Shown: one piece after another, positions 1-64,000 of the stretch
Position numbering within the stretch: position 1 is the stretch's first letter
Layout of the letters: each line of letters opens with the position of its first letter
From: Methyloligella sp.
Lineage (GTDB): Bacteria; Pseudomonadota; Alphaproteobacteria; Rhizobiales; HXMU1428-3
Assembly: GCA_021604645.1 (NCBI GenBank)
Contig: BQJJ01000001.1
Span: 186,001 to 250,000 of the forward strand
DNA length: 64,000 bases
Direction: 5' to 3'
Translations under genes and position numbers: made by a program
The notes under the pieces: model-generated
What the model was told of the DNA's origin: nothing
What the model saw: the letters and a program-made list of their open reading frames with translations, nothing else
Databases searched by the model: none

Positions 1-845
1 CCTAAAATCTGAACTGCTTTTGCGTCAATCTCATAATAGGGAATAAGTGTTGCTAGTTGGGGCAAATATTGTTGGCCTGCTGGCATGAACAACGTATCCG
101 CCTGTCTGTTTTTTAATTGTTCAGCAAAAGGTTTCGCTGCCTTCACCAAGCCCGTAGGGTCTTTTGGGTAAGTGGCAAGCGCTACCACTTCACCACCATG
201 TGAAGCGACAGCATTTCTAAATGCAATCTCTGCAACTTTGCCATATTGATCTTGCGGTAAATAAGCTGAAAAGCGGCGCTTTCCTTGGCTCACAGCATAA
301 GAAACAATGCTGCTCACATCATGGCCGGCAAGAAAACTAAGAAGATAAACCCCATTGCCCGCAACAGATTCATCTGATGAAAACGCAATCATCGGAACAT
401 TGGATTGTTGAACAATCGGTGTGGCTGCCCGAACAGAAGCCGCAAATAAAGGCCCCAGAACAATCTCAGCACCTTCAGAAATAGCAGCTGACGCAGCTTG
501 GCGAGCGCCGCCTGGAGTACCTTTTGTATCTTTCGTTATCAACTCAATATTAGGGTTATCTGCTTCAAAAAGCGCAAGTTCACCAGCCTGTTTAATTTGT
601 TTGGCAATTTGCGCTGAGCGCCCCTCAGCAGTGAGGGGAAGTAATAGCGCAATTCTAACTTTCTCATCACCAGGTTGTGCGGCTGGCGTATTAAGGGCTG
701 TGTCAGTCAGGCTTCCGCCACCTGTAGAACAGGCGTTGAGTGTAAAAACAACAGCGCATAAAGCAAAAAGAGAAGTGAATGCAGAAAAGGAGATTTTTTT
801 TCTAAAAACAGAAAATAAATTTAAATTTAGAAAAGAAAATTTCAC
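1..845 (-). CDS. Penicillin-binding protein activator (LpoA/LppC-like lipoprotein), C-terminus beyond window edge
   Basis: Not in the ORF track. Reverse complement from GTG at 845 reads open to the window edge: VKFSFLNLNLFSVFRKKISFSAFTSLFALCAVVFTLNACSTGGG...VRIALLLPLTAEGRSAQIAKQIKQAGELALFEADNPNIELITKDTKGTPGGARQAASAAISEGAEIVLGPLFAASVRAATPIVQQSNVPMIAFSSDESVAGNGVYLL; lipobox-like LNAC; next to rsmI as is typical. Confidence 0.85.
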   Translation of the reverse strand, partial: MKFSFLNLNLFSVFRKKISFSAFTSLFALCAVVFTLNACSTGGGSLTDTALNTPAAQPGDEKVRIALLLPLTAEGRSAQIAKQIKQAGELALFEADNPNIELITKDTKGTPGGARQAASAAISEGAEIVLGPLFAASVRAATPIVQQSNVPMIAFSSDESVAGNGVYLLSFLAGHDVSSIVSYAVSQGKRRFSAYLPQDQYGKVAEIAFRNAVASHGGEVVALATYPKDPTGLVKAAKPFAEQLKNRQADTLFMPAGQQYLPQLATLIPYYEIDAKAVQIL

Positions 846-1248
846 CGTATCACCTCAGATATAAAACAAGATAAAGTTCTAGAATATATGTCAAAGAGCA
901 ATTTCATCCAAAATAAAAAAATGTATGATATTAGGTCTCTAAAAGCTCTCACATGACAGGAATAAATATAGACTATGACCCTTTAATGGTAGTAACACTA
1001 TTTCTGTCATGTTTCATTACATCACAATAATGAGCCCACAAGACAGATTCGTCAAAAAATCTATGGAATTTTGGTGATGAAAGTTAATTTATCCACTTCT
1101 TATTCGGTATTCTAAAAAAGAACTTGAAGTGAAATGTTGAAAAAAACACATAAAATATTGAATATATATGTGTTTTTTCAAAAACGATTGGTTCTAAAAT
1201 AGATATCGCAAACAAAAATATAAGTAAATCAGGGCATTCCATTAGAAT

Positions 1249-2202
1249 ATGAACCAAGAAGACGATAAAAAAGAAATCTCACTAGCAGAGGCTCATAAAG
1301 TGAGTGAACAAAAAGCCAGACCAGTGGCGCGCGTTTCTGATGTAATGGAAGATCTTTTAAACCAGCCTTTGCTTCCGGCACTTTACCTGGTCGCAACACC
1401 CATAGGTCATTTAGCCGATATTAGTCTGAGAGCATTAGCCATTCTTGCTAAAGCTGATTTTGTAGCAGCAGAAGATACGCGGCACTCAAGAAAACTCCTG
1501 CAAAATTATGGAATTTCATCTGAAATGATCAGCTATCATGATCATAATGGTGATCAAATGCGGCCAAAGGTCATAAAGATGATCAAAGAAGGACGCTCTG
1601 TGGCCTTAATATCCGATGCCGGCACTCCATTAATCTCAGACCCTGGATATAAATTAGCAAAAGTAGTGCGGGATGCTGGCCTTAGAGTAGAGGTTGCTCC
1701 AGGCGCTAGCTCTGTTATGGCAGGGCTTTGCCTATCCGGTATGCCAACCGATACCTTTCTATTTGAAGGGTTTCTTCCTGCCAAACAAGTAGCCAGAAGC
1801 AAACGTTTGGAAACGCTGAAAACCATTCAAGGGAGTTTGGTATTTTTCGAAACCGCCAAGAGAATTGAGGCCGTTGTAAAAGATGCCCTCGCAACCTTAG
1901 GGGATAGAGATGCCAGTGTTTTACGTGAGCTAACCAAAGTCCATGAAGAGGTCATCGAAGGCAAATTAAGTGAGTTAAAATCTCAAATCGAGGAAAGGGA
2001 TCTTAAAGGCGAAATTGTTTTCATCATCGGTCCTCCCCTCGAAGCTGAAATCACAGATGAAGACATCAATGAAGCTCTAAAAAATCATTTATCTGAAGGA
2101 GCCAGTGTGAGAGATAGTGTCTCTGAAGTGATGACAGGCATGAACTTACCGAAAAAAAGAGTTTATGATCTTGCCTTAAAGCTTAAAAAAGAGCTGGATT
2201 GA
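1249..2202 (+). CDS. rsmI: 16S rRNA (cytidine(1402)-2'-O)-methyltransferase
   Basis: LYLVATPIGHLADISLRALAILAKADFVAAEDTRHSRKLL; SDAGTPLISDPGYKL. Confidence 0.95.
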   Translation: MNQEDDKKEISLAEAHKVSEQKARPVARVSDVMEDLLNQPLLPALYLVATPIGHLADISLRALAILAKADFVAAEDTRHSRKLLQNYGISSEMISYHDHNGDQMRPKVIKMIKEGRSVALISDAGTPLISDPGYKLAKVVRDAGLRVEVAPGASSVMAGLCLSGMPTDTFLFEGFLPAKQVARSKRLETLKTIQGSLVFFETAKRIEAVVKDALATLGDRDASVLRELTKVHEEVIEGKLSELKSQIEERDLKGEIVFIIGPPLEAEITDEDINEALKNHLSEGASVRDSVSEVMTGMNLPKKRVYDLALKLKKELD

Positions 2203-2251
2203 GCGAACATTTGTAGTTGTAAGCGATATTTGTGAGAAGGAGGGGAGTTTT

Positions 2252-2635
2252 ATGACTGAGAAAAAAACACCCTCAGCAAAGAAGAGAAAACAAACTTATG
2301 AAGCAGGCCTTTTTGCTGAATTCTGGGCGAAGATTATACTCCGTTTAAAGGGGTATAGCCTCTTGGAAGAACGCTACAAAACACAGGCAGGAGAAATAGA
2401 TCTCATAGCAAAGCGCGGTGCTCACATTTCTTTTGTTGAAGTTAAATATAGAAAAACATTGGAAGAAGCTGCCTTTTCCTTATCGGATCATCAGAAAAAA
2501 CGAATAAATAAAGCCGCATTAATCTGGTTGTCAAAGCAGAGTGACTTGCGTTATGACAGTCTCTCATTTGATGTGATCTTATGTGCCCCCTGGACATTTC
2601 CAGCTCATATGAAAAATGCATTTGAAGAGTTATAG
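2252..2635 (+). CDS. YraN/UPF0102 family endonuclease-like protein
   Basis: AGEIDLIAKRGAHISFVEVKYRKT; directly follows rsmI. Confidence 0.9.
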   Translation: MTEKKTPSAKKRKQTYEAGLFAEFWAKIILRLKGYSLLEERYKTQAGEIDLIAKRGAHISFVEVKYRKTLEEAAFSLSDHQKKRINKAALIWLSKQSDLRYDSLSFDVILCAPWTFPAHMKNAFEEL

Positions 2636-2722
2636 AAAACCTTGGTTTCATACACTTCACAAATTGAATAAAACGATTATATCGTAAAATAATCACTAAA
2701 AATTAAAGCAGAGCGAGCTCCC

Positions 2723-3676
2723 ATGTCTCTTAACAAGCCTCTTAAAATTGCCTTTCAAATGGACGAAATCTCAAGCCTACACATAGAAGGTGACACTACC
2801 TTCGCCATGATGCTTGAGGCACAAAAAAGAGGCCATGAACTGTTTTACTATATGCCCGATGCGCTCAGCCTGAGAGACGGTGTTGTGACAGCATCCGGTT
2901 TTAATGTCGAGGTCAAGGATGTTGAGGGAGATCATTATAAATTAGGTGAAGCCAAAACAGAGGATCTATCAACCTATGATGTCGTCCATTTGCGCCAAGA
3001 CCCACCCTTCGATATGGGCTACATCACAACCACTCATATTCTGGAGCAAATCCACCCAGGGACTTTGGTGGTTAACAATCCAAGAGAAGTAAGAAACGCA
3101 CCTGAGAAGTTTTTTGTTCTCAATTTCCCAGAGCTAACAGCATCCACCTTGATTACCCGTGATGAAAAAGCAGTACAGAGTTTCAGAGCAGAGAAGAAAG
3201 ATATCATTGTAAAACCTCTCTATGGTAATGGCGGAGCTGGTGTGTTTCGCATCAAAGAAGATGATACAAATCTCTCATCTCTAATGGAGATGCTAAAAGA
3301 ACAATCCTCAGAACCTTTCATTGTTCAGGAATATTTACCAGCTGTGAGAGCAGGAGATAAACGCATCATCCTAATCGATGGAGAACCGGTTGGTGCCATC
3401 AACCGCGTACCAGCAGCAAATGAAACCCGCTCAAACATGCATGTCGGCGGACGTCCTGAACAAATTGATCTTTCTGAGCGTGACAAAGAAATTTGCGCAG
3501 CTATTGGCCCTGAATTAAAAAAACGCGGCCTGATATTTGTCGGCATAGATGTTATAGGCAATGTGCTTACAGAAATAAACGTCACCTCACCAACAGGCGT
3601 GCGTGAAGTCCTAAAATTCGGCGGCGCCGACATCGCCTCTCTTTTATGGGACGCAATTGAAGAAAAAAGAGCATAG
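2723..3676 (+). CDS. gshB: Glutathione synthase
   Basis: [36 protein letters not shown]...[14 protein letters not shown]...[12 protein letters not shown]. Confidence 0.95.
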
Positions 3677-3690
3677 AACTAACGCGATAC

Positions 3691-3755
3691 AGTGACGGTT
3701 GCTGGTGGGCAACTGAAGTGCCACAAAAGCGCTTGAAATAGCCGTGAGAGAAAAT
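3691..3755 (+). repeat. Small two-tier hairpin motif (3691-3724) followed by truncated 3' end of large mosaic element
   Basis: agtgacggttgctggtgggcaactgaagtgccac, then gcgcttgaaatagccgtgagagaaaa. Confidence 0.75.
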
Positions 3756-3765
3756 AAAAACTAGC

Positions 3766-3884
3766 CATACGAATAAGGGAGTGCTCTTCTTTAGAGTGCG
3801 TACATGGCAGCGAGTGCTGCCCGGAGCCTAGCTCCGTCCCTCGGAGGCCCATGAGCTTTAGCTCATGGAATAGCCGTGAGAGAG
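3766..3884 (+). repeat. Large mosaic structured element, copy A
   Basis: CATACGAATAAGGGAG...TACATGGCAGCGAGTGCTGCCCGGAGCCTAGCTCCGTCCCTCGGAGGCCCATGAGCTTTAGCTCATGGAATAGCCGTGAGAGAG. Confidence 0.9.
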
Positions 3885-3919
3885 ATGATGCACTATTGAT
3901 TGGGAATTTGGAGGGAACA

Positions 3920-4639
3920 ATGTTTAAGTCTAAAAGACTGATTGGTAATGAAATTACCAATGATGCTGGCGAAGTCGCACATGATCAAACTGAAAGCAAA
4001 AAACGAAAAGGCCGGACCGAATGGACAAGCGTTATATTGTCTCTTTCTGCATTGCTGATATCAGCGGTTAGCCTCTATCAAACCGTTTTAAAACAGGCGA
4101 ATTTAAAATTATTTGTACCTGAAACCATTTCTTACACCAGAGATGCAGAAGGAAATTATGAAGTATTTATACTCCCGCTTACTATAACAAATAGCGGGGC
4201 CCAAGACGGGGTTGTTTCATCTTTAAAGTTAGTCGGTACAAATAACCAAACCGGCAAAAAACTTATTTTTAAAGCAAGCTATTTTGTTAAAGCTGAATAT
4301 TTTATGACCCCAAATTCAAATGTCCAAACAGGAATAGTTCAACGGCCAAAAGAACCGTATTCTCCTATACCTGTCGCAGGCTATAGTGCCTTTGGCGGCA
4401 ACATACTGTTCTATCCAGAAAAGCCAAGCAAGAAATCCTTCATGCCAGGTGAAGGCGAGTATGACTTTGTGCTCACTTTAAAATCATCAGCAGATGAACA
4501 AAACAGTTTTCCGGGCAGCTTCTGGAAAAAAGAAAGTAAGCCCATCAAATTTACAGCTGTTTCAGGCAAAGTTGCAAGTTTCTTCCCTGGTTGGATTAGA
4601 GTAGGAAATACGTGGCGCCTATCAATTAAGGACAAGTGA
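3920..4639 (+). CDS. Hypothetical protein with N-terminal transmembrane segment
   Basis: In-frame ATG at 3920 preceded by ggaggg; the longer ORF from 3851 starts inside repeat copy A and is probably not the real start. Confidence 0.7.
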   Translation: MFKSKRLIGNEITNDAGEVAHDQTESKKRKGRTEWTSVILSLSALLISAVSLYQTVLKQANLKLFVPETISYTRDAEGNYEVFILPLTITNSGAQDGVVSSLKLVGTNNQTGKKLIFKASYFVKAEYFMTPNSNVQTGIVQRPKEPYSPIPVAGYSAFGGNILFYPEKPSKKSFMPGEGEYDFVLTLKSSADEQNSFPGSFWKKESKPIKFTAVSGKVASFFPGWIRVGNTWRLSIKDK

Positions 4640-4660
4640 AAAATTAATTTTTCTCTGAAT

Positions 4661-5488
4661 TCAACTGGCCATTTGTGAGTAAATGTTTTTTGCCAAAGGT
4701 GAGAGGGCTTCTTTGGTAATGTTGCCCACTAGGACATAACTCACATCATGGTCCAACCAATAAAACGCATTCATATTTTTTTCTGAAGCAAATCGAAAAG
4801 CAGATGTCTCTGCTTTTTTATTTCGAATGAGATAAAGCGTGATCCGTTTGCCCGTTTGATCTTCGTACATAAGTTGTGCAGCAACACCATCATTCCTGGG
4901 CAATAACCTGCCACCAACCAAATGATAGCCACTTTGTTTGAGTTTTGGAGCTTTAACTGGAATTTGTAACCTCTTCGAAAGCCATGCAACAAGATGTCCC
5001 TCATCTTTCCCGCTGACTTCTACTGGGTGAAGAACCTCAACGGCATAAGTCGTATGAGCATCAAGAGCTTGTCTGACCATTGGGCGTTTCTGAGTAGATG
5101 TTTGAGAGGCAATCAGAGTTTGATGGCCCAGCCAACCAGAAATATTCCCAAAGATAAAAATAGAAAGAACGGCTGCAACAGATTGCCATCTAAAATCATT
5201 CAGCTTTCTCAATAAGGCCGGATTTCTGAGTTCTTTTGCCTTACTCTGATCATCTATGGTCTTTGCAAGTCTATGAGGAGAGAGACGCTCAGGAATTGGT
5301 TCATGAAGCGTATTATCAAAAAGTGTTTTTAAACGCTCTCGTTGCGCTTTCAAATCGGCAACAAATGCAGCATCTTCAGAATGAAGATCTAAATAGCGCT
5401 CAACAAGTATACTGTCTTCTTCAGAAAGTTGACCATCCACATAAGCGTGTAGATCATCATGATCTATGTTATTTTTATCTTTGATCAT
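4661..5488 (-). CDS. Anti-sigma factor, membrane anchored
   Basis: DDLHAYVDGQLSEEDSILVERYLDLH; TM segment; 4-nt overlap with upstream ECF sigma gene. Confidence 0.8.
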   Translation of the reverse strand: MIKDKNNIDHDDLHAYVDGQLSEEDSILVERYLDLHSEDAAFVADLKAQRERLKTLFDNTLHEPIPERLSPHRLAKTIDDQSKAKELRNPALLRKLNDFRWQSVAAVLSIFIFGNISGWLGHQTLIASQTSTQKRPMVRQALDAHTTYAVEVLHPVEVSGKDEGHLVAWLSKRLQIPVKAPKLKQSGYHLVGGRLLPRNDGVAAQLMYEDQTGKRITLYLIRNKKAETSAFRFASEKNMNAFYWLDHDVSYVLVGNITKEALSPLAKNIYSQMAS

Positions 5489-6006
5489 TTAACTCTCCTT
5501 AAGCTGCTTGTCTCAGTTTTTTTTGGCTTGTAATCAACCAGCTGACGTAACCGCTTTCGTCCACGCCCTAACCGAGACATCAGCGTGCCGATGGGAATAC
5601 CAAGTATCGTTGCCGCTTCTTTATAGGGCATCCCTTCAATCGTAACGAGCAATAAAACCTCTCGCTGCTCAAGTGGCAAAGTGCCAAGTGCTCTCCTGGT
5701 TTCTGCCAAGGCAACCTGGTCTGGTTGAGAGGCTGCAACAGAAGGTTCATTTGTCATTTCGTCTATTGAAGCTAAAGCCGGCCGATTTTTAAGTGCACGC
5801 AATTGATTACGATATATGTTGATAAGCATTGTGAAAAGCCAGCTTTTTAAGCTGCCAGTTGGAGACCATAAATGTCGTTTGCGAATGGCACGTTCCAAAC
5901 AATCTTGAACCAGATCATCAGCTTGATCAGCATTGCCCGTCAGCGCGCGTGCGTATCGCCTTAACGCTGGTATGCAAGCTTCAATTTCATCAAGCAGCTG
6001 TGTCAT
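5485..6006 (-). CDS. ECF-family RNA polymerase sigma factor
   Basis: ALTGNADQADDLVQDCLERA...LPLEQREVLLLVTIEGMPYKEAATILGIPIGTLMSRLGRGRKRLR. Confidence 0.92.
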   Translation of the reverse strand: MTQLLDEIEACIPALRRYARALTGNADQADDLVQDCLERAIRKRHLWSPTGSLKSWLFTMLINIYRNQLRALKNRPALASIDEMTNEPSVAASQPDQVALAETRRALGTLPLEQREVLLLVTIEGMPYKEAATILGIPIGTLMSRLGRGRKRLRQLVDYKPKKTETSSLRRVK

Positions 6007-6099
6007 CTTTTTACGTCTCTGTTAGAGCCAGCCAGTTTTTACTGGTAAATCATTTATGGCAAGGGGAGGGAGCCACCTTGCCATAAAATTTAAAGGTAC

Positions 6100-6498
6100 T
6101 TAAGGGCGAGCAACATGCCAAACACCTTTAACTCCATCACCGGTTACATCACCTTGTTTTTTATCTTTGAACCAGAAATATAACGGCTGGGATTTATAAG
6201 CCCATTGTTTTGTCCCATCAGCGCGGTTAATAACAGTGAACTTTCCTTTCCCCTTAGAGGTATTTGTTGCCAAAAAAGGAGGCCATTTTTTAGCACATCC
6301 TCCAGAGCAGTTAGATTTACTCTTTTGGTCCTTATCAAACGTGTAAAGGGTCATGCCCTTGGCATTGGTCAAAATGCTAAGCTTGGCTGAATTCACTTTT
6401 ATAGCTTTTGCCATGTGATGATCAGCTAAAGCACTTGAAGCAAAGAAAAACAGTGATGAAATCACCAAAGCAGTTGGGAAATATTTCAATAGTTTCAT
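6100..6498 (-). CDS. COG4315-like secreted protein with repeated Y-x-F-x-x-D/C-x3-C motif
   Basis: Signal peptide; LTNAKGMTLYTFDKDQKSKSNCSGGCAKKWPPF...GVKGVWHV. Confidence 0.8.
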   Translation of the reverse strand: MKLLKYFPTALVISSLFFFASSALADHHMAKAIKVNSAKLSILTNAKGMTLYTFDKDQKSKSNCSGGCAKKWPPFLATNTSKGKGKFTVINRADGTKQWAYKSQPLYFWFKDKKQGDVTGDGVKGVWHVARP

Positions 6499-6544
6499 AA
6501 ATTCATCCTTAAGCGACGATTAGTCTTTTATTTTACGAGAGATA

Positions 6545-7063
6545 TTATTTGGGAAAAATTGCCGGTGTAGTGAACACATAATCACGTGACTTCACAGGCG
6601 TATGGCAAGCCACACATTCATCGACAAATTCAGCATCCTCGCCATAAGGTTTTTGCTCAGTACCTAACCATCGGGCATAGCCCCAGCCACCTGTTTTTTC
6701 ATATTTTTGAGCACCTTTAATCATAAATTCCGCATGAATAAATTTACCAGGAACAATTGCTGGTTCCCAATGCTCGTCTTTGCGCTCTTTCCAAACAATC
6801 TTGGCAAGAATAGCGCCATCGGGCCAAGGGCTCGTTTTGCCAGCACGAGCTGCTTCAATCGCAATATCATTACCAAGAATAGCGCGAATGCTACCATGGT
6901 CAGTGCGATAAGACGGGGCAATCAGCCGCCAGTTTTTATAGTCTTTCGGAATTTCAATGCCATTTGGCGCCGGTGGAACAGCCTTTTCTTTCGCAAAAGC
7001 TGTGAAAGTGAGACCGGTTGAAACAGCTAAGAGAAATCCAGCAATTAAGACAGGACGTTTCAT
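6545..7063 (-). CDS. Cytochrome P460 family protein
   Basis: Signal peptide; WRLIAPSYRTDHGSIRAILGNDIAIEAARAG...CVACHTPVKSRDYVFT (CxxCH). Confidence 0.8.
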   Translation of the reverse strand: MKRPVLIAGFLLAVSTGLTFTAFAKEKAVPPAPNGIEIPKDYKNWRLIAPSYRTDHGSIRAILGNDIAIEAARAGKTSPWPDGAILAKIVWKERKDEHWEPAIVPGKFIHAEFMIKGAQKYEKTGGWGYARWLGTEQKPYGEDAEFVDECVACHTPVKSRDYVFTTPAIFPK

Positions 7064-7371
7064 AAAAAGCTCCATTTTCTACAAATGAATTAGGGTTGTG
7101 AATTTAATATTCGCAAAAATTCCTTTTGAGCATCTGGATGAAAACGATCTGTGGAGAACCAGATAAAGCCCAAAGTGAAAGTTTGCTATAATTGAAAAAC
7201 ACAACAGAGAGGGCTTTAATCCCGCTAACAGAAAAAAATCAGTAAAAATTTCACAGCGCTAATTTAAGAGGAATTAAAAACGCATAATGTAGAAAAGGAA
7301 TGAGATACACTCGGGCTTGGCTCAAATAAGCCAAACCCAAATGAATTGTTCGATGGATCGCGGGAAGATTG

Positions 7372-7839
7372 TTACTTCACAGTAATCGTAATCACTTGTG
7401 AGGATACAGGCGGATTATGAGGAATGTGATTTTCATCAGCAAGTACCAGTTGCAAAGTGTGCTTGCCAGAGGAAAGTTTTAAAATAGTCTCTGTCTGGCC
7501 GCCACCAAAATGAATGTGCTGCTCGTCTGCTGGAATATTGTCCAGATATTCATCAACACCATCTTCACCTTTTCCAAGCGCTGCACGGTCAATAAACAAA
7601 TGATGATGACCGGTGTTCGCTCTAGCCACGCCAGCGGGTGCCACTCCCATTCCACTTAATCCAAAAATAACTTTAAAAGGGCCTGCGACAACATCCCCAT
7701 CTTTGAGGTTTACAAAATATTGCTTGGTACCAGCCTTGGAGGGAGTTTCACCGGCCATAGAGGTGTTAGTCAGGCCAGAAAAGCCAATAGTTAGAAGCCC
7801 AAGAAATACAATCATTTTAAGAGCTATTGATTTTTTCAT
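7372..7839 (-). CDS. DUF4399-like secreted protein
   Basis: MKKSIALKMIVFLGLLTIG signal peptide; FVNLKDGDVVAGPFKVIFGLSGMGVAPAG...GHHHLFID...HIHFGGGQTE; start revised from 8007 to internal ATG. Confidence 0.8.
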   Translation of the reverse strand: MKKSIALKMIVFLGLLTIGFSGLTNTSMAGETPSKAGTKQYFVNLKDGDVVAGPFKVIFGLSGMGVAPAGVARANTGHHHLFIDRAALGKGEDGVDEYLDNIPADEQHIHFGGGQTETILKLSSGKHTLQLVLADENHIPHNPPVSSQVITITVK

Positions 7840-7956
7840 ATAATTGATCTCCACTAGAAACTTATGCATGATACTTGCATTGAAAAACGCAGATAAAATG
7901 CCTTTGAAGTTGTATGTTAATAGGCTTTCAACACGTCTAAGCTTTGGATTATTCAT

Positions 7957-8493
7957 TTGAGCAAGAAAAGAAATTCTTATGAAGTGATAAGAGCAGAGCT
8001 GAGGCAACTGTTTCCCAAGCTCTGGCGTTATTGTTTATTTCTGACAAGGTCATCCCATGCGGCAGATGATCTGGCACAAGCTGCCTGTCTTCGCGCGTTA
8101 GAAAAAGCTGAGCTATATAAAGCAGACACAAATTTCAATGGCTGGGTCTTTCGCATAGCGCAAAGACTATGGCTCAACGAAATCAGAGCCCAATCCATCA
8201 GAACAGGGCAGGGCTGCTCTCCAATTGAAGAATATGATCTTGCTGATAATAATTTAGACCCAGAAATGAATATTTTGGGCAAAGACGTGTTATTAGCTAT
8301 AGAGGCATTGCCGGAAGCGCAAAAACTAACGGTCATTTTGGTTTATGTGGACGGGTTTAGTTATAAAGAAGCAGCTGAAGTCCTTGAAATACCTGTAGGA
8401 ACTGTAATGAGCCGTTTGGCCGTGGCCCGTAAGGCAATAGCCACCCAATTTAATGATGATGAAAATCAAAAGGTGAGTGAGCCAAAAAGATGA
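7957..8493 (+). CDS. ECF-family RNA polymerase sigma factor (second cassette)
   Basis: TRSSHAADDLAQAACLRALEKA...LPEAQKLTVILVYVDGFSYKEAAEVLEIPVGTVMSRLAVARKAI. Confidence 0.9.
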   Translation: MSKKRNSYEVIRAELRQLFPKLWRYCLFLTRSSHAADDLAQAACLRALEKAELYKADTNFNGWVFRIAQRLWLNEIRAQSIRTGQGCSPIEEYDLADNNLDPEMNILGKDVLLAIEALPEAQKLTVILVYVDGFSYKEAAEVLEIPVGTVMSRLAVARKAIATQFNDDENQKVSEPKR

Positions 8494-8506
8494 GTGAGCT
8501 AAATAA

Positions 8507-9307
8507 ATGAGTCAGGTAGACAAATTTAGTGATGAAGAGCTTGTCGCTTATCTTGATGGAGAGGCCGAATTTGCTCCAATCGACGCCATTAAAACGGCCC
8601 TCATTACTGATGAGAATTTGGCAAACCGCTTGAATAATCTAAAATTTGATAAAGAAGCACTTACATACTCAATGGAAACCATTGCAGATAATGTAAAAGA
8701 ACGTAAAGCGCTGCCTGACTTCCTGAGTGAAACAGCTGGTGCATCACAAAAAGCTGCGATTACAAAACCAGAAAAGAGTAATACTCCAGGTTTCTTTGAA
8801 GGTTGGCAAAAAATAGCGGCAGTTGCTTTGCTCGCTGTTACAATTGGTTGGAGTGCAAAATCATTTTCAACCAAAAACAATCTGCAAAATTGGCACAATT
8901 ACGTAGCAGCCTATCAAGCGCTATACAGCAAGGAAACGCTTGCTACAATTATTCAAAATGAAGAAACTTCTTCAAAACAATTACAGCATGTAACGGGCGT
9001 TCTCGGCAAGAAAATAGAACTGGCACAACTTACCAATGTTAAAGGCCTGAATTATAAAAGAGCACAGATTTTAGGCTTTAAAGGTCAGCCTTTAATCCAA
9101 CTTGCTTTTTTGTCAGCCAAAGGCAAACCAGTGGCCCTTTGCATCATCAAATCAAAGAACAACAAAACATCAAAAGTTATCAATGACGTGCAGCAAGGCT
9201 TAAAAGCAGCCCATTGGAAAAAGGGTGAGTTTGAATATCTATTAATCGGCAGCAATGATGCAGAGCTGATAAAATCAGCCGCGACGCAATTTTCAGAAAT
9301 CCTGTGA
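8507..9307 (+). CDS. Anti-sigma factor, membrane anchored (second cassette)
   Basis: FSDEELVAYLDGEAEFAPIDAIKTAL; single TM; directly downstream of sigma gene. Confidence 0.75.
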   Translation: MSQVDKFSDEELVAYLDGEAEFAPIDAIKTALITDENLANRLNNLKFDKEALTYSMETIADNVKERKALPDFLSETAGASQKAAITKPEKSNTPGFFEGWQKIAAVALLAVTIGWSAKSFSTKNNLQNWHNYVAAYQALYSKETLATIIQNEETSSKQLQHVTGVLGKKIELAQLTNVKGLNYKRAQILGFKGQPLIQLAFLSAKGKPVALCIIKSKNNKTSKVINDVQQGLKAAHWKKGEFEYLLIGSNDAELIKSAATQFSEIL

Positions 9308-9379
9308 GTTTAAGACTTAACTCACAGTTTGAAAGTTATTTTTGGAAAGCTTAAAAAATTAGAAAAGGGCAGACTTACC

Positions 9380-10282
9380 TTAACGCCAGTCAAACTTATA
9401 AGTCAGCCCAACCAATCCGGTGAACTGATTTTCAGTTTCAATAACAGGGCTATCTTCTGCATCACCCAAGAGGCGTGAATACTTCACATTGGCGAATAGT
9501 TTCCAGCTCTGAGACAATTGCAAATCTGTGCCCAAAGAAACAAACACATCCTTAAAACCAGCGTCAGTATCAAAAGCCGCTAAATTAGCGCGAGAGTTCA
9601 GAGATTGCTGAGCCGTCACACCAAAATTTGTTTGGAAATATTCTTCATCAGCGTAAGTCGTGCCGACCTTGGCTTTGATTTTTAAACGCTCGTTTAGAGG
9701 GCGCTCAACACCAGCACTAAACTTAAGAAGATATCCATCTTCATCACCGGTTACTTGTTGATGATACGATGTGCTTAGCGTAAGTTTGCTTGAGTTAACA
9801 TCAAAGCTATAAGCAATAAAACCACCAACAATGAGCCCTTCATCAACATCACCAAGCCCAGCAAGCTTGTCGCCATCATCTTCCTCGCGGCCAAAAGTAT
9901 AACCAGCAAGCGGACCAGCAGATAGGCCGCCCTGGTTTAGAAGCTTAAAGCGCACATCGTCAGCACCGTTGATCTCAACATATTTCTTAAAGAAGGAAAA
10001 TTGGCTATTGCTTGAAAAATCAGGAATGATGACAGGAAAGCCATAAACATCATACTCGTCAGAGCCTTCATATTTCGGCTTAATCAGAGCGCCGCCACCA
10101 ACCCGAACGCCTGACCCAGCTTGTTCAGTAAGGTCAGAAGCTATAGCAGATGAAGTAAAACCAGCCCCAACAATCAGTGATGATGAAAGCAAAGCAGCAC
10201 CAAGAGCTCTAGAACTTTTAGAAACAAGAGCACTTTTAGAAACGAGGTTCAATTCAGAAAGACGCAAGATAGTATTTTTCAT
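9380..10282 (-). CDS. MipA/OmpV family outer membrane protein
   Basis: GVRVGGGALIKPKYEGSDEYDVYGFPVIIPDF...GLVGLTYKFDWR terminal aromatic beta-barrel end. Confidence 0.85.
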   Translation of the reverse strand: MKNTILRLSELNLVSKSALVSKSSRALGAALLSSSLIVGAGFTSSAIASDLTEQAGSGVRVGGGALIKPKYEGSDEYDVYGFPVIIPDFSSNSQFSFFKKYVEINGADDVRFKLLNQGGLSAGPLAGYTFGREEDDGDKLAGLGDVDEGLIVGGFIAYSFDVNSSKLTLSTSYHQQVTGDEDGYLLKFSAGVERPLNERLKIKAKVGTTYADEEYFQTNFGVTAQQSLNSRANLAAFDTDAGFKDVFVSLGTDLQLSQSWKLFANVKYSRLLGDAEDSPVIETENQFTGLVGLTYKFDWR

Positions 10283-10469
10283 AAAAGCAAGCTCCGTAGC
10301 TTTAGATCAATCATATGAGTTGATAAAGACCAGTCAGAATATAACCAGAATAGATGTATATTCTTAACTATAGCTTTCTTTTATGAAGGTCACTTAAAAT
10401 ATACGTGATCCGAGACAATTAAATTTTAACTGTGTCTATCCGGTGGATAAACAACAAAATTGCGAGCTA

Positions 10470-11123
10470 TCACAAGATAGATTGCCCCGTCTTTGCCCAA
10501 TCCGCCATGAAGCCTTCAAGGCCCTTGTCTGTAAGAGGGTGCTTAGCCAGTTGTTTGATTACAGAGCCTGGCACGGTGGCGACATCTGCGCCGATGAGCG
10601 CGCAGCTTTTCACATGATTGATATTGCGAATAGACGCCGCCAAAATCTCGGTGTCAAAATCATAATTGTCATAAATCTCGCGGATTTCTTCAATCAGCTC
10701 CATGCCATCCTGGCCCATATCATCCAAGCGGCCGATAAAAGGAGAGATGTAACTAGCACCAGCTTTTGCCGCCAATAGAGCCTGATTTGCGTTAAAGCAA
10801 AGCGTCACATTCACTTTCGCGCCATCATCAGTCAGCACCTTACAAGCCTTGAGACCATCCATCGTCAAAGGCACTTTGATCGCCACATTAGGTGCAAGCC
10901 CGCGCAGCACCTCAGCTTCTTTAAGCATTGTCACACTATCAAGCGCAGTCACTTCGGCGCTCACTGGTCCTTCAACCACAGAGCAAATTTCTTTGATCAC
11001 ATCAAGAAAGTTTCTGCCAGATTTAGCAATGAGGGAAGGGTTGGTTGTCACCCCGTCAATAAGGCCCGTGTCAGCCAATTCGCCAATTTCTTCAATATCT
11101 GCACTGTCGACGAAAAATTTCAT
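10470..11123 (-). CDS. tal: Transaldolase / fructose-6-phosphate aldolase family
   Basis: [68 protein letters not shown]. Confidence 0.93.
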
Positions 11124-11400
11124 AAAAGACCTCATTCTAAAAATGTGCTGTTTGCTTCATGTCGCAATTCACGAACAAAGCATCTGTATGCAAAGAGAGG
11201 AAAAATAGATGGGGAAAGCCATAAATTTTGTCCCACAATGCCCAAGTCGGATGCTTCACTCATTCATCACTATTCTCAATATCGTCAATTGGGCTGTACG
11301 TCTATTATCTTTTTGATGAAAAGGGGTGATTTATTGATCAGAGAGTTAATTTAAACCACCTCATTTATGAGATTGCCGCTAATCTAAGGAGTGCCGATAG

Positions 11401-13635
11401 GTGGGAGAAACCGTTCCCATATTATTGCCCGTTTTACTCAACCAGACATACGACTACTTGGTTAAAGGAGAAGCTGATTTATTAGCGGACCCAGCACTTG
11501 ATCAAGATTTGTCGTTAAGTCCGGGTGATTTTGTGCGCGTGCCGTTTGGGCGGCAAGAGCGCATCGGCATTGTCTGGCATAAAACCATCGAGCCAATAGA
11601 TGAAAATGGCGTCGTCATCTCAAAGCCGGTTGATCCCTCCAAGCTCAAAGCGGTAATTGATAAAATCGACGTGCCTCCCTTACCTATGGTCTCAATGAAA
11701 TTTGCTGAATGGGTTGCAAATTACACTCTCAGTCCATTAGGCATGGTGCTCCGCATGATGATGAGCGCCAAGCAAGCTTTTCAAACGCCCAAACCAAGAT
11801 TTGGTGTTTCTTTCACCGGCTCAAAACCAGCCAAAATGACACCGGCCAGAGAAAAGGTCTTGAGCGTTCTTACCAATGACTTTGTCTGGACGAAAACAAA
11901 TCTGGCGTCCGAGGCAGGCGTCTCAACTGCGGTAATTGATGGCTTGGTCAAAGCGGGCAGTTTGATGCAAGCAGAACTAGCTCCGGAGACTATGGCAAGA
12001 CCGCGGGCTAATTTCCAGCAACCAGAATTTAAAGAAGAGCAAATCGAAGCCGCTCACAGAATGCGTGGAATAGGTAATTCCCATGCGTTTCAAGTTGGGC
12101 TCCTGGATGGTGTCACCGGCTCAGGTAAAACAGAAGTCTACTTTGAAGCTCTAGCCGGCGCTTTAGAAGCAGGACGTCAGGTGCTGGTTTTGCTGCCAGA
12201 AATTTCCCTGACAAACCAATTTTTAGAACGCTTTAAAACGCGCTTTGGCTGCAAACCAGCCAGTTGGCACTCAGCCATCGGTGAAGGCGAGCGCGCCCGC
12301 ATCTGGCGCGGCGTAGCAAGCGGTGAGGTAAAGGCGGTTATTGGCGCGCGTTCAGCTTTGTTCCTCCCCTATCAAGACTTAGGCCTCGTTGTGGTCGATG
12401 AAGAACACGACGCCGGTTATAAGCAAGAAACCAATGTCATGTATCACGCTAGAGACATGGCCGTGGTGAGAGGTTCTATTGGGAAATGCGGTGTTGTCTT
12501 AGCGTCCGCCACACCATCTCTTGAAAGCTTGGTCAACGCAGAGCAAGGCCGCTATGCTCACATCAAACTGCGCACTCGCTTTTATGGGGCCGAGTTGCCT
12601 GAGATGACAGCAATAGACATGAAAAAAGACCCGCCAGATCGCGGCAAGTGGCTCAGCCCTCGTCTGGTCGCAGCGGTAAATGAAACCTTGGCCAAAGGCG
12701 AGCAAAGCCTGCTCTTCCTCAATAGGCGAGGTTATGCACCTTTAACGCTCTGTCGCTCATGTGGCTATAGACTTCAATGCCCGCAATGTACGAGTTGGTT
12801 GGTCGAGCATAAACATAAAGGCACTCTCTCATGCCACCATTGTGGCTTTAAGCTGCATAAACCAAAAGCATGCCCCAAATGCGAAACCGAAGACAGCATG
12901 ATCCCGTGCGGGCCAGGCGTTGAGCGCATTGCAGAAGAAGTGAGAGAAACATTTCCCGAAGCGCGTCAGGCAATATTGTCCTCAGACTTGGTGCCGAATA
13001 TAACAGCGCTGCGAGAGGTGTTAGAGACCATCCACTCCGGCGAGGCCAATATTATCATCGGCACTCAAATCGTAGCCAAAGGTCACAATTTCCCGCTTCT
13101 CGCCACCGTCGGCATTGTAGATGGTGATATCGGCCTGCAAGGCTCAGGTGACCCAAGAGCAGCAGAGCGCACGTTTCAATTGCTCCACCAAGTCTCTGGC
13201 CGCGCTGGGCGAATGGGCACAGAAGGCAGAGGCTTTGTCCAAACTTACATGCCAGACCACCCGGTGATGGCCGCCATCTTGTCAGGTGACAGAGACGAGT
13301 TCGCCATGCGCGAAACTCAAGCAAGAGAAATGCTCACCTATCCACCCTTTGGGCGGTTGGTTGCATTAATCGTAACCGGAAAAGAAAAACAAATAACAGA
13401 ACTCTATGCCAGAGAAGTCGCCAAACGGGCGCCCCGAAGTGACAAAGTCAAAGTCGTCGGCCCCGTAGAAGCACCGCTCGCCGTCATTAGAGGGAGATAC
13501 CGCTTCCGACTGCTCGCCAAGGCCCCGCGAGAAATCGACATCCAACAATACCTCCGCCACTGGCAAGCCGTCCTCCCAAAACCTCAGGGAGACTTAAGGC
13601 TTACCGTCGATATCGATCCTTATAATTTTTTGTGA
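11401..13635 (+). CDS. priA: Primosomal protein N' (replication restart helicase)
   Basis: DGVTGSGKTEVYFEAL; VVDEEHDAGYKQE; zinc-binding CRSCGYRLQCPQC; GTQIVAKGHNFP; GTG start. Confidence 0.96.
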   Translation: MGETVPILLPVLLNQTYDYLVKGEADLLADPALDQDLSLSPGDFVRVPFGRQERIGIVWHKTIEPIDENGVVISKPVDPSKLKAVIDKIDVPPLPMVSMKFAEWVANYTLSPLGMVLRMMMSAKQAFQTPKPRFGVSFTGSKPAKMTPAREKVLSVLTNDFVWTKTNLASEAGVSTAVIDGLVKAGSLMQAELAPETMARPRANFQQPEFKEEQIEAAHRMRGIGNSHAFQVGLLDGVTGSGKTEVYFEALAGALEAGRQVLVLLPEISLTNQFLERFKTRFGCKPASWHSAIGEGERARIWRGVASGEVKAVIGARSALFLPYQDLGLVVVDEEHDAGYKQETNVMYHARDMAVVRGSIGKCGVVLASATPSLESLVNAEQGRYAHIKLRTRFYGAELPEMTAIDMKKDPPDRGKWLSPRLVAAVNETLAKGEQSLLFLNRRGYAPLTLCRSCGYRLQCPQCTSWLVEHKHKGTLSCHHCGFKLHKPKACPKCETEDSMIPCGPGVERIAEEVRETFPEARQAILSSDLVPNITALREVLETIHSGEANIIIGTQIVAKGHNFPLLATVGIVDGDIGLQGSGDPRAAERTFQLLHQVSGRAGRMGTEGRGFVQTYMPDHPVMAAILSGDRDEFAMRETQAREMLTYPPFGRLVALIVTGKEKQITELYAREVAKRAPRSDKVKVVGPVEAPLAVIRGRYRFRLLAKAPREIDIQQYLRHWQAVLPKPQGDLRLTVDIDPYNFL

Positions 13636-14013
13636 TTACCCCAAATAAACCCCACAAAACCCAAGCACCCCAATCGGTACCAAAACGGTCCATTGTCCAA
13701 ATTGCAATGGATTGAGCCTATGCACCACAATCATCACCAAACTCCACAAACCATAAAGCAGCATCAAAGTAGAAACTGCTAAAATGAGATCAGTTGAAAG
13801 CGGTGAATAAAGATGCAGGGAAAAGACGGCAGCAATCAGCGCCAGCGATATGGTCACCAAATGCCAACAATAATAGTTAGTGAACTGGCAGGTTTTGCTA
13901 AGCTCATTCGAGCGAAGTAAAGGCCGTGCAACTTCTTTCCCACCCATAAAGAAATGTAAAACTAAGGCAAAGTGCGAAAGCACCGCCGCAATAACAAAAT
14001 AAATATTCATCAA
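13636..14013 (-). CDS. Hypothetical small integral membrane protein
   Basis: Four predicted hydrophobic segments in 125 aa. Confidence 0.65.
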   Translation of the reverse strand: MMNIYFVIAAVLSHFALVLHFFMGGKEVARPLLRSNELSKTCQFTNYYCWHLVTISLALIAAVFSLHLYSPLSTDLILAVSTLMLLYGLWSLVMIVVHRLNPLQFGQWTVLVPIGVLGFCGVYLG

Positions 14014-14016
14014 ACC

Positions 14017-15303
14017 CTACTTCCTATCATATGTCAGTGGGTTAGCATTGATGCAATTATTTTCCTTCGTTCTCAAACTTTGTAATGAGAGCTGATTTGG
14101 ATAAGCGCATAAATGTTGGTAAGCCGTCTCCAATACGTAATCTGTGTCAGCTTTACCAAGCCCTTTTGCTTTAGCGTCAGCTGCAATAGTCGTGAGGGAC
14201 GGGCAATTGGCATAAGGCCAGTTTGGAGGTGTAATTAGGTTTCCGGTGATCGGTTGGCGTTGTGAAATTGTGCCAGTGCGACCATAGGCAAAAGGGTAGT
14301 TAGGGTGAGTTTTTTTGAATGCTCGAATGGTATCCATATTGTTGGTTTCAGCCGCAGTTATTGCACCAAGCGTAATAAATCCAGGATTAACATTCACCGT
14401 ATCAAAAATGTTTGGCAGTTGTTTTAGTGTCGTGATGCTCCAGGCATGAGGCACCACATCATTTGTATTATTAATGACGTTCAAACTGTCACCAGTAAAC
14501 TGCCCATTAATATAAGCTGCAAAAACCTTATCTCCGGGTGTAGCACCAGCAAAGGCAAAGACTTTAAGTGTGACCCGGTTAAAAGGATCCCATGTGCTGC
14601 GATGGTTTTTCAACCATAAGGCCAATGTAGGCGCAAGAGCCCCGCCAAGACTATGACCGGTAACATATACCGTCGAAGCTTGGGGAATGCTCCCAACTTG
14701 GGCTAGAAAATTTACCAGAGTGCGGGGCGCGCGTAGCTGCTGTAAATTTCTTAAATAACTGACCCCTAAATTAGTGCCCTCATTGACAAAGCCACCGTGA
14801 AGGCCAAACGGCCAGGCTTGAGGCGTGATGTTGGCATCTTCCACACACCAATCATAACCAGAAGCCGGGTTGGTTCCAGCAACTGAAATAGCATAAGTGT
14901 TTTCATTATTCTTTTTTGCAACAAACATCGTGTTGGCAGGAACAGGTTGTTTCGCAGGCGGAAAAAGAGCACCGCAAATCCCTGAGCCAGATTTCTGCTT
15001 TAAAATAAGTTCAGGTCCCCAGACGACTTTCCAGTTATTATTCAAGGCAGAAGCGATAGGTAATAAGCATGCAACTCGTTTAGCTGTCGTTGCGGTCACT
15101 GGCCCAATAGTTCCTTCTAATCCGGAAGACATACCAGCTGTAATGGCAAGAGAGAGCATTTCCTGTGTGGTTTTGCAATCTTTGATACTTGTGGGACAAC
15201 CAGATTGCGCTAACACTGAAGAAGCTAAATTTAAAGAACTCGCTAAAAACACAATCAAACATAGAGAAGCTTTAACAAAAAACTCAAAAACCGCCTTAAA
15301 CAT
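14017..15303 (-). CDS. Secreted lipase (class 3)-like protein
   Basis: Signal peptide; VYVTGHSLGGALAPTLALWL nucleophile elbow. Confidence 0.8.
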   Translation of the reverse strand: MFKAVFEFFVKASLCLIVFLASSLNLASSVLAQSGCPTSIKDCKTTQEMLSLAITAGMSSGLEGTIGPVTATTAKRVACLLPIASALNNNWKVVWGPELILKQKSGSGICGALFPPAKQPVPANTMFVAKKNNENTYAISVAGTNPASGYDWCVEDANITPQAWPFGLHGGFVNEGTNLGVSYLRNLQQLRAPRTLVNFLAQVGSIPQASTVYVTGHSLGGALAPTLALWLKNHRSTWDPFNRVTLKVFAFAGATPGDKVFAAYINGQFTGDSLNVINNTNDVVPHAWSITTLKQLPNIFDTVNVNPGFITLGAITAAETNNMDTIRAFKKTHPNYPFAYGRTGTISQRQPITGNLITPPNWPYANCPSLTTIAADAKAKGLGKADTDYVLETAYQHLCAYPNQLSLQSLRTKENNCINANPLTYDRK

Positions 15304-15501
15304 AGTGTCGCTCCAATTTAATAATATGGGTTAAGTCTATAGATTGGTTTGGGGTTAGTTGGTAGATTTAGGCATGTTAATTTAAATAAAACCGTAGTCA
15401 ATGAACTATTGGTTCGTGATCTGACTGCTTTGTTTTAAGTTAAAGATAATACTGTACTGTATTCGAAGCTTTGTTTGTTAAATTTATCCTGAGGGCTTTA
15501 A

Positions 15502-16215
15502 GTGGAAATACCTTACGCATTCATAATCGCAGTTCTCCTGCTTGGTCTCATCCCGGGTCCAAATGTTGGTGTCATTGTTGGCTTGAGCCTCACCAAGGGC
15601 TGGCGTACTGGATTGATGGCAGTCTCTGGAACATCCGCCGGGCTGGCCATTCAATTGCTTATTGTTAGCATTGTCACCTCCGCCCTGGCAGGTCAAATAG
15701 CTAATTTTCTTTTCATTCTGAGATGGGCCGGTGTTGCCTACTTACTTTTTCTGGCTATATCAGCACTAAAAGCTGCAATTAATGAAAGCTCAAAAGAGGC
15801 GAGTAATTCAGTAGGAAATAAAAATCAAAAAACCAAGTCGCTAGAAAATGGTGGAAAATCAATTGATGACTCAGATGAGCCGATAATTAATCCGCAATTT
15901 TCTACACAAGGGTTTTTAGAAGGAATTCTTGTCGCACTTATTAACCCCAAAACCTTCCTTTTTAAAGCAGCCTTTCTTCCGCAATTTATCCAAACTACAG
16001 ATGGTTTCAACAGCGGGGTAGGGCAAACTGTCCTTGAACAATTCATGATCCTGAGCTTGCTCTACCTGTTGATTTTGGCAGCAATAGACTGTTGTTGGGT
16101 GGTTTTTGCGAGTTTCATGAGAAAACTACTGAGAAAATATAAGGGGTATTTGGGGGTGTTTAGCGCGGCATGCCTCTTTGCGTCTGCGGCAATAATAGCG
16201 ACAATCCGCAGATAG
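15502..16215 (+). CDS. LysE/RhtB family translocator
   Basis: LLGLIPGPNVGVIVGLSLTKGWRTGLMAVSGTSAGL; GTG start. Confidence 0.8.
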   Translation: MEIPYAFIIAVLLLGLIPGPNVGVIVGLSLTKGWRTGLMAVSGTSAGLAIQLLIVSIVTSALAGQIANFLFILRWAGVAYLLFLAISALKAAINESSKEASNSVGNKNQKTKSLENGGKSIDDSDEPIINPQFSTQGFLEGILVALINPKTFLFKAAFLPQFIQTTDGFNSGVGQTVLEQFMILSLLYLLILAAIDCCWVVFASFMRKLLRKYKGYLGVFSAACLFASAAIIATIRR

Positions 16216-16511
16216 AGCTTCGTATTTTTAAGGTGAACTTAAGGCGTAAAAACGTCGCATTTCCACTGCTCTAAAAGGTGGGAAAATCGCAGGTAAGCCT
16301 CAATATAGCTGTTAATTTGATAATTTATACGAATAATTCGCACCTGGAGAGTTGCGTTATCAAATTCCGTATGCTAGAGCAAGCCGAACTTTGGATATGA
16401 CTAGCCAAGCTGCTAGATCTAGATTTTCTCAAAGTTCAGAAAAGAATAATAACCGGCGACACGAAAGATACTCTTTTGTGTGAGCCCCTTTTGGCGAGGC
16501 GAAGCATTTCA

Positions 16512-17071
16512 GTGGCAGGTGAAACCTCTATTGTTGCAGGAATGGCAGGGCGCTATGCGACAGCGCTTTTTGAACTTGCACGCGAAAATAACCAGCTTGA
16601 TCAAGTCTCAGGTGATTTGAACAAGTTTAAGGCAATGCTTGAAGAAAGCACTGATCTACAAAGATTAGTTGAAAGCCCGGTTTTTAGCGCTGAAACGCAA
16701 GAACAAGCCATTGCAGCACTCCTAAAAAAGGCCGACTTTGGACCAATCACTGAAAAGTTTTTCAGTGTAGTAACTGGTAATCGTCGGCTTGATGCAATTA
16801 CAAATATCATAAGAGATTTTGGCAAACTTCTAAGCGATCATCGCGGTGAAGTAACAGCAGAAGCAACAAGTGCTTCTGAGCTCAACGAAGAGCAACAAAC
16901 CAAACTCAGAGCCGCATTGAAAGACATTGCCGGCCAAGATATCGAACTAATCACGAAAGTGGATCCAGCTATCCTTGGTGGACTGATTGTAAAAATCGGA
17001 TCGCGCCAAATTGATGATTCACTTAGAACCAAATTAAACAATATGAAAACGCGCATGAAAGAGGTCGGCTG

Positions 17072-17072
<1 letters not shown>
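16512..17072 (+). CDS. atpH: F1 ATP synthase delta subunit
   Basis: [23 protein letters not shown]...[29 protein letters not shown] overlap with atpA. Confidence 0.95.
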
Positions 17073-18616
<1,544 letters not shown>

Positions 18617-18678
18617 GATGTCCTAAAATTCATCAATGAGATGAAACCTAGGATACTTAAAAGGAGTGTGACGGCCCA

Positions 18679-19563
18679 ATGGCGAGCCTGAAGGACTTAC
18701 GAAACAGGATCTCAAGCGTTAAATCTACGCAAAAGATCACAAAGGCTATGCAGATGGTAGCTGCCGCTAAATTGCGCCGTGCGCAAGAAGCAGCAGAAGC
18801 CGCACGGCCTTATGCCGAGCGCATGGATGATGTGCTGAGCAATCTTGGAAAGACTTATAAGTCAGCCGAGAATGCCTCTCCTTATCTCATCGGTACAGGT
18901 AAAGATGATGTGCAGTTGCTCGTAGTAGCAACAGCAGAACGTGGTCTTTGCGGTGGTTTTAACTCAAACATTGCCAAGTTGGCGCGCCTAGAGGCACGCC
19001 GTCTTTTAAAAGAAGGCAAAGAGGTTAAAATCTTATGCGTCGGCTCAAAAGGTTATGATGCGTTAAAAAACGAGTTTGCAGATCAAATCATTGATCAAGT
19101 TTCACTTAAGGAAGTGAAGAAACTCGGATTTTCAGACGCTCATTCAATTGCAACAAGAGTTATCAGCATGTTTGATGCGGGTGACGTTGATGTAGTGAAA
19201 TTGTACTTCTCTGAGTTTGGCTCTGTTATTAGCCAAACCCCAACAGAGCTTCAGCTAATCCCTGCAAGTTTTGATGAAGATGAAGACGATGATGCAACAT
19301 CGGACAATGTTGCAAATGATTATGAACCAAGCGAAGAAGAAATTCTCGATGATCTTTTGCCGCGCAATATTGCAACGCAAATTTTCCGCGGGCTTCTAGA
19401 AAATGCTGCATCTGAGCAGGGAGCTCGTATGAGCGCCATGGACAATGCAACACGTAATGCTGGTGACATGATTGATCGGTTAACACAAGAATATAACCGC
19501 TCACGTCAAGCGCAGATTACTAAAGAGTTGATTGAAATTATTTCGGGCGCTGAAGCGCTTTAA
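18679..19563 (+). CDS. atpG: F1 ATP synthase gamma subunit
   Basis: [36 protein letters not shown]. Confidence 0.98.
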
Positions 19564-19658
19564 TATTTTTAGTTTAGAAGGCTTGGCTTTCTTAAATTAA
19601 AAATATGTAAATTAAAAATTTAGGTTTTGGTTTTCAAAAAAGATCAAAGCAAAGTTAA

Positions 19659-21101
<1,443 letters not shown>

Positions 21102-21124
21102 CTTTTAAAATGAGGTAAAGCCAT

Positions 21125-21514
21125 ATGGCTGATACATTTAAATTCGAGCTAGTATCTCCAGAGCGTCTCCTTGTTTCACAAGATGTGAAATCAGTGCGCG
21201 TCCCTGGTGATGAAGGGGATTACCTCGTTTTGCCTGATCACTCACCATTAATGTCGACCTTGCGTCCAGGCATTTTGGTTGTAGATAGTGAAGACGGTGA
21301 AAAGAGTTATTTCGTCAAAGGTGGCTTTGCTGACACCGGCTCAAACAGCCTAACTATTCTGGCTGAGCTAGCTGTGACATTAGATGATATGTCTTCTGAT
21401 GATAAAGCAGCTCAAATCGCTGAAGCAAAACAGGCAGCAGATGAAGCAACAGACGACCTGCTCATCCGTCATTGCAATGAGACAGTCGCTTGCCTTGAAG
21501 GCGCTGCTCACTAA
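21125..21514 (+). CDS. atpC: F1 ATP synthase epsilon subunit
   Basis: FKFELVSPERLLVSQDVKSVRVPGDEGDYLVLPDHSPLMSTLRPG. Confidence 0.95.
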   Translation: MADTFKFELVSPERLLVSQDVKSVRVPGDEGDYLVLPDHSPLMSTLRPGILVVDSEDGEKSYFVKGGFADTGSNSLTILAELAVTLDDMSSDDKAAQIAEAKQAADEATDDLLIRHCNETVACLEGAAH

Positions 21515-21540
21515 GCTCCAAGCTAAGAAGCATTTAATAC

Positions 21541-21573
21541 AAAAAGCCCGCTCAGTGATGAGCGGGCTTTTTT
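21541..21573 (+). terminator. Rho-independent terminator of atp operon
   Basis: aaaaagcccgctcaGTGAtgagcgggctttttt. Confidence 0.92.
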
Positions 21574-21580
21574 ATTAACT

Positions 21581-21796
21581 TTATCTCTCCTTAAATTTTG
21601 TTACTCCATTCTTCACAACTGTAGCCGGTAGAATGCTACGATTTAATCGTTTACGGGTAATCTTGCTTTTTCGAGCATGGGTCTTGGTAAATTTATGTAG
21701 CTCTGAACTGGTTAAAAGGTGCACTTCACCATCTAGTAAGTCTTTAATTGCAATGTTCTTTGTCATATCTCTCTTTCTTTCAAATACAATTTTCAT
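21581..21796 (-). CDS. Small basic hypothetical protein
   Basis: 71-aa ORF, MKIVFERKRDMTKNIAIKDLLDGEVHLLTSSELHKFTKTHARKSKITRKRLNRSILPATVV; single ORF without antisense competitor of comparable quality. Confidence 0.4.
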   Translation of the reverse strand: MKIVFERKRDMTKNIAIKDLLDGEVHLLTSSELHKFTKTHARKSKITRKRLNRSILPATVVKNGVTKFKER

Positions 21797-21926
21797 CGTC
21801 TATGTAATAGATGTGGGGAGAGATAAAGAATAATACCAATAGAATATCTCTGATAGTTAGATAGATTCCATCAATCAAAAAAGTAATATTTTGCAATCAT
21901 ATCTATTAGGTGGCAATCTAACTTGA

Positions 21927-22862
21927 ATGGCTTTGGAGGAAGAAATGACAACCTTGCGTCAGTTAGAATATTTAATTGCTATTGATGAGTTGCGTCATTT
22001 TCATAAAGCCGCGCACAGAGTAGGTGTCACGCAACCAACCTTAAGTGCGCAGATAAAAGCACTTGAACAAAACTTAGGTGTATTGCTCGTTGAGAGAAGC
22101 AGGACATCTGTATTTTTAACTGAAGCAGGAGAGCGGGTTTTAATTCTTGCAAAAAGAATTATGAATGACGTTCAGGAAATCCATGAGACTGCAGATACAA
22201 TCTCTCGTGAATTTGCAGGTACAATCAGATTAGGTGTCTCACCAACAATTGGCCCCTATCTATTGCCCCACGTTATTCCAGGGTTACATAAAGCTTATAA
22301 AGATTTAAAACTTTACGTCCGAGAAGTTATACCAGCCTATATGCCAAATGATTTAGTGGATGGAAAATACGACATTCTCCTAACAACAACGCCGGTGTTA
22401 GGCTCTGGCATTCATTCTTTGCCATTGTTTCGAGAACCTCTTTATCTTGCAGTTCCAGCTGACACAGAGTTAGCTAGGGCCGAAAAAATTGAGCGAAAAC
22501 ATCTAAAAGGACAATCTATTCTAACTTTGGAAACAGGGCATCAACTTCATCAACAAGTCGTTTCCATTTGCGAAGAGTTTGGTGCAAAATTGCTCAGCGA
22601 TTATGAAGGCACAAGCCTGGATACCATTCGTCAAATGGTTGGAATGGGAATGGGCTTATCCATCCTGCCAGGACTTTACGTAAACTCTGAATTAAGGAAA
22701 GATAAGACAGTGGTCGTTCGTGAGTTAAAGAGCCGCAAATTATATCGAACAGTTGGCCTAGCATGGCGGGAAAACACATTAAAAACAGTAGAATATGAAA
22801 TATTAGCAAAGTTTAAGAGAACAGCTATCAAACAAAAATTTCCTGATTTTATGATCATTTAA
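21927..22862 (+). CDS. LysR-family regulator, OxyR-like
   Basis: MTTLRQLEYLIAIDELRHFHKAAHRVGVTQPTLSAQIKALEQNLGVLLVERSR; TSLDTIRQMVGMGMGLSILPGL. Confidence 0.88.
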   Translation: MALEEEMTTLRQLEYLIAIDELRHFHKAAHRVGVTQPTLSAQIKALEQNLGVLLVERSRTSVFLTEAGERVLILAKRIMNDVQEIHETADTISREFAGTIRLGVSPTIGPYLLPHVIPGLHKAYKDLKLYVREVIPAYMPNDLVDGKYDILLTTTPVLGSGIHSLPLFREPLYLAVPADTELARAEKIERKHLKGQSILTLETGHQLHQQVVSICEEFGAKLLSDYEGTSLDTIRQMVGMGMGLSILPGLYVNSELRKDKTVVVRELKSRKLYRTVGLAWRENTLKTVEYEILAKFKRTAIKQKFPDFMII

Positions 22863-22985
22863 TTTTTCAATCTGGGGAGTACATTATTTCTGAAGATGTT
22901 TTGAACCGAACTAGTATCAACGACGTCATACAAATAAGAATAATCTGAGATGATATAAGTAGCTAGCTACAAAAAAGAGCAAAAA

Positions 22986-23708
22986 ATGTGGTACTGGAAC
23001 GACAGAAACTTTGAAGGACTGCTGAAGATAGCCGAGCGTCTCGATGAGGATAAGCGCACGAAAAAATTGGCAGATTACTGCCGCTTGCGCGAACAAGGAT
23101 TACGTAAACCAGCATTTGAAGCGCTAGATAAATTCTTAGAAGAAAGCGCTGTCTGGGATGTCAAAACCTCTAGAAAAATTATCGACTTAATTTTTCAAAT
23201 TCAATTTTGCGCGCCAGATGTTCACCAATTTATCGCCACTCCCTTAAATAAAAGGTTTCTCATGCCAGGACTTAAAGCCTGGTTAAAAGATGAACCTAAC
23301 TCAAGAGAGGCATTAAGGTGGGAGGGGCTCTTCAATGAAAATCCGAAAGCACTAAATAAATTATTGTCTCTTCATCCAGACGAGATAGCTGCTCGTAGAC
23401 GTTTAATCAAACGCAATTGTCTTGACATAATTTATTACGCGACACATCTCTGCCAAGTCAATCGTCTGTTGATGCCCATATCTGAGGTTGAAGAAATCAT
23501 TGCGTCGGCCGAAGAACTAATTAGCTCGGCCCCTGATAGGTCTCAATTGAAAGATGTAGAAGCAGTCTTACACGAACAAATAAGTATGTTTCAAGATTGG
23601 AAAAATTTCACCGAAGAATGCAATAAAGAAAAAAAGAAATTCCCCGATTGGTGCCAAGAAAACGGCAAAATATATAAATGGGGAACTTTATATTTTTATG
23701 AAAAGTGA
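22986..23708 (+). CDS. Hypothetical protein
   Basis: 240-aa uninterrupted ORF with no recognised domain. Confidence 0.6.
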   Translation: MWYWNDRNFEGLLKIAERLDEDKRTKKLADYCRLREQGLRKPAFEALDKFLEESAVWDVKTSRKIIDLIFQIQFCAPDVHQFIATPLNKRFLMPGLKAWLKDEPNSREALRWEGLFNENPKALNKLLSLHPDEIAARRRLIKRNCLDIIYYATHLCQVNRLLMPISEVEEIIASAEELISSAPDRSQLKDVEAVLHEQISMFQDWKNFTEECNKEKKKFPDWCQENGKIYKWGTLYFYEK

Positions 23709-23746
23709 GATTAATAAGGGCAAAATAGAAACTTTCTCACTAGAGC

Positions 23747-24616
23747 TTACTTCAGCAATTTAATCGCTTGGCCACGTAAGATTAAATGCAAGTTCTCTGT
23801 AGCCTCAGTTACACTATCAGAACGTAACAGTCTAACGGCTAATGAAGGTAGTATAGGTAGTCCATTTAATTTGGGGTCAAGACAGTGAATATCTTCTGGT
23901 AATCCATATTCAGTTCGAACACCTATGCCAAGCCCTGAACGAAGAGCACTCCAAACGAACAGAAGGTTTGGTGTCGTAACAGACGCGCGCCAGCGTCTTT
24001 CATTTTTTTCTAAACTGGACAAGGCCGCCTTACGAAAAAGACAAGGATGATCAAAAAGAACCAAAGGCACACTGTCTGAAAATATATTGGCTGTATAATC
24101 CTGATGTGCGAGCCATTTCATAGGTAATTTTCCAAGAAGCTCACCATCATAGGTTAAATGGTCCTCACAGAAACTGAGTACAACATCTAAGCGCCCGGCT
24201 CTTATTTCAGTTTGAAGTGTATGATTAAGGCCAGCTCTAATTTCAACATTTACATCAGGATGTCGTTTCGAAAATTCAGATAAAACAACTGGAATAATGT
24301 CATTAAAGAAATCTTGCGGAAGTCCAAGCCTCACAACAGCTGAGCTTACTTCAGCACCGACTTTTAAAGCAGCTTCATCATTGAGAGCAACAATGCGCCT
24401 GGCATAGGCTATCAGTTCTTCCCCCGCCTCGTTTGGAACCAGCTTTCTTCCCTTACGAACAAAAAGTTGCGTACCCGTTTGTTGCTCTAACTTTTTGAGT
24501 TGCATACTAATCGCCGATTGGGTCCGCCCCAAATGTATCCCTGCCCGAGCAAAACTTCCCAAGTCCGTAGCAGCAATCACAGCCCTTAAAATGTCTATAT
24601 CAAAATCAATTTTCAC
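23747..24616 (-). CDS. LysR-family transcriptional regulator
   Basis: DIDILRAVIAATDLGSFARAGIHLGRTQSAISMQLKKLEQQTGTQLFVRKGRK. Confidence 0.9.
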   Translation of the reverse strand: MKIDFDIDILRAVIAATDLGSFARAGIHLGRTQSAISMQLKKLEQQTGTQLFVRKGRKLVPNEAGEELIAYARRIVALNDEAALKVGAEVSSAVVRLGLPQDFFNDIIPVVLSEFSKRHPDVNVEIRAGLNHTLQTEIRAGRLDVVLSFCEDHLTYDGELLGKLPMKWLAHQDYTANIFSDSVPLVLFDHPCLFRKAALSSLEKNERRWRASVTTPNLLFVWSALRSGLGIGVRTEYGLPEDIHCLDPKLNGLPILPSLAVRLLRSDSVTEATENLHLILRGQAIKLLK

Positions 24617-24756
24617 TTCAAAACATCTTAACTATAAATTCAATAATATTCGTTTTTCTAAAGTTTAGAGTATGAGTACTCTTATCGTCAATTCTTAAAT
24701 AATAAGCTCCATAAATTTGGAGCAGAGTCTGGTTGAACCATGAAAGGATTGACTGA

Positions 24757-26013
24757 ATGACGATAAGTGACAACACTTCAAAACAATATACTGATAATGC
24801 AACGACGATTGTGATCGCAGGAGGAATAGTTCTAGCTCTCTCATTCGGGGTTAGGGCTGTTTTTGGTGGTATCGTGGAGCCACTCTCAGATGACTTGTTT
24901 GATGGTCGAATTGAGATATTCTCACTATCTATTGCTATACAAAATTTGGTTTGGGGCTTAGCTCAACCAGGTTTTGGTATGCTGGCAGATAAATATGGTG
25001 ATCGGTTAGCCTTGTGGTTAGGATTTATCTTTTATGTCGTCGGAATGGTCATCTGTACACTGGGCACAACTCCGTTTGCTCAATATATGAGTGCAGGTGT
25101 TTTAGTTGGAATGGGTATATCAGGAACAGCTTTTGGAACAGTGTTAGCTGTTGTGGGGAGAAGTGCGCCAGAAGAAAAACGCACTAAATATTTAGGTATA
25201 ACATCAGCAATTGGATCATCAGGACAATTCCTTTTACCCCTACTTGTATCTTGGCTCACACAATGGCTTGATTGGCGACTGACTTTGATTGTGGTTACAG
25301 GGGTATTATTGCCAATGATGCTATGCATCCCATTTTTATCCGCAAAACCAGGTTCAGAAATTGAAGGAAGTAATATCTCCATCAATCAAACCATTCAGAA
25401 TGCTTTTGGACATACTAGTTATGTATTACTAACCGCAGTGTTTTTCGTTTGTGGCTTTCATCTGGCATTTATCACAGCTCATTTTCCAAATTTTGTTCAA
25501 AAGTTTTGCGTCTCAACAAGCTCAGCTGAAGAGTTAAGAGCTCTTGGATTGTTTGCGTTATCATTGGCAGGCCTAGCCAATATTTTTGGTACTTTATTAG
25601 CTTCAAAATTAGGATCTATTTATCCAAAACCATATTTGCTAGCTGCCATTTATAGTCTTCGGGCTATAGCCATACTTATTTTTATCTCCCTGCCAATCAC
25701 GCCTGTTTCTGTACTTATCTTTGCAGTGTTTATGGGAGGAATATGGCTCTCAACTGTGCCTCTTACCAGCTCTTTGATCTTGGTGATGTTCGGGCCACGT
25801 GCCATGGGAACTTTGTTCGGCTTTGTTTTTCTAAGCCACCAATTAGGAAGTTTTACAGGTGTTTGGTTGGGTGGCGTCTTCTTTGATCGCTATGGCAGTT
25901 ATGAGCAAATATGGTGGCTATCAATTGCACTAAGTGTTTTTGCAGCTGTCACTCATTTGCTTGTACATGAAAAACAAGCGCCTACAATCAAATTAGTTTT
26001 GAATAATAAATGA
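24757..26013 (+). CDS. MFS transporter
   Basis: 12-TM pattern; GFGMLADKYGDRLALWLG; divergent from LysR gene. Confidence 0.88.
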   Translation: MTISDNTSKQYTDNATTIVIAGGIVLALSFGVRAVFGGIVEPLSDDLFDGRIEIFSLSIAIQNLVWGLAQPGFGMLADKYGDRLALWLGFIFYVVGMVICTLGTTPFAQYMSAGVLVGMGISGTAFGTVLAVVGRSAPEEKRTKYLGITSAIGSSGQFLLPLLVSWLTQWLDWRLTLIVVTGVLLPMMLCIPFLSAKPGSEIEGSNISINQTIQNAFGHTSYVLLTAVFFVCGFHLAFITAHFPNFVQKFCVSTSSAEELRALGLFALSLAGLANIFGTLLASKLGSIYPKPYLLAAIYSLRAIAILIFISLPITPVSVLIFAVFMGGIWLSTVPLTSSLILVMFGPRAMGTLFGFVFLSHQLGSFTGVWLGGVFFDRYGSYEQIWWLSIALSVFAAVTHLLVHEKQAPTIKLVLNNK

Positions 26014-26100
26014 GTATAAAATGACCAGACTTCCAGATAAATTTAACAATTGGTCTGGAAGTCTAAAATGGAGTGACTTGATATATGAGTAAAGTGTTGC

Positions 26101-26625
26101 TCAGTTCAGAAGAGAAGAAAATTCCTGAATCACTGCGCTGTAAACTTTGCGTTTAAACGGAATAATAAGTCCGGGAAGTTTATCAGAAACCTCCCACTTC
26201 CATTGGTCAAACTCAGCCTTTTGAGTTGGCTTTTCACCAATGTCTATTTCATCTTCAGAGCCATCAAATTCCATAGCAAACCATTTTTGAGTTTGCCCGC
26301 GAAACTTACCTTTTAAAGCGGTACCCCATAAATCTTTAGGTAATTCATAATCATGCCACCCGGCAGATTCTTTTAATATCCGCGCACTGGTAACGCCGGT
26401 TTCTTCCTCGAGCTCACGAAGTGCAGCCTCTTGAGGGCTTTCGCCTTCATGAATACCACCTTGGGGCATCTGCCAAATCAAAGCTTTCGGATCATCATGA
26501 GACTTCGAAATCCTTCGACCAATCCAAACTTTTCGTGTCTGATTGAGCAACATGATCCCCACACACGGACGCAAGGGAAGAAGAGGTTGATTAGAAGGTG
26601 AAGAATTTGCAGTAAGTGAAGTCAT
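26101..26625 (-). CDS. rppH: RNA pyrophosphohydrolase (Nudix)
   Basis: WQMPQGGIHEGESPQEAALRELEEETGV Nudix box. Confidence 0.92.
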   Translation of the reverse strand: MTSLTANSSPSNQPLLPLRPCVGIMLLNQTRKVWIGRRISKSHDDPKALIWQMPQGGIHEGESPQEAALRELEEETGVTSARILKESAGWHDYELPKDLWGTALKGKFRGQTQKWFAMEFDGSEDEIDIGEKPTQKAEFDQWKWEVSDKLPGLIIPFKRKVYSAVIQEFSSLLN

Positions 26626-26798
26626 AGATAAGGTCTTTTATTAAGTTAAATTGGACAAGCGTAAGCATAAAGGAATAGAGGCATAAAACCAATAGAATAT
26701 GGCCATAATACTTGTTGAATGAAATTGAGATAACAATGTTATCATACAAGGAAAAAACTGAGTTTTAGACGAGACATGAGAGAAAACAAAATCTATCT

Positions 26799-26956
26799 AC
26801 CCGAAGAAGGAGTTCAGCCCTTTTCGGGCTGGAGGACATGGCAACTTTGGCTGTCCGGTAAAAAACGCCGCACAGTGCGGTTGCACGTGGGCAACCTGAA
26901 GCACCTTAAAATGGAGGTCTATGAGCTTCAGCACATAGAATAGCCGTGAGAGAGAA
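26799..26956 (+). repeat. Large mosaic structured element, copy B (with nested small motif)
   Basis: ACCCGAAGAAGGAGTTCAGCCCTTTTCGGGCTGGAGGACATGGC...CTATGAGCTTCAGCACATAGAATAGCCGTGAGAGAGA; nested small hairpin 26875-26903. Confidence 0.88.
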
Positions 26957-26958
26957 AA

Positions 26959-26987
26959 CGCGGTTGCTAGTGGGCAAGCTGAAGCGC
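26959..26987 (+). repeat. Small two-tier hairpin motif, free copy
   Basis: CGCGGTTGCTAGTGGGCAAGCTGAAGCGC. Confidence 0.8.
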
Positions 26988-27002
26988 ATAGAGAGAAAAC
27001 CA

Positions 27003-28196
27003 TCAACTAGGTTTAATTAGCGTCGAAGAAATCGGTACAAGGTGAATGCCTTTTTTCTTTAATGAGGCAGACCATTCAGTAAGCCTTTGTATACTGAGAG
27101 GCAGTCCAGACATCACTCCAATAGCAGACCCTTGAGTGAGGGCTATTTCTTCAAGTTTCTTCAAAGATTGATCAATGGCTTTTTTGCTCATGACGCGATC
27201 AAGGATAACCGCTCCTTGCAAGTAATCGAGTTTAATTTCTCGAGCAACTTGATAAGAAACTTCAGGCGCTTGAGGGTGTGCATCCATAAAGGTCAGACCG
27301 CGTACTTTTAATTCATGCATGATAGGAAGCATCGCACTTTCATGAGAGCTGAATTTGCTGCCATTTAAATTGACTATGCCAACATAGCCAGTCATCCGGG
27401 CCATAATCCATTTGAGCCTTTGTAAGTTAATAGTATCAGATAAACCGCTTAATAGAGTATGAGGTCCAGGGTCATTATCAGGATAGTCAAAAGGCTCCAT
27501 CGGAACTTGCAACATAAGCTCATGACCGCTACGACGTGCGCGCTTCACCCAGCTGTTTAATTGACCAGCATAGGGGTTGAATGAAAGGGTGACTTCAGGA
27601 GGGAGTTTCTCAATTGCATTATCGCTAAGAGGTTGAGAGAGACCAAGGTTCGTCACCAAAATCGATACCGTCTTAGCTCCTTTGTTTTTGAAAAACTTAC
27701 CGTAATTCGGTCGTGCATAGACGTCTTGTGCACGCTTACCATTATGAGCAATACGAGGTAATAGCCCATATTTTGATTTTTCAATCAGATCTGTATCAGG
27801 AGCAAGAGGGAGGCCCGTTTTTTTTATATCAGCAAGTTCTAGTGAGTTTGGCGGAGGTGTATCATTTTTAAGATGTTCAATTGGCCCATCTTTTCGCTTA
27901 AGAGCAGAGTTTTCACCACTCATAACAACGCTATTACCTTTCAAAGTCTTGAAATAACGCGGTTCTTTTTGCGAAGAAACTTCTTTTTTAACAGGCTTTT
28001 TGTTTTTCTCAGCAGCAAGTGCTGCAAGCTTATCAGCCAGTTTTAATTCCGCTTTTTTACGATCTGTGAGCTTCGCAACAGTGTAAGGCTGGCCACCTAA
28101 CGGCGCATTGATTAAACTCATGATTGTAAAAAACATGAGAAATATCAGCGCAGTAGCACAAGATGTTATGTATAAAGTCTTCATAAGGCTCACCAA
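27003..28196 (-). CDS. Divergent polysaccharide deacetylase family protein (YibQ-like)
   Basis: VSILVTNLGLSQPLSDNAIEKLPPEVTLSFNPYAGQLNSWVKRARRSGHELMLQVPMEPFDYPDNDPGPHTL. Confidence 0.85.
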   Translation of the reverse strand: MVSLMKTLYITSCATALIFLMFFTIMSLINAPLGGQPYTVAKLTDRKKAELKLADKLAALAAEKNKKPVKKEVSSQKEPRYFKTLKGNSVVMSGENSALKRKDGPIEHLKNDTPPPNSLELADIKKTGLPLAPDTDLIEKSKYGLLPRIAHNGKRAQDVYARPNYGKFFKNKGAKTVSILVTNLGLSQPLSDNAIEKLPPEVTLSFNPYAGQLNSWVKRARRSGHELMLQVPMEPFDYPDNDPGPHTLLSGLSDTINLQRLKWIMARMTGYVGIVNLNGSKFSSHESAMLPIMHELKVRGLTFMDAHPQAPEVSYQVAREIKLDYLQGAVILDRVMSKKAIDQSLKKLEEIALTQGSAIGVMSGLPLSIQRLTEWSASLKKKGIHLVPISSTLIKPS

Positions 28197-28312
28197 TAAT
28201 GACCTCTGTTGAGGGATACGCCTTACTTATCTAACAGACTGATATTAATAAAGTTTCATTAATTTGAGTGTCAAAGTTTCTTAAGGAAAATCGCATAAAA
28301 AACATAAAAACA

Positions 28313-28342
28313 GGAGCTGATAAGTAAACACATATCAGCTCC
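28313..28342 (-). terminator. Terminator downstream of ctpA
   Basis: GGAGCTGATA...TATCAGCTCC perfect 10-bp stem; minus strand continues TGTTTTTATGTTTTTT. Confidence 0.8.
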
Positions 28343-28379
28343 TAAAATAACCCATAAGATGTTACCTGTTCCTTAAGTT

Positions 28380-29855
28380 TTAATTAGGTTTTGCAACAGG
28401 TTCTTTAGGTGTGTTTGGTTCTTCAGATGATACTGGTTCTTTTGTTGAAAGAGATTCATCCTTAGAAGGTGGCTCAACTGGAGCGCTGTCTTTTTTAGCA
28501 GCTGTTTTTTCAGCTGGTTTTTTCAATTCTGAAGATTTCTTCTCTTCCATTGGAGGCGGTGTAATTTCACCATGAAGAAGTTTGATCGCATATTGTAATT
28601 GCGTATCTTTTTTCGCATCTTTCGGAACATAAGAAAGAGAACCATGCTGTTCTTCTTTCTTTTCATTCACTGAAATATGACCACGCAAACTAGCTTCACC
28701 CTTTGTTTTAATTGGCTTGCCCTTAAACTCTTCAGGCAGTTCCTGATTAACAGTGATGTTAGGGACAATCCCCTTCGCCTGAATTGACGTAACTGAAGGA
28801 GTATAATAAAGCGCAGTCGTTAAACGAATAGCACCGTTTTGTCCAAGTGGAATAATGGTTTGAACGGAGCCCTTACCAAAAGAGCGAGACCCGACAATCG
28901 TTGCTCTCTTATGATCAAGAAGCGCACCGGCTACAATTTCAGAGGCAGAGGCAGAACCACCATTGATAAGCACAACGATTTTCTTACCGTTTGTAATATC
29001 ACCGCGCCGTGCATTGGCACGTTGAGTTTCTTCAAGATTGCGGCCACGTGTAATCACGATCGCACCTTCATCTAGAAACGCATCAGAAACTTTAATCGCC
29101 TGCTCAAGAAGCCCACCAGGATTGTTTCTAAGGTCAATGATGTAACCTTTGACTTTATCCTTAGCTACCTTTTTGTGAATTTCATTAATGGCTTCTTCAA
29201 GTCCAGAGGCAGTACGTTCATGAAAAGAGGGAAGGCGAACATAGCCAATATCTTCACCCTCAATACGGTGACTAACCTTATTAATTTGGATGATAGCGCG
29301 CTTTAATTTAACTTCAAAAGGCTCTTTAACATTCTTGCGAAGGATTGTGATCGTAATTTCAGAACCAACAGGTCCTCTCATACGGTCAACAGCCTCTTTT
29401 AGCGTCAATCCCTCAACTTGCTCACCATTTAGAGCACTAATGTAATCACCAGGCAGTACCCCAGCTTCAGCAGCTGGTGTTCCATCAATCGGGCTGATAA
29501 CTTTCACAAGGTTATTTTCCATGCGAACTTCAATCCCCAGGCCACCAAATTCACCCCGCGTCTGCACCTGCATATCACTCAGGCTTTCAGGGCTTAAATA
29601 AGCCGAATGAGGATCAAGTGAAGTCAGCATGCCATTAATGGCACTTTCTATAAGCTTCTTATCATCAGGTCGTTCAACATAATCATTGCGAACACGCTCT
29701 AAAACATCACCAAATAAATCCAGATGACGATAAATGCTGGTATTTCCTGATTGTGCTAACAATTCATTTCGAGACCCAACAAATGCCCCTCCAATGATTG
29801 CGCCAGCGGTAACAAGAGCAAGACATGATGTAAAAGTTTTAAAATTCATATTCAA
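28380..29855 (-). CDS. ctpA: S41 family C-terminal processing peptidase
   Basis: GEFGGLGIEVRMENNLVKVISPIDGTPAAEAG (PDZ); VLINGGSASASEIVAGALLDHKRATIVGSRSFGKGSVQT. Confidence 0.94.
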   Translation of the reverse strand: MNMNFKTFTSCLALVTAGAIIGGAFVGSRNELLAQSGNTSIYRHLDLFGDVLERVRNDYVERPDDKKLIESAINGMLTSLDPHSAYLSPESLSDMQVQTRGEFGGLGIEVRMENNLVKVISPIDGTPAAEAGVLPGDYISALNGEQVEGLTLKEAVDRMRGPVGSEITITILRKNVKEPFEVKLKRAIIQINKVSHRIEGEDIGYVRLPSFHERTASGLEEAINEIHKKVAKDKVKGYIIDLRNNPGGLLEQAIKVSDAFLDEGAIVITRGRNLEETQRANARRGDITNGKKIVVLINGGSASASEIVAGALLDHKRATIVGSRSFGKGSVQTIIPLGQNGAIRLTTALYYTPSVTSIQAKGIVPNITVNQELPEEFKGKPIKTKGEASLRGHISVNEKKEEQHGSLSYVPKDAKKDTQLQYAIKLLHGEITPPPMEEKKSSELKKPAEKTAAKKDSAPVEPPSKDESLSTKEPVSSEEPNTPKEPVAKPN

Positions 29856-30179
29856 AGATACCTTTTTATAGACCGGTGGCTATTTATTTAAATTCACTTG
29901 ATCAGTCGTAACCGGGTAGATCAGCCTGTATGTAGATGGGCCAGTATATTGCAACGTAATTTCGTACAATTAAAGCATAAAGCGTTTAAAGTAATCAGCG
30001 AAGAATAAGCGTTAGATCTTCAAAAGCCAATGGTTTAAAAATTTTACAACGCCTTAAAAAATAACAAAAATCACTTTTGCTTGTTTATAAGTTCATAATT
30101 TAACAGTTTTGGTCAACATATCAAAGCTTTCAGCCTGGATTAAGTTAAACATTTTAATTCTGGTCATTTAGTCTATTCA

Positions 30180-31688
30180 CTAGTTTTGATCACTGGCCAA
30201 TTGCCCACCCGACCACCATGGATTAGGGTCAATCGGGCGACCATCTTTTCTAAATTCTACATACAAAACTGGCTGAGAAGAGGCTTTATCGCCCCTTTTA
30301 GCATTCTTTCCTTTTGCCTTCTTCTCTGCTTCAGAGAGGCCAATCGGTTCTTTCATGACGCCAATTGGCTCACCAGCCAAAACAAATTGCGAGGTTTTCA
30401 CATCAATTCTGTCCAGACCAGCTAGAAGAATGTGATACCCACCACCAGCATTAATGATAAGAAGTTGCCCATAAGAGCGAAATTTCCCAGCATAAGCTAT
30501 CCAACCATCGGATGGTGACGTAATTTGGGCATTTGGCCGGGTTTGGATACTAATCCCTTTGGAAGAGCTGCCATATTTATCCTTGTCACCAAATCGGCGG
30601 AGTTGTTTGCCTCGTACTGGCAAGGAGAGTGTTTGCTTGGCCTTTCCAAAAGGGAGCGCCGGTTTAATGCGGCCAGGGTCAATAAAGGCTTTTCTTTTTT
30701 CATCTGGTGTGAGTTCAACAGCAGCCTTATTGCCAAATTTTTCCTTAGCAAGCTTTTCATCAACGATCAGTTGATTTTCATAAGCACCAAGTTCTGTCTT
30801 GCGCTTCATCTCCAGGTCAACTTTGGCAATCAAATCGCCTAAGCTGGCCACTGATTTAGAATGAGACTTCGCTCGTTGTTCAAATTCTTGCAGCTCTTTA
30901 TTGTGGCTAAGAATACGAGAATTCTTTTCCTGCAATAATTCTTTGACCCGCAACTGGTCAGATTCCATCTCAGCATTTTGAATGCGCAGCTGTTCTGACT
31001 GCTTGGTGATTGTTGTCTTTAAGTTGATAAGGTTCGTCAGCTCACCTTTGAGACTGTCGGCTTGCGTTTTAAGTTTCGGCAAAATGTTGGACATCAACAT
31101 TGCACTACGCACCATTTTTAAACTGTCATCACGATGAGTGGCCATAATCGGCGGTGGGTTGCGTGCCATCCTTTGCAAAAGACCAAGCATATCAGCAATT
31201 GCCACACGGCGCTTTAGCATAGATTGGCGCAGTTTATCTTCTTTGTTATGCAGATTGGAAAGCTTAGATTCAAGGCTGGTTAAATTGCCCTCACTCTTTT
31301 GAATTCGCTGGGCATACTCTATCAATAATTTATTCAACCGTGCCCGCTCAAAATCGAGTTGCTTAACTTGTTTGTTAACACCTAGTTTTTTTGACTGAAT
31401 GGCCTTGAGTTTGCGCTTTTCCTCAGCCAGCCGTTTGCGCATCTGCTCAGCTGTTTCAGTCTGAGGGGTAACATTATCATCATTGCTTTGAGCTTTAGCT
31501 GTTTGAATAAACCCAGGTGACGTAAAAATATTTGTAGAAAGTCCCGTTAAGGCACAAATCATCACGGCTAAAGATAGCCATTTGCAAGCATTAAATTTGA
31601 TCTGAAGAAAATCAGCTTTGACCATATTAAATTCGAGCAGCCTTAAGAAATGTTTGATTAACAAGAAGAACATGCAATGAAAATTCAC
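30180..31688 (-). CDS. envC: Murein hydrolase activator EnvC-like (coiled coil plus degenerate LytM)
   Basis: Long coiled coil then SLPVRGKQLRRFGDKDKYGSSSKGISIQTRPNAQITSPSDGWIAYAGKFRSYGQLLIINAGGGYHILLAGLD; precise start uncertain. Confidence 0.85.
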   Translation of the reverse strand: MNFHCMFFLLIKHFLRLLEFNMVKADFLQIKFNACKWLSLAVMICALTGLSTNIFTSPGFIQTAKAQSNDDNVTPQTETAEQMRKRLAEEKRKLKAIQSKKLGVNKQVKQLDFERARLNKLLIEYAQRIQKSEGNLTSLESKLSNLHNKEDKLRQSMLKRRVAIADMLGLLQRMARNPPPIMATHRDDSLKMVRSAMLMSNILPKLKTQADSLKGELTNLINLKTTITKQSEQLRIQNAEMESDQLRVKELLQEKNSRILSHNKELQEFEQRAKSHSKSVASLGDLIAKVDLEMKRKTELGAYENQLIVDEKLAKEKFGNKAAVELTPDEKRKAFIDPGRIKPALPFGKAKQTLSLPVRGKQLRRFGDKDKYGSSSKGISIQTRPNAQITSPSDGWIAYAGKFRSYGQLLIINAGGGYHILLAGLDRIDVKTSQFVLAGEPIGVMKEPIGLSEAEKKAKGKNAKRGDKASSQPVLYVEFRKDGRPIDPNPWWSGGQLASDQN

Positions 31689-31906
31689 CTAAAAGCAAAT
31701 CACATAAACCAATAACTATCATAGAAATAAGCTGAAATCACGGCATGAACACCTAATCAGATGGGGAAAATCACTGATAACAGCTCCAAACACAACTGAA
31801 ACTGTACTCTAAGCTATTTCTCATTCTTTGTAGGCACCTGAAACATAGAGATAACAGTGAAAGAATTGAATTGAGATAAATTTAAACTCATAAACCATGG
31901 AAGAAG

Positions 31907-32389
31907 TCAGTCAGTTTTGTAATCATGAATGAAATCTAGCTGCTCTTCAGTATCAGGAACAGCCACACCTCTACTTGTGCTGACAGTTTCAACAGCTTCG
32001 CGTGGTGAAAAATCTAATTCTTGTAATATACAGCAAGAAAGTAGTCCTGCCCGACCAATACCGGCTCGACAATGAGTAGTTACGTTCTGGCCTTGCTGGA
32101 GACTCTGCATCACCGAGATAACGAGCAACTTAAATTTTTCTTTTTCAGGCAAGCCTCGATCCTCGATTGGGTATGAATCGTAAGCTATGCCATAGAGGTG
32201 ACACGTTTTTTCTTCTTTTAGAAGGTCTAGTTCCTTCTCTTCGTTCGAAGTTAATAATGAAACAATACGATTGATACCAATTTCACTGTAGTGATGAATA
32301 TCTTCGTTAAGCCACTCGCCTGACGGTTTAGGCATAATATAAAGAAAACCAGGAGTAGTAAGTTGAATGTTATAAATTGATGGCTTCAT
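31907..32389 (-). CDS. Dual-specificity / tyrosine phosphatase family protein
   Basis: VTTHCRAGIGRAG (HCx5R signature); start revised to MKPSIYNIQ. Confidence 0.82.
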   Translation of the reverse strand: MKPSIYNIQLTTPGFLYIMPKPSGEWLNEDIHHYSEIGINRIVSLLTSNEEKELDLLKEEKTCHLYGIAYDSYPIEDRGLPEKEKFKLLVISVMQSLQQGQNVTTHCRAGIGRAGLLSCCILQELDFSPREAVETVSTSRGVAVPDTEEQLDFIHDYKTD

Positions 32390-32561
32390 CGTGCTCCTAC
32401 TTTGATATTCTAATGCGAATGTTTTTCTCACGATCACAGTCAACATTTAAGACTTGCCATAAAGCACAGAAGTGCCCCATAAGAATTACTCTGACAGTCT
32501 ACAAAATTAATTCTCTTTATTCGCTTTTCTGGCTGTATCTTGAAACAGGTACTCAGCTCAC

Positions 32562-32737
32562 CATGCGAAGAAGGAGTGGCGTCACTTCGGCGTCAGGACA
32601 TGGCGCAGTTGCAGCGAAGCCGGGCGCACAAGATCAGCCCGAACGGAGCGAAGCGAGTACGGATAAGTTGATCACAAGAACTTGCCGCCCCTCGGAGGCT
32701 CAAGCGCCTTAAGCGCTTGAAATAGCCGTGAGAGAAA
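32562..32737 (+). repeat. Large mosaic structured element, copy C (with third insert module)
   Basis: CATGCGAAGAAGGAGTGGCGTC...GTCAGGACATGGC...CCGCCCCTCGGAGGCTCAAGCGCCTTAAGCGCTTGAAATAGCCGTGAGAGAAAG; insert module 32628-32682. Confidence 0.88.
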
Positions 32738-32756
32738 GTATTAGAAAACAACCTTA

Positions 32757-33254
32757 TCACTCCCTGTGATAAGGATGCCCAGACCAGATGGTCAGCGCGC
32801 GGTACAGCTGTTCGATTAAAATGACGCGAGCAAGCCCATGAGGTAATGTCATTGGAGAGAGAGATAGTTTCATGTGGGCTTGGTTTAAAAGTTCTGCTCC
32901 ATGGCCATCAGGGCCACCAAGTGCAAAGCATAAAGAACTATGACCTTCATCTCTTTTAAGCTGTAGTTGTTTTGAAAAGTCTGCTGTTGAAAAGGTCTTG
33001 CCTCTTTCATCCAATGCGATGAGAAAAGCACCTTTCGGTAATGAGGCAAGCATGCGGCTTGCTTCATCAGATTTTCTGGTGCTTACATCTTGAGATTTCG
33101 CTTCAACAAATTCAGTTACCTGAATGGACTTGATGCCTAATGAGGGACCAGACTTACTGATCCGCTCTATATACCGTGACTGAAGTTTCAGTTCAGCCTC
33201 TTGTTTCAAGCGACCAACAGCTAAAATATCAAATTGCATCATGGTCTTAACCAA
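32757..33254 (-). CDS. rlmH: 23S rRNA (pseudouridine1915-N3)-methyltransferase
   Basis: FLIALDERGKTFSTADFSKQL; FALGGPDGHG; LTLPHGLARVILIEQLYRA. Confidence 0.93.
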   Translation of the reverse strand: MVKTMMQFDILAVGRLKQEAELKLQSRYIERISKSGPSLGIKSIQVTEFVEAKSQDVSTRKSDEASRMLASLPKGAFLIALDERGKTFSTADFSKQLQLKRDEGHSSLCFALGGPDGHGAELLNQAHMKLSLSPMTLPHGLARVILIEQLYRALTIWSGHPYHRE

Positions 33255-33391
33255 GCATCACGTTTATTGAAAGGCTAGAGCACAATCCGACCGGAGTGAA
33301 GCGAGGATCGAAAAAATTGCGCGCCAAAACAAGAAGCTAGAGCATTCATCTGTTTCAGTATGAAAAGGTTATGCTCTAGAGAGTGTCTGAG

Positions 33392-33835
33392 TTATGCTTC
33401 AGAACCCGAACCATCTTCAAAATCAAGACCTGTATTATCTTCAGGGCGTGCGGCAAGCCACATTTTCTCGATGTTGTAAAACTCTCTTACTTCAGGTCTG
33501 AAAATATGAACAATAATTGTGCCTGCATCAACAAGAACCCAATCATTATTGTCAGTTCCCTCAACACGAGGGCGGCCGTAACCAGCTTCTCTTAGTTGCT
33601 TAGCTAGTTTGTCAGCAATAGAGGCAACATGACGGTGTGAGCGACCAGAAGCCACAATCATATAATCCCCAAGAGAAGATTTTCCCTCAAGGTCAATGGT
33701 GATAATATCTTCAGCTTTACCATCTTCAAGGCTCTCAATTGTCATTGCCAATTGGTCTGTAGCTTTCTCTTTTGAAGCGGGTACCGGTGACGCAGTTTTA
33801 TTCATAACGACTGCATCCTCTGTGCTTGTGTGCAT
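33392..33835 (-). CDS. rsfS: Ribosome silencing factor
   Basis: DYMIVASGRSHRHVASIADKL...GTDNNDWVLVDAGTIIVHIFRPEVREFYNIEKMW. Confidence 0.94.
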   Translation of the reverse strand: MHTSTEDAVVMNKTASPVPASKEKATDQLAMTIESLEDGKAEDIITIDLEGKSSLGDYMIVASGRSHRHVASIADKLAKQLREAGYGRPRVEGTDNNDWVLVDAGTIIVHIFRPEVREFYNIEKMWLAARPEDNTGLDFEDGSGSEA

Positions 33836-34257
33836 GCTGTTCTATATGTCCTTTTAGGGTGTAAAAAGTGGGGTGAAATCCTTAGTAGAGGTCGCTCAAT
33901 ACCATCCAATTTGTAGGCTGAAAGAAAAGCTTTAAGCCTCAAAAAGAGATTATAGATGTAGTGTCTGTGGGTATTAACCTCAAAAAAAATCTGTTTGCTA
34001 TGCAAGTGTGCAAAAATCCCCGAAAAAAATCTAACCTGTGATGAAAAACATGTAATTAAAAAGGCGGTTTTTCATCTCCTTCTCAACGAACTTAACCTAA
34101 AGCTCTAGTGCGCTTTTATCAGTTTTGTGCGTTAAGATACCAGACATAATACTTCAGAGAGTGATTTGCAGCAAGTGTTTCAATGAAATGCTCTTCGAAT
34201 AGCTTTAAATAAGCTTAAAATAAGCAAAACACCCCGTTATCGACTGTCTTTAGGACC

Positions 34258-34908
34258 CTAGCTATTTCTAAGATCAGTAGATGATAGATGAGAAAGGGGA
34301 ATCGAAATAAATTGCCATGAGGGCGGAGGTTGGTGCGCCAAACGAATGGCGTGGCCGTTTGTGAGACGGGCTTGCGCAAAGGTTTGAGCCGCGGGGCTCG
34401 AGAGCGCCTTCATCATATATCCCGGTCGATCAAAGACAGCAATTGGCATCGTATGAAAAATAGTTTTCCACTTTTGCCATTTATGAAAAGAAACAAGATT
34501 GTCAGCGCCCATCAACCAAACAAAATCAACACCGCTAAACCGCCGCTTTAAAAACTGCAATGTATCAGCCGTGTAATTGGTCGGTAGAGACGCTTCAAAA
34601 GCTGTCACATCAATACGAGGATGTGAGCTAACAGCTTCAGCGGCTTGAACTCGCTCATTCAAAGCAGCAAGACCAGAGTGAGATTTAATCGGATTGCCAG
34701 GTGTGACCAACCACCAAACCCGGTCCAGCTCTAAAGTCTTCAAAGCCATCAGGCTTAAATTGCGGTGACCGTCATGTGGCGGGTTAAACGAACCACCCAA
34801 AATCCCAATGCGTTGGCCACTAGCAATTTGCGGTGGGCGAACCGTTAGGCTACCAAAATTGGCTGCGGGTTGTGAGGCTAAATTTTTTGCAGGTTGCAGG
34901 GTAGACAT
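34258..34908 (-). CDS. nadD: Nicotinate-nucleotide adenylyltransferase
   Basis: IGILGGSFNPPHDGHRNLS...FVWLMGADNLVSFHKW. Confidence 0.94.
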   Translation of the reverse strand: MSTLQPAKNLASQPAANFGSLTVRPPQIASGQRIGILGGSFNPPHDGHRNLSLMALKTLELDRVWWLVTPGNPIKSHSGLAALNERVQAAEAVSSHPRIDVTAFEASLPTNYTADTLQFLKRRFSGVDFVWLMGADNLVSFHKWQKWKTIFHTMPIAVFDRPGYMMKALSSPAAQTFAQARLTNGHAIRLAHQPPPSWQFISIPLSHLSSTDLRNS

Positions 34909-34959
34909 CTTTTGATTATTTCTTCTAAGCTATCTGAATAAACCGAATGATATTAAAAC

Positions 34960-36255
34960 CTAAGCCGGTCTAATCTGACCAGAGCCCCTTACAATATATT
35001 TAAAGCTCGTCAATTGGTCGACACCAACAGGGCCGCGCGCATGCATTTTGCCCGTTGCAATGCCAATCTCTGCTCCCATACCAAATTCACCGCCATCAGC
35101 AAATTGGGTTGAAGCATTATGCATCACAATCGCGCTATCCACTTTATTAAAGAAGGCATCAATCGCTAATGTGTCTTCTGCAATGATAGACTCGGTATGG
35201 TTTGAGCTATGTCTTGCTATATGCTCAATCGCATCATCGATCCCATCAACAAGCCGGGCAGAAATGATGCTATCGAGATATTCAGTGTCCCAGTCTTCTG
35301 GCGTCGCAGCTTCAATGCGAACATCTAAGGCCTGAAGCTGTTCATCCGCCTTGATACTCGCGCCTGCATCAAGCAGCGCAAGTAGTAGCGATTTAGCATG
35401 CGCTTCAGAAAAAGCTTTATCAATAAGCAAAGTTTCAGCTGCGCCGCAAACACCGGTGCGGCGCAGTTTTGCATTCACTACAATTTCTTCTGCCATCTCA
35501 GGCTTCGCTGATTTATCAACATAGATATGACAGATACCTTCAAGGTGACTAAACACTGGCACACGAGCTTCAGATTGTACTCGGCCAACAAGGCTCTTGC
35601 CACCGCGCGGGACAATCACATCAACAGTGCCATTTAAACCCTTAAGCATTTCACCAACCGCTTGCCGATCCGTTGTCGGCACTAACTGGATCGCAGCCTC
35701 AGGTAAATCAGCTGCCACCAAACCTGCCTTTAACGCATCCTCAATGGCGTGCGAAGAATGAAAGCTATCAGATCCACCCCGAAGAATAGCTGCGTTACCG
35801 GCCTTCAAGCAAAGACCGCCAGCATCAGCCGTTACATTCGGGCGGCTTTCATAAATAATCCCGATGACACCTAAAGGCACTTGTACCCGTGAAATCTCCA
35901 AACCATTCGGTCGCTCCCAGGTGGCAAGCGTTTTCCCAACAGGGTCATCTAAGCGGGCGATCTCTCTAAGACCATTCGCCATGCCCGCAATACGTTCTGG
36001 GGTAAGTTCAAGCCGGTCAATAAAAGCTGCATTTTTACCAGCCTCTTTAGAAGCAAGGACATCTTTAAGGTTGGCAGCTAAAATATGGTCAGAAGTTTCT
36101 TCGATTTTTTCAGCCATAATTTCAAGGGCTTTGTTTTTTTGAGACGTCGGTGCAGATGCGAGCTTGCGAGCGGCTTGTTTTGCACGCGCTCCGAGATCAT
36201 TCATAATGGTCTCAATCTCAGTGCTGTTTGCTGAATTATTTAATGCCATATTCAT
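34960..36255 (-). CDS. proA: Glutamate-5-semialdehyde dehydrogenase
   Basis: [38 protein letters not shown]. Confidence 0.96.
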
Positions 36256-36309
36256 TCTTCACTACCTCTTACCAGACCTGTTTCTTACCAGAGTTTTCAT
36301 CTGGTTATT

Positions 36310-37440
36310 TCAACTCAGACCAGAATTTGTCAAAGCCATATTATCACGGTGTACCAGTTCATTGCGTCCGGTATGGCCTAAAATAGATTTAATCTCAGAA
36401 CTTTGCTTGCCAATGATTTGGATTGTATCTGTCTGATCATAAGAGCTTAACCCGTGCGCAATAATCTCACCAGCCTCATTTTTAATCGCAATGATATCAC
36501 CACGGTCAAAATCACCACTTGATTGCGTCACTCCAGCCGGCAACAAACTATTCCCCTCATTGAGGGCGCGTTCAGCTCCTTGATCAATGGTCAAAACACC
36601 CTTTACATCAAGAGACCCGGCAATCCAACTTTTACGAGCCGTTAAAGGGTCAGCTGAGGACAAAAACCAGGTCGCCTTAGCATTGTTTAATAATGCTGTA
36701 ACTGGATTAGCCCCTTTGCCTGAAGCAATAACCATATGGCAAGCAGCGGCAACAGCAATCTTGGCGGCCATAATTTTAGTCACCATACCACCAGAAGAAA
36801 AACTGCTTCCAGTCCCTCCTGCCATTGCTTCAATCTCAGGGGTAATCTGTGTGACTTCAGGAATATGCTCGGCTTTAGCGTCGGAGTGAGGTGGTGCGGT
36901 ATAAAGCCCATCAATGTCTGAAAAAATCAGAAGAACATCAGCGTCAACCATGGAGGCAACTCTTGCTGAGAGGCGATCATTATCACCATAGCGAATTTCG
37001 TTCGTGGCAACTGTATCATTCTCATTGACTACCGGTATGACACCAAAACCAACCAATGTGTTGATGGTATCTCGCGCGTTTAAATAACGGCGGCGATCCT
37101 CGGTGTCGCTAATAGTAAGCAGTACCTGGGCTGCTTTAATGTCATGGTTTTGAAATAAAGCTTTGAAGGTATGAGCCAGTGAAATTTGCCCGATTGCTGC
37201 AGCAGCTTGTGCCTGATCAAGAGTGAGCGTTCCAGGCACAAGGCCAAGTTCACTACGACCAAGTGCCTTCGAGCCAGAAGCTACAAGAATAACTTCCTTG
37301 CCCTCATGCTTTAAGCGGGCGATATCTTCAATGAGGGAATAAATCCACTCTTGGCGAAGTCGGCCTGTCTCCTCATCAACCAAAAGCGCGGAACCAATTT
37401 TAATGACGATACGTTTCGCATTTTGCCATTCTTGTCTCAT
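36310..37440 (-). CDS. proB: Glutamate 5-kinase
   Basis: IVIKIGSALLVDEETG...LVASGSKALGRSELGL...FGVIPVVNENDTVATNEIRYGDNDRLSA; C-terminal PUA region. Confidence 0.96.
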   Translation of the reverse strand: MRQEWQNAKRIVIKIGSALLVDEETGRLRQEWIYSLIEDIARLKHEGKEVILVASGSKALGRSELGLVPGTLTLDQAQAAAAIGQISLAHTFKALFQNHDIKAAQVLLTISDTEDRRRYLNARDTINTLVGFGVIPVVNENDTVATNEIRYGDNDRLSARVASMVDADVLLIFSDIDGLYTAPPHSDAKAEHIPEVTQITPEIEAMAGGTGSSFSSGGMVTKIMAAKIAVAAACHMVIASGKGANPVTALLNNAKATWFLSSADPLTARKSWIAGSLDVKGVLTIDQGAERALNEGNSLLPAGVTQSSGDFDRGDIIAIKNEAGEIIAHGLSSYDQTDTIQIIGKQSSEIKSILGHTGRNELVHRDNMALTNSGLS

Positions 37441-37589
37441 GAGACTAATGTATTTAAAGCACTGAGTGCTTCTCCCTAGATCTTAAAAGTTGGCAGTCCA
37501 GAGTATGTCAATTTATATTGAATTCTTGAGACTGCTCTAGTCTTTTGTTTATGTCTGTTTTTTGTTGCTTCAGATGCCTACTTTTTTAG

Positions 37590-37623
37590 TGCTCCTTCAG
37601 GTTGCCTAATAACAACCGTCGCG
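37590..37623 (-). repeat. Small two-tier hairpin motif, only minus-strand copy seen
   Basis: Reverse complement reads GCGACGGTTGTTATTAGGCAACCTGAAGGAGC. Confidence 0.75.
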
Positions 37624-37752
37624 GTAGCCACAAATTCACAAAACCGCTAACCAATTTTGTACTGCACACACAGATTTGCAAGGTAACATATAGATATATG
37701 AAGTCTGTACCTCAAGGTTGAGTGGCAAACTGTGACGAATTGCTTGTTTGTT

Positions 37753-38835
<1,083 letters not shown>

Positions 38836-38994
38836 TTAAGTTCAAGCCACGTCAAATTCATTAAGAAAATCCAACAAGGCAGTAAGCCCCTCTTTCTGAG
38901 CTATTTTTAAAGCGGGGTCAATTGATTTAGGGAGTTTCATTGAAAAAGCGGATGCTGTTGAGTATCTGAAGCACATTAGCAACCAAAAGGAGCA

Positions 38995-39192
38995 ACACGA
39001 AGAAGGAGCTCAGCCTTTTTCGTACTGAGAGACAAGGCGAAGCACTTCGCGTAGTCCGGTGATAGTGCGGTTGCTAAGTGGGCAACTGAAGCACAAGCAA
39101 AAAACTCCGCCCCTCGGAGGCCTTCTGCGCTAGCAGCGCAGTTGCTTGTGGGCAACCTAAAGCGCTACTAAAAAGAATAGCCGTGAGAGAAA
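38995..39192 (+). repeat. Large mosaic structured element, copy D, carrying two nested small motifs
   Basis: ACACGAAGAAGGAGCTCAG...CTCCGCCCCTCGGAGGCCTTCTGCGCTAG...GAATAGCCGTGAGAGAAA; small motifs at 39065-39094 and 39135-39166. Confidence 0.88.
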
Positions 39193-39203
39193 CCAAAGGA
39201 GTT

Positions 39204-39320
39204 ACACGAAGAAGGAGTATTGCCCTTTTCGGGCAATGGGACATGGCAGCGCGAGCTGCCCGGCGCAAGCGCCGCCCCTCGGAGGCCTTCTGCGCTAGCA
39301 GAAGAATAGCCGTGAGAGAT
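39204..39320 (+). repeat. Large mosaic structured element, copy E (canonical uninterrupted form)
   Basis: ACACGAAGAAGGAGTATTGCCCTTTTCGGGCAATGGGACATGGCAGCGCGAGCTGCCCGGCGCAAGCGCCGCCCCTCGGAGGCCTTCTGCGCTAGCAGAAGAATAGCCGTGAGAGA. Confidence 0.93.
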
Positions 39321-39323
39321 AAT

Positions 39324-39356
39324 AGCGACGGTTGCATAGTGGGCAACTGAAGGAGC
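39324..39356 (+). repeat. Small two-tier hairpin motif, free copy
   Basis: AGCGACGGTTGCATAGTGGGCAACTGAAGGAGC. Confidence 0.8.
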
Positions 39357-39371
39357 ACTAAAAAGAGAGAG

Positions 39372-39902
39372 TTAACTCGTCATCCGCTCAAACTCAGCTC
39401 TTGGTAAAACATAGCGCTGGGCAGGAGAAGGGCTCCCTCTTGCAATAGACGGGCAAGTAATAATATCTGTTGGCTTAAAGCCTAACCGTGTGAGAACCTT
39501 CTTTGAGCGGTCATTATCTGTAAAATGACAGGCGCTAAAGAACCGAAAAGGCTCTGTTGCAAAGCCATGTGCTAAGATCTGCCAAGCGGCTCTTGTAGCA
39601 AGTCCTTGTCCCCAAAACGGCTTACCAAGCCAGTAACCAAGTTCACCATGCGAAACGGAAGCGCGGCTATAGCCAATACAGCCAGCGAAATATCCATCAG
39701 CCTCAATCGCCCATACATCTTCACGGCGATCACGCTCAATTTCTTCAATCCAAACTTTGGCATGATGAGGGTGATAAGGATGACTAATTCGAGACACCAT
39801 AGACGCAATGTCCCAATCGTTGGCTAATTCAACGATTCCGGGCACATCAAACAGGCTTAAAGGCCTGAGCCGTAGGCTATCTTCTCGTGCTTGGTGCATC
39901 AT
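39372..39902 (-). CDS. GNAT family N-acetyltransferase (RimJ/RimL type)
   Basis: LGYWLGKPFWGQGLATRAAWQILAHGF; NDRSKKVLTRLGFKP. Confidence 0.85.
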   Translation of the reverse strand: MMHQAREDSLRLRPLSLFDVPGIVELANDWDIASMVSRISHPYHPHHAKVWIEEIERDRREDVWAIEADGYFAGCIGYSRASVSHGELGYWLGKPFWGQGLATRAAWQILAHGFATEPFRFFSACHFTDNDRSKKVLTRLGFKPTDIITCPSIARGSPSPAQRYVLPRAEFERMTS

Positions 39903-40104
39903 CAGTTAAAAATCAATCCGTCTTTAGAGCATTTCCTTTTAAATGAAGGAGCAAGTCAGCGCTCTAAATCTTGAGTAAAAGTCATATTGTATTAATTACT
40001 GTTAGTCGTAGTATCTATCTTCGTTGTACCTGCCATTTAACATCAATGTCATTAAACATCGATGTTTTAAAACGATACCCTAAAACATAGACAACACGCC
40101 CTAT

Positions 40105-40133
40105 AAAAAAGGGAGACTAATTTAGCCTCCCTT
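40105..40133 (-). terminator. Terminator downstream of rpmA
   Basis: Minus strand: AAGGGAGGCTAAATTAGTCTCCCTTTTTT. Confidence 0.85.
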
Positions 40134-40179
40134 AGATATTCTATAAATTTAGACGTCAACATGATTCGCGCAAAGTGAT

Positions 40180-40437
40180 TTATTTGCCTTCATCAACAGA
40201 AACGAACACTTTTCCGTTTCTACGTGTACGGAAAGAGACATTTCCATCACGCATAGCAAAAATCGTGTGATCTTTGCCAATGCCTACGCCTTCACCTGGG
40301 TGCCATTTCGTGCCACGTTGACGAATAATGATATTCCCAACGATAACTTGTTCACCACCAAATTTCTTCACGCCAAGACGGCGTCCGGCGGAATCGCGAC
40401 CGTTATTGGAAGAACCGCCTGCTTTTTTATGTGCCAT
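40180..40437 (-). CDS. rpmA: 50S ribosomal protein L27
   Basis: [28 protein letters not shown]. Confidence 0.98.
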
Positions 40438-40539
40438 GAGATTTTCCTTCTCAAAATAGTGGGCTTAAATCTTATTTAAAGGGCCCATATAAACTTAAAA
40501 TTATAAACTAAAATCAATGTAAGTAATTGTTAAAATTAC

Positions 40540-40851
40540 TTATTTCTTAATGTCAGAAATGCGCACAACAGTTTGATGCTGGCGATGACCTTTTTTCCGA
40601 CGATAATTGTGGCGGCGCTTCTTTTTAAAGACGATGATTTTCGCAGCCCGGCCCTGTTCAAGTACTTCAGCAGTAACTTTAGCACCTTCAACAAGCGGTG
40701 CGCCAATGACAGTATCGCCATCTTCGCCAACCATTAAAACTTCAGTAAATTCGATTTTATCTCCGGCCTCACCCTCAAGTTTTTCGATTTTGAGGATATC
40801 ATTTGGCTCAACACGATATTGTTTGCCACCGGTTTTGATTACCGCATACAT
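40540..40851 (-). CDS. rplU: 50S ribosomal protein L21
   Basis: [27 protein letters not shown]; start moved to MYAV. Confidence 0.97.
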
Positions 40852-41259
40852 ATTAAGTAAGTCCTTTATCTGTTTCGCATCCTGTGGCGTCACGTATGGC
40901 CTTTGTAGGTATTAAGAACCTTCGTAAAGGGTAAACATGAACTTTTACTCTAATCTAGCTTAAAGATGAAATGTTTCATCCAACTAGTTGGTGGCCTCGG
41001 ACAGCGCTTTTGGTTGCGGCATAGAAAATATGCCACGAAAGCGCCGAATATAGGCAAATACGAGCTCTTGTCAATAGTTTCTTGGTGTTTAACGGCTTTG
41101 CTGCTTATTAAAGTGCGAATAATCCTAACTTACCAAATTGCTTTTTATATTTCAGCTGATAATTTGAGTTTAAATCCTTTTGTCATGCGGTTTTAAGCCT
41201 AATTTAATCATGAAGTTTAGTGGCCCTTAATAATATCCAGGCCAATTGAGGAGTAATTT

Positions 41260-42072
41260 GTGGCAAGTATTCTACTTTTTGCAGCTCTTTTGCTCTTTGG
41301 CGGGCTCACTGCTGGTGTAATGGCTGGGCTTTTTGGGGTCGGAGGCGGCGCAATTTTAGTGCCTGTGCTGTATGAGGTCTTCGGGCTAGCTGGAGTTGAT
41401 GAGGCCATTAGAACGCATATGGCTGTTGCAACGTCACTAGCAGTGATCCTTCCAACGGGCATAAGGTCCGCAATGGGGCATCAGGAAAAAGGCAGCATTG
41501 ATTGGAGCTTTGTAAAGCTAATTGCTCCCTTTATCGTCATCGGTGTAGTACTTGGAACTTTAATCGCCAGAGAAATTGACGGGTCTCAACTACGTCTAAT
41601 CTATGCTGTGATGGTTTTGCTAGTTGCTTTTTTTCTGCTTTGGTCACGTCAAAATCCAAACATCCGCTTTGCCTGGCCGGCTGATTGGGTCACACGTGTT
41701 TATGGTGTGTTCACAGGATGTCTCTCTACGCTTATGGGTATTGGTGGCGGTACTTTCTCATCAAGTTACATGACAAGCTTTGGCCGCTCTATCCATCAAG
41801 CTGTCGGGACAGCATCAGCGCTTGGTCCGGTCATTGCACTTCCCGCGATCATTGGCTTCATCTGGGCCGGCTTTCAAAACGAGCTTTTACCAGCAGGCTC
41901 ATTGGGGTTCATTTCACTCATTGGTGCCGTTTTAATATTGCCAGCCAGTCTCATCGCAGCGCCCTGGGGTGTGAAGCTCGCGCACCGATTAAGCAGAGCA
42001 CATCTTGAATTGATGTTTGCACTGTTTTTACTCACTGTAGGGTTTCGGTTTTTAATTTCTGTGTTTGCTTAA
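41260..42072 (+). CDS. TauE/SafE family sulfite exporter-like permease
   Basis: GGLTAGVMAGLFGVGGGAILVPVLYEVF...GCLSTLMGIGGGTFSSSYMTSFGRS; GTG start. Confidence 0.88.
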   Translation: MASILLFAALLLFGGLTAGVMAGLFGVGGGAILVPVLYEVFGLAGVDEAIRTHMAVATSLAVILPTGIRSAMGHQEKGSIDWSFVKLIAPFIVIGVVLGTLIAREIDGSQLRLIYAVMVLLVAFFLLWSRQNPNIRFAWPADWVTRVYGVFTGCLSTLMGIGGGTFSSSYMTSFGRSIHQAVGTASALGPVIALPAIIGFIWAGFQNELLPAGSLGFISLIGAVLILPASLIAAPWGVKLAHRLSRAHLELMFALFLLTVGFRFLISVFA

Positions 42073-42121
42073 GTGAGTTTAGAGCCTTCCGTTTTTTAGG
42101 TAGATTCCATAAACCACTTTC

Positions 42122-42240
42122 CATACGAAGAAGGAGTAACGCCTTTTCGGCGTTAGGACATGGCGCCAGGGGCGTTCGGCGATTAGCGCCGCACCTCGCA
42201 GGGCCCGCAGCGAAGCAGCGGAATAGCCCGTGAGAGAAAA
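42122..42240 (+). repeat. Large mosaic structured element, copy F
   Basis: CATACGAAGAAGGAGTAACGCCTTTTCGGCGTTAGGACATGGCGCCAGGGGCGTTCGGCGATTAGCGCCGCACCTCGCAGGGCCCGCAGCGAAGCAGCGGAATAGCCCGTGAGAGAAAA. Confidence 0.9.
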
Positions 42241-42255
42241 TAAATGGAGAAAATA

Positions 42256-42849
42256 ATGAACAAATTAGAGTTTTGGTATGAGTTCGCCAGTCCGTATTCG
42301 TATTTTTCAATGATGAGAATTGAAACATTAGCAGCTGCTGCAAATGTGGAAGTGCACTATCAACCTTTTCTCCTTGGCCCCTTGTTCAAGGAATTTGGCT
42401 GGGAGACATCTCCATTTAAAATCTATGCAGAAAAAGGGGAAAACTTTTTTCGCGACATTGAGCGCGAAGCTGAGTTTTATGGTCTACCTTCCATCAAAAT
42501 TTTAGATGAATTCCCTCAACCAGGCTTAGCGGCTGCACGTGTTGCGCTTGTTGGCATGAAAGAAGGGTGGGGCGTTGAGTTCTCAAAGGCAATCTATAAG
42601 CGCCAGTTCCAGGATGGCTTGGAAACAAAAAATAAAGAAAATGTTTTGGAAGTTCTAAAGGCTCTGAATATTGAAAATGCTGAAACGGTTTTAGAAAAAG
42701 CAAATGGTGACGATAATAAATCTCACTTGCGCGAGATAATGGAAGTAGCAAAGAAGAAGAAAATCTACGGCGCGCCATCTTTCATTGTAGGAGATGAACT
42801 CTTCTGGGGCAACGACCGCCTGGAGCGCGCGATATCTTATTGCAAATAG
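42256..42849 (+). CDS. 2-hydroxychromene-2-carboxylate isomerase / DsbA-family protein
   Basis: LEFWYEFASPYSYFSMMRIETLAAAANVEVHYQPFLLGPLFKEFGWETSPF...GAPSFIVGDELFWGNDRLE; ATG at 42256 has upstream ggag. Confidence 0.88.
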   Translation: MNKLEFWYEFASPYSYFSMMRIETLAAAANVEVHYQPFLLGPLFKEFGWETSPFKIYAEKGENFFRDIEREAEFYGLPSIKILDEFPQPGLAAARVALVGMKEGWGVEFSKAIYKRQFQDGLETKNKENVLEVLKALNIENAETVLEKANGDDNKSHLREIMEVAKKKKIYGAPSFIVGDELFWGNDRLERAISYCK

Positions 42850-42917
42850 TGGCGGTTGTTAGTGGGCAACTGAAGCCACACAAAAAAGGCGGTTGCTAGT
42901 GGGCAACTGAAGCCGCG
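42849..42917 (+). repeat. Two tandem small two-tier hairpin motifs
   Basis: GTGGCGGTTGTTAGTGGGCAACTGAAGCCAC (42849-42879) and GGCGGTTGCTAGTGGGCAACTGAAGCCGC (42888-42917). Confidence 0.85.
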
Positions 42918-43105
42918 CTAAATCGGACGGCGTATATCATGTTTGATAGGGTATTTTCCACTCCTGACCATTTTTGACTTTCATAGACAATGAATAATTG
43001 AGTATTGAGTTTATTGATCTAAATGACATAAACTTCCAGTATTCTATTAATTTAATGATGTAATTCTAGCATGCATGACTTAAAGAAAATTGCAGAAGAA
43101 TAAAT

Positions 43106-43624
43106 ATGAAAATATTAAAAAGAAATATTCCTTCAATATGGTGGTTTAAAATATTGGTAATATCTAATTTATTTGCAGCACTGTTTTTCACTGTGGTTTT
43201 TGGAAATGTATTCTATGAAATGTATATGGCCAAATATTTAGGAAAAAATCCAAGTGATAGTTTGGTGCTGTTCTATGAATTATCAAATATAGCCAACTGG
43301 TGTGTATTTTTATTATTGCCAGAATTTTTGATTGTAATAATATTTAATAAGTTTATTGCCCGTTTTAATTCTTTAATTTACGGATCTTTATTGATTGTTT
43401 TATTGTATTTAATATCATTTTTATTTTTAATGTCATTGCGTTTATATGCTTTTCCAGACTTTATGCCCTTTATGACAAGTTATTTTGATTGGGATATTTG
43501 GGACTTAATAGAACCCGCTAAAAAAATAATTTTTCAAGTGTTATTTCTTTTAATTATATATGTAACTCCAGTATTTTATTGCGTGATTTATTTTTATTAT
43601 TATTTAAATCGTTTGCGAAGTTGA
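43106..43624 (+). CDS. Hypothetical membrane protein, very AT-rich gene
   Basis: Multiple hydrophobic segments in 172 aa, no recognised family. Confidence 0.6.
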   Translation: MKILKRNIPSIWWFKILVISNLFAALFFTVVFGNVFYEMYMAKYLGKNPSDSLVLFYELSNIANWCVFLLLPEFLIVIIFNKFIARFNSLIYGSLLIVLLYLISFLFLMSLRLYAFPDFMPFMTSYFDWDIWDLIEPAKKIIFQVLFLLIIYVTPVFYCVIYFYYYLNRLRS

Positions 43625-43736
43625 TCATCTAGAAAAGCTTTTCATTTTGCATTTTAAAACTTGCATATTGTGTGAGACATTGAGTGTATAGGGTAATATT
43701 TGTTTTTGGCACTTAATAGAAAAACTCAAATCTCTC

Positions 43737-43864
43737 CATCCGAAGAAGGAGCTCAGCCATTTTCAGGCTGAGGGACATGGCGTAGTGCGAACGAAGCCCG
43801 GCGCCTAACGCCGCACCTCGTAGGCCTATGAGCTTCAGCTCATAGAATAGCCGTGAGAGAGAGA
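43737..43864 (+). repeat. Large mosaic structured element, copy G
   Basis: CATCCGAAGAAGGAGCTCAGCCATTTTCAGGCTGAGGGACATGGC...CCCGGCGCCTAACGCCGCACCTCGTAGGCCTATGAGCTTCAGCTCATAGAATAGCCGTGAGAGAGA. Confidence 0.9.
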
Positions 43865-43877
43865 ACTTAAAACCTAA

Positions 43878-45377
43878 TCAGATCTTCTGATTATACTCAC
43901 CAATCTCACTGTATGTAGCAAGATGATCATCCAGCTCTTTGAATATGCCGCGCATATTCGCTTCACTAGTAGGGCTTTCAACCACAACAACAAGCTCAGG
44001 CTTGTTTGATGAAGCGCGAACCAAACCCCAGGTGCCGTCTTCAAGAACAATACGAATACCGTTGACCGTAATAAGCTCGCGGATATTTTGTCCCGCAAGT
44101 TGAGCGCCATCTTCAGAAAGCTTAGTAAAGTGCGCAACAATGCGACCAACCACACCGTATTTTTCTTCGTCAGCACAGTGTGGTGACATGGTTGGTGACT
44201 GATAAGTTAAAGGCAAGTCATTGCGCAAATCACTGAGTGATTTCTCTGGGCTTCTGTCGAGCATATCCAAAACAGCAAGGGCAGCAATTAGACCATCATC
44301 ATAGCCGCGCCCGAGTGGTTTGTTAAAGAAGAAGTGACCAGACTTTTCAAACCCAACCAAAGCGTTGTTCTCATGAGAATAGCGCTTGATATAAGAGTGC
44401 CCCGTTTTCCAAAAATGCGTTGTCGCACCATTCGCTTGCAATACAGGGTCTGTTAGAAACAGGCCGGTCGATTTCACATCAGCCACGAAGAGGGCATTCT
44501 CATTAATGGCTGAGATATCTCTGGCGAGCATAACGCCAACTTTGTCAGCAAAAATAGCATTGCCTTCATTATCAATCACACCGCAGCGATCACCATCACC
44601 ATCAAAGGCCAGGCCAAGGTCGGCGCCATTTTCTTTAACAGCATCCTGAATGGCGTTGAGCATTTTCATGTCTTCAGGGTTTGGGTTGTGGTTCGGGAAA
44701 CTATGGTCAAGGTCTGTGTTTAGCGGAATGATATCAAGACCAAGCTTTTCCAAAACATGCGGAGCAAAAGCGCCAGCAGTGCCATTGCCGCAGGCAACAA
44801 CAGCTTTTAACTTGCGCTTAATAGGAGCACGGTTTGTAAGGTCATCCATATAGCGCTGTTCAAATCCAGCGTGGTAATGATAAACCCCGCCGCCAGGCAT
44901 AGGCGCTTCAGCTTCGTAAACAATCTCTTTAAGGCGGCTCATTTCATCTGGCCCAAAAGTGAGAGGTTTATCAAGCCCCATTTTGATGCCGGTCCATCCA
45001 TTATCATTGTGACTGGCTGTCACCATCGCTACCCCTTCAACATCCAAGTCAAATTGAGCAAAATAAGCCATTGGAGAAAGTGCCAAACCAATATCATGTA
45101 CTTCCATGCCACCAGCAAGAAGTCCGTTTATAAGACCCTGCTTGATGCTAGCTGAATACCAACGATAATCATGGCCTACAACAATGCGCTGGGGCACACC
45201 GCGTTCTTTAAAAAGGGCAGCCATCGCTACACCAATGGCTGTGATACCAAGTAAGTTAATCTCTTTCCCAAAAACCCAACGAGCATCATATTCTCGAAAA
45301 CCAGTAGGTTTAATAAAAGGAACACGTTCGAATTCAGCGCTATTCTCTTGCGCTTTAAGAATTGGTTTGGGAAACAT
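43878..45377 (-). CDS. Phosphomannomutase/phosphoglucomutase
   Basis: AMVTASHNDNGWTGIKMG active-site loop; AFDGDGDRCGVID metal-binding loop; GFEKSGHFFF. Confidence 0.93.
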   Translation of the reverse strand: MFPKPILKAQENSAEFERVPFIKPTGFREYDARWVFGKEINLLGITAIGVAMAALFKERGVPQRIVVGHDYRWYSASIKQGLINGLLAGGMEVHDIGLALSPMAYFAQFDLDVEGVAMVTASHNDNGWTGIKMGLDKPLTFGPDEMSRLKEIVYEAEAPMPGGGVYHYHAGFEQRYMDDLTNRAPIKRKLKAVVACGNGTAGAFAPHVLEKLGLDIIPLNTDLDHSFPNHNPNPEDMKMLNAIQDAVKENGADLGLAFDGDGDRCGVIDNEGNAIFADKVGVMLARDISAINENALFVADVKSTGLFLTDPVLQANGATTHFWKTGHSYIKRYSHENNALVGFEKSGHFFFNKPLGRGYDDGLIAALAVLDMLDRSPEKSLSDLRNDLPLTYQSPTMSPHCADEEKYGVVGRIVAHFTKLSEDGAQLAGQNIRELITVNGIRIVLEDGTWGLVRASSNKPELVVVVESPTSEANMRGIFKELDDHLATYSEIGEYNQKI

Positions 45378-45436
45378 AGGAGAACTTCTTTTGCTATTGT
45401 GTTGGAATAAGTTTTAGATAAGTATCAAAAAAAAGA

Positions 45437-45991
45437 CTATTGAACCAGAATTAGTTTTTTACCTCTATATTCAAAACGTGACAGTTTTGATAAGAAGTTC
45501 ATACCCAATAGATTGACATCTAGTTTGCCAGGTTCAACAACAATGGCTTTGATGTTTTTAACAGTGATTTCACCAATGGTAATTTCTTCAAGATTAACAT
45601 GAGCAACTTTAGAGACACCATTTGCCGTGCGAGCAGCTTTGTTAAAATCCTTGTCACGAACTGTAATGCCAAGATCTTCGGCAGTCTCATAGGACAGAGC
45701 AACAATGGTGGCTCCTGTATCAACCATCAATAAAGCATCTTCATTGTTGATTTTAGCGTGAGTGAGAAAATGACCTTCACGGTTTGCATGAATGGCAATG
45801 ACATTTTCCCAAGCATTTTTTTCAACTTCAGGTGAACGAACATGATGTTTCATATCCATAGACTGGGTGACTTTTTGAAAATCTTTTATTTTATCCATCA
45901 GTTGGTCAAAATAAAAGACAATCAAAAATCCCATGATGCCTGCAAGGAGCCAAAGGAAAGCTTCTCTTATTACACCTGAACTTCGTTTCAT
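45437..45991 (-). CDS. TIGR02281-like clan AA aspartic protease
   Basis: TM then ALLMVDTGATIVALSYETAEDLGI...VNLLGMNFLSKLSRFEYRGKKLILVQ. Confidence 0.88.
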   Translation of the reverse strand: MKRSSGVIREAFLWLLAGIMGFLIVFYFDQLMDKIKDFQKVTQSMDMKHHVRSPEVEKNAWENVIAIHANREGHFLTHAKINNEDALLMVDTGATIVALSYETAEDLGITVRDKDFNKAARTANGVSKVAHVNLEEITIGEITVKNIKAIVVEPGKLDVNLLGMNFLSKLSRFEYRGKKLILVQ

Positions 45992-46041
45992 CTTAGCCTC
46001 TAAAACTGTCTCTAAAATCCTTAAATATAAAGGATATCAGT

Positions 46042-46749
46042 CTAACTTCTTAATATTAAGAAATCTTTTGTAAATTCATAAGACCGCAAACGTCTTAAAA
46101 AACTCATACCTAGCAAACTCTGGTTTAAATCTCCCTCTCGTGCAATCAAAGCCTCAACATTGTAAAGTTTAATCGGACCGATAAAAAGAGAGTTAATTTT
46201 ATAACGAGCTGTCATGGTTTGTCCGTTTGCAGTGCTCACAGGAATAATAAAATTAAGAGCAGCCATATTAATTCCAAGAGCGCGAGCATCTTTAGCGCTA
46301 AGCACAACTTGTGAGGCACCAGTGTCCACCAACATAGAAATCTGCCGATTATTTGTAGTGGTGCGAACAACGAACTGCCCATCATCTCTAACTCTTAAAC
46401 GCACGGTAGCCTTTTCAGCGCCCTCAGGTGAAAGAGTAAAGTTCACACCCGCTGGCAGCAGTTGTTGTAAAACCTTATCGCTGCCTTCAAGAATTGGTGT
46501 GCGAAAGGTATAAAAAATAACAAGAATGAGGGCGATGCCTGTCCAGGTGAGAATGTCTTTAAAAGCTTGTCCAAGCCGCCCCGAATAATCACGCAATACC
46601 GAGCTTCCTAACCAGATAAGCAGCGCTGAACTAGCAACAAGCCCCGCAAAGCTAGAGCTATCAAGGCCGCCAATGGTGCCTTGGTCATGATATAAAACAA
46701 GTATCAAGCCTGATATGATAAGTAATCCAAGGGCTATCCAGGTGCTCAC
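46042..46749 (-). CDS. TIGR02281-like clan AA aspartic protease (paralog)
   Basis: ISMLVDTGASQVVLSAKDARALGI...QSLLGMSFLRRLRSYEFTKDFLILRS. Confidence 0.88.
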   Translation of the reverse strand: MSTWIALGLLIISGLILVLYHDQGTIGGLDSSSFAGLVASSALLIWLGSSVLRDYSGRLGQAFKDILTWTGIALILVIFYTFRTPILEGSDKVLQQLLPAGVNFTLSPEGAEKATVRLRVRDDGQFVVRTTTNNRQISMLVDTGASQVVLSAKDARALGINMAALNFIIPVSTANGQTMTARYKINSLFIGPIKLYNVEALIAREGDLNQSLLGMSFLRRLRSYEFTKDFLILRS

Positions 46750-47009
46750 TTAAACCTCCACAATGAGAAATCTTAAAAAAGATACAAATAATAATTTTAC
46801 AAAATTTTTGATCATCCGTTACTCTTTATCAAAAAGATGGATCTTTAAAGACAAAAATTTAGTTTTATTATTTGGAGTAATTGGTGAACAAGATAGTGAT
46901 CGAATAAGATAAGTCCAGTGCCTTGTTGTTATAAATGATGGAAGCTATAAAACCTAAAACCATCATTCTAAATTGCTAAAGGGGTAACGAAGTGAAAGAT
47001 AATAAAAGG

Positions 47010-48686
47010 TCAGCTCCCTTTTTGAGGAGCAGCAGTCTTTAGTTTCAAAACAGGTCCCTCAGGCTCCTTGTTCTCACGATGAGCATAATATTCTCGTTTC
47101 ACTTGTCTGGTTTTTATAATCTTCTGAATTTGACTTGTCAGATCTTCAAATTCTTTACTATTCGGATCAAGTGGTTTTGGCTCTTCATTCCAATTATCAC
47201 TATAAGGGTTCGCTAAAGGAGCCATGCCTGCGATCACTCGTTTTTTGGGAATTTCAAATCTCACGATCGTTCCATGGCGAAGCTCACTCTTTAAAGAGAA
47301 GTGCCCGTCATGAATTGAAATCAATTTTTGACAAATAGCTAACCCGAGGCCAGTACCACCTTCAGCAGTTTCGTGAGCTAATGATCCTTGACCAAATGGC
47401 TTCAAAACCTTGTCAATTTCATCTTCAGGAATACCCGGGCCTGTATCCTCAACGGAGAGGTATTGGCCGCCATCTTCCGTTTTGCCAATTTTCATAATGA
47501 TTGTGCCATTTTGAGGTGTAAATTTAACGGCATTTGACAAAAGGTTAAGGCAAACTTGGCGAATTGCGCGCTCATCGACCCATAGAGGGTTAAGTTCCTG
47601 TTCTTCAATTAGTTGAATTTCAATGCCCTTATTGCGAGCTCGCATAGAAATCAAGTGTTGGCAATCATCTGCAATATCCATGAGCTTTACGGATTGTTCA
47701 TGCAATTCATAACGCTCAGCTTCAATGCGTGATAGATCTAGAATTTCATTGATGAGGTTTAACAAGTGATCGCCACTTGTATGAATATCTTCAGCATATT
47801 CTTTGTATGTCGGGTTCGAATGAGGACCAAAGACTTCTGATTTCATAACCTCAGAAAACCCTAGAATAGCATTAAGTGGTGTCCTTAATTCATGGCTCAT
47901 CGTTGCCAGAAATCTTGATTTGGCTAAATTAGCTTCTTCAGCTCTTTTGCGAGCATCATCAGAAAATGCTTTTGCTTCTTCAAGTTTCCCGATTAATACA
48001 TCTTTTTCAGCTCTATATTCCAGCATTGCATGAACGGTTGAATTCAACCCAGACATAAGAAAAATCAAATAAGCATGGATGCCAATCGCCATTGCCGCCA
48101 TGGCCCAGTAAAAGGGAGTTTGCAACAACAAAAAATGAGTAACCAAGGCAATGGTCATCGGCACAGTGCCGCTGATAACAAGAGGCATGACGGTAGAAGC
48201 AAACATCATTCGAATTGAAATCACAGCAATGAAAGAAGCAAAGATAAAAATATGAGCCGCTTGGTCTGTGGTTTGACTGGCAATAATTGCAATGCCAGCC
48301 CAAGCTAATCCGTAAAAAATCTCAGCAATTGTTAAACGTCGCTTCCAAAGAGAGGTGTTGAGGTCTTTACGTGGTAAGGACGTAAAGCGACGGCAAAGGA
48401 TAAGAATGATCCCTTTCGTGATAAAAATCATGCCCAACCAGGCAACAATATGGCTAATCGGCGCCCAAAGTGTCGTACTAAGCGCTAAAATGACTGCAAA
48501 CAGAGGGATGGAAAGGGAGGCCGTAAGTTCATTGCGAGCAAACATCAACAAAAGTTCGTATTCAAAGCGCTCTGCGCCTTGTTTTTGGCCCAAACGATCC
48601 CGCGCCTCTTTCACAGAAGAAACCAGCCTTGGATTTTTGGCTTGTGATGTGATTTGGTGACTGGGTTTCATTTGTGACACAGACAA
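47010..48686 (-). CDS. Membrane sensor histidine kinase (PleC/PdhS-like HisKA)
   Basis: FLATMSHELRTPLNAILGFSEVMKSEVFGPHSNPTYKEYAEDIHTSGDHLLNLINEILDLSRIEA; N, G1, G2 boxes. Confidence 0.9.
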   Translation of the reverse strand: MSVSQMKPSHQITSQAKNPRLVSSVKEARDRLGQKQGAERFEYELLLMFARNELTASLSIPLFAVILALSTTLWAPISHIVAWLGMIFITKGIILILCRRFTSLPRKDLNTSLWKRRLTIAEIFYGLAWAGIAIIASQTTDQAAHIFIFASFIAVISIRMMFASTVMPLVISGTVPMTIALVTHFLLLQTPFYWAMAAMAIGIHAYLIFLMSGLNSTVHAMLEYRAEKDVLIGKLEEAKAFSDDARKRAEEANLAKSRFLATMSHELRTPLNAILGFSEVMKSEVFGPHSNPTYKEYAEDIHTSGDHLLNLINEILDLSRIEAERYELHEQSVKLMDIADDCQHLISMRARNKGIEIQLIEEQELNPLWVDERAIRQVCLNLLSNAVKFTPQNGTIIMKIGKTEDGGQYLSVEDTGPGIPEDEIDKVLKPFGQGSLAHETAEGGTGLGLAICQKLISIHDGHFSLKSELRHGTIVRFEIPKKRVIAGMAPLANPYSDNWNEEPKPLDPNSKEFEDLTSQIQKIIKTRQVKREYYAHRENKEPEGPVLKLKTAAPQKGS

Positions 48687-48830
48687 AACTCTTAAAAGTT
48701 GAAAAACTCACAATTTAAAAATTATAAGAAGAGGTTAAAATAATGGTATAATTTAGCGCTGCAATTCCTAATTTCCCGTTTAATTTTTGGTTTATTTTTC
48801 TTAATTCTTCATAAAATTCAAGAGGCTTTC

Positions 48831-49325
48831 ATGAAATTTGATTTTTCAAAATTAATAGTCATTGCCGCCATTTTGCTGTTTGCAGGCATGTTATGGCTTG
48901 AGGATATGGCATTTAAAGATGAAATCAGTGGAACTCCGCGCGTAGTTGACGGTGATAGCCTTGTGCTAAATGGTGAAAAAGTACGGTTAAAAGGTATAGA
49001 TGCCCCTGAATTACAGCAAAAATGTGAGAAAGAGGGGCAATCTTGGCGTTGTGGCCGTGCATCCACCTCCGCACTTCGTAAAATGATACGCTCTCAAAAG
49101 GTAGATTGCCAGGGAACAGAGTTTGATCGTCATCAACGACTGTTAGCGACCTGTTTTCTTAATGGTCTGAATTTAAACAAAAATATGGTGAAGTTGGGGT
49201 GGGCAGTATCTTATGGTAGTGCTTATAAACCGGAAGAACGTCAGGCCAAAGGCCAGAGAGTAGGCATATGGCAAGGAAAGTTTGAGTGGCCAAGTGACTG
49301 GCGGCGGAAAAACCCAAGATACTAG
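48831..49325 (+). CDS. Thermonuclease (SNase) family protein
   Basis: PRVVDGDSLVLNGEKVRLKGIDAPELQQ...WAVSYG. Confidence 0.9.
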   Translation: MKFDFSKLIVIAAILLFAGMLWLEDMAFKDEISGTPRVVDGDSLVLNGEKVRLKGIDAPELQQKCEKEGQSWRCGRASTSALRKMIRSQKVDCQGTEFDRHQRLLATCFLNGLNLNKNMVKLGWAVSYGSAYKPEERQAKGQRVGIWQGKFEWPSDWRRKNPRY

Positions 49326-49590
49326 TAAATAAATGTGCAAAGTAGGAGCTATAATAGCCTCCATTAGTAGAGACATCGCAAACTTCACGAGAAATTTATT
49401 TCTAGAAACTTCGTTTAATATCTTTTTCAGTAGTAATTATTTTTAACATTTGAAATAAAGGAGTTGTTCATTCCAACTAAGTTATATTTTGGAAATATTT
49501 GCGGTATAGTCTGAATATGAAATTTCCGTATGGTGAATTCTATCCCTGAATGCAAAAGGCTATATTCAGGCAAACAGCGAGAAAAACCTT

Positions 49591-50085
49591 ATGCTAGACA
49601 AGTTGGATGTTAAAATTTTACAGATTTTACAGAAAGATTGCACCGTACCAGTTGCTGAAATCGGGAAAAAAGTCGGGCTATCAACAACACCTTGCTGGCG
49701 CAGAATACAAAAAATGGAAGAATTAGGAGTTATCCAGTCAAGGGTAGCTCTTCTGGATACGACCAAAGTAAACGTGGCAGTTACCGTTTTTGTGTTCGTC
49801 ACAACAAACAAGCACAGTGAAACATGGCTTGCTGAATTTCATAAAGCCATAGAAAACTTCCCTGAAGTCGTAGAGTTCTACCGCATGAGCGGGCAAGTGG
49901 ACTATCTTTTACGTGTAGTTGTCCCGGATATAGCCAGCTATGATGCGTTTTATAAGCGCTTAATTTCAGAAATCGACATAGCAGATGTGTCATCATCATT
50001 TGCAATGGAGCAAATAAAGTTCACAACTGAATTGCCATTGGATTATGCAAGGCGGGCAGAAAAAGAAACTGAGGGTTCTTCCTAA
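49591..50085 (+). CDS. Lrp/AsnC family transcriptional regulator
   Basis: LDKLDVKILQILQKDCTVPVAEIGKKVGLSTTPCWRRIQKMEELGVI. Confidence 0.92.
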   Translation: MLDKLDVKILQILQKDCTVPVAEIGKKVGLSTTPCWRRIQKMEELGVIQSRVALLDTTKVNVAVTVFVFVTTNKHSETWLAEFHKAIENFPEVVEFYRMSGQVDYLLRVVVPDIASYDAFYKRLISEIDIADVSSSFAMEQIKFTTELPLDYARRAEKETEGSS

Positions 50086-50138
50086 ATAGTTCGGGGCATA
50101 TAGTCAGGCCCGCCTGGCTTAAAAATGGCAAAGGATAG

Positions 50139-51008
50139 TTAATCCTTCAGGCGGGTGACCAGGCTGGTTATATCATTACGTCCCCGTCCATTGTCATGCA
50201 ATTCGCCAAGATAACTTTCAACCAAAGTTGCGACAGGAAGCGGACTGTTGGTTGCTTTTGCTTCTTCAATGCAAATATTTAAATCCTTGCGCATCCAATC
50301 AACTGCAAAACCAAAATCAAAGAAACGGTCAGCCATATGTTGCCCGCTATTTTCCATTTGCCATGATTGCGCAGCTCCTTTTGAAATAACGGATAAAACA
50401 TCAGGAATATTCAAATTATTTGATTGAGCAAAGTTAATCGCTTCAGATAAGCCTTGAACAACACCAGCAATTGCAATTTGGTTCACCATTTTAGTTTGTT
50501 GCCCAGCCCCAGAAGGCCCCATATGCTTGACGGCTTTTGAATAGGTTAAGATGAGAGGTTCAGCTTTTTCATAGGCACTAGGCTCACCACCAACCATAAT
50601 GCTAAGCTGGCCATTTTCAGCTCCCTTTTGCCCACCCGTAACAGGGGCATCCAGAAAATGTAGTCCCATCTCAGAAGCCTTAGCTGATATTTCACGTGCA
50701 ACAGTTGCAGAAGTTGTCGAGTGATCGATAAAGACGGCGCCTTTAGGCATAGAATGAAAGGCACCATGCTCTCCAAAAGTGACTTGGCGTAAATCATCAT
50801 CATTGCCAACACATGAAAAAACAAATTGCGCGTCGTTGCCAGCGTCCAATGGTGTTAGAGCCGTGTTGCCACCATACTCATTTTGCCATCCTTCAGCTTT
50901 GGAAGTTGTTCTATTATATACAGTAAGGTCAATGGCAGGAAATTTACTTAAATATCCTGCCATCGGATGGCCCATAACCCCTAAGCCAAGCCAAGATGCT
51001 TTTGTCAT
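50139..51008 (-). CDS. NAD(P)-dependent oxidoreductase (3-hydroxyisobutyrate dehydrogenase family)
   Basis: ASWLGLGVMGHPMAGYLSK; FLDAPVTGGQKGAENGQLSIMVGG. Confidence 0.9.
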   Translation of the reverse strand: MTKASWLGLGVMGHPMAGYLSKFPAIDLTVYNRTTSKAEGWQNEYGGNTALTPLDAGNDAQFVFSCVGNDDDLRQVTFGEHGAFHSMPKGAVFIDHSTTSATVAREISAKASEMGLHFLDAPVTGGQKGAENGQLSIMVGGEPSAYEKAEPLILTYSKAVKHMGPSGAGQQTKMVNQIAIAGVVQGLSEAINFAQSNNLNIPDVLSVISKGAAQSWQMENSGQHMADRFFDFGFAVDWMRKDLNICIEEAKATNSPLPVATLVESYLGELHDNGRGRNDITSLVTRLKD

Positions 51009-51377
51009 GAATGTCCTCTTTGTAGCTGATGTCGGTTTGTAACTGATAGTGGCTGTCTAAATCATTTGAAATGATCAGCCGTTTATTGGAATTGATTTTT
51101 ATTTGTAACTTCGACTTTAGACTGAAGTCTAATTTAAAATTAGAATGATCTCAATCGCAATTTGTAGGTAGGTTTAGATGGCCCTTTCATTTGCATAACT
51201 GAAGTTTAGTCATTGACAGATCCCTGATTCCCCTAATAGGGGTAAAAGAGGAAATTCTTTATATTTGTATGGATTTTAAAGGAGATTGCGCGTAACTCAT
51301 CAATCGATAACTGCGCCAATAAATTCAATTTAGGTTATTGATTTTATAGTGAATTACAACTGGAGCGTGCCTCTCAT

Positions 51378-52676
51378 ATGGCCCATATTGTTATCATAGG
51401 CAACGGCATTGCAAGCTTGACCGCAGCTTTGCAACTAAAAAAGCTTGTCTCTGATCAAGATTGGATAACCGTTGTTTCTGAAGATCAGTATGGTGTTCTC
51501 AAGTCATCCCTTCCTTCAGTGAGCATGGGCTTACGTTCACTAAAAGATGTGCGTGTAGATTTAAAGAAGCTATTTGAAAAATTTAAAATCAAATATCTAT
51601 TCTCTTCCGTTTCATCCCTTCATCCAGAACGGCAAGTCATTATCCTCAACAATGGAAAAAGAGTTCCCTTTGATAATCTGATTATAGCCGATGGAATGGT
51701 CCCAGCCTGGGACCATATACCAGGCCTGAACAAGTCTCATAACATGGTGCATTCAACGATGAATGCAGATGAAACCATGCGGGCAGAATTAGGGTTTAAA
51801 GATTTTCTTCTCTCACCAGGGCCAATGACAATTGCCTGTGCACCAGGGTCCATGGACTATCAAAGTGCCTATCAATATGTGCTCAATGTAGACCATGTTT
51901 TGCGCCGCTATCGCTTGAGAGATAAGGTACCCATTCGGTTCATCACACCGGAACCGTTTCTTGGTCATCTAGGAATAGGCGGCATTGGTCACTCAAATAA
52001 CTTGTTTGAAAAAGAGTTCAGATCAAGACAAATTGAATTTTACTGTAACGCTGCCATCGATAAGATTGACAAAACCACAGTACAGATAATCTATTTTGAC
52101 CGTGAAGGCGCTGAATGCGGTAGGAAAAAGTTTAATTCAAGATATGGTGTAATCTGGCCCGCTATGAGAGCCGCTGACTACATCACAAAGGTCAATGGCT
52201 TAACTGATAAGACAGGCTTAATTCAAACCAACAAATTCTTACAGTCCAGTCTCTATAGAAATATTTTCGCAATTGGTGAGGTTGTAGCGCAAACCAGCTT
52301 AAGGCAAGCCGCTCTTGAGCCAACACCTATGGAAACAGGTCAACCATGCTCTGATTTCCTGAGAGAAAGTATGACAAGCACTGTTGCCGGTAATTTGGCT
52401 GAAGTCTTGCGTCATAGATATCCATGCTACGAACCTACTGGCAATGGATTTTTCATGATCAACTATGGAGAAAGGGGGGCTGCATTTTTAGCCGTTCCTC
52501 AAAATCCACCTCGGAACATAGACCGGATCATAGAGGGGCGCTTCGTTCATATTATGCAACGAACTATGGAGCGGTATCACCTGTCCAGACTAAGGGCTGG
52601 TGTGACAGAACCTATTTTTGAACGCCTTATCTTTAGGTTGATGAAAATGCCCAGAATTAAGCAAAAAGCAGCTTAA
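51378..52676 (+). CDS. FAD/NAD(P)-binding oxidoreductase, sulfide:quinone reductase/NDH-2-like
   Basis: HIVIIGNGIASLTAALQLKKL Rossmann motif; internal IFAIGEVVAQ. Confidence 0.7.
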   Translation: MAHIVIIGNGIASLTAALQLKKLVSDQDWITVVSEDQYGVLKSSLPSVSMGLRSLKDVRVDLKKLFEKFKIKYLFSSVSSLHPERQVIILNNGKRVPFDNLIIADGMVPAWDHIPGLNKSHNMVHSTMNADETMRAELGFKDFLLSPGPMTIACAPGSMDYQSAYQYVLNVDHVLRRYRLRDKVPIRFITPEPFLGHLGIGGIGHSNNLFEKEFRSRQIEFYCNAAIDKIDKTTVQIIYFDREGAECGRKKFNSRYGVIWPAMRAADYITKVNGLTDKTGLIQTNKFLQSSLYRNIFAIGEVVAQTSLRQAALEPTPMETGQPCSDFLRESMTSTVAGNLAEVLRHRYPCYEPTGNGFFMINYGERGAAFLAVPQNPPRNIDRIIEGRFVHIMQRTMERYHLSRLRAGVTEPIFERLIFRLMKMPRIKQKAA

Positions 52677-52715
52677 AACTATCAAGCATAGAGCCGCAAA
52701 AAAATCAAAAGCGCA

Positions 52716-52757
52716 TAAAAAAACGTGCCCTTAAATGAATAAGGACACGCTTTTCTA
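52716..52757 (+). terminator. Hairpin terminator downstream of oxidoreductase, possibly bidirectional
   Basis: aaaaaaaCGTGCCCTTAaatgaaTAAGGACACGcttttc (one mismatch). Confidence 0.75.
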
Positions 52758-52779
52758 TTAAACATTTTTCAGCGCTGAA

Positions 52780-52959
52780 TTATAGACCGCGCACTAAATT
52801 GCCAATAGCTAAAAGTATATAAGCTGAGACAGCAAGCCAAAAGTCTTGTGCTGCAATCACTGAAGGAATATTAACAAGACCTTGGTGGCTAGCAATGGCA
52901 GCAACAGCCAGGATAAGTGAAATCAAAAAGATAAAGATTGTTGGTGGATTTAGTCGCAT
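52780..52959 (-). CDS. Small 59-aa predicted membrane protein (below ORF-track cutoff)
   Basis: MRLNPPTIFIFLISLILAVAAIASHQGLVNIPSVIAAQDFWLAVSAYILLAIGNLVRGL*, two hydrophobic segments, upstream gagaggggcg. Confidence 0.65.
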   Translation of the reverse strand: MRLNPPTIFIFLISLILAVAAIASHQGLVNIPSVIAAQDFWLAVSAYILLAIGNLVRGL

Positions 52960-53492
52960 AGTGCGCCCCTCTCATAAATTGTTTTTTCCTGGGGTGAAAC
53001 ACCCCTGTCCCAATTGCCATAACATTGTTTCTAAACAATTTTATTATTTTTACAGAAACATTAATGGTTGTTAACGATTAGCATATCGCCCCTAGCAATT
53101 ACACATTAAAGCCTGTTCCATTCGCCTAATTTGCTAAATTTACCCCCATAAATTGCCTAAAAATTGTAGATTTGCTCTAATTTTAGGCAAAAAACTCACT
53201 TTTTGGGTGGTTTTTATGGTTTTATGTGGCCATTAATAAAACGTGGATAACTAGCAAACGGCTTATGACAAAGCGCAAATATTTAAGCTCAAACGCATCT
53301 GACGAGACGAGAAAAAATTAAGCTGAAGAGGCGCGTTAATCTAGTCATAAGAAAAATAAACTTTTTGTACGATTGCTATTTATAATGTCCATTCTATTTT
53401 GGGCTTTTTAGCAAATAGAATGAATAAGTTGCTTAAGAAAAGTCAGACGCTGACAAACAAAAAATAGGCGTGAAAGGGGGGGCGTTTACAAA

Positions 53493-56045
53493 ATGAATGG
53501 AACAGAATTTAACGCTGCTTTCGCTGGCGCATTGAGCGCACTAGAACAAATTTTTTTCTTTATAAGTATTATTTTGATACTCCTGATAGGGGCTTGGGTT
53601 ACAGCGATTTTCTCAAGTTCACATAGCCATAACAGTGGAAAATCACCTGTAAATGCGAGACAAAAAAGCAATAAAAAAATTATCCGTCACCTAACACTGC
53701 ACAGACTGCAAGGCGATGAATTTGGTTTTATCGGGGAGCGTCTGCTGAATATTATTCGCAGTGAGTACGCAAGCAGCTTTTGGTCAAAGTGGACACAAAA
53801 AAACAGAATGTCTGCCTTCCATATCAGCACTGGACTGTCTAGTAAAAGAGGGCCCCTAAATGAAACTTTTCTCAATCATACCGTTGAAATTTCTCTAGAT
53901 GGTAACCTCAAAAATAAGCGTTTAAACCTCAGGTTTTTTCCTCAAGGGCCCTTGCACATAATTGATTCCACGTCAGAAAAAAATGACGTTAGCATCCAAC
54001 AGTCAAGTGAAGTGAAAACACAAATTAAATCACTCAGCACTCTATCATCAGAAGAGGGTGAACCGTTTGTATTTGTTTATGAATGCTCAGACTTCCCATT
54101 ATTTGAATTAAAGGAAATCAACCTAGAAGGACCACAGAGTAGAAGAAAACAAAAAGCAAATGAAGTTCTCTTCCAGGCAATGGTCGCAGGCATAATGAGC
54201 CGAGGCTGCGGCGCGAACAATCAAATCGTGTCTTTAAAAAAATTGAGCAAATGGGCCAGGCAATTAGATAACTACCTTAAATTAAATGACACTCATCAGA
54301 ACCAAGTCAAAGCTACAAAAACAGGTTTAGTCTTCCATAAAGAGACAGAGATGATCGTGGTTGCGGCCTGGTGTTATTTGGTTGCAGGTTTAGGCTTACA
54401 AAATGAAAAACAATTAAAACGCTCTTTGGAGTTATACGAGGGCTTGTCAGAAGAACATTGGCAAGGGCGAGAAAAAACGGAAATGGCGGGAGCTCAATCA
54501 AATGAAGCCTATGCCGCATATGCACTAATGCAATTGAATGCAGTCCACAATGGATATCCCATAAGGGTTAAGCAAGCTGTCCTAAGAGCAATTCGCAATT
54601 TTAGGAAAGATAATTTCCCTCATAGTTGGGGCAAGCTTATGTGTAAATTAGCAATAGCTGAAACTGGCTCAGGGGGCACTGAGCAAGAAGCTTTAGAACT
54701 AAGAAGCACAGAAGATCGTGCCGAAGCCGGTCATTCTTTCCAATCAATTGAACTGGCTTTAGATGAAGCCATTGAAACATGGCGTAAAAACAGACAAGAA
54801 GATGCAATGTGCGAAGCTTATTTTGCAAAAGGCAAATTGGCATTAAACAGTGCTAAGCGAAATATGGGGGTACAGGGATTAGAGCGTGCTGAAAACGGTT
54901 TTTTAGCGGCTCTTTCATTGTCTTGTGCAGCAAGTAAAGACCATAAAAAATCGTTCATGAAGATCTGCAGGCCTGACATAAGGCTGGAACTTGGGAAGTT
55001 ATATTTAAGCTGGGGCACAAGATTTGGTGAGGCTGAGCTCATTGAAAAGGCCATCCACCATTTTGAAGCTTTGCTTGAAGAGAGCAGGCATTGCTCTAAA
55101 AATTATATAGAAGAAACCAATTTAGCCTTGGCCGAATGTTATTTAAATTTTGGCGGCATTACCAATGAAGCAGATCATCACAAACAAGCGATTTTCAGAT
55201 TTAATGATTGTCTGGATCAAGGAGTGAGCGGTCAGATACGAGATAAAGTCGAGAGAAGCATATCAGTCGCCAGGGCCAGACTAGCATTGGTTGATCGTAG
55301 TAAGGAACAGGTAGAAACGGCCATCTCATCCATTTGTGCAGTGATTGGGCAAAATGGCAAATTATGGCCTACCAAAGATGTTCTCTTGAGATTGAGAGCG
55401 AGGCTTAGAGAATTGTTATTCTCTCTTGAAGGAGATGACATTGCTTTGGATCGTGCGATAAAAGATCGCAGAGATCTGGTCAAATTGGCTGAAAACGGAG
55501 CACAGGATGTGCGCTGGGCAGTTGAAGTCAGTGACTTGGTGAACCTTCTCTCTAAGCGCCAATATAAAAACAATGGCCGCCAGGAAGACTTTAATGAAGC
55601 CCATTATCTATTAGAAAACGCCATCTCAATTGTTGAAAATAGCACAGAAACAGCTACGCCTGAGTTTGATATCCCTCACATCAAGGGTACGCTTTATGTT
55701 AATTTGGCAAAATTGCTAGCTTCGTTTGCGCGTGTGCACTTTGATGAGCAAGCCCTGAAAGAAGCGGCTAACTATTATGAAAAATTTATCAAATTAACGC
55801 CAAGAGCCATCAATCCGAGAAAAAGAGCTGAAGTTTTAAGTCAAATCGGTTTGATAATGATGGATCTAAGTGAGCAATATGGCTCTCATGGCGGTTTAAA
55901 AGAAGCCATAGCCAGCTTTGCTGAAGCCCATGATATCTATCTAGAAGCAGGGCTCATTGATTTATCAAACCGAATGCGCCGTTTTCTTGAAAACGCTCAG
56001 GCCGCCCAGCTTGCTTATCAATTACCAGATGAAGAGGGCTTGTAG
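53493..56045 (+). CDS. Large membrane-anchored TPR/helical-repeat-like protein
   Basis: N-terminal TM (FFFISIILILLIGAWVTAIFSS); C-terminal helical repeats e.g. LGKLYLSWGTRFGEAELIEKAIHHFEALLEES / LALAECYLNFGGITNEADHHKQAIFRFNDCL. Confidence 0.7.
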   Translation: MNGTEFNAAFAGALSALEQIFFFISIILILLIGAWVTAIFSSSHSHNSGKSPVNARQKSNKKIIRHLTLHRLQGDEFGFIGERLLNIIRSEYASSFWSKWTQKNRMSAFHISTGLSSKRGPLNETFLNHTVEISLDGNLKNKRLNLRFFPQGPLHIIDSTSEKNDVSIQQSSEVKTQIKSLSTLSSEEGEPFVFVYECSDFPLFELKEINLEGPQSRRKQKANEVLFQAMVAGIMSRGCGANNQIVSLKKLSKWARQLDNYLKLNDTHQNQVKATKTGLVFHKETEMIVVAAWCYLVAGLGLQNEKQLKRSLELYEGLSEEHWQGREKTEMAGAQSNEAYAAYALMQLNAVHNGYPIRVKQAVLRAIRNFRKDNFPHSWGKLMCKLAIAETGSGGTEQEALELRSTEDRAEAGHSFQSIELALDEAIETWRKNRQEDAMCEAYFAKGKLALNSAKRNMGVQGLERAENGFLAALSLSCAASKDHKKSFMKICRPDIRLELGKLYLSWGTRFGEAELIEKAIHHFEALLEESRHCSKNYIEETNLALAECYLNFGGITNEADHHKQAIFRFNDCLDQGVSGQIRDKVERSISVARARLALVDRSKEQVETAISSICAVIGQNGKLWPTKDVLLRLRARLRELLFSLEGDDIALDRAIKDRRDLVKLAENGAQDVRWAVEVSDLVNLLSKRQYKNNGRQEDFNEAHYLLENAISIVENSTETATPEFDIPHIKGTLYVNLAKLLASFARVHFDEQALKEAANYYEKFIKLTPRAINPRKRAEVLSQIGLIMMDLSEQYGSHGGLKEAIASFAEAHDIYLEAGLIDLSNRMRRFLENAQAAQLAYQLPDEEGL

Positions 56046-56309
56046 AGCCTAAGCAAAGTTTATTCGCTCATTATCAGCACTTAAAGAGATTCTTCCTTGC
56101 ATCAAGTGAAAGGGAGGATTAGTGTCTGCCCTGGATGTTTTGCAAAAAGGAAGTTTGTAAAAAATCCCACAATAAAATTTATTCAAAAGTTAGCCGGTGG
56201 GGTTTTTAAAAAGGGCTAAGGTTTCATAAAACATCTGAAACAACACCCTTCAAGCACGGCAAAACCAAATAAATTTAAAAAACGAATATTATCACTCTTA
56301 TTATCTTGA

Positions 56310-57524
<1,215 letters not shown>

Positions 57525-57539
57525 ATTTATTGAACGCAA

Positions 57540-57581
57540 AAAACTCGGCCCCACCTCTTTATTGAGGGAGGGGCCGAGTAT
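57540..57581 (-). terminator. Strong hairpin between convergent genes
   Basis: CTCGGCCCC...GGGGCCGAG with inner CCTC/GAGG; minus strand followed by TTTTTT. Confidence 0.85.
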
Positions 57582-57615
57582 CTATACATCTTTAAACCAG
57601 TGAATAGCGGTGTGT

Positions 57616-58062
57616 TTATTCGGCGGCTGACCCTCGATCTTCAGGTCTCCAGTTCTTAACCAGCTTTTCAGCCAGCTTGCTAACATGGGTGCAATTTGCA
57701 TAATTTTGCTGGACAATTACGGAGTAGTTTGCGCATTTCCCCTTTATGTCGGAAATTAAAGACGCGCGTTCCTGTCGCAAGCCAGACAGGATTTTATCAA
57801 TCTTCATATTAACTTTTAAACCTAATTGCATCGCTTGTTGTATTGTCTTTTTCGACAGAGTTGTGATTTCATTCTTTTGTGTATCTTCGTCACTCAAGCA
57901 TCCCGCCAATATTTCATAGAATACGCCACACCGACTGAGCTCATGTTGGAATTTACTTTGTGCGTCATGCACCATTTTGTCGGTAGAGTCTGCCATGACT
58001 GCAGTAGTCGAAATAAAGAGCATTAAAACGAAGGTTATAATTTTTTGCACAACGAACTCCAT
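57616..58062 (-). CDS. Hypothetical secreted protein
   Basis: Signal peptide FVLMLFISTTAVMA; no recognised domain. Confidence 0.6.
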   Translation of the reverse strand: MEFVVQKIITFVLMLFISTTAVMADSTDKMVHDAQSKFQHELSRCGVFYEILAGCLSDEDTQKNEITTLSKKTIQQAMQLGLKVNMKIDKILSGLRQERASLISDIKGKCANYSVIVQQNYANCTHVSKLAEKLVKNWRPEDRGSAAE

Positions 58063-58235
58063 TGGTTAATTTTGTCCATAAATGGTTTCACACTATGTGC
58101 CCTTAAACAAGTGGTTGGCGCATCGTCTCAACTCAGCTTTTTGTAGGAGATCATGTTTTTGGGTGAGCATTTGATTGTGAGCGTTTATTTCAAAAAACGC
58201 TATACCAAGTATTCCATAGTGCCTTTAGCGATTGT

Positions 58236-58254
58236 AATAACCGTGAGAGAGAAA
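58236..58254 (+). repeat. Degenerate 3' tail of large mosaic element
   Basis: aataaccgtgagagagaaa. Confidence 0.5.
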
Positions 58255-58460
58255 ACTCACTACAGCAAAAGCAAACTCGGCGCATAGTACTTTTTATTGA
58301 GAGTGGTCTCTGGCATCACGGCCTGAACACTGTTAAAACTACTAGTAGGTAGACAGCCTTGGATGTAAGTCTATATGTTTCGAAAATCGGGTTAAATTTT
58401 TAAGCTTGATCAATAAACAAAAGGGAATTGTCTTACTGCAAACTTGGGAGAGGGCTAATT

Positions 58461-58697
58461 ATGAAAAAATTAATTATTGCTTCATTTGTATCTTTAGCGT
58501 TTACAGGAAATGCATTTGCTTGTGGAGAAATCCCAGAAGCTAAAGCATCAGTTAAACCTAAAGTTTTAGCATCAGTTAAACAAGACGATGCAGTTTCAAA
58601 TAAATCTGAAATTAAAGAATTAGTTGAAAATGTAGTTAAGGTTTCAACTGAAACAACCGTTGAAGCATCAGACACACCTGAAGCGAAAGCGGACTAA
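58461..58697 (+). CDS. Small low-complexity secreted protein
   Basis: MKKLIIASFVSLAFTGNAFACGEIPEAKASVKPKVLASVKQDDAVSNKSE... Confidence 0.6.
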   Translation: MKKLIIASFVSLAFTGNAFACGEIPEAKASVKPKVLASVKQDDAVSNKSEIKELVENVVKVSTETTVEASDTPEAKAD

Positions 58698-59044
58698 TCA
58701 GTAGTCGGCGGAAAAGTCGGAAGTTAAAAACTCATTTGCCGTGAATGCGAATGTTGATGGTTTTCTATTGTATCTTTTATAAAAGAGCTGATCTTCTAGA
58801 GCAGCGCATTCTTTAATAGCAATAGCTTCAATAGAAATTAATAAAGGACAGGGACAAATCTACATTTGATCCCTGCCTACCAAACATCCTGCTATCTCCC
58901 CCCCATCATAAATTATAAAAGGTTGAAGCATCTCTACATTTGCGCCTTGTTTACTTGATGTCTTTCGTTGGTGTGATTTGTAATAGCTCTCTTTTTGTCC
59001 TTAGAAATACAGCACTAGCAGTCCAAAACAAATTCATCACTCAC

Positions 59045-59250
59045 TATACAAAGAAGGGAGTGCTCGTCTTCAGAGCACGTACATGACGCCATAGGCGTCC
59101 GGTGTACAAGATCAGCCTGAGCGGAGCTTTGCAAGCACAGATAAGTTGATTGCAAAAATTGCCGCCCCTCGGTTGGTCCATGATCTTCAGCAGCGCGGTT
59201 GCAGATGGGCAACCTAAAGCGCCTCTAAAAAGAAATAACCGTGAGAGAAA
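59045..59250 (+). repeat. Large mosaic structured element, copy H (with insert module and nested small motif)
   Basis: TATACAAAGAAGGGAGTGCTCGTCTTCAGAGCACGTACATGACGCCATAGGCGTCCGG...; insert module 59106-59158; small motif 59193-59222; tail AATAACCGTGAGAGAAA. Confidence 0.85.
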
Positions 59251-59264
59251 TTCCCCAAACCATC

Positions 59265-59431
59265 CATACGAAGAAGGGAGTGCTCGTCTTCAGAGCACGT
59301 ACATGACGCCATGGGCGTCCGTTGCACAAGATCAGCCTGAGCGGAGCTTTGCGAGCACAGATAAGTTGATTGCAAAAAATACCGCCCCTCGGAGGCTCAC
59401 CGCTTCAGCGGTGGAATAGCCGTGAGAGAAA
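59265..59431 (+). repeat. Large mosaic structured element, copy I (with insert module)
   Basis: CATACGAAGAAGGGAGTGCTCGTCTTCAGAGCACGTACATGACGCC...; insert module 59326-59378; CCGCCCCTCGGAGGCTCACCGCTTCAGCGGTGGAATAGCCGTGAGAGAAA. Confidence 0.9.
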
Positions 59432-59434
59432 AAT

Positions 59435-59467
59435 AGCGACGGTTGCTTGTGGGCAACCTGAAGGAGC
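59435..59467 (+). repeat. Small two-tier hairpin motif, free copy
   Basis: AGCGACGGTTGCTTGTGGGCAACCTGAAGGAGC. Confidence 0.8.
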
Positions 59468-59470
59468 AGC

Positions 59471-59508
59471 AAAAAAACGGCCTCTCTGGGGGAAGAGAGG
59501 CCGTTTGA
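59471..59508 (-). terminator. Terminator downstream of transglutaminase-like gene
   Basis: aaaaaaaCGGCCTCTCtgggggaaGAGAGGCCG; minus strand ends in T-run. Confidence 0.85.
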
Positions 59509-59582
59509 ATGATCCAGCAAGTTGATCGGGGGATGAGGGGTGTGATGAGATTGCTGAACCAAATTCCTTTTAAATCTGTGGC

Positions 59583-60221
59583 TTACCTTTGAGATGAAGA
59601 GCGAATGGTCTCTCTCTCGCGAGGATAAAGCGAGTCCCAATATTTCGGGTGACGAGCAGATTGCCGTTTAACAAAACGATACGGTACCTTGTTCCAAACG
59701 GTGACTTCATCGCGCTTGTTGTCGAGAAGGTAATCACCTTGTTTGGTGCGAACGGTCAGAATAGCGTGCCCTGCACCTTCTTCATCACGAACAACAGTGA
59801 TAAGAAGTGAGTTTTCAGGCCAGCCATTTTCAGCTAACAAACGGCGCTTCAGTAAGACGTAATCTTCACAGTCACCGCTGCTAGAGGGGTAGTCCCAATA
59901 TTCAATCGTGCCATGATGCTCTTGATCAGTGACCGGTTTGATCGCTTTATTGACCGCTCGATTAATCGTGACAAGCTGGCGCCAGCGATTTTTGTTGAGA
60001 GAAATTTTGTTGGTGATTTGACGATATTTTTCGCAATCACGTGGGTAACGCTGGCAAAATCGAACATGACCAATCGGTGGTTTCGAATTACCATAAACCC
60101 GCATATGCGGTGATGCTAAATTTTGACCATCAACCCAGACTGCAAATTCAGCAGTGGCATTGGTTGAATAGCTACTTATACAAATTGCGAAAAACGCAAG
60201 ACTATAAATTACTCGATACAT
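59583..60221 (-). CDS. Bacterial transglutaminase-like cysteine peptidase (BTLCP)
   Basis: SSSGDCEDYVLLKRRLLAENGWPENSLLITVVRDEEGAGHAILTVRTKQGDYLLDN (Cys, His, Asp). Confidence 0.87.
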   Translation of the reverse strand: MYRVIYSLAFFAICISSYSTNATAEFAVWVDGQNLASPHMRVYGNSKPPIGHVRFCQRYPRDCEKYRQITNKISLNKNRWRQLVTINRAVNKAIKPVTDQEHHGTIEYWDYPSSSGDCEDYVLLKRRLLAENGWPENSLLITVVRDEEGAGHAILTVRTKQGDYLLDNKRDEVTVWNKVPYRFVKRQSARHPKYWDSLYPRERETIRSSSQR

Positions 60222-60394
60222 TTTTAGTCCCCTACACTCTGTTACTAATGGGGAGCATGACACAAAAACTTTTCTATGACGCAAATACGCACGTCACAAA
60301 TTTAGTTACTTTTAAATCAGCTTCTACTCAAATTTACTTAAAATTTTAACTTAAACTCTGGTTCTTAAATAAGGCATAATAAATTCAAAATTGT

Positions 60395-61099
60395 TTACGG
60401 GGATAAAGTTCCAAATTCGGAAAGCAATAGGGCAGCTGAAGGGGCTGTTGTAAACTCAATACCGATGCCTTCATCGTGGTAGCGAGCAACAGTTCCTTTT
60501 AATTGTCCTAATGTAACTTGTGAGCCCATTGGAGGGCGGGCAGTTGTGATAATTGAAGCACCACTTAAAGAAAAGTTTTGAACCTGGCAGGTAATATCTA
60601 TTTCACCAGGGAGAATAAGCGGAACTTCACGGTTATTAGCAATAAAGCGATGATGCCGGCGCATATCAGGCATTTCGCCATCAATCTGATTAACAAGCCA
60701 GGAAATCTTCAGCGCAATACGTTCTCGTTGGGTATCTGACATATCAAAGCCAACACCAAAGCTTTCAGGCTCTGAGCGCATGACCTGGCCTTTGGCCCGT
60801 CCTATATGGTCTAGGTAAAGAATAACCTGCTCACCCACAGCTGGGTTTACAGAGGAGGCGATTGCAGCACCACCGGCGGAAATATTCAGCACACGGCATG
60901 TATATTCCGTTTTATCTTCCAACATAAAGCGTCCCATCAGGCGCATATTAAAGCGACGAAAACGGCGGCGCTCAATACCATCTTTCTGGGTCTCATGTTG
61001 TTTAATGATTAAATAATCATTATTTCCTGTACTTGTATCCTTAATAAAGTCTTTCAAGACTGAATCAGACACTTTTCCAGTTTCACTAGTGGATGACAT
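60395..61099 (-). CDS. Protein with two PilZ domains
   Basis: ERRRFRRFNMRLMGRFMLEDKTEYTCRVLNISAGGAAI and RRHHRFIANNREVPLILPGEIDITCQVQNFSLSGASI. Confidence 0.85.
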   Translation of the reverse strand: MSSTSETGKVSDSVLKDFIKDTSTGNNDYLIIKQHETQKDGIERRRFRRFNMRLMGRFMLEDKTEYTCRVLNISAGGAAIASSVNPAVGEQVILYLDHIGRAKGQVMRSEPESFGVGFDMSDTQRERIALKISWLVNQIDGEMPDMRRHHRFIANNREVPLILPGEIDITCQVQNFSLSGASIITTARPPMGSQVTLGQLKGTVARYHDEGIGIEFTTAPSAALLLSEFGTLSP

Positions 61100-61301
61100 A
61101 TAGTTATTCCAAAGCCAATCTTCTTGATAACATGGCTTCCAGAATAATGTTTTGTGAGTTAATGAATGAATAATAGCCGGCGAAAATTTGTAGAAAATTT
61201 TATCTATTTACAAAAAATCTAAATTTTATGGTGAAAAAACAGTAAATATCCGGCCAGTTTGTATGCGCAACATCCAATCAGCTTACAGAGAAAAGGGAAA
61301 A

Positions 61302-61940
61302 TTAATCGGTTTTGCCGCCCTCAAATACGCGAAGTGAACAATTTTTCCCCTCTACCAGTCTCTTATGCGGTAAGAACGGAAGCGCAGTTACGTTGGAAAT
61401 AAACGAACCGGCATGAGCTGAAGACACTTGTTGGTTCAAAGAGCTTCCTCGCAGCAAACTAATATGAACTTCAGTGATTTCATGAAAATCTAATTCAGTT
61501 AAACCAAGCCAGGGAATATCTCCAATGGGGCTGATCGAACCAAGAATGCGATCTATTGTTGAGCCTCCATGGATCATAGGTAAAAACAACATTTCAAAGT
61601 CACCAATATGATCATTGGATGATTTCGCCTGAAATACGATAGAGACAATGGTGCCATCCGTTAGTAATTGACTGAGATAGGTCGATAAAATAGGGCGTTC
61701 ATCTGATGGCCAGCAATCTAAAAAATCCAGGCTTCTAAATTCACGGCCAAAGATTTCACATAATTTACTCCCCGCAAGACGGAAATGTAATTTTTCTGTC
61801 GCTCTTTGCTCTAATATGAATGTGACAGGTAAAATATGTCCGATGGCAGAGGGAATAATTTCCACTCGTTTCGGCGCAATTCTATTTCCGCGAACTGAGT
61901 TCCAGTAGTCGAGAAGGTCTTGATTTTCTTGTTGGTACAT
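61302..61940 (-). CDS. PAS-domain protein (alphaproteobacterial PAS_5 type)
   Basis: LLDYWNSVRGNRIAPKRVEIIPSAIGHILPVTFILEQRATEKLHFRLAGSKLCEIFGREFRSLDF. Confidence 0.8.
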   Translation of the reverse strand: MYQQENQDLLDYWNSVRGNRIAPKRVEIIPSAIGHILPVTFILEQRATEKLHFRLAGSKLCEIFGREFRSLDFLDCWPSDERPILSTYLSQLLTDGTIVSIVFQAKSSNDHIGDFEMLFLPMIHGGSTIDRILGSISPIGDIPWLGLTELDFHEITEVHISLLRGSSLNQQVSSAHAGSFISNVTALPFLPHKRLVEGKNCSLRVFEGGKTD

Positions 61941-62391
61941 TTTTATATTGCATGCCCATTGTTATTTTATGAAACGAAAATGTGTAAAATAAAGCTGATT
62001 GCTCGCTTAATTTAGATAATAGGCAATAAGTAGCAGGCACTATGCCAACAAAGGCAAAACCATAAAAACAAGGGACCAAGTGCTGGAATTACACAGAGTT
62101 AAGGTTATTAAATAGGATTAATCTTCCAACACCGCCTGTATTCAGGCCTGGATTTATTTGAAAATTAATCAAGTGATCACGCTTATTAATGAATTTTCAC
62201 AGGGAAACTTGCGTCAACCTGACGCATAAGGCATCATAGTAACTTCATTGAAGAAAACTTTGCAGGTCTAAAAGGTCCAATAACAAAAAATACAGCCATA
62301 AGAATTCGCAAAAGACCCTCAATGAAACCGTAGACAGTTAACCTCTATCCGGAAAGTTAACCTCTATAAAAGAAGGAGCTATGAGAAATCT

Positions 62392-62823
62392 ATGAATGTA
62401 AATACCATCCTGAACGTTAAAGGCGGTGATGTAATCACTGTATCGACCTCAACTCCAATCCTTGAAGTGACAAAAACATTGGCCAAATTTGGTATTGGTT
62501 CAATTGTTGTCACAAATGAAGACGGCACTTTAGCTGGGATTGTCTCTGAAAGAGATGTGGTGCGCGCGATTGCTCACATGGGTGTGGATGTCACAAATGA
62601 ATCTGTTTCAGAAATCATGACAGAAAATATCATTACATGTGACCGCAATGATAGCGTCGATAAGATCATGGGAATTATGACGTCCAAGCGTTTCCGCCAC
62701 ATGCCCGTGGTTGAAGAAGGTAAACTTAAAGGGATTATCTCAATCGGTGACGTTGTTCAGCAAAGAATTGCTGAAGCTGAGCTTGAAGCAAACGCAATGA
62801 GAAGCTACATCGCAACTGGTTGA
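62392..62823 (+). CDS. Tandem CBS-domain protein
   Basis: LAKFGIGSIVVTNEDGTLAGIVSERDVVRAIA; KRFRHMPVVEEGKLKGIISIGDVV. Confidence 0.92.
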   Translation: MNVNTILNVKGGDVITVSTSTPILEVTKTLAKFGIGSIVVTNEDGTLAGIVSERDVVRAIAHMGVDVTNESVSEIMTENIITCDRNDSVDKIMGIMTSKRFRHMPVVEEGKLKGIISIGDVVQQRIAEAELEANAMRSYIATG

Positions 62824-63031
62824 TTAGCCAGCTCAATTAAGCTCTTGAAACTTGGATTTTCAGATCATTGCTGAGATAAGTAAGTTTTATAATTCTTCTT
62901 TAGTTGTTTTGCCTATGGGGAGGCAGAACAGCTAAAGCCTTGTGGGCACCTCAAGACAAAACATAGCTTTTTAGTCAACTCGCAATAACTATTTGAAAAT
63001 TGTAGCTAAAATACTAATGCTAGGCCATATT

Positions 63032-63946
63032 CTATGCGGCAAGGGAACCAAGGTGATGCTCAAGTTCATCACGAGCGCGCCAAGTTGCCTCTTCTCCTAA
63101 AGAAATCATTTCTTCAGCCCGATGAAAATCAAATAACCCAATATCGTCTAAACGTGGTTTGATTGAGAAATTAGGCGGGTCACCAGCAAGTCGCGCACGG
63201 GCGATACGGTCCTGAGTAATATTAAAAGCATCAAGCATAACTTTAGAAATTCCAGGGCTCTCACTCTTTTCACTAAAGAAGCGTGAGCGCCATTTACCCA
63301 AAGTTGTTTTGCGGTTTAATTTACTTTCATCTTCAGTTGGGATGTGTTCTATCTCTGTGGCCTCATGGCTAGAAATGACTGTACCCTTGCCGTAGGAATC
63401 ATTGTTCAAATTCACAGCAATAACAATATCAGCTCCAAATGCCCGGCACACAGAAACAGGTATGGGATTGACAATAGCGCCATCAAAAAGCCAGCGATTA
63501 TTAATGTTTACCGGTTTAAAAATACCAGGAAGTGCATAAGACGCACGCATGGCATCAACCAAATAACCCTTATCCATCCAAACTTCATGGCCAGAGCCAA
63601 GCTCAGTCGCCACTGAAATATATTGGCATTTCATGTTTTCAATGCGGACATCTTTTAGGTGAGTTTCAAGTGTTGCGCATATTCTCTTACCAGTAATTAA
63701 ACTCGAGCCAGCAAGATTTAAGTCCATAAAACCAAGGACTTTACGTGATGTAAGTTTGGTTGCAAAATGTTCTAGTTGAGGAAGTTCTTCAGCAGCATAG
63801 CAACCACCAACAATGGAGCCAATAGAGGTGCCGGCGACAATATCCGGTTTAATTCCGATTTTCTCAAGAGCCTTGAGAACGCCAATATGAGCCCAGCCAC
63901 GTGCTGCACCTCCACCAAGTGCAATGCCTATTTTTTTCTGTCTCAT
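63032..63946 (-). CDS. Patatin-like phospholipase (RssA-like)
   Basis: GIALGGGAARGWAHIGVLKAL; GTSIGSIVGG (GxSxG); FDGAIVNPIP (DGA). Confidence 0.92.
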   Translation of the reverse strand: MRQKKIGIALGGGAARGWAHIGVLKALEKIGIKPDIVAGTSIGSIVGGCYAAEELPQLEHFATKLTSRKVLGFMDLNLAGSSLITGKRICATLETHLKDVRIENMKCQYISVATELGSGHEVWMDKGYLVDAMRASYALPGIFKPVNINNRWLFDGAIVNPIPVSVCRAFGADIVIAVNLNNDSYGKGTVISSHEATEIEHIPTEDESKLNRKTTLGKWRSRFFSEKSESPGISKVMLDAFNITQDRIARARLAGDPPNFSIKPRLDDIGLFDFHRAEEMISLGEEATWRARDELEHHLGSLAA

Positions 63947-64000
63947 ATCTCACTCTCTTTCATTAATAAAGATAGCTTACGAAATGCGTGCTGCTATAAC

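Follow-up and report, generated by a model that had tools for sequence, protein, structure and literature searches.

A structured repeat occurs in nine copies in the window

The window (the whole 64-kb stretch of DNA that was analysed) contains nine copies of an element of ~115 nt, here termed M1, all on the + strand according to both the coordinates of the covariance model (CM) matches and sequence patterns. The 18-nt tail of M1 has ten matches in the window, exclusively on the + strand, versus 0.08 expected by chance, and the 11-nt head is exact in six copies; a chance origin of the repeats is thus excluded. The genes neighbouring M1 that were tested in the window are ordinary housekeeping genes.

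The canonical copy is copy E (39207-39319; 100.9 bits with CM R1, and recognisable by sequence): the head CGAAGAAGGAG is followed by helix S1, the motif GGACATG, helices S2 and S3, CCCCTCGGAGGC, helix S4 and GAATA-GCCGTGAGAGA. Copy A lies at 3770-3883 (114.3 bits), copy F at 42126-42237 (91.9 bits, and by sequence) and copy G at 43741-43860 (102.1 bits). Two partial copies were identified with the tail pattern: a truncated M1 in tandem upstream of copy A, consisting of the 3' tail and the 3' arm of S4 (3736-3753, one mismatch), and a degenerate tail at 58235-58252 (three mismatches).

The five long copies hold nested hairpin modules of two kinds, M2 and M3, identified by repeat search and likewise all on the + strand. 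M2 is a hairpin of ~40 nt (GGTTGC-N-GTGGGCAAC-YTGAAG) with a variable basal stem and an A-rich 3' end; it is found in S1, S3 and S4, either in the loop or in an arm, within another M2, alone or in tandem arrays. Copy B (26802-26953, 60 bits) has an M2 in the region of S3 and the linker (26871-26916) and a second one immediately 3' (26954-26999; both repeat family D1). Copy D (38998-39190, 46 bits), in tandem with copy E, has two, one in the S3 region (39064-39101, family D8) and one in the 3' part of S4 (39132-39177, family D1). In copy H (59049-59248, 54.7 bits), in tandem with copy I, the 3' arm of S4 is replaced by M2 (59189-59234, family D1). Further M2 hairpins adjoin the truncated M1 (3691-3728, family D8), follow immediately 3' of copies E (39321-39364) and I (59432-59475; both family D5), or stand apart from M1 as a tandem pair (42844-42928, families D1, D5 and D8). 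M3 is a module of ~55 nt (ACAAGATCAGCC..GCTGATCGCAAAAA, family D9) for which the S3 loop of M1 was the only location seen: it is present at 32626-32680 in copy C (32566-32735, 81.3 bits), at 59104-59158 in copy H and at 59324-59378 in copy I (59269-59429, 83.4 bits).

A first-pass annotation, made from the sequence alone, had listed nine copies, two truncated tails and a series of compensating stem changes. The CM places all nine copies within a few bases of the positions given there, both tails were found, and the quoted stem changes are present in the sequence. The extent of the phenomenon is larger than reported. The annotation could see neither the nested modules of copies B, C, D, H and I, nor the co-orientation of M1 copies across the genome, nor two further helices and a crossing pair that result from pairing of the CTCGGAGGC block with the tail GCCGTGAGAGA.

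M1 has a conserved fold of six helices and a crossing pair

CM R1 was built from 32 M1 copies and then used for aligning 150 copies. Among the 145 distinct copies from the genus, 95.6% of the cells were paired (75.4% in shuffled alignments), 29 of 33 pairs had changes on both sides and the covariation score was 0.484 (shuffled: 0.149), with none of 500 shuffles as high. The covariation signal was lost when partner columns were slid by one to three positions. For 44 copies that come from other genera and had not been used to build R1, although R1 was used for aligning them, the picture was the same (90.2% paired, covariation score 0.545 versus 0.127). Under the corrected structure, a mixed set reached 94.2% paired and a score of 0.582 (versus 0.134). 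Selection on a folded nucleic acid, as proposed in the first-pass annotation, is therefore strongly supported by covariation within the genus and, again, outside it; whether the folded molecule is RNA or single-stranded DNA is undecided.

The annotation was right in that the stems covary, but its count of four hairpins was too low: the fold has six helices (S1-S6) and one base pair that crosses them. S5 occurs as GGC/GCC, as GGGC/GCCC with one extra compensating pair (copy F), as GGTT/AACC (copy H) and, in the most distant copies, as GCC/GGC. S6 occurs as CTC/GAG, CGC/GCG, ATC/GAT or GTC/GAC; an initial register of the CTC/GAG helix (T-A 44, G-A 26) was rejected, as in the distant copies it is the second triplet that pairs with NNC (T-A 42, G-C 23). 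The pair X-X' around the CCTCG block covaries (C-G, A-T, G-C; in copy G it lies in a ACCTCGTAGG variant) and crosses S6, and the M1 core is therefore pseudoknotted or has a tertiary pair. Strongly conserved unpaired bases are found in the head and in the motifs GACATG, GAATA and GUGA, and there is a conserved bulge and a conserved internal loop. In one genome S1 is of the type GCGAGC..GCGAGC, which would require tandem G-A pairs.

Folding energies, calculated for RNA and for DNA, separate neither the two M1 strands nor RNA from DNA. Stem mismatches on the M1 strand are more often G-T than A-C (104:69, p 0.01, and 33:20, p 0.1), which mildly favours the M1 strand itself as the folded one, but the asymmetry is weak.

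M1 is present in all genomes of the genus and in parts of the order

The genome from which the window originates (G000) has 3.57 Mb in 27 contigs and belongs to a genus of Hyphomicrobiales that includes metagenome-assembled genomes; the placement in the Rhizobiales guessed from the sequence alone is consistent with M1 being found in Hyphomicrobiales. The first-pass annotation had suggested a CM search of the whole genome and of related genomes, and this search identified M1 throughout the genus (8/8 genomes), in 16 genera of the order (25 genomes out of 150 sampled) and in a few genomes elsewhere in the class (at least 6 of 290 sampled genomes, the own genome counted; this is a lower bound, as few candidates were scored per genome). 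An exact-pattern search had indicated restriction to one genus; this is rejected, as CM matches span the order. Copy numbers differ widely: the near relative G002 has at least 150 copies, and 47, 33 and 23 copies were scored in G004, G007 and G005, respectively.

Rfam (release 15) has no match to M1 at gathering score, only a chance match to mir-368 (E 4.7), and the possibility that the element belongs to a known Rfam family, which would have overturned its novelty, is thus not borne out. A literature search found no published description, with the restriction that subscription papers were largely outside its scope. Carriage by plasmids or phages was also rejected: plasmid and phage records have no M1 match, and two viral contigs that matched the pattern had no match to the CM.

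M1 orientation follows replication and not genes

Nearly all M1 copies of a contig are on the same strand: this is true for 144 of the 150 copies listed in G002 (at least 150 are present) and for 44 of 47 copies in G004, and in two syntenic stretches of 400 kb, one from G000 and one from G002, all 27 and all 28 M1 matches, respectively, are on one strand. The M1 strand is the A/C-rich strand. In all ten G002 contigs it has a negative T-A skew and a negative GC skew at fourfold sites, while in five of these contigs the total GC skew is slightly positive or close to zero. The T-A skew of the M1 strand had the expected sign in 20/20 samples of G000 and G004, and in G032, which belongs to a distant family, the GC skew had the expected sign in 6/6 samples. 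The rpoC gene, which is normally on the leading strand, is on the strand opposite to M1 in both G000 and G002; the exception is G004, where rpoC shares the strand of M1; it lies there at 55 kb, the skew of this region is mixed, and the nearest M1 is 199 kb away. From the base skew and the position of rpoC in G000 and G002, M1 is most likely the lagging-strand sequence. The module M2, which likewise occurs genome-wide, has the same polarity as M1 (41:3 and 48:2).

Gene direction does not explain this polarity, because only 51% of the coding sequence is co-directional with M1 and M1 clusters are evenly spread over all gaps that are not divergent: of 41 clusters, 12 are in co-directional, 14 in convergent and 15 in counter-directional gaps. 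None is in a divergent promoter gap, although divergent gaps make up 25% of the background (the clusters are from two syntenic stretches and not all independent). With respect to the neighbouring gene, sense and antisense orientations are equally frequent. An RNA linked to a single gene was rejected as an explanation since the orientation ignores gene direction and, as it follows replication instead, this also argues against M1 being a simple mRNA-borne or UTR-borne RNA.

M1 copies form tandem and head-to-head pairs

M1 is extragenic, located mainly beside gene 3' ends, and has A-rich flanks on both sides; 73 of 192 copies are in tandem. Among the copies listed for G002 and G004, nine are on the minority strand; seven of these have a majority copy no more than 410 nt away, and all seven are arranged head-to-head with it. 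Head-to-head pairs with a spacing of 14-24 nt are recurrent in three further genomes (G018, G083 and G009), and the stems differ between the members of a pair. In G018 (contig C59, L220:480-4100), such pairs lie between structural genes that, judged by eye only, resemble those of phages or gene transfer agents.

The 5' part is extended in some M1 copies (L132, L033, L182), where a TTTATGAATTCATAAA palindrome and, after it, GCTTCTCAA are found about 20-50 nt ahead of the head. A third repeat family (AGAGCGTTCC..CCGGTTTTAGG..GGAACGCT / CTAGAGCAT..ATGCTCTAG) is found at positions 193620, 219857 and 236085 of contig C1 of G000, where G002 has extra DNA; it is polymorphic between the two genomes and resembles known rhizobial palindromic repeats.

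Evidence for mobility is indirect

Presence or absence of M1 varies within 10% sequence divergence. Several copies are present in G002 and not in G000, there is one near-clean empty site at C1:163409, and dispersed copies within one genome can be up to 96% identical. However, current mobility is not shown, because clean empty sites are few and most copies are diverged (median identity to the nearest dispersed copy 0.56-0.81). The ends of solitary copies are unlike each other, and there is no signal for a target-site duplication: words shared between the two flanks have a mean length of 4.2, versus 3.8 in shuffles with a shuffle maximum of 4.3. A MITE with terminal inverted repeats and target-site duplication is therefore rejected, in agreement with the first-pass annotation, which had judged M1 not to be a classical TIR MITE. 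One M1 site is flanked by AAGCTA on both sides, but this is equally well explained as a deletion between direct repeats. No target motif of M1 insertion was found.

No candidate for a mobilising enzyme emerged. The Y1_Tnp, RVT_1 and Y2_Tnp models have matches in G000 and none in G002, a genome that is 99% complete and has at least 150 M1 copies, and RAYT, reverse transcriptase and IS91-type partners of M1 were rejected on the basis of their absence from G002. Y1_Tnp (PF01797) matched in G000 only and in none of the seven other carriers, including G002; RVT_1 had no match in G002 and in four other genomes of the genus. G000 has two Y1-type transposase genes at 11-15 kb of contig C1 (L161, L162) that are missing from the other genus members. 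Its Y1 genes have neither M1 nor M2 alongside, its reverse transcriptase genes are not flanked by M1, and one M2 is near a reverse transcriptase gene of G006.

Possible explanations for the fold and polarity of M1

The explanation we prefer, while considering its chances to be no better than even, is that M1 is a non-autonomous, REP/REPIN-like mobile hairpin element that is inserted at replication forks by an enzyme not yet identified. The folded single strand would be recognised by this enzyme, supplied in trans; new copies would enter the genome at forks with a fixed strand sense, persist for the most part next to gene 3' ends, give rise to tandem or head-to-head duplicates and gather smaller nested M2 hairpins of equal polarity. 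What has been observed is the starting point of this model, namely fold, conservation, range, copy number, polarity, avoidance of divergent gaps, pair geometry and nesting. That M1 moves through a single-stranded intermediate is inferred, and so is the origin of the polarity from insertion rather than selection. Several observations speak against this explanation, among them the lack of a target-site duplication or target motif, the scarcity of clean empty sites and the divergence of most copies. No mobilising enzyme was found in G002. Enzymes of the IS200/IS605 type work on the lagging-strand template, and this template carries the M1 complement, whereas the weak G-T/A-C asymmetry favours the M1 strand. 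Finally, a transposase site would not need anything as elaborate as the crossing pair and the invariant unpaired bases.

The same elaborate core, deeply conserved in its unpaired bases and its crossing pair, would fit a replication-oriented functional site comparable to KOPS, Chi or ssi-type priming signals, read by proteins of the replisome, of repair or of segregation, with misoriented copies removed by selection. Equal polarity of M1 in two distant families and the lack of a detected mobilising enzyme in G002 are also consistent with such a site. We nevertheless consider it unlikely: M1 is patchy both in the order (25/150) and in the class (at least 6/290), its number ranges from 23 scored copies in G005 and 33 in G007 to at least 150 in G002, it comes and goes within 10% divergence, inverted copies are tolerated beside normal ones, and M2, which looks unrelated, has equal polarity.

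A structured RNA with a regulatory, protein-binding or catalytic function, for which dispersal would be secondary, would account for an anatomy that is RNA-like in its six covarying helices, its conserved bulge and internal loop and its crossing pair, and for the excess of G-T over A-C mismatches in stems of the M1 strand. Still, it is quite improbable: orientation is independent of the adjacent genes, transcription would be head-on to replication if M1 were the sense strand, Rfam has no match, and diverged copies that number at least 150 per genome and tolerate hairpin insertions are unlike an ordinary ncRNA gene. Least convincing, and in our opinion very improbable, is a SINE-like retroposon whose RNA would be copied by a reverse transcriptase using nascent strands at the fork as primers, which would produce the replication polarity. 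The A-rich flanks on both sides, the truncated tail-only copies and the precedent set by RmInt1 and other fork-polarised group II introns (PMC5894124) would fit, but RVT_1 is unmatched in G002 and four other genomes of the genus, target-site duplications were not found, and the copies reduced to a tail are rare and could be products of decay.

Only tentatively, and with more doubt than confidence, we propose that M1 represents a new class of fork-polarised, RNA-like structured chromosomal element, with a folded strand that is acted on in a fixed orientation, either as a mobile element of single-stranded DNA or RNA or as a replication-oriented cis signal, and without known HUH transposases or reverse transcriptases.

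Comparison of M1 with known systems

The preferred reading of M1 as a mobile element invites comparison with REP, BIME and REPIN sequences. Like these, M1 is extragenic, present in high copy number, hairpin-forming and located near gene 3' ends, as solitary copies or as tandem or inverted pairs, and the head-to-head pairing of the minority copies resembles REPINs. For the associated enzyme class RAYT (TnpA_REP, Y1 HUH), a link to single-stranded DNA and the replication fork has been proposed (PMC6006769), and in P. fluorescens SBW25 one type of REP array points one way in one half of the genome and the other way in the other half (PMC3116915). M1 differs in its length of ~115 nt, in having six helices plus a crossing pair, in its genome-wide polarity, in the absence of a Y1_Tnp match from seven of eight carrier genomes and in the bases 5' of S1, which are CGAAGAAGGAG or variants, with no GT[AG]G foot in the aligned copies. 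Thus, M1 resembles REP/REPIN in behaviour and fails two defining features, the enzyme and the GT[AG]G foot.

RIME and the A/B/C mosaic elements of Rhizobium/Sinorhizobium are dispersed intergenic palindromic repeats from the same order and are also of mosaic build. A search of 200 kb of S. meliloti pSymB with model R2 gave no match that was convincing, with a best score of 16.9 bits (E 0.08); RIMEs are expected on pSymB, but their positions in this stretch are not known. Br-REP1 and Br-REP2 of Bradyrhizobium are alphaproteobacterial intergenic repeats with several stem-loops too, but their printed consensus sequences contain neither the linkers nor the tail of M1 (PMC5082802). The strand bias of insertion at forks, inferred in the case of M1, is shared with IS200/IS605 transposons and fork-polarised group II introns (PMC6006769, PMC5894124). 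M1 differs from both in having no linked transposase, reverse transcriptase or intron core, and no match to an Rfam intron. Integron attC sites are folded bottom-strand sites recombined by IntI and are associated with cassettes; no cassette arrays were seen with M1.

Bacterial interspersed repeats are usually simple palindromes and their orientation is unclear. M1 combines RNA-grade covariation with a single strand sense relative to replication, genome-wide and in two distant families, with no known mobilising enzyme in the best genome. The data suggest a mobile repeat that has not been described before and that propagates at the replication fork; it offers a testable system for the entry of single-stranded DNA or RNA elements into forks and a candidate lead to a mobilising enzyme or a replication-oriented signal of a new kind.

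Follow-up and report, generated by a model that had tools for sequence, protein, structure and literature searches.

REPs are the closest described kind of repeat to the element reported here (PMC3733652, PMC2817692, PMC3116915). Some REP families are inserted within palindromes (PMC3733652), which provides a precedent for insertion into hairpins, and the IS200/IS605 elements, which are related to REP systems, use the lagging-strand template (PMC6006769). We analyzed a 64-kb stretch of DNA (the window, G000:C1:186001-250000, source genome G000) that carries copies of a small hairpin element. This element is a short, imperfect, intergenic palindrome in high copy number. It has in common with the GTAG REP/REPIN elements, which go with RAYT (TnpA-REP) transposases, a bulged hairpin of 20-65 nt, a high copy number, an intergenic location, tandem clusters, and compensatory changes in the stem. 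It matched no curated family in Rfam, and no description of it was found in a literature search of open-access text.

Architecture of the element and its copies in the window

The unit is a two-tier hairpin of about 35-40 nt (roughly 38 bases). Read 5' to 3', it opens with an A and the first arm of the outer stem, which has 4-5 pairs. An unpaired G separates this arm from the inner stem, whose two arms enclose a loop of the form N2-GT-GG. A (C)TGAA bulge and the second outer arm follow, and the unit closes with a tail, for example AACTAAAAA. The A directly 5' of the outer stem is general, and the element is usually followed by (A)CTAAAAA. A run of at least four A within 16 nt was found downstream of 65% of the copies and upstream of 22%; a run of at least four T followed the hairpin in 1%.

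The sequence-only reading had described an invariant core surrounded by a self-complementary, covarying outer stem. The core is near-constant at the loop end (GTGGG), the (C)TGAA bulge, and the unpaired G, but the inner stem itself covaries. Its variants are GTTGC/GCAAC, GATGC/GCATC, and GTTTC/GAAAC, with counts of 202 for TTG/CAA, 63 for ATG/CAT, 10 for TTT/AAA, and 2 for TTA/TAA, and few mixed combinations. The covariation of the outer stem was borne out. In 505 distinct copies, gathered without using the outer stem, pairs 2-5 gave z scores of 9.8 to 17 relative to shuffled controls, with all pair types present; z was still 4-7 when only one copy was kept per distinct outer combination. Among 39 aligned copies, the covariation score of 0.222 was reached by none of 500 shuffles, and the signal collapsed when the stem register was slid. 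Wobble pairs, compared as a pointer to the strand that folds, numbered 37 GT/TG and 65 AC/CA in the outer stem and 20 and 11, respectively, in the inner stem. The idea that the outer stem is copied from the target site was unsupported in solo copies.

A search of the window for the core pattern with at most two mismatches gave 13 matches against 1.2 expected in shuffles, some of the matches being the two strands of one site. All eleven copies listed by the sequence-only reading were found where it had placed them. It had also noted a tandem pair that begins at the TAG stop of a DsbA-like gene, and this is the case. The first unit of the pair (42849..42886, +) starts in that stop codon and has the outer stem GTGGC/GCCAC, the inner stem GGTTG/CAAC, the TGAA bulge, and the tail CACAAAAAA; this assignment is based in part on a single-stranded DNA fold. 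The second unit (42887..42925, +) has the outer stem GGC/GCC.

Four copies, all on the plus strand, lie within copies of a larger repeat. The copy at 26875..26914 (outer stem GTGC/GCAC) is placed at the CCTCGGAGG arm of the larger repeat at 26801-26955. The larger repeat at 38998-39189 holds one copy in its CCGG hairpin (39065..39104, outer stem GTGC/GCAC) and another in its terminal hairpin (39135..39173, outer stem GCGC), and the copy at 59193..59230 occupies the terminal hairpin of the larger repeat at 59046-59245. A further four plus-strand copies abut the larger repeat: 26958..26996 (outer stem CGC/GCG), 39324..39362, and 59435..59475 lie directly past the 3' ends of the larger repeats at 26801-26955, 39206-39317, and 59266-59431, respectively, and 3691..3728 adjoins the truncated larger-repeat 3' end at 3727-3752. 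The copies at 39324 and 59435, together with the minority-strand copy at 37588..37624 (-), belong to a CGAC/GGAG subtype (AGCGAC..GGAGC). This subtype had been recognized at the same three sites (the last as 37590), and its description needs one correction: the outer stem is paired except for two facing G.A mismatches. A degenerate element at 38946..38976 (+), with a GATGC-type inner stem and a low score of 18, is the twelfth copy in the window. Beside the copy at 59435, the minus strand of 59472-59559 bears a weak likeness to the alphaproteobacterial sRNA ar14, below the threshold (21.6 bits; cut-off, 58.8).

The larger repeat occurs in the window at 3769-3885, 26801-26955, 32566-32735, 38998-39189, 39206-39317, 42125-42235, 43740-43860, 59046-59245, and 59266-59431. 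It is about 112 nt long, and a longer form of about 170-190 nt has an extra AAGATCAGCC...GATAAGYTGATC arm. Its layout is CGAAGAAGGAG-hairpin-GGACATGRC-hairpin-CCGG-hairpin-CCGCCCCTCGGAGGCC-hairpin-GAATAGCCGTGAGAG; the structure is multi-branched, and its paired arms vary while the joints stay fixed. An Rfam search with the larger repeat gave no match.

Distribution, nesting, and empty sites

The exact core GGTTGC-N4-GGGCAAC occurs 164 times in the whole G000 genome and 184 times in its relative G002, and the reversed control pattern occurs in neither. Therefore, the element is not a local duplication, in agreement with the genome-wide spread that had been proposed. A covariance model found at least 150 copies in G000 and at least 150 in G002, both lower bounds since about 150 candidates were scored per genome. 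The counts were 95 in G343, 37 in G256, 35 in G004, 34 in G005, 17 in G390, and 4 in G001. The distribution is graded, with five high-copy members of the genus, fewer copies in its other members, and copies in two further genera of another family. Among the genomes compared, G000, G002, G003, G006, G007, and G343 rank as high-copy and G001 and G390 as low-copy. The patchy presence suggested by the exact-pattern search was softened by the covariance model, which finds diverged copies in G004, G005, and G390. At L050 (about 7402-7530), we observed a near-perfect tandem array of GATGC-type units (TTGCGGATGCCTTGTGGGCATCTGAAGCAAAGAC), which was probably amplified recently.

Copies are found inside one another. 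We counted 34 distinct cases in which one element lies in the loop of another; the breakpoints pile up at GGTTGC(T)|, on the loop's 5' side, and hardly any fall in the stems. Tandem arrays run head-to-tail on one strand, and the arrays vary. Of 79 sites comparable between genomes at 82-85% nucleotide identity, 59 were occupied in both and 20 were empty in one. The aligned empty sites show clean insertion at two places in the larger repeat, its terminal hairpin loop (#6, #94, #305) and its GACGCCA|TGGCGTC hairpin (#352), and into another repeat family carrying AAGTGGATACCGGTTTT (#318, #354). At a gene end, a copy lies between two genes after a TAG stop (TAG|CGCGG vs. TAGCACTT), with a precise junction relative to the empty relative. 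Several copies lie inside genes or at gene ends. Further copies, in both orientations, occupy the larger repeat's first hairpin loop, and in G004 the one exact-core copy is flanked by the two arms of a GCGCGC hairpin. A third, GCGTTCCGCCTAAAAGTGGATACCGGTTTTAGGAAAAAGGAACGC-like repeat family (L115 about 6405, L119 about 14644, L054 about 4565, L129 about 15673) likewise receives insertions of the small element.

Across the genome, perfect stems were not significantly enriched around insertions (32 vs. 26 at 6 bp or more), indicating that insertion has a hotspot in hairpin loops without being confined to them. In the larger repeat, several positions are each occupied repeatedly by copies with one and the same outer stem; these recurrences may partly reflect composites that spread as units rather than independent insertions. 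The mobility of the element is well supported: it is repeated, its copies occur nested and in tandem, empty sites exist, and its numbers differ between genomes. The genomes whose sites were compared are 82-85% identical.

Orientation and the search for a mobilizing enzyme

The strand of the copies was tallied in 40 stretches of G000 totaling 820 kb. Relative to the majority strand of each stretch, 225 copies agree and 8 are reversed (97%). The element strand agrees with the sign of the AT skew with gene strand in the model (t = 10.3), and it has negative GC skew after gene strand is accounted for (t = -2.7). In the G000 stretches L112-L150, GC skew is weak and reflects genes no less than replication; AT skew, by contrast, is a clean marker of the element strand. 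Genes are divided between the element strand (329) and the opposite strand (364), and where almost every gene of a stretch points the same way, the copies nevertheless keep the orientation of the replichore. Between same-strand gene pairs, 76 copies run with the genes and 55 against them; many copies are antisense to both neighboring genes. On one 1.16-Mb contig of G002, the two strands carry 36 and 4 copies. The larger repeat shares the replication strand of the small element.

In bacteria, rplB and the 16S rRNA genes lie with the replication fork. Both rplB (S10 operon) and the SSU (16S) rRNA are opposite to the elements in G000 and in G002. Therefore, the sense strand of the element is very probably the lagging strand, although atpA is co-oriented with the elements and counts against this assignment. 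The parS sites were mapped, and no switch of the element strand was found in the surrounding contig, so these sites gave no position for the origin.

No mobilizing enzyme was found among Y1 transposases and reverse transcriptases, and neither correlates with copy number. Within the genus, the Y1 transposase (PF01797) was detected only in G000; it was absent from G002, G003, G006, and G007, and also from the carriers G256 and G343. The RVT_1 reverse transcriptase was absent from G000, G002, G003, and G007, all of which are copy-rich. The two Y1_Tnp genes of G000 are flanked by ACGGTGACAG repeats, which are unrelated to the small element. These Y1/RAYT-like transposase genes lie at G000:C1, L111 (11451-12125 and 15011-15676), with AATTACGGTGACAGTTTACT repeats on their flanks. 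They sit among small genes; upstream are the genes for a 2410-aa filamentous-haemagglutinin-like protein and for the transporter that probably serves it, the protein names at this locus being our reading of the sequence.

Possible mechanism and comparison with known systems

For the tandem copies, a role as terminators or RNA-processing sites had been raised. A transcribed RNA element of this kind (a terminator, a 3'-end processing site, or an mRNA-stabilizing hairpin) would account for structured, intergenic copies often found directly 3' of stop codons and for their depletion between divergent genes (21 vs. about 45 expected). The orientation, however, follows the replication strand and ignores transcription, as evidenced by the copies that run against their flanking genes or antisense to both neighbors. 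The hairpin is followed by A-runs rather than T-runs, and Rfam holds no match; hence, we consider such a role distinctly unlikely, and that of a terminator was rejected because orientation and tail are wrong. At the inspected locus, only a tandem copy read in antisense fits the intrinsic-terminator pattern (a G+C stem, then a T-run). Since the A-tail of the preceding unit becomes a T-run in a tandem array, the arrays could serve as weak terminators of antisense transcripts. The strand rule itself could be explained by selection on a replication-strand signal (like Chi, KOPS, or a lagging-strand priming or segregation site), with wrong-way copies being lost and mobility only the source of copies. 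The orientation bias along replichores, the high density, the intergenic placement, and the conserved core agree with such a signal. It is nevertheless an unlikely explanation: within one genus, copy numbers range from about 4 to more than 150, copies nest in and interrupt each other, arrays vary, and several copies lie in genes or at gene ends. A signal essential to the cell should not be almost absent from close relatives.

The other two alternatives concern how copies arise. Passive spread by template switching of the polymerase between hairpins at the fork would need no dedicated enzyme, consistent with the lack of correlation between copy number and any transposase or reverse transcriptase. 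Tandem arrays and loop nesting fit hairpin-stalled forks, and the strand bias fits the asymmetry of the fork. On the other hand, each insertion comprises a whole unit, from the first outer arm through the second to the A-tail, with the same ends every time, where switching should give ragged ones; the core is conserved while the outer stems change, implying recognition. This route is therefore fairly improbable. The A-rich tail recalls retroposition of a small RNA (SINE-like), but with RVT_1 absent from the copy-rich genomes this origin is very hard to credit. The apparent 5' truncations are the right halves of loop-interrupted copies and not products of retroposition.

We favor, and hold to be somewhat probable, a REP-like, non-autonomous mobile element: a hairpin that enters single-stranded DNA at the replication fork, with hairpin loops as a hotspot. 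A protein that recognizes a folded strand would fit the conservation of the loop, bulge, and inner stem alongside an outer stem that covaries freely. The orientation fixed by replication and the use of hairpin loops point to single-stranded DNA at the fork as the substrate, as for IS200/IS605 (PMC6006769). We infer that this substrate is used, that the strand bias arises by insertion and not by selection, and that the element is acted on by a nuclease or transposase, either dedicated or borrowed. Such an enzyme would recognize the folded single strand by the inner stem, the GTGGG loop, and the TGAA bulge, while the outer stem would need only to pair. At the fork, it would join copies into exposed single-stranded DNA with a single orientation with respect to the direction in which the fork moves, and hairpin loops, including the element's own, would be the preferred sites. 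A more specific version is advanced tentatively, as possible rather than probable: a single-stranded DNA mobile hairpin, moved by an enzyme that is neither a Y1 transposase nor a reverse transcriptase, that enters hairpin loops in a fixed lagging-strand orientation, nests in its own copies, and rides in the larger repeat.

REP-like repeats are widespread, and their movement has rarely been inferred so directly. With hairpin loops as landing sites, each nested copy would record an insertion with its target attached. The movement of such repeats may thus be testable from sequence, in a lineage mostly without a known REP transposase, where an unrecognized enzyme may be at work.

Compared with the GTAG REP/REPIN elements, the small element lacks the GT[AG]G foot. 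Within 0-2 nt 5' of the hairpin foot, GT[AG]G was found in 1 of 255 copies on the sense strand and in none of the 255 on the antisense strand; TAG overlapping the first stem base was found in 66 of 255 copies and GTAG in 4. There is no RAYT in most carriers, and a RAYT-driven REP was rejected given that the REP tags and, in most carriers, the enzyme are absent. The arrays are head-to-tail on one strand, whereas REP BIMEs alternate, and insertion into its own loop further sets the element apart. The CGTC REPs are also short alphaproteobacterial hairpins with loops of 4-5 nt and no dedicated transposase, and one family is found inside palindromes (PMC3733652). However, CGTC is present at the hairpin foot of 1 of 255 copies on each strand. 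The CGTC REPs have one stem of 8-9 bp and form head-to-head pairs with CCA, in contrast to the two-tier stem with its TGAA bulge and the head-to-tail pairs with an A-rich tail. With both tags absent and a one-stranded, head-to-tail orientation, we assign the element to neither REP superfamily, although it would work like a REP.

Among other mobile elements, those of the IS200/IS605 type share an orientation locked to the replication strand (225:8 here), but a search for their HUH Y1 transposase found it within the genus in G000 alone, beside unrelated repeats, and in neither of the carriers G256 and G343. The mobile GC clusters and double-hairpin elements of mitochondria resemble it as small, palindromic mobile units that are clustered and merged and have no known enzyme (PMC4478555). 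They differ in residing in organelle genomes, in being GC-rich clusters in AT-rich DNA, and in their AG target nucleotides, and we claim no homology. ISPpu9, ISPsy8, and the like also insert into hairpin repeats, namely REP palindromes (PMC1525189), but they are full insertion sequences with their own transposase, whereas here the inserted unit is itself a 38-nt hairpin. Taken together, the element is real, genome-wide, and mobile-looking, and its strand rule is unusual.
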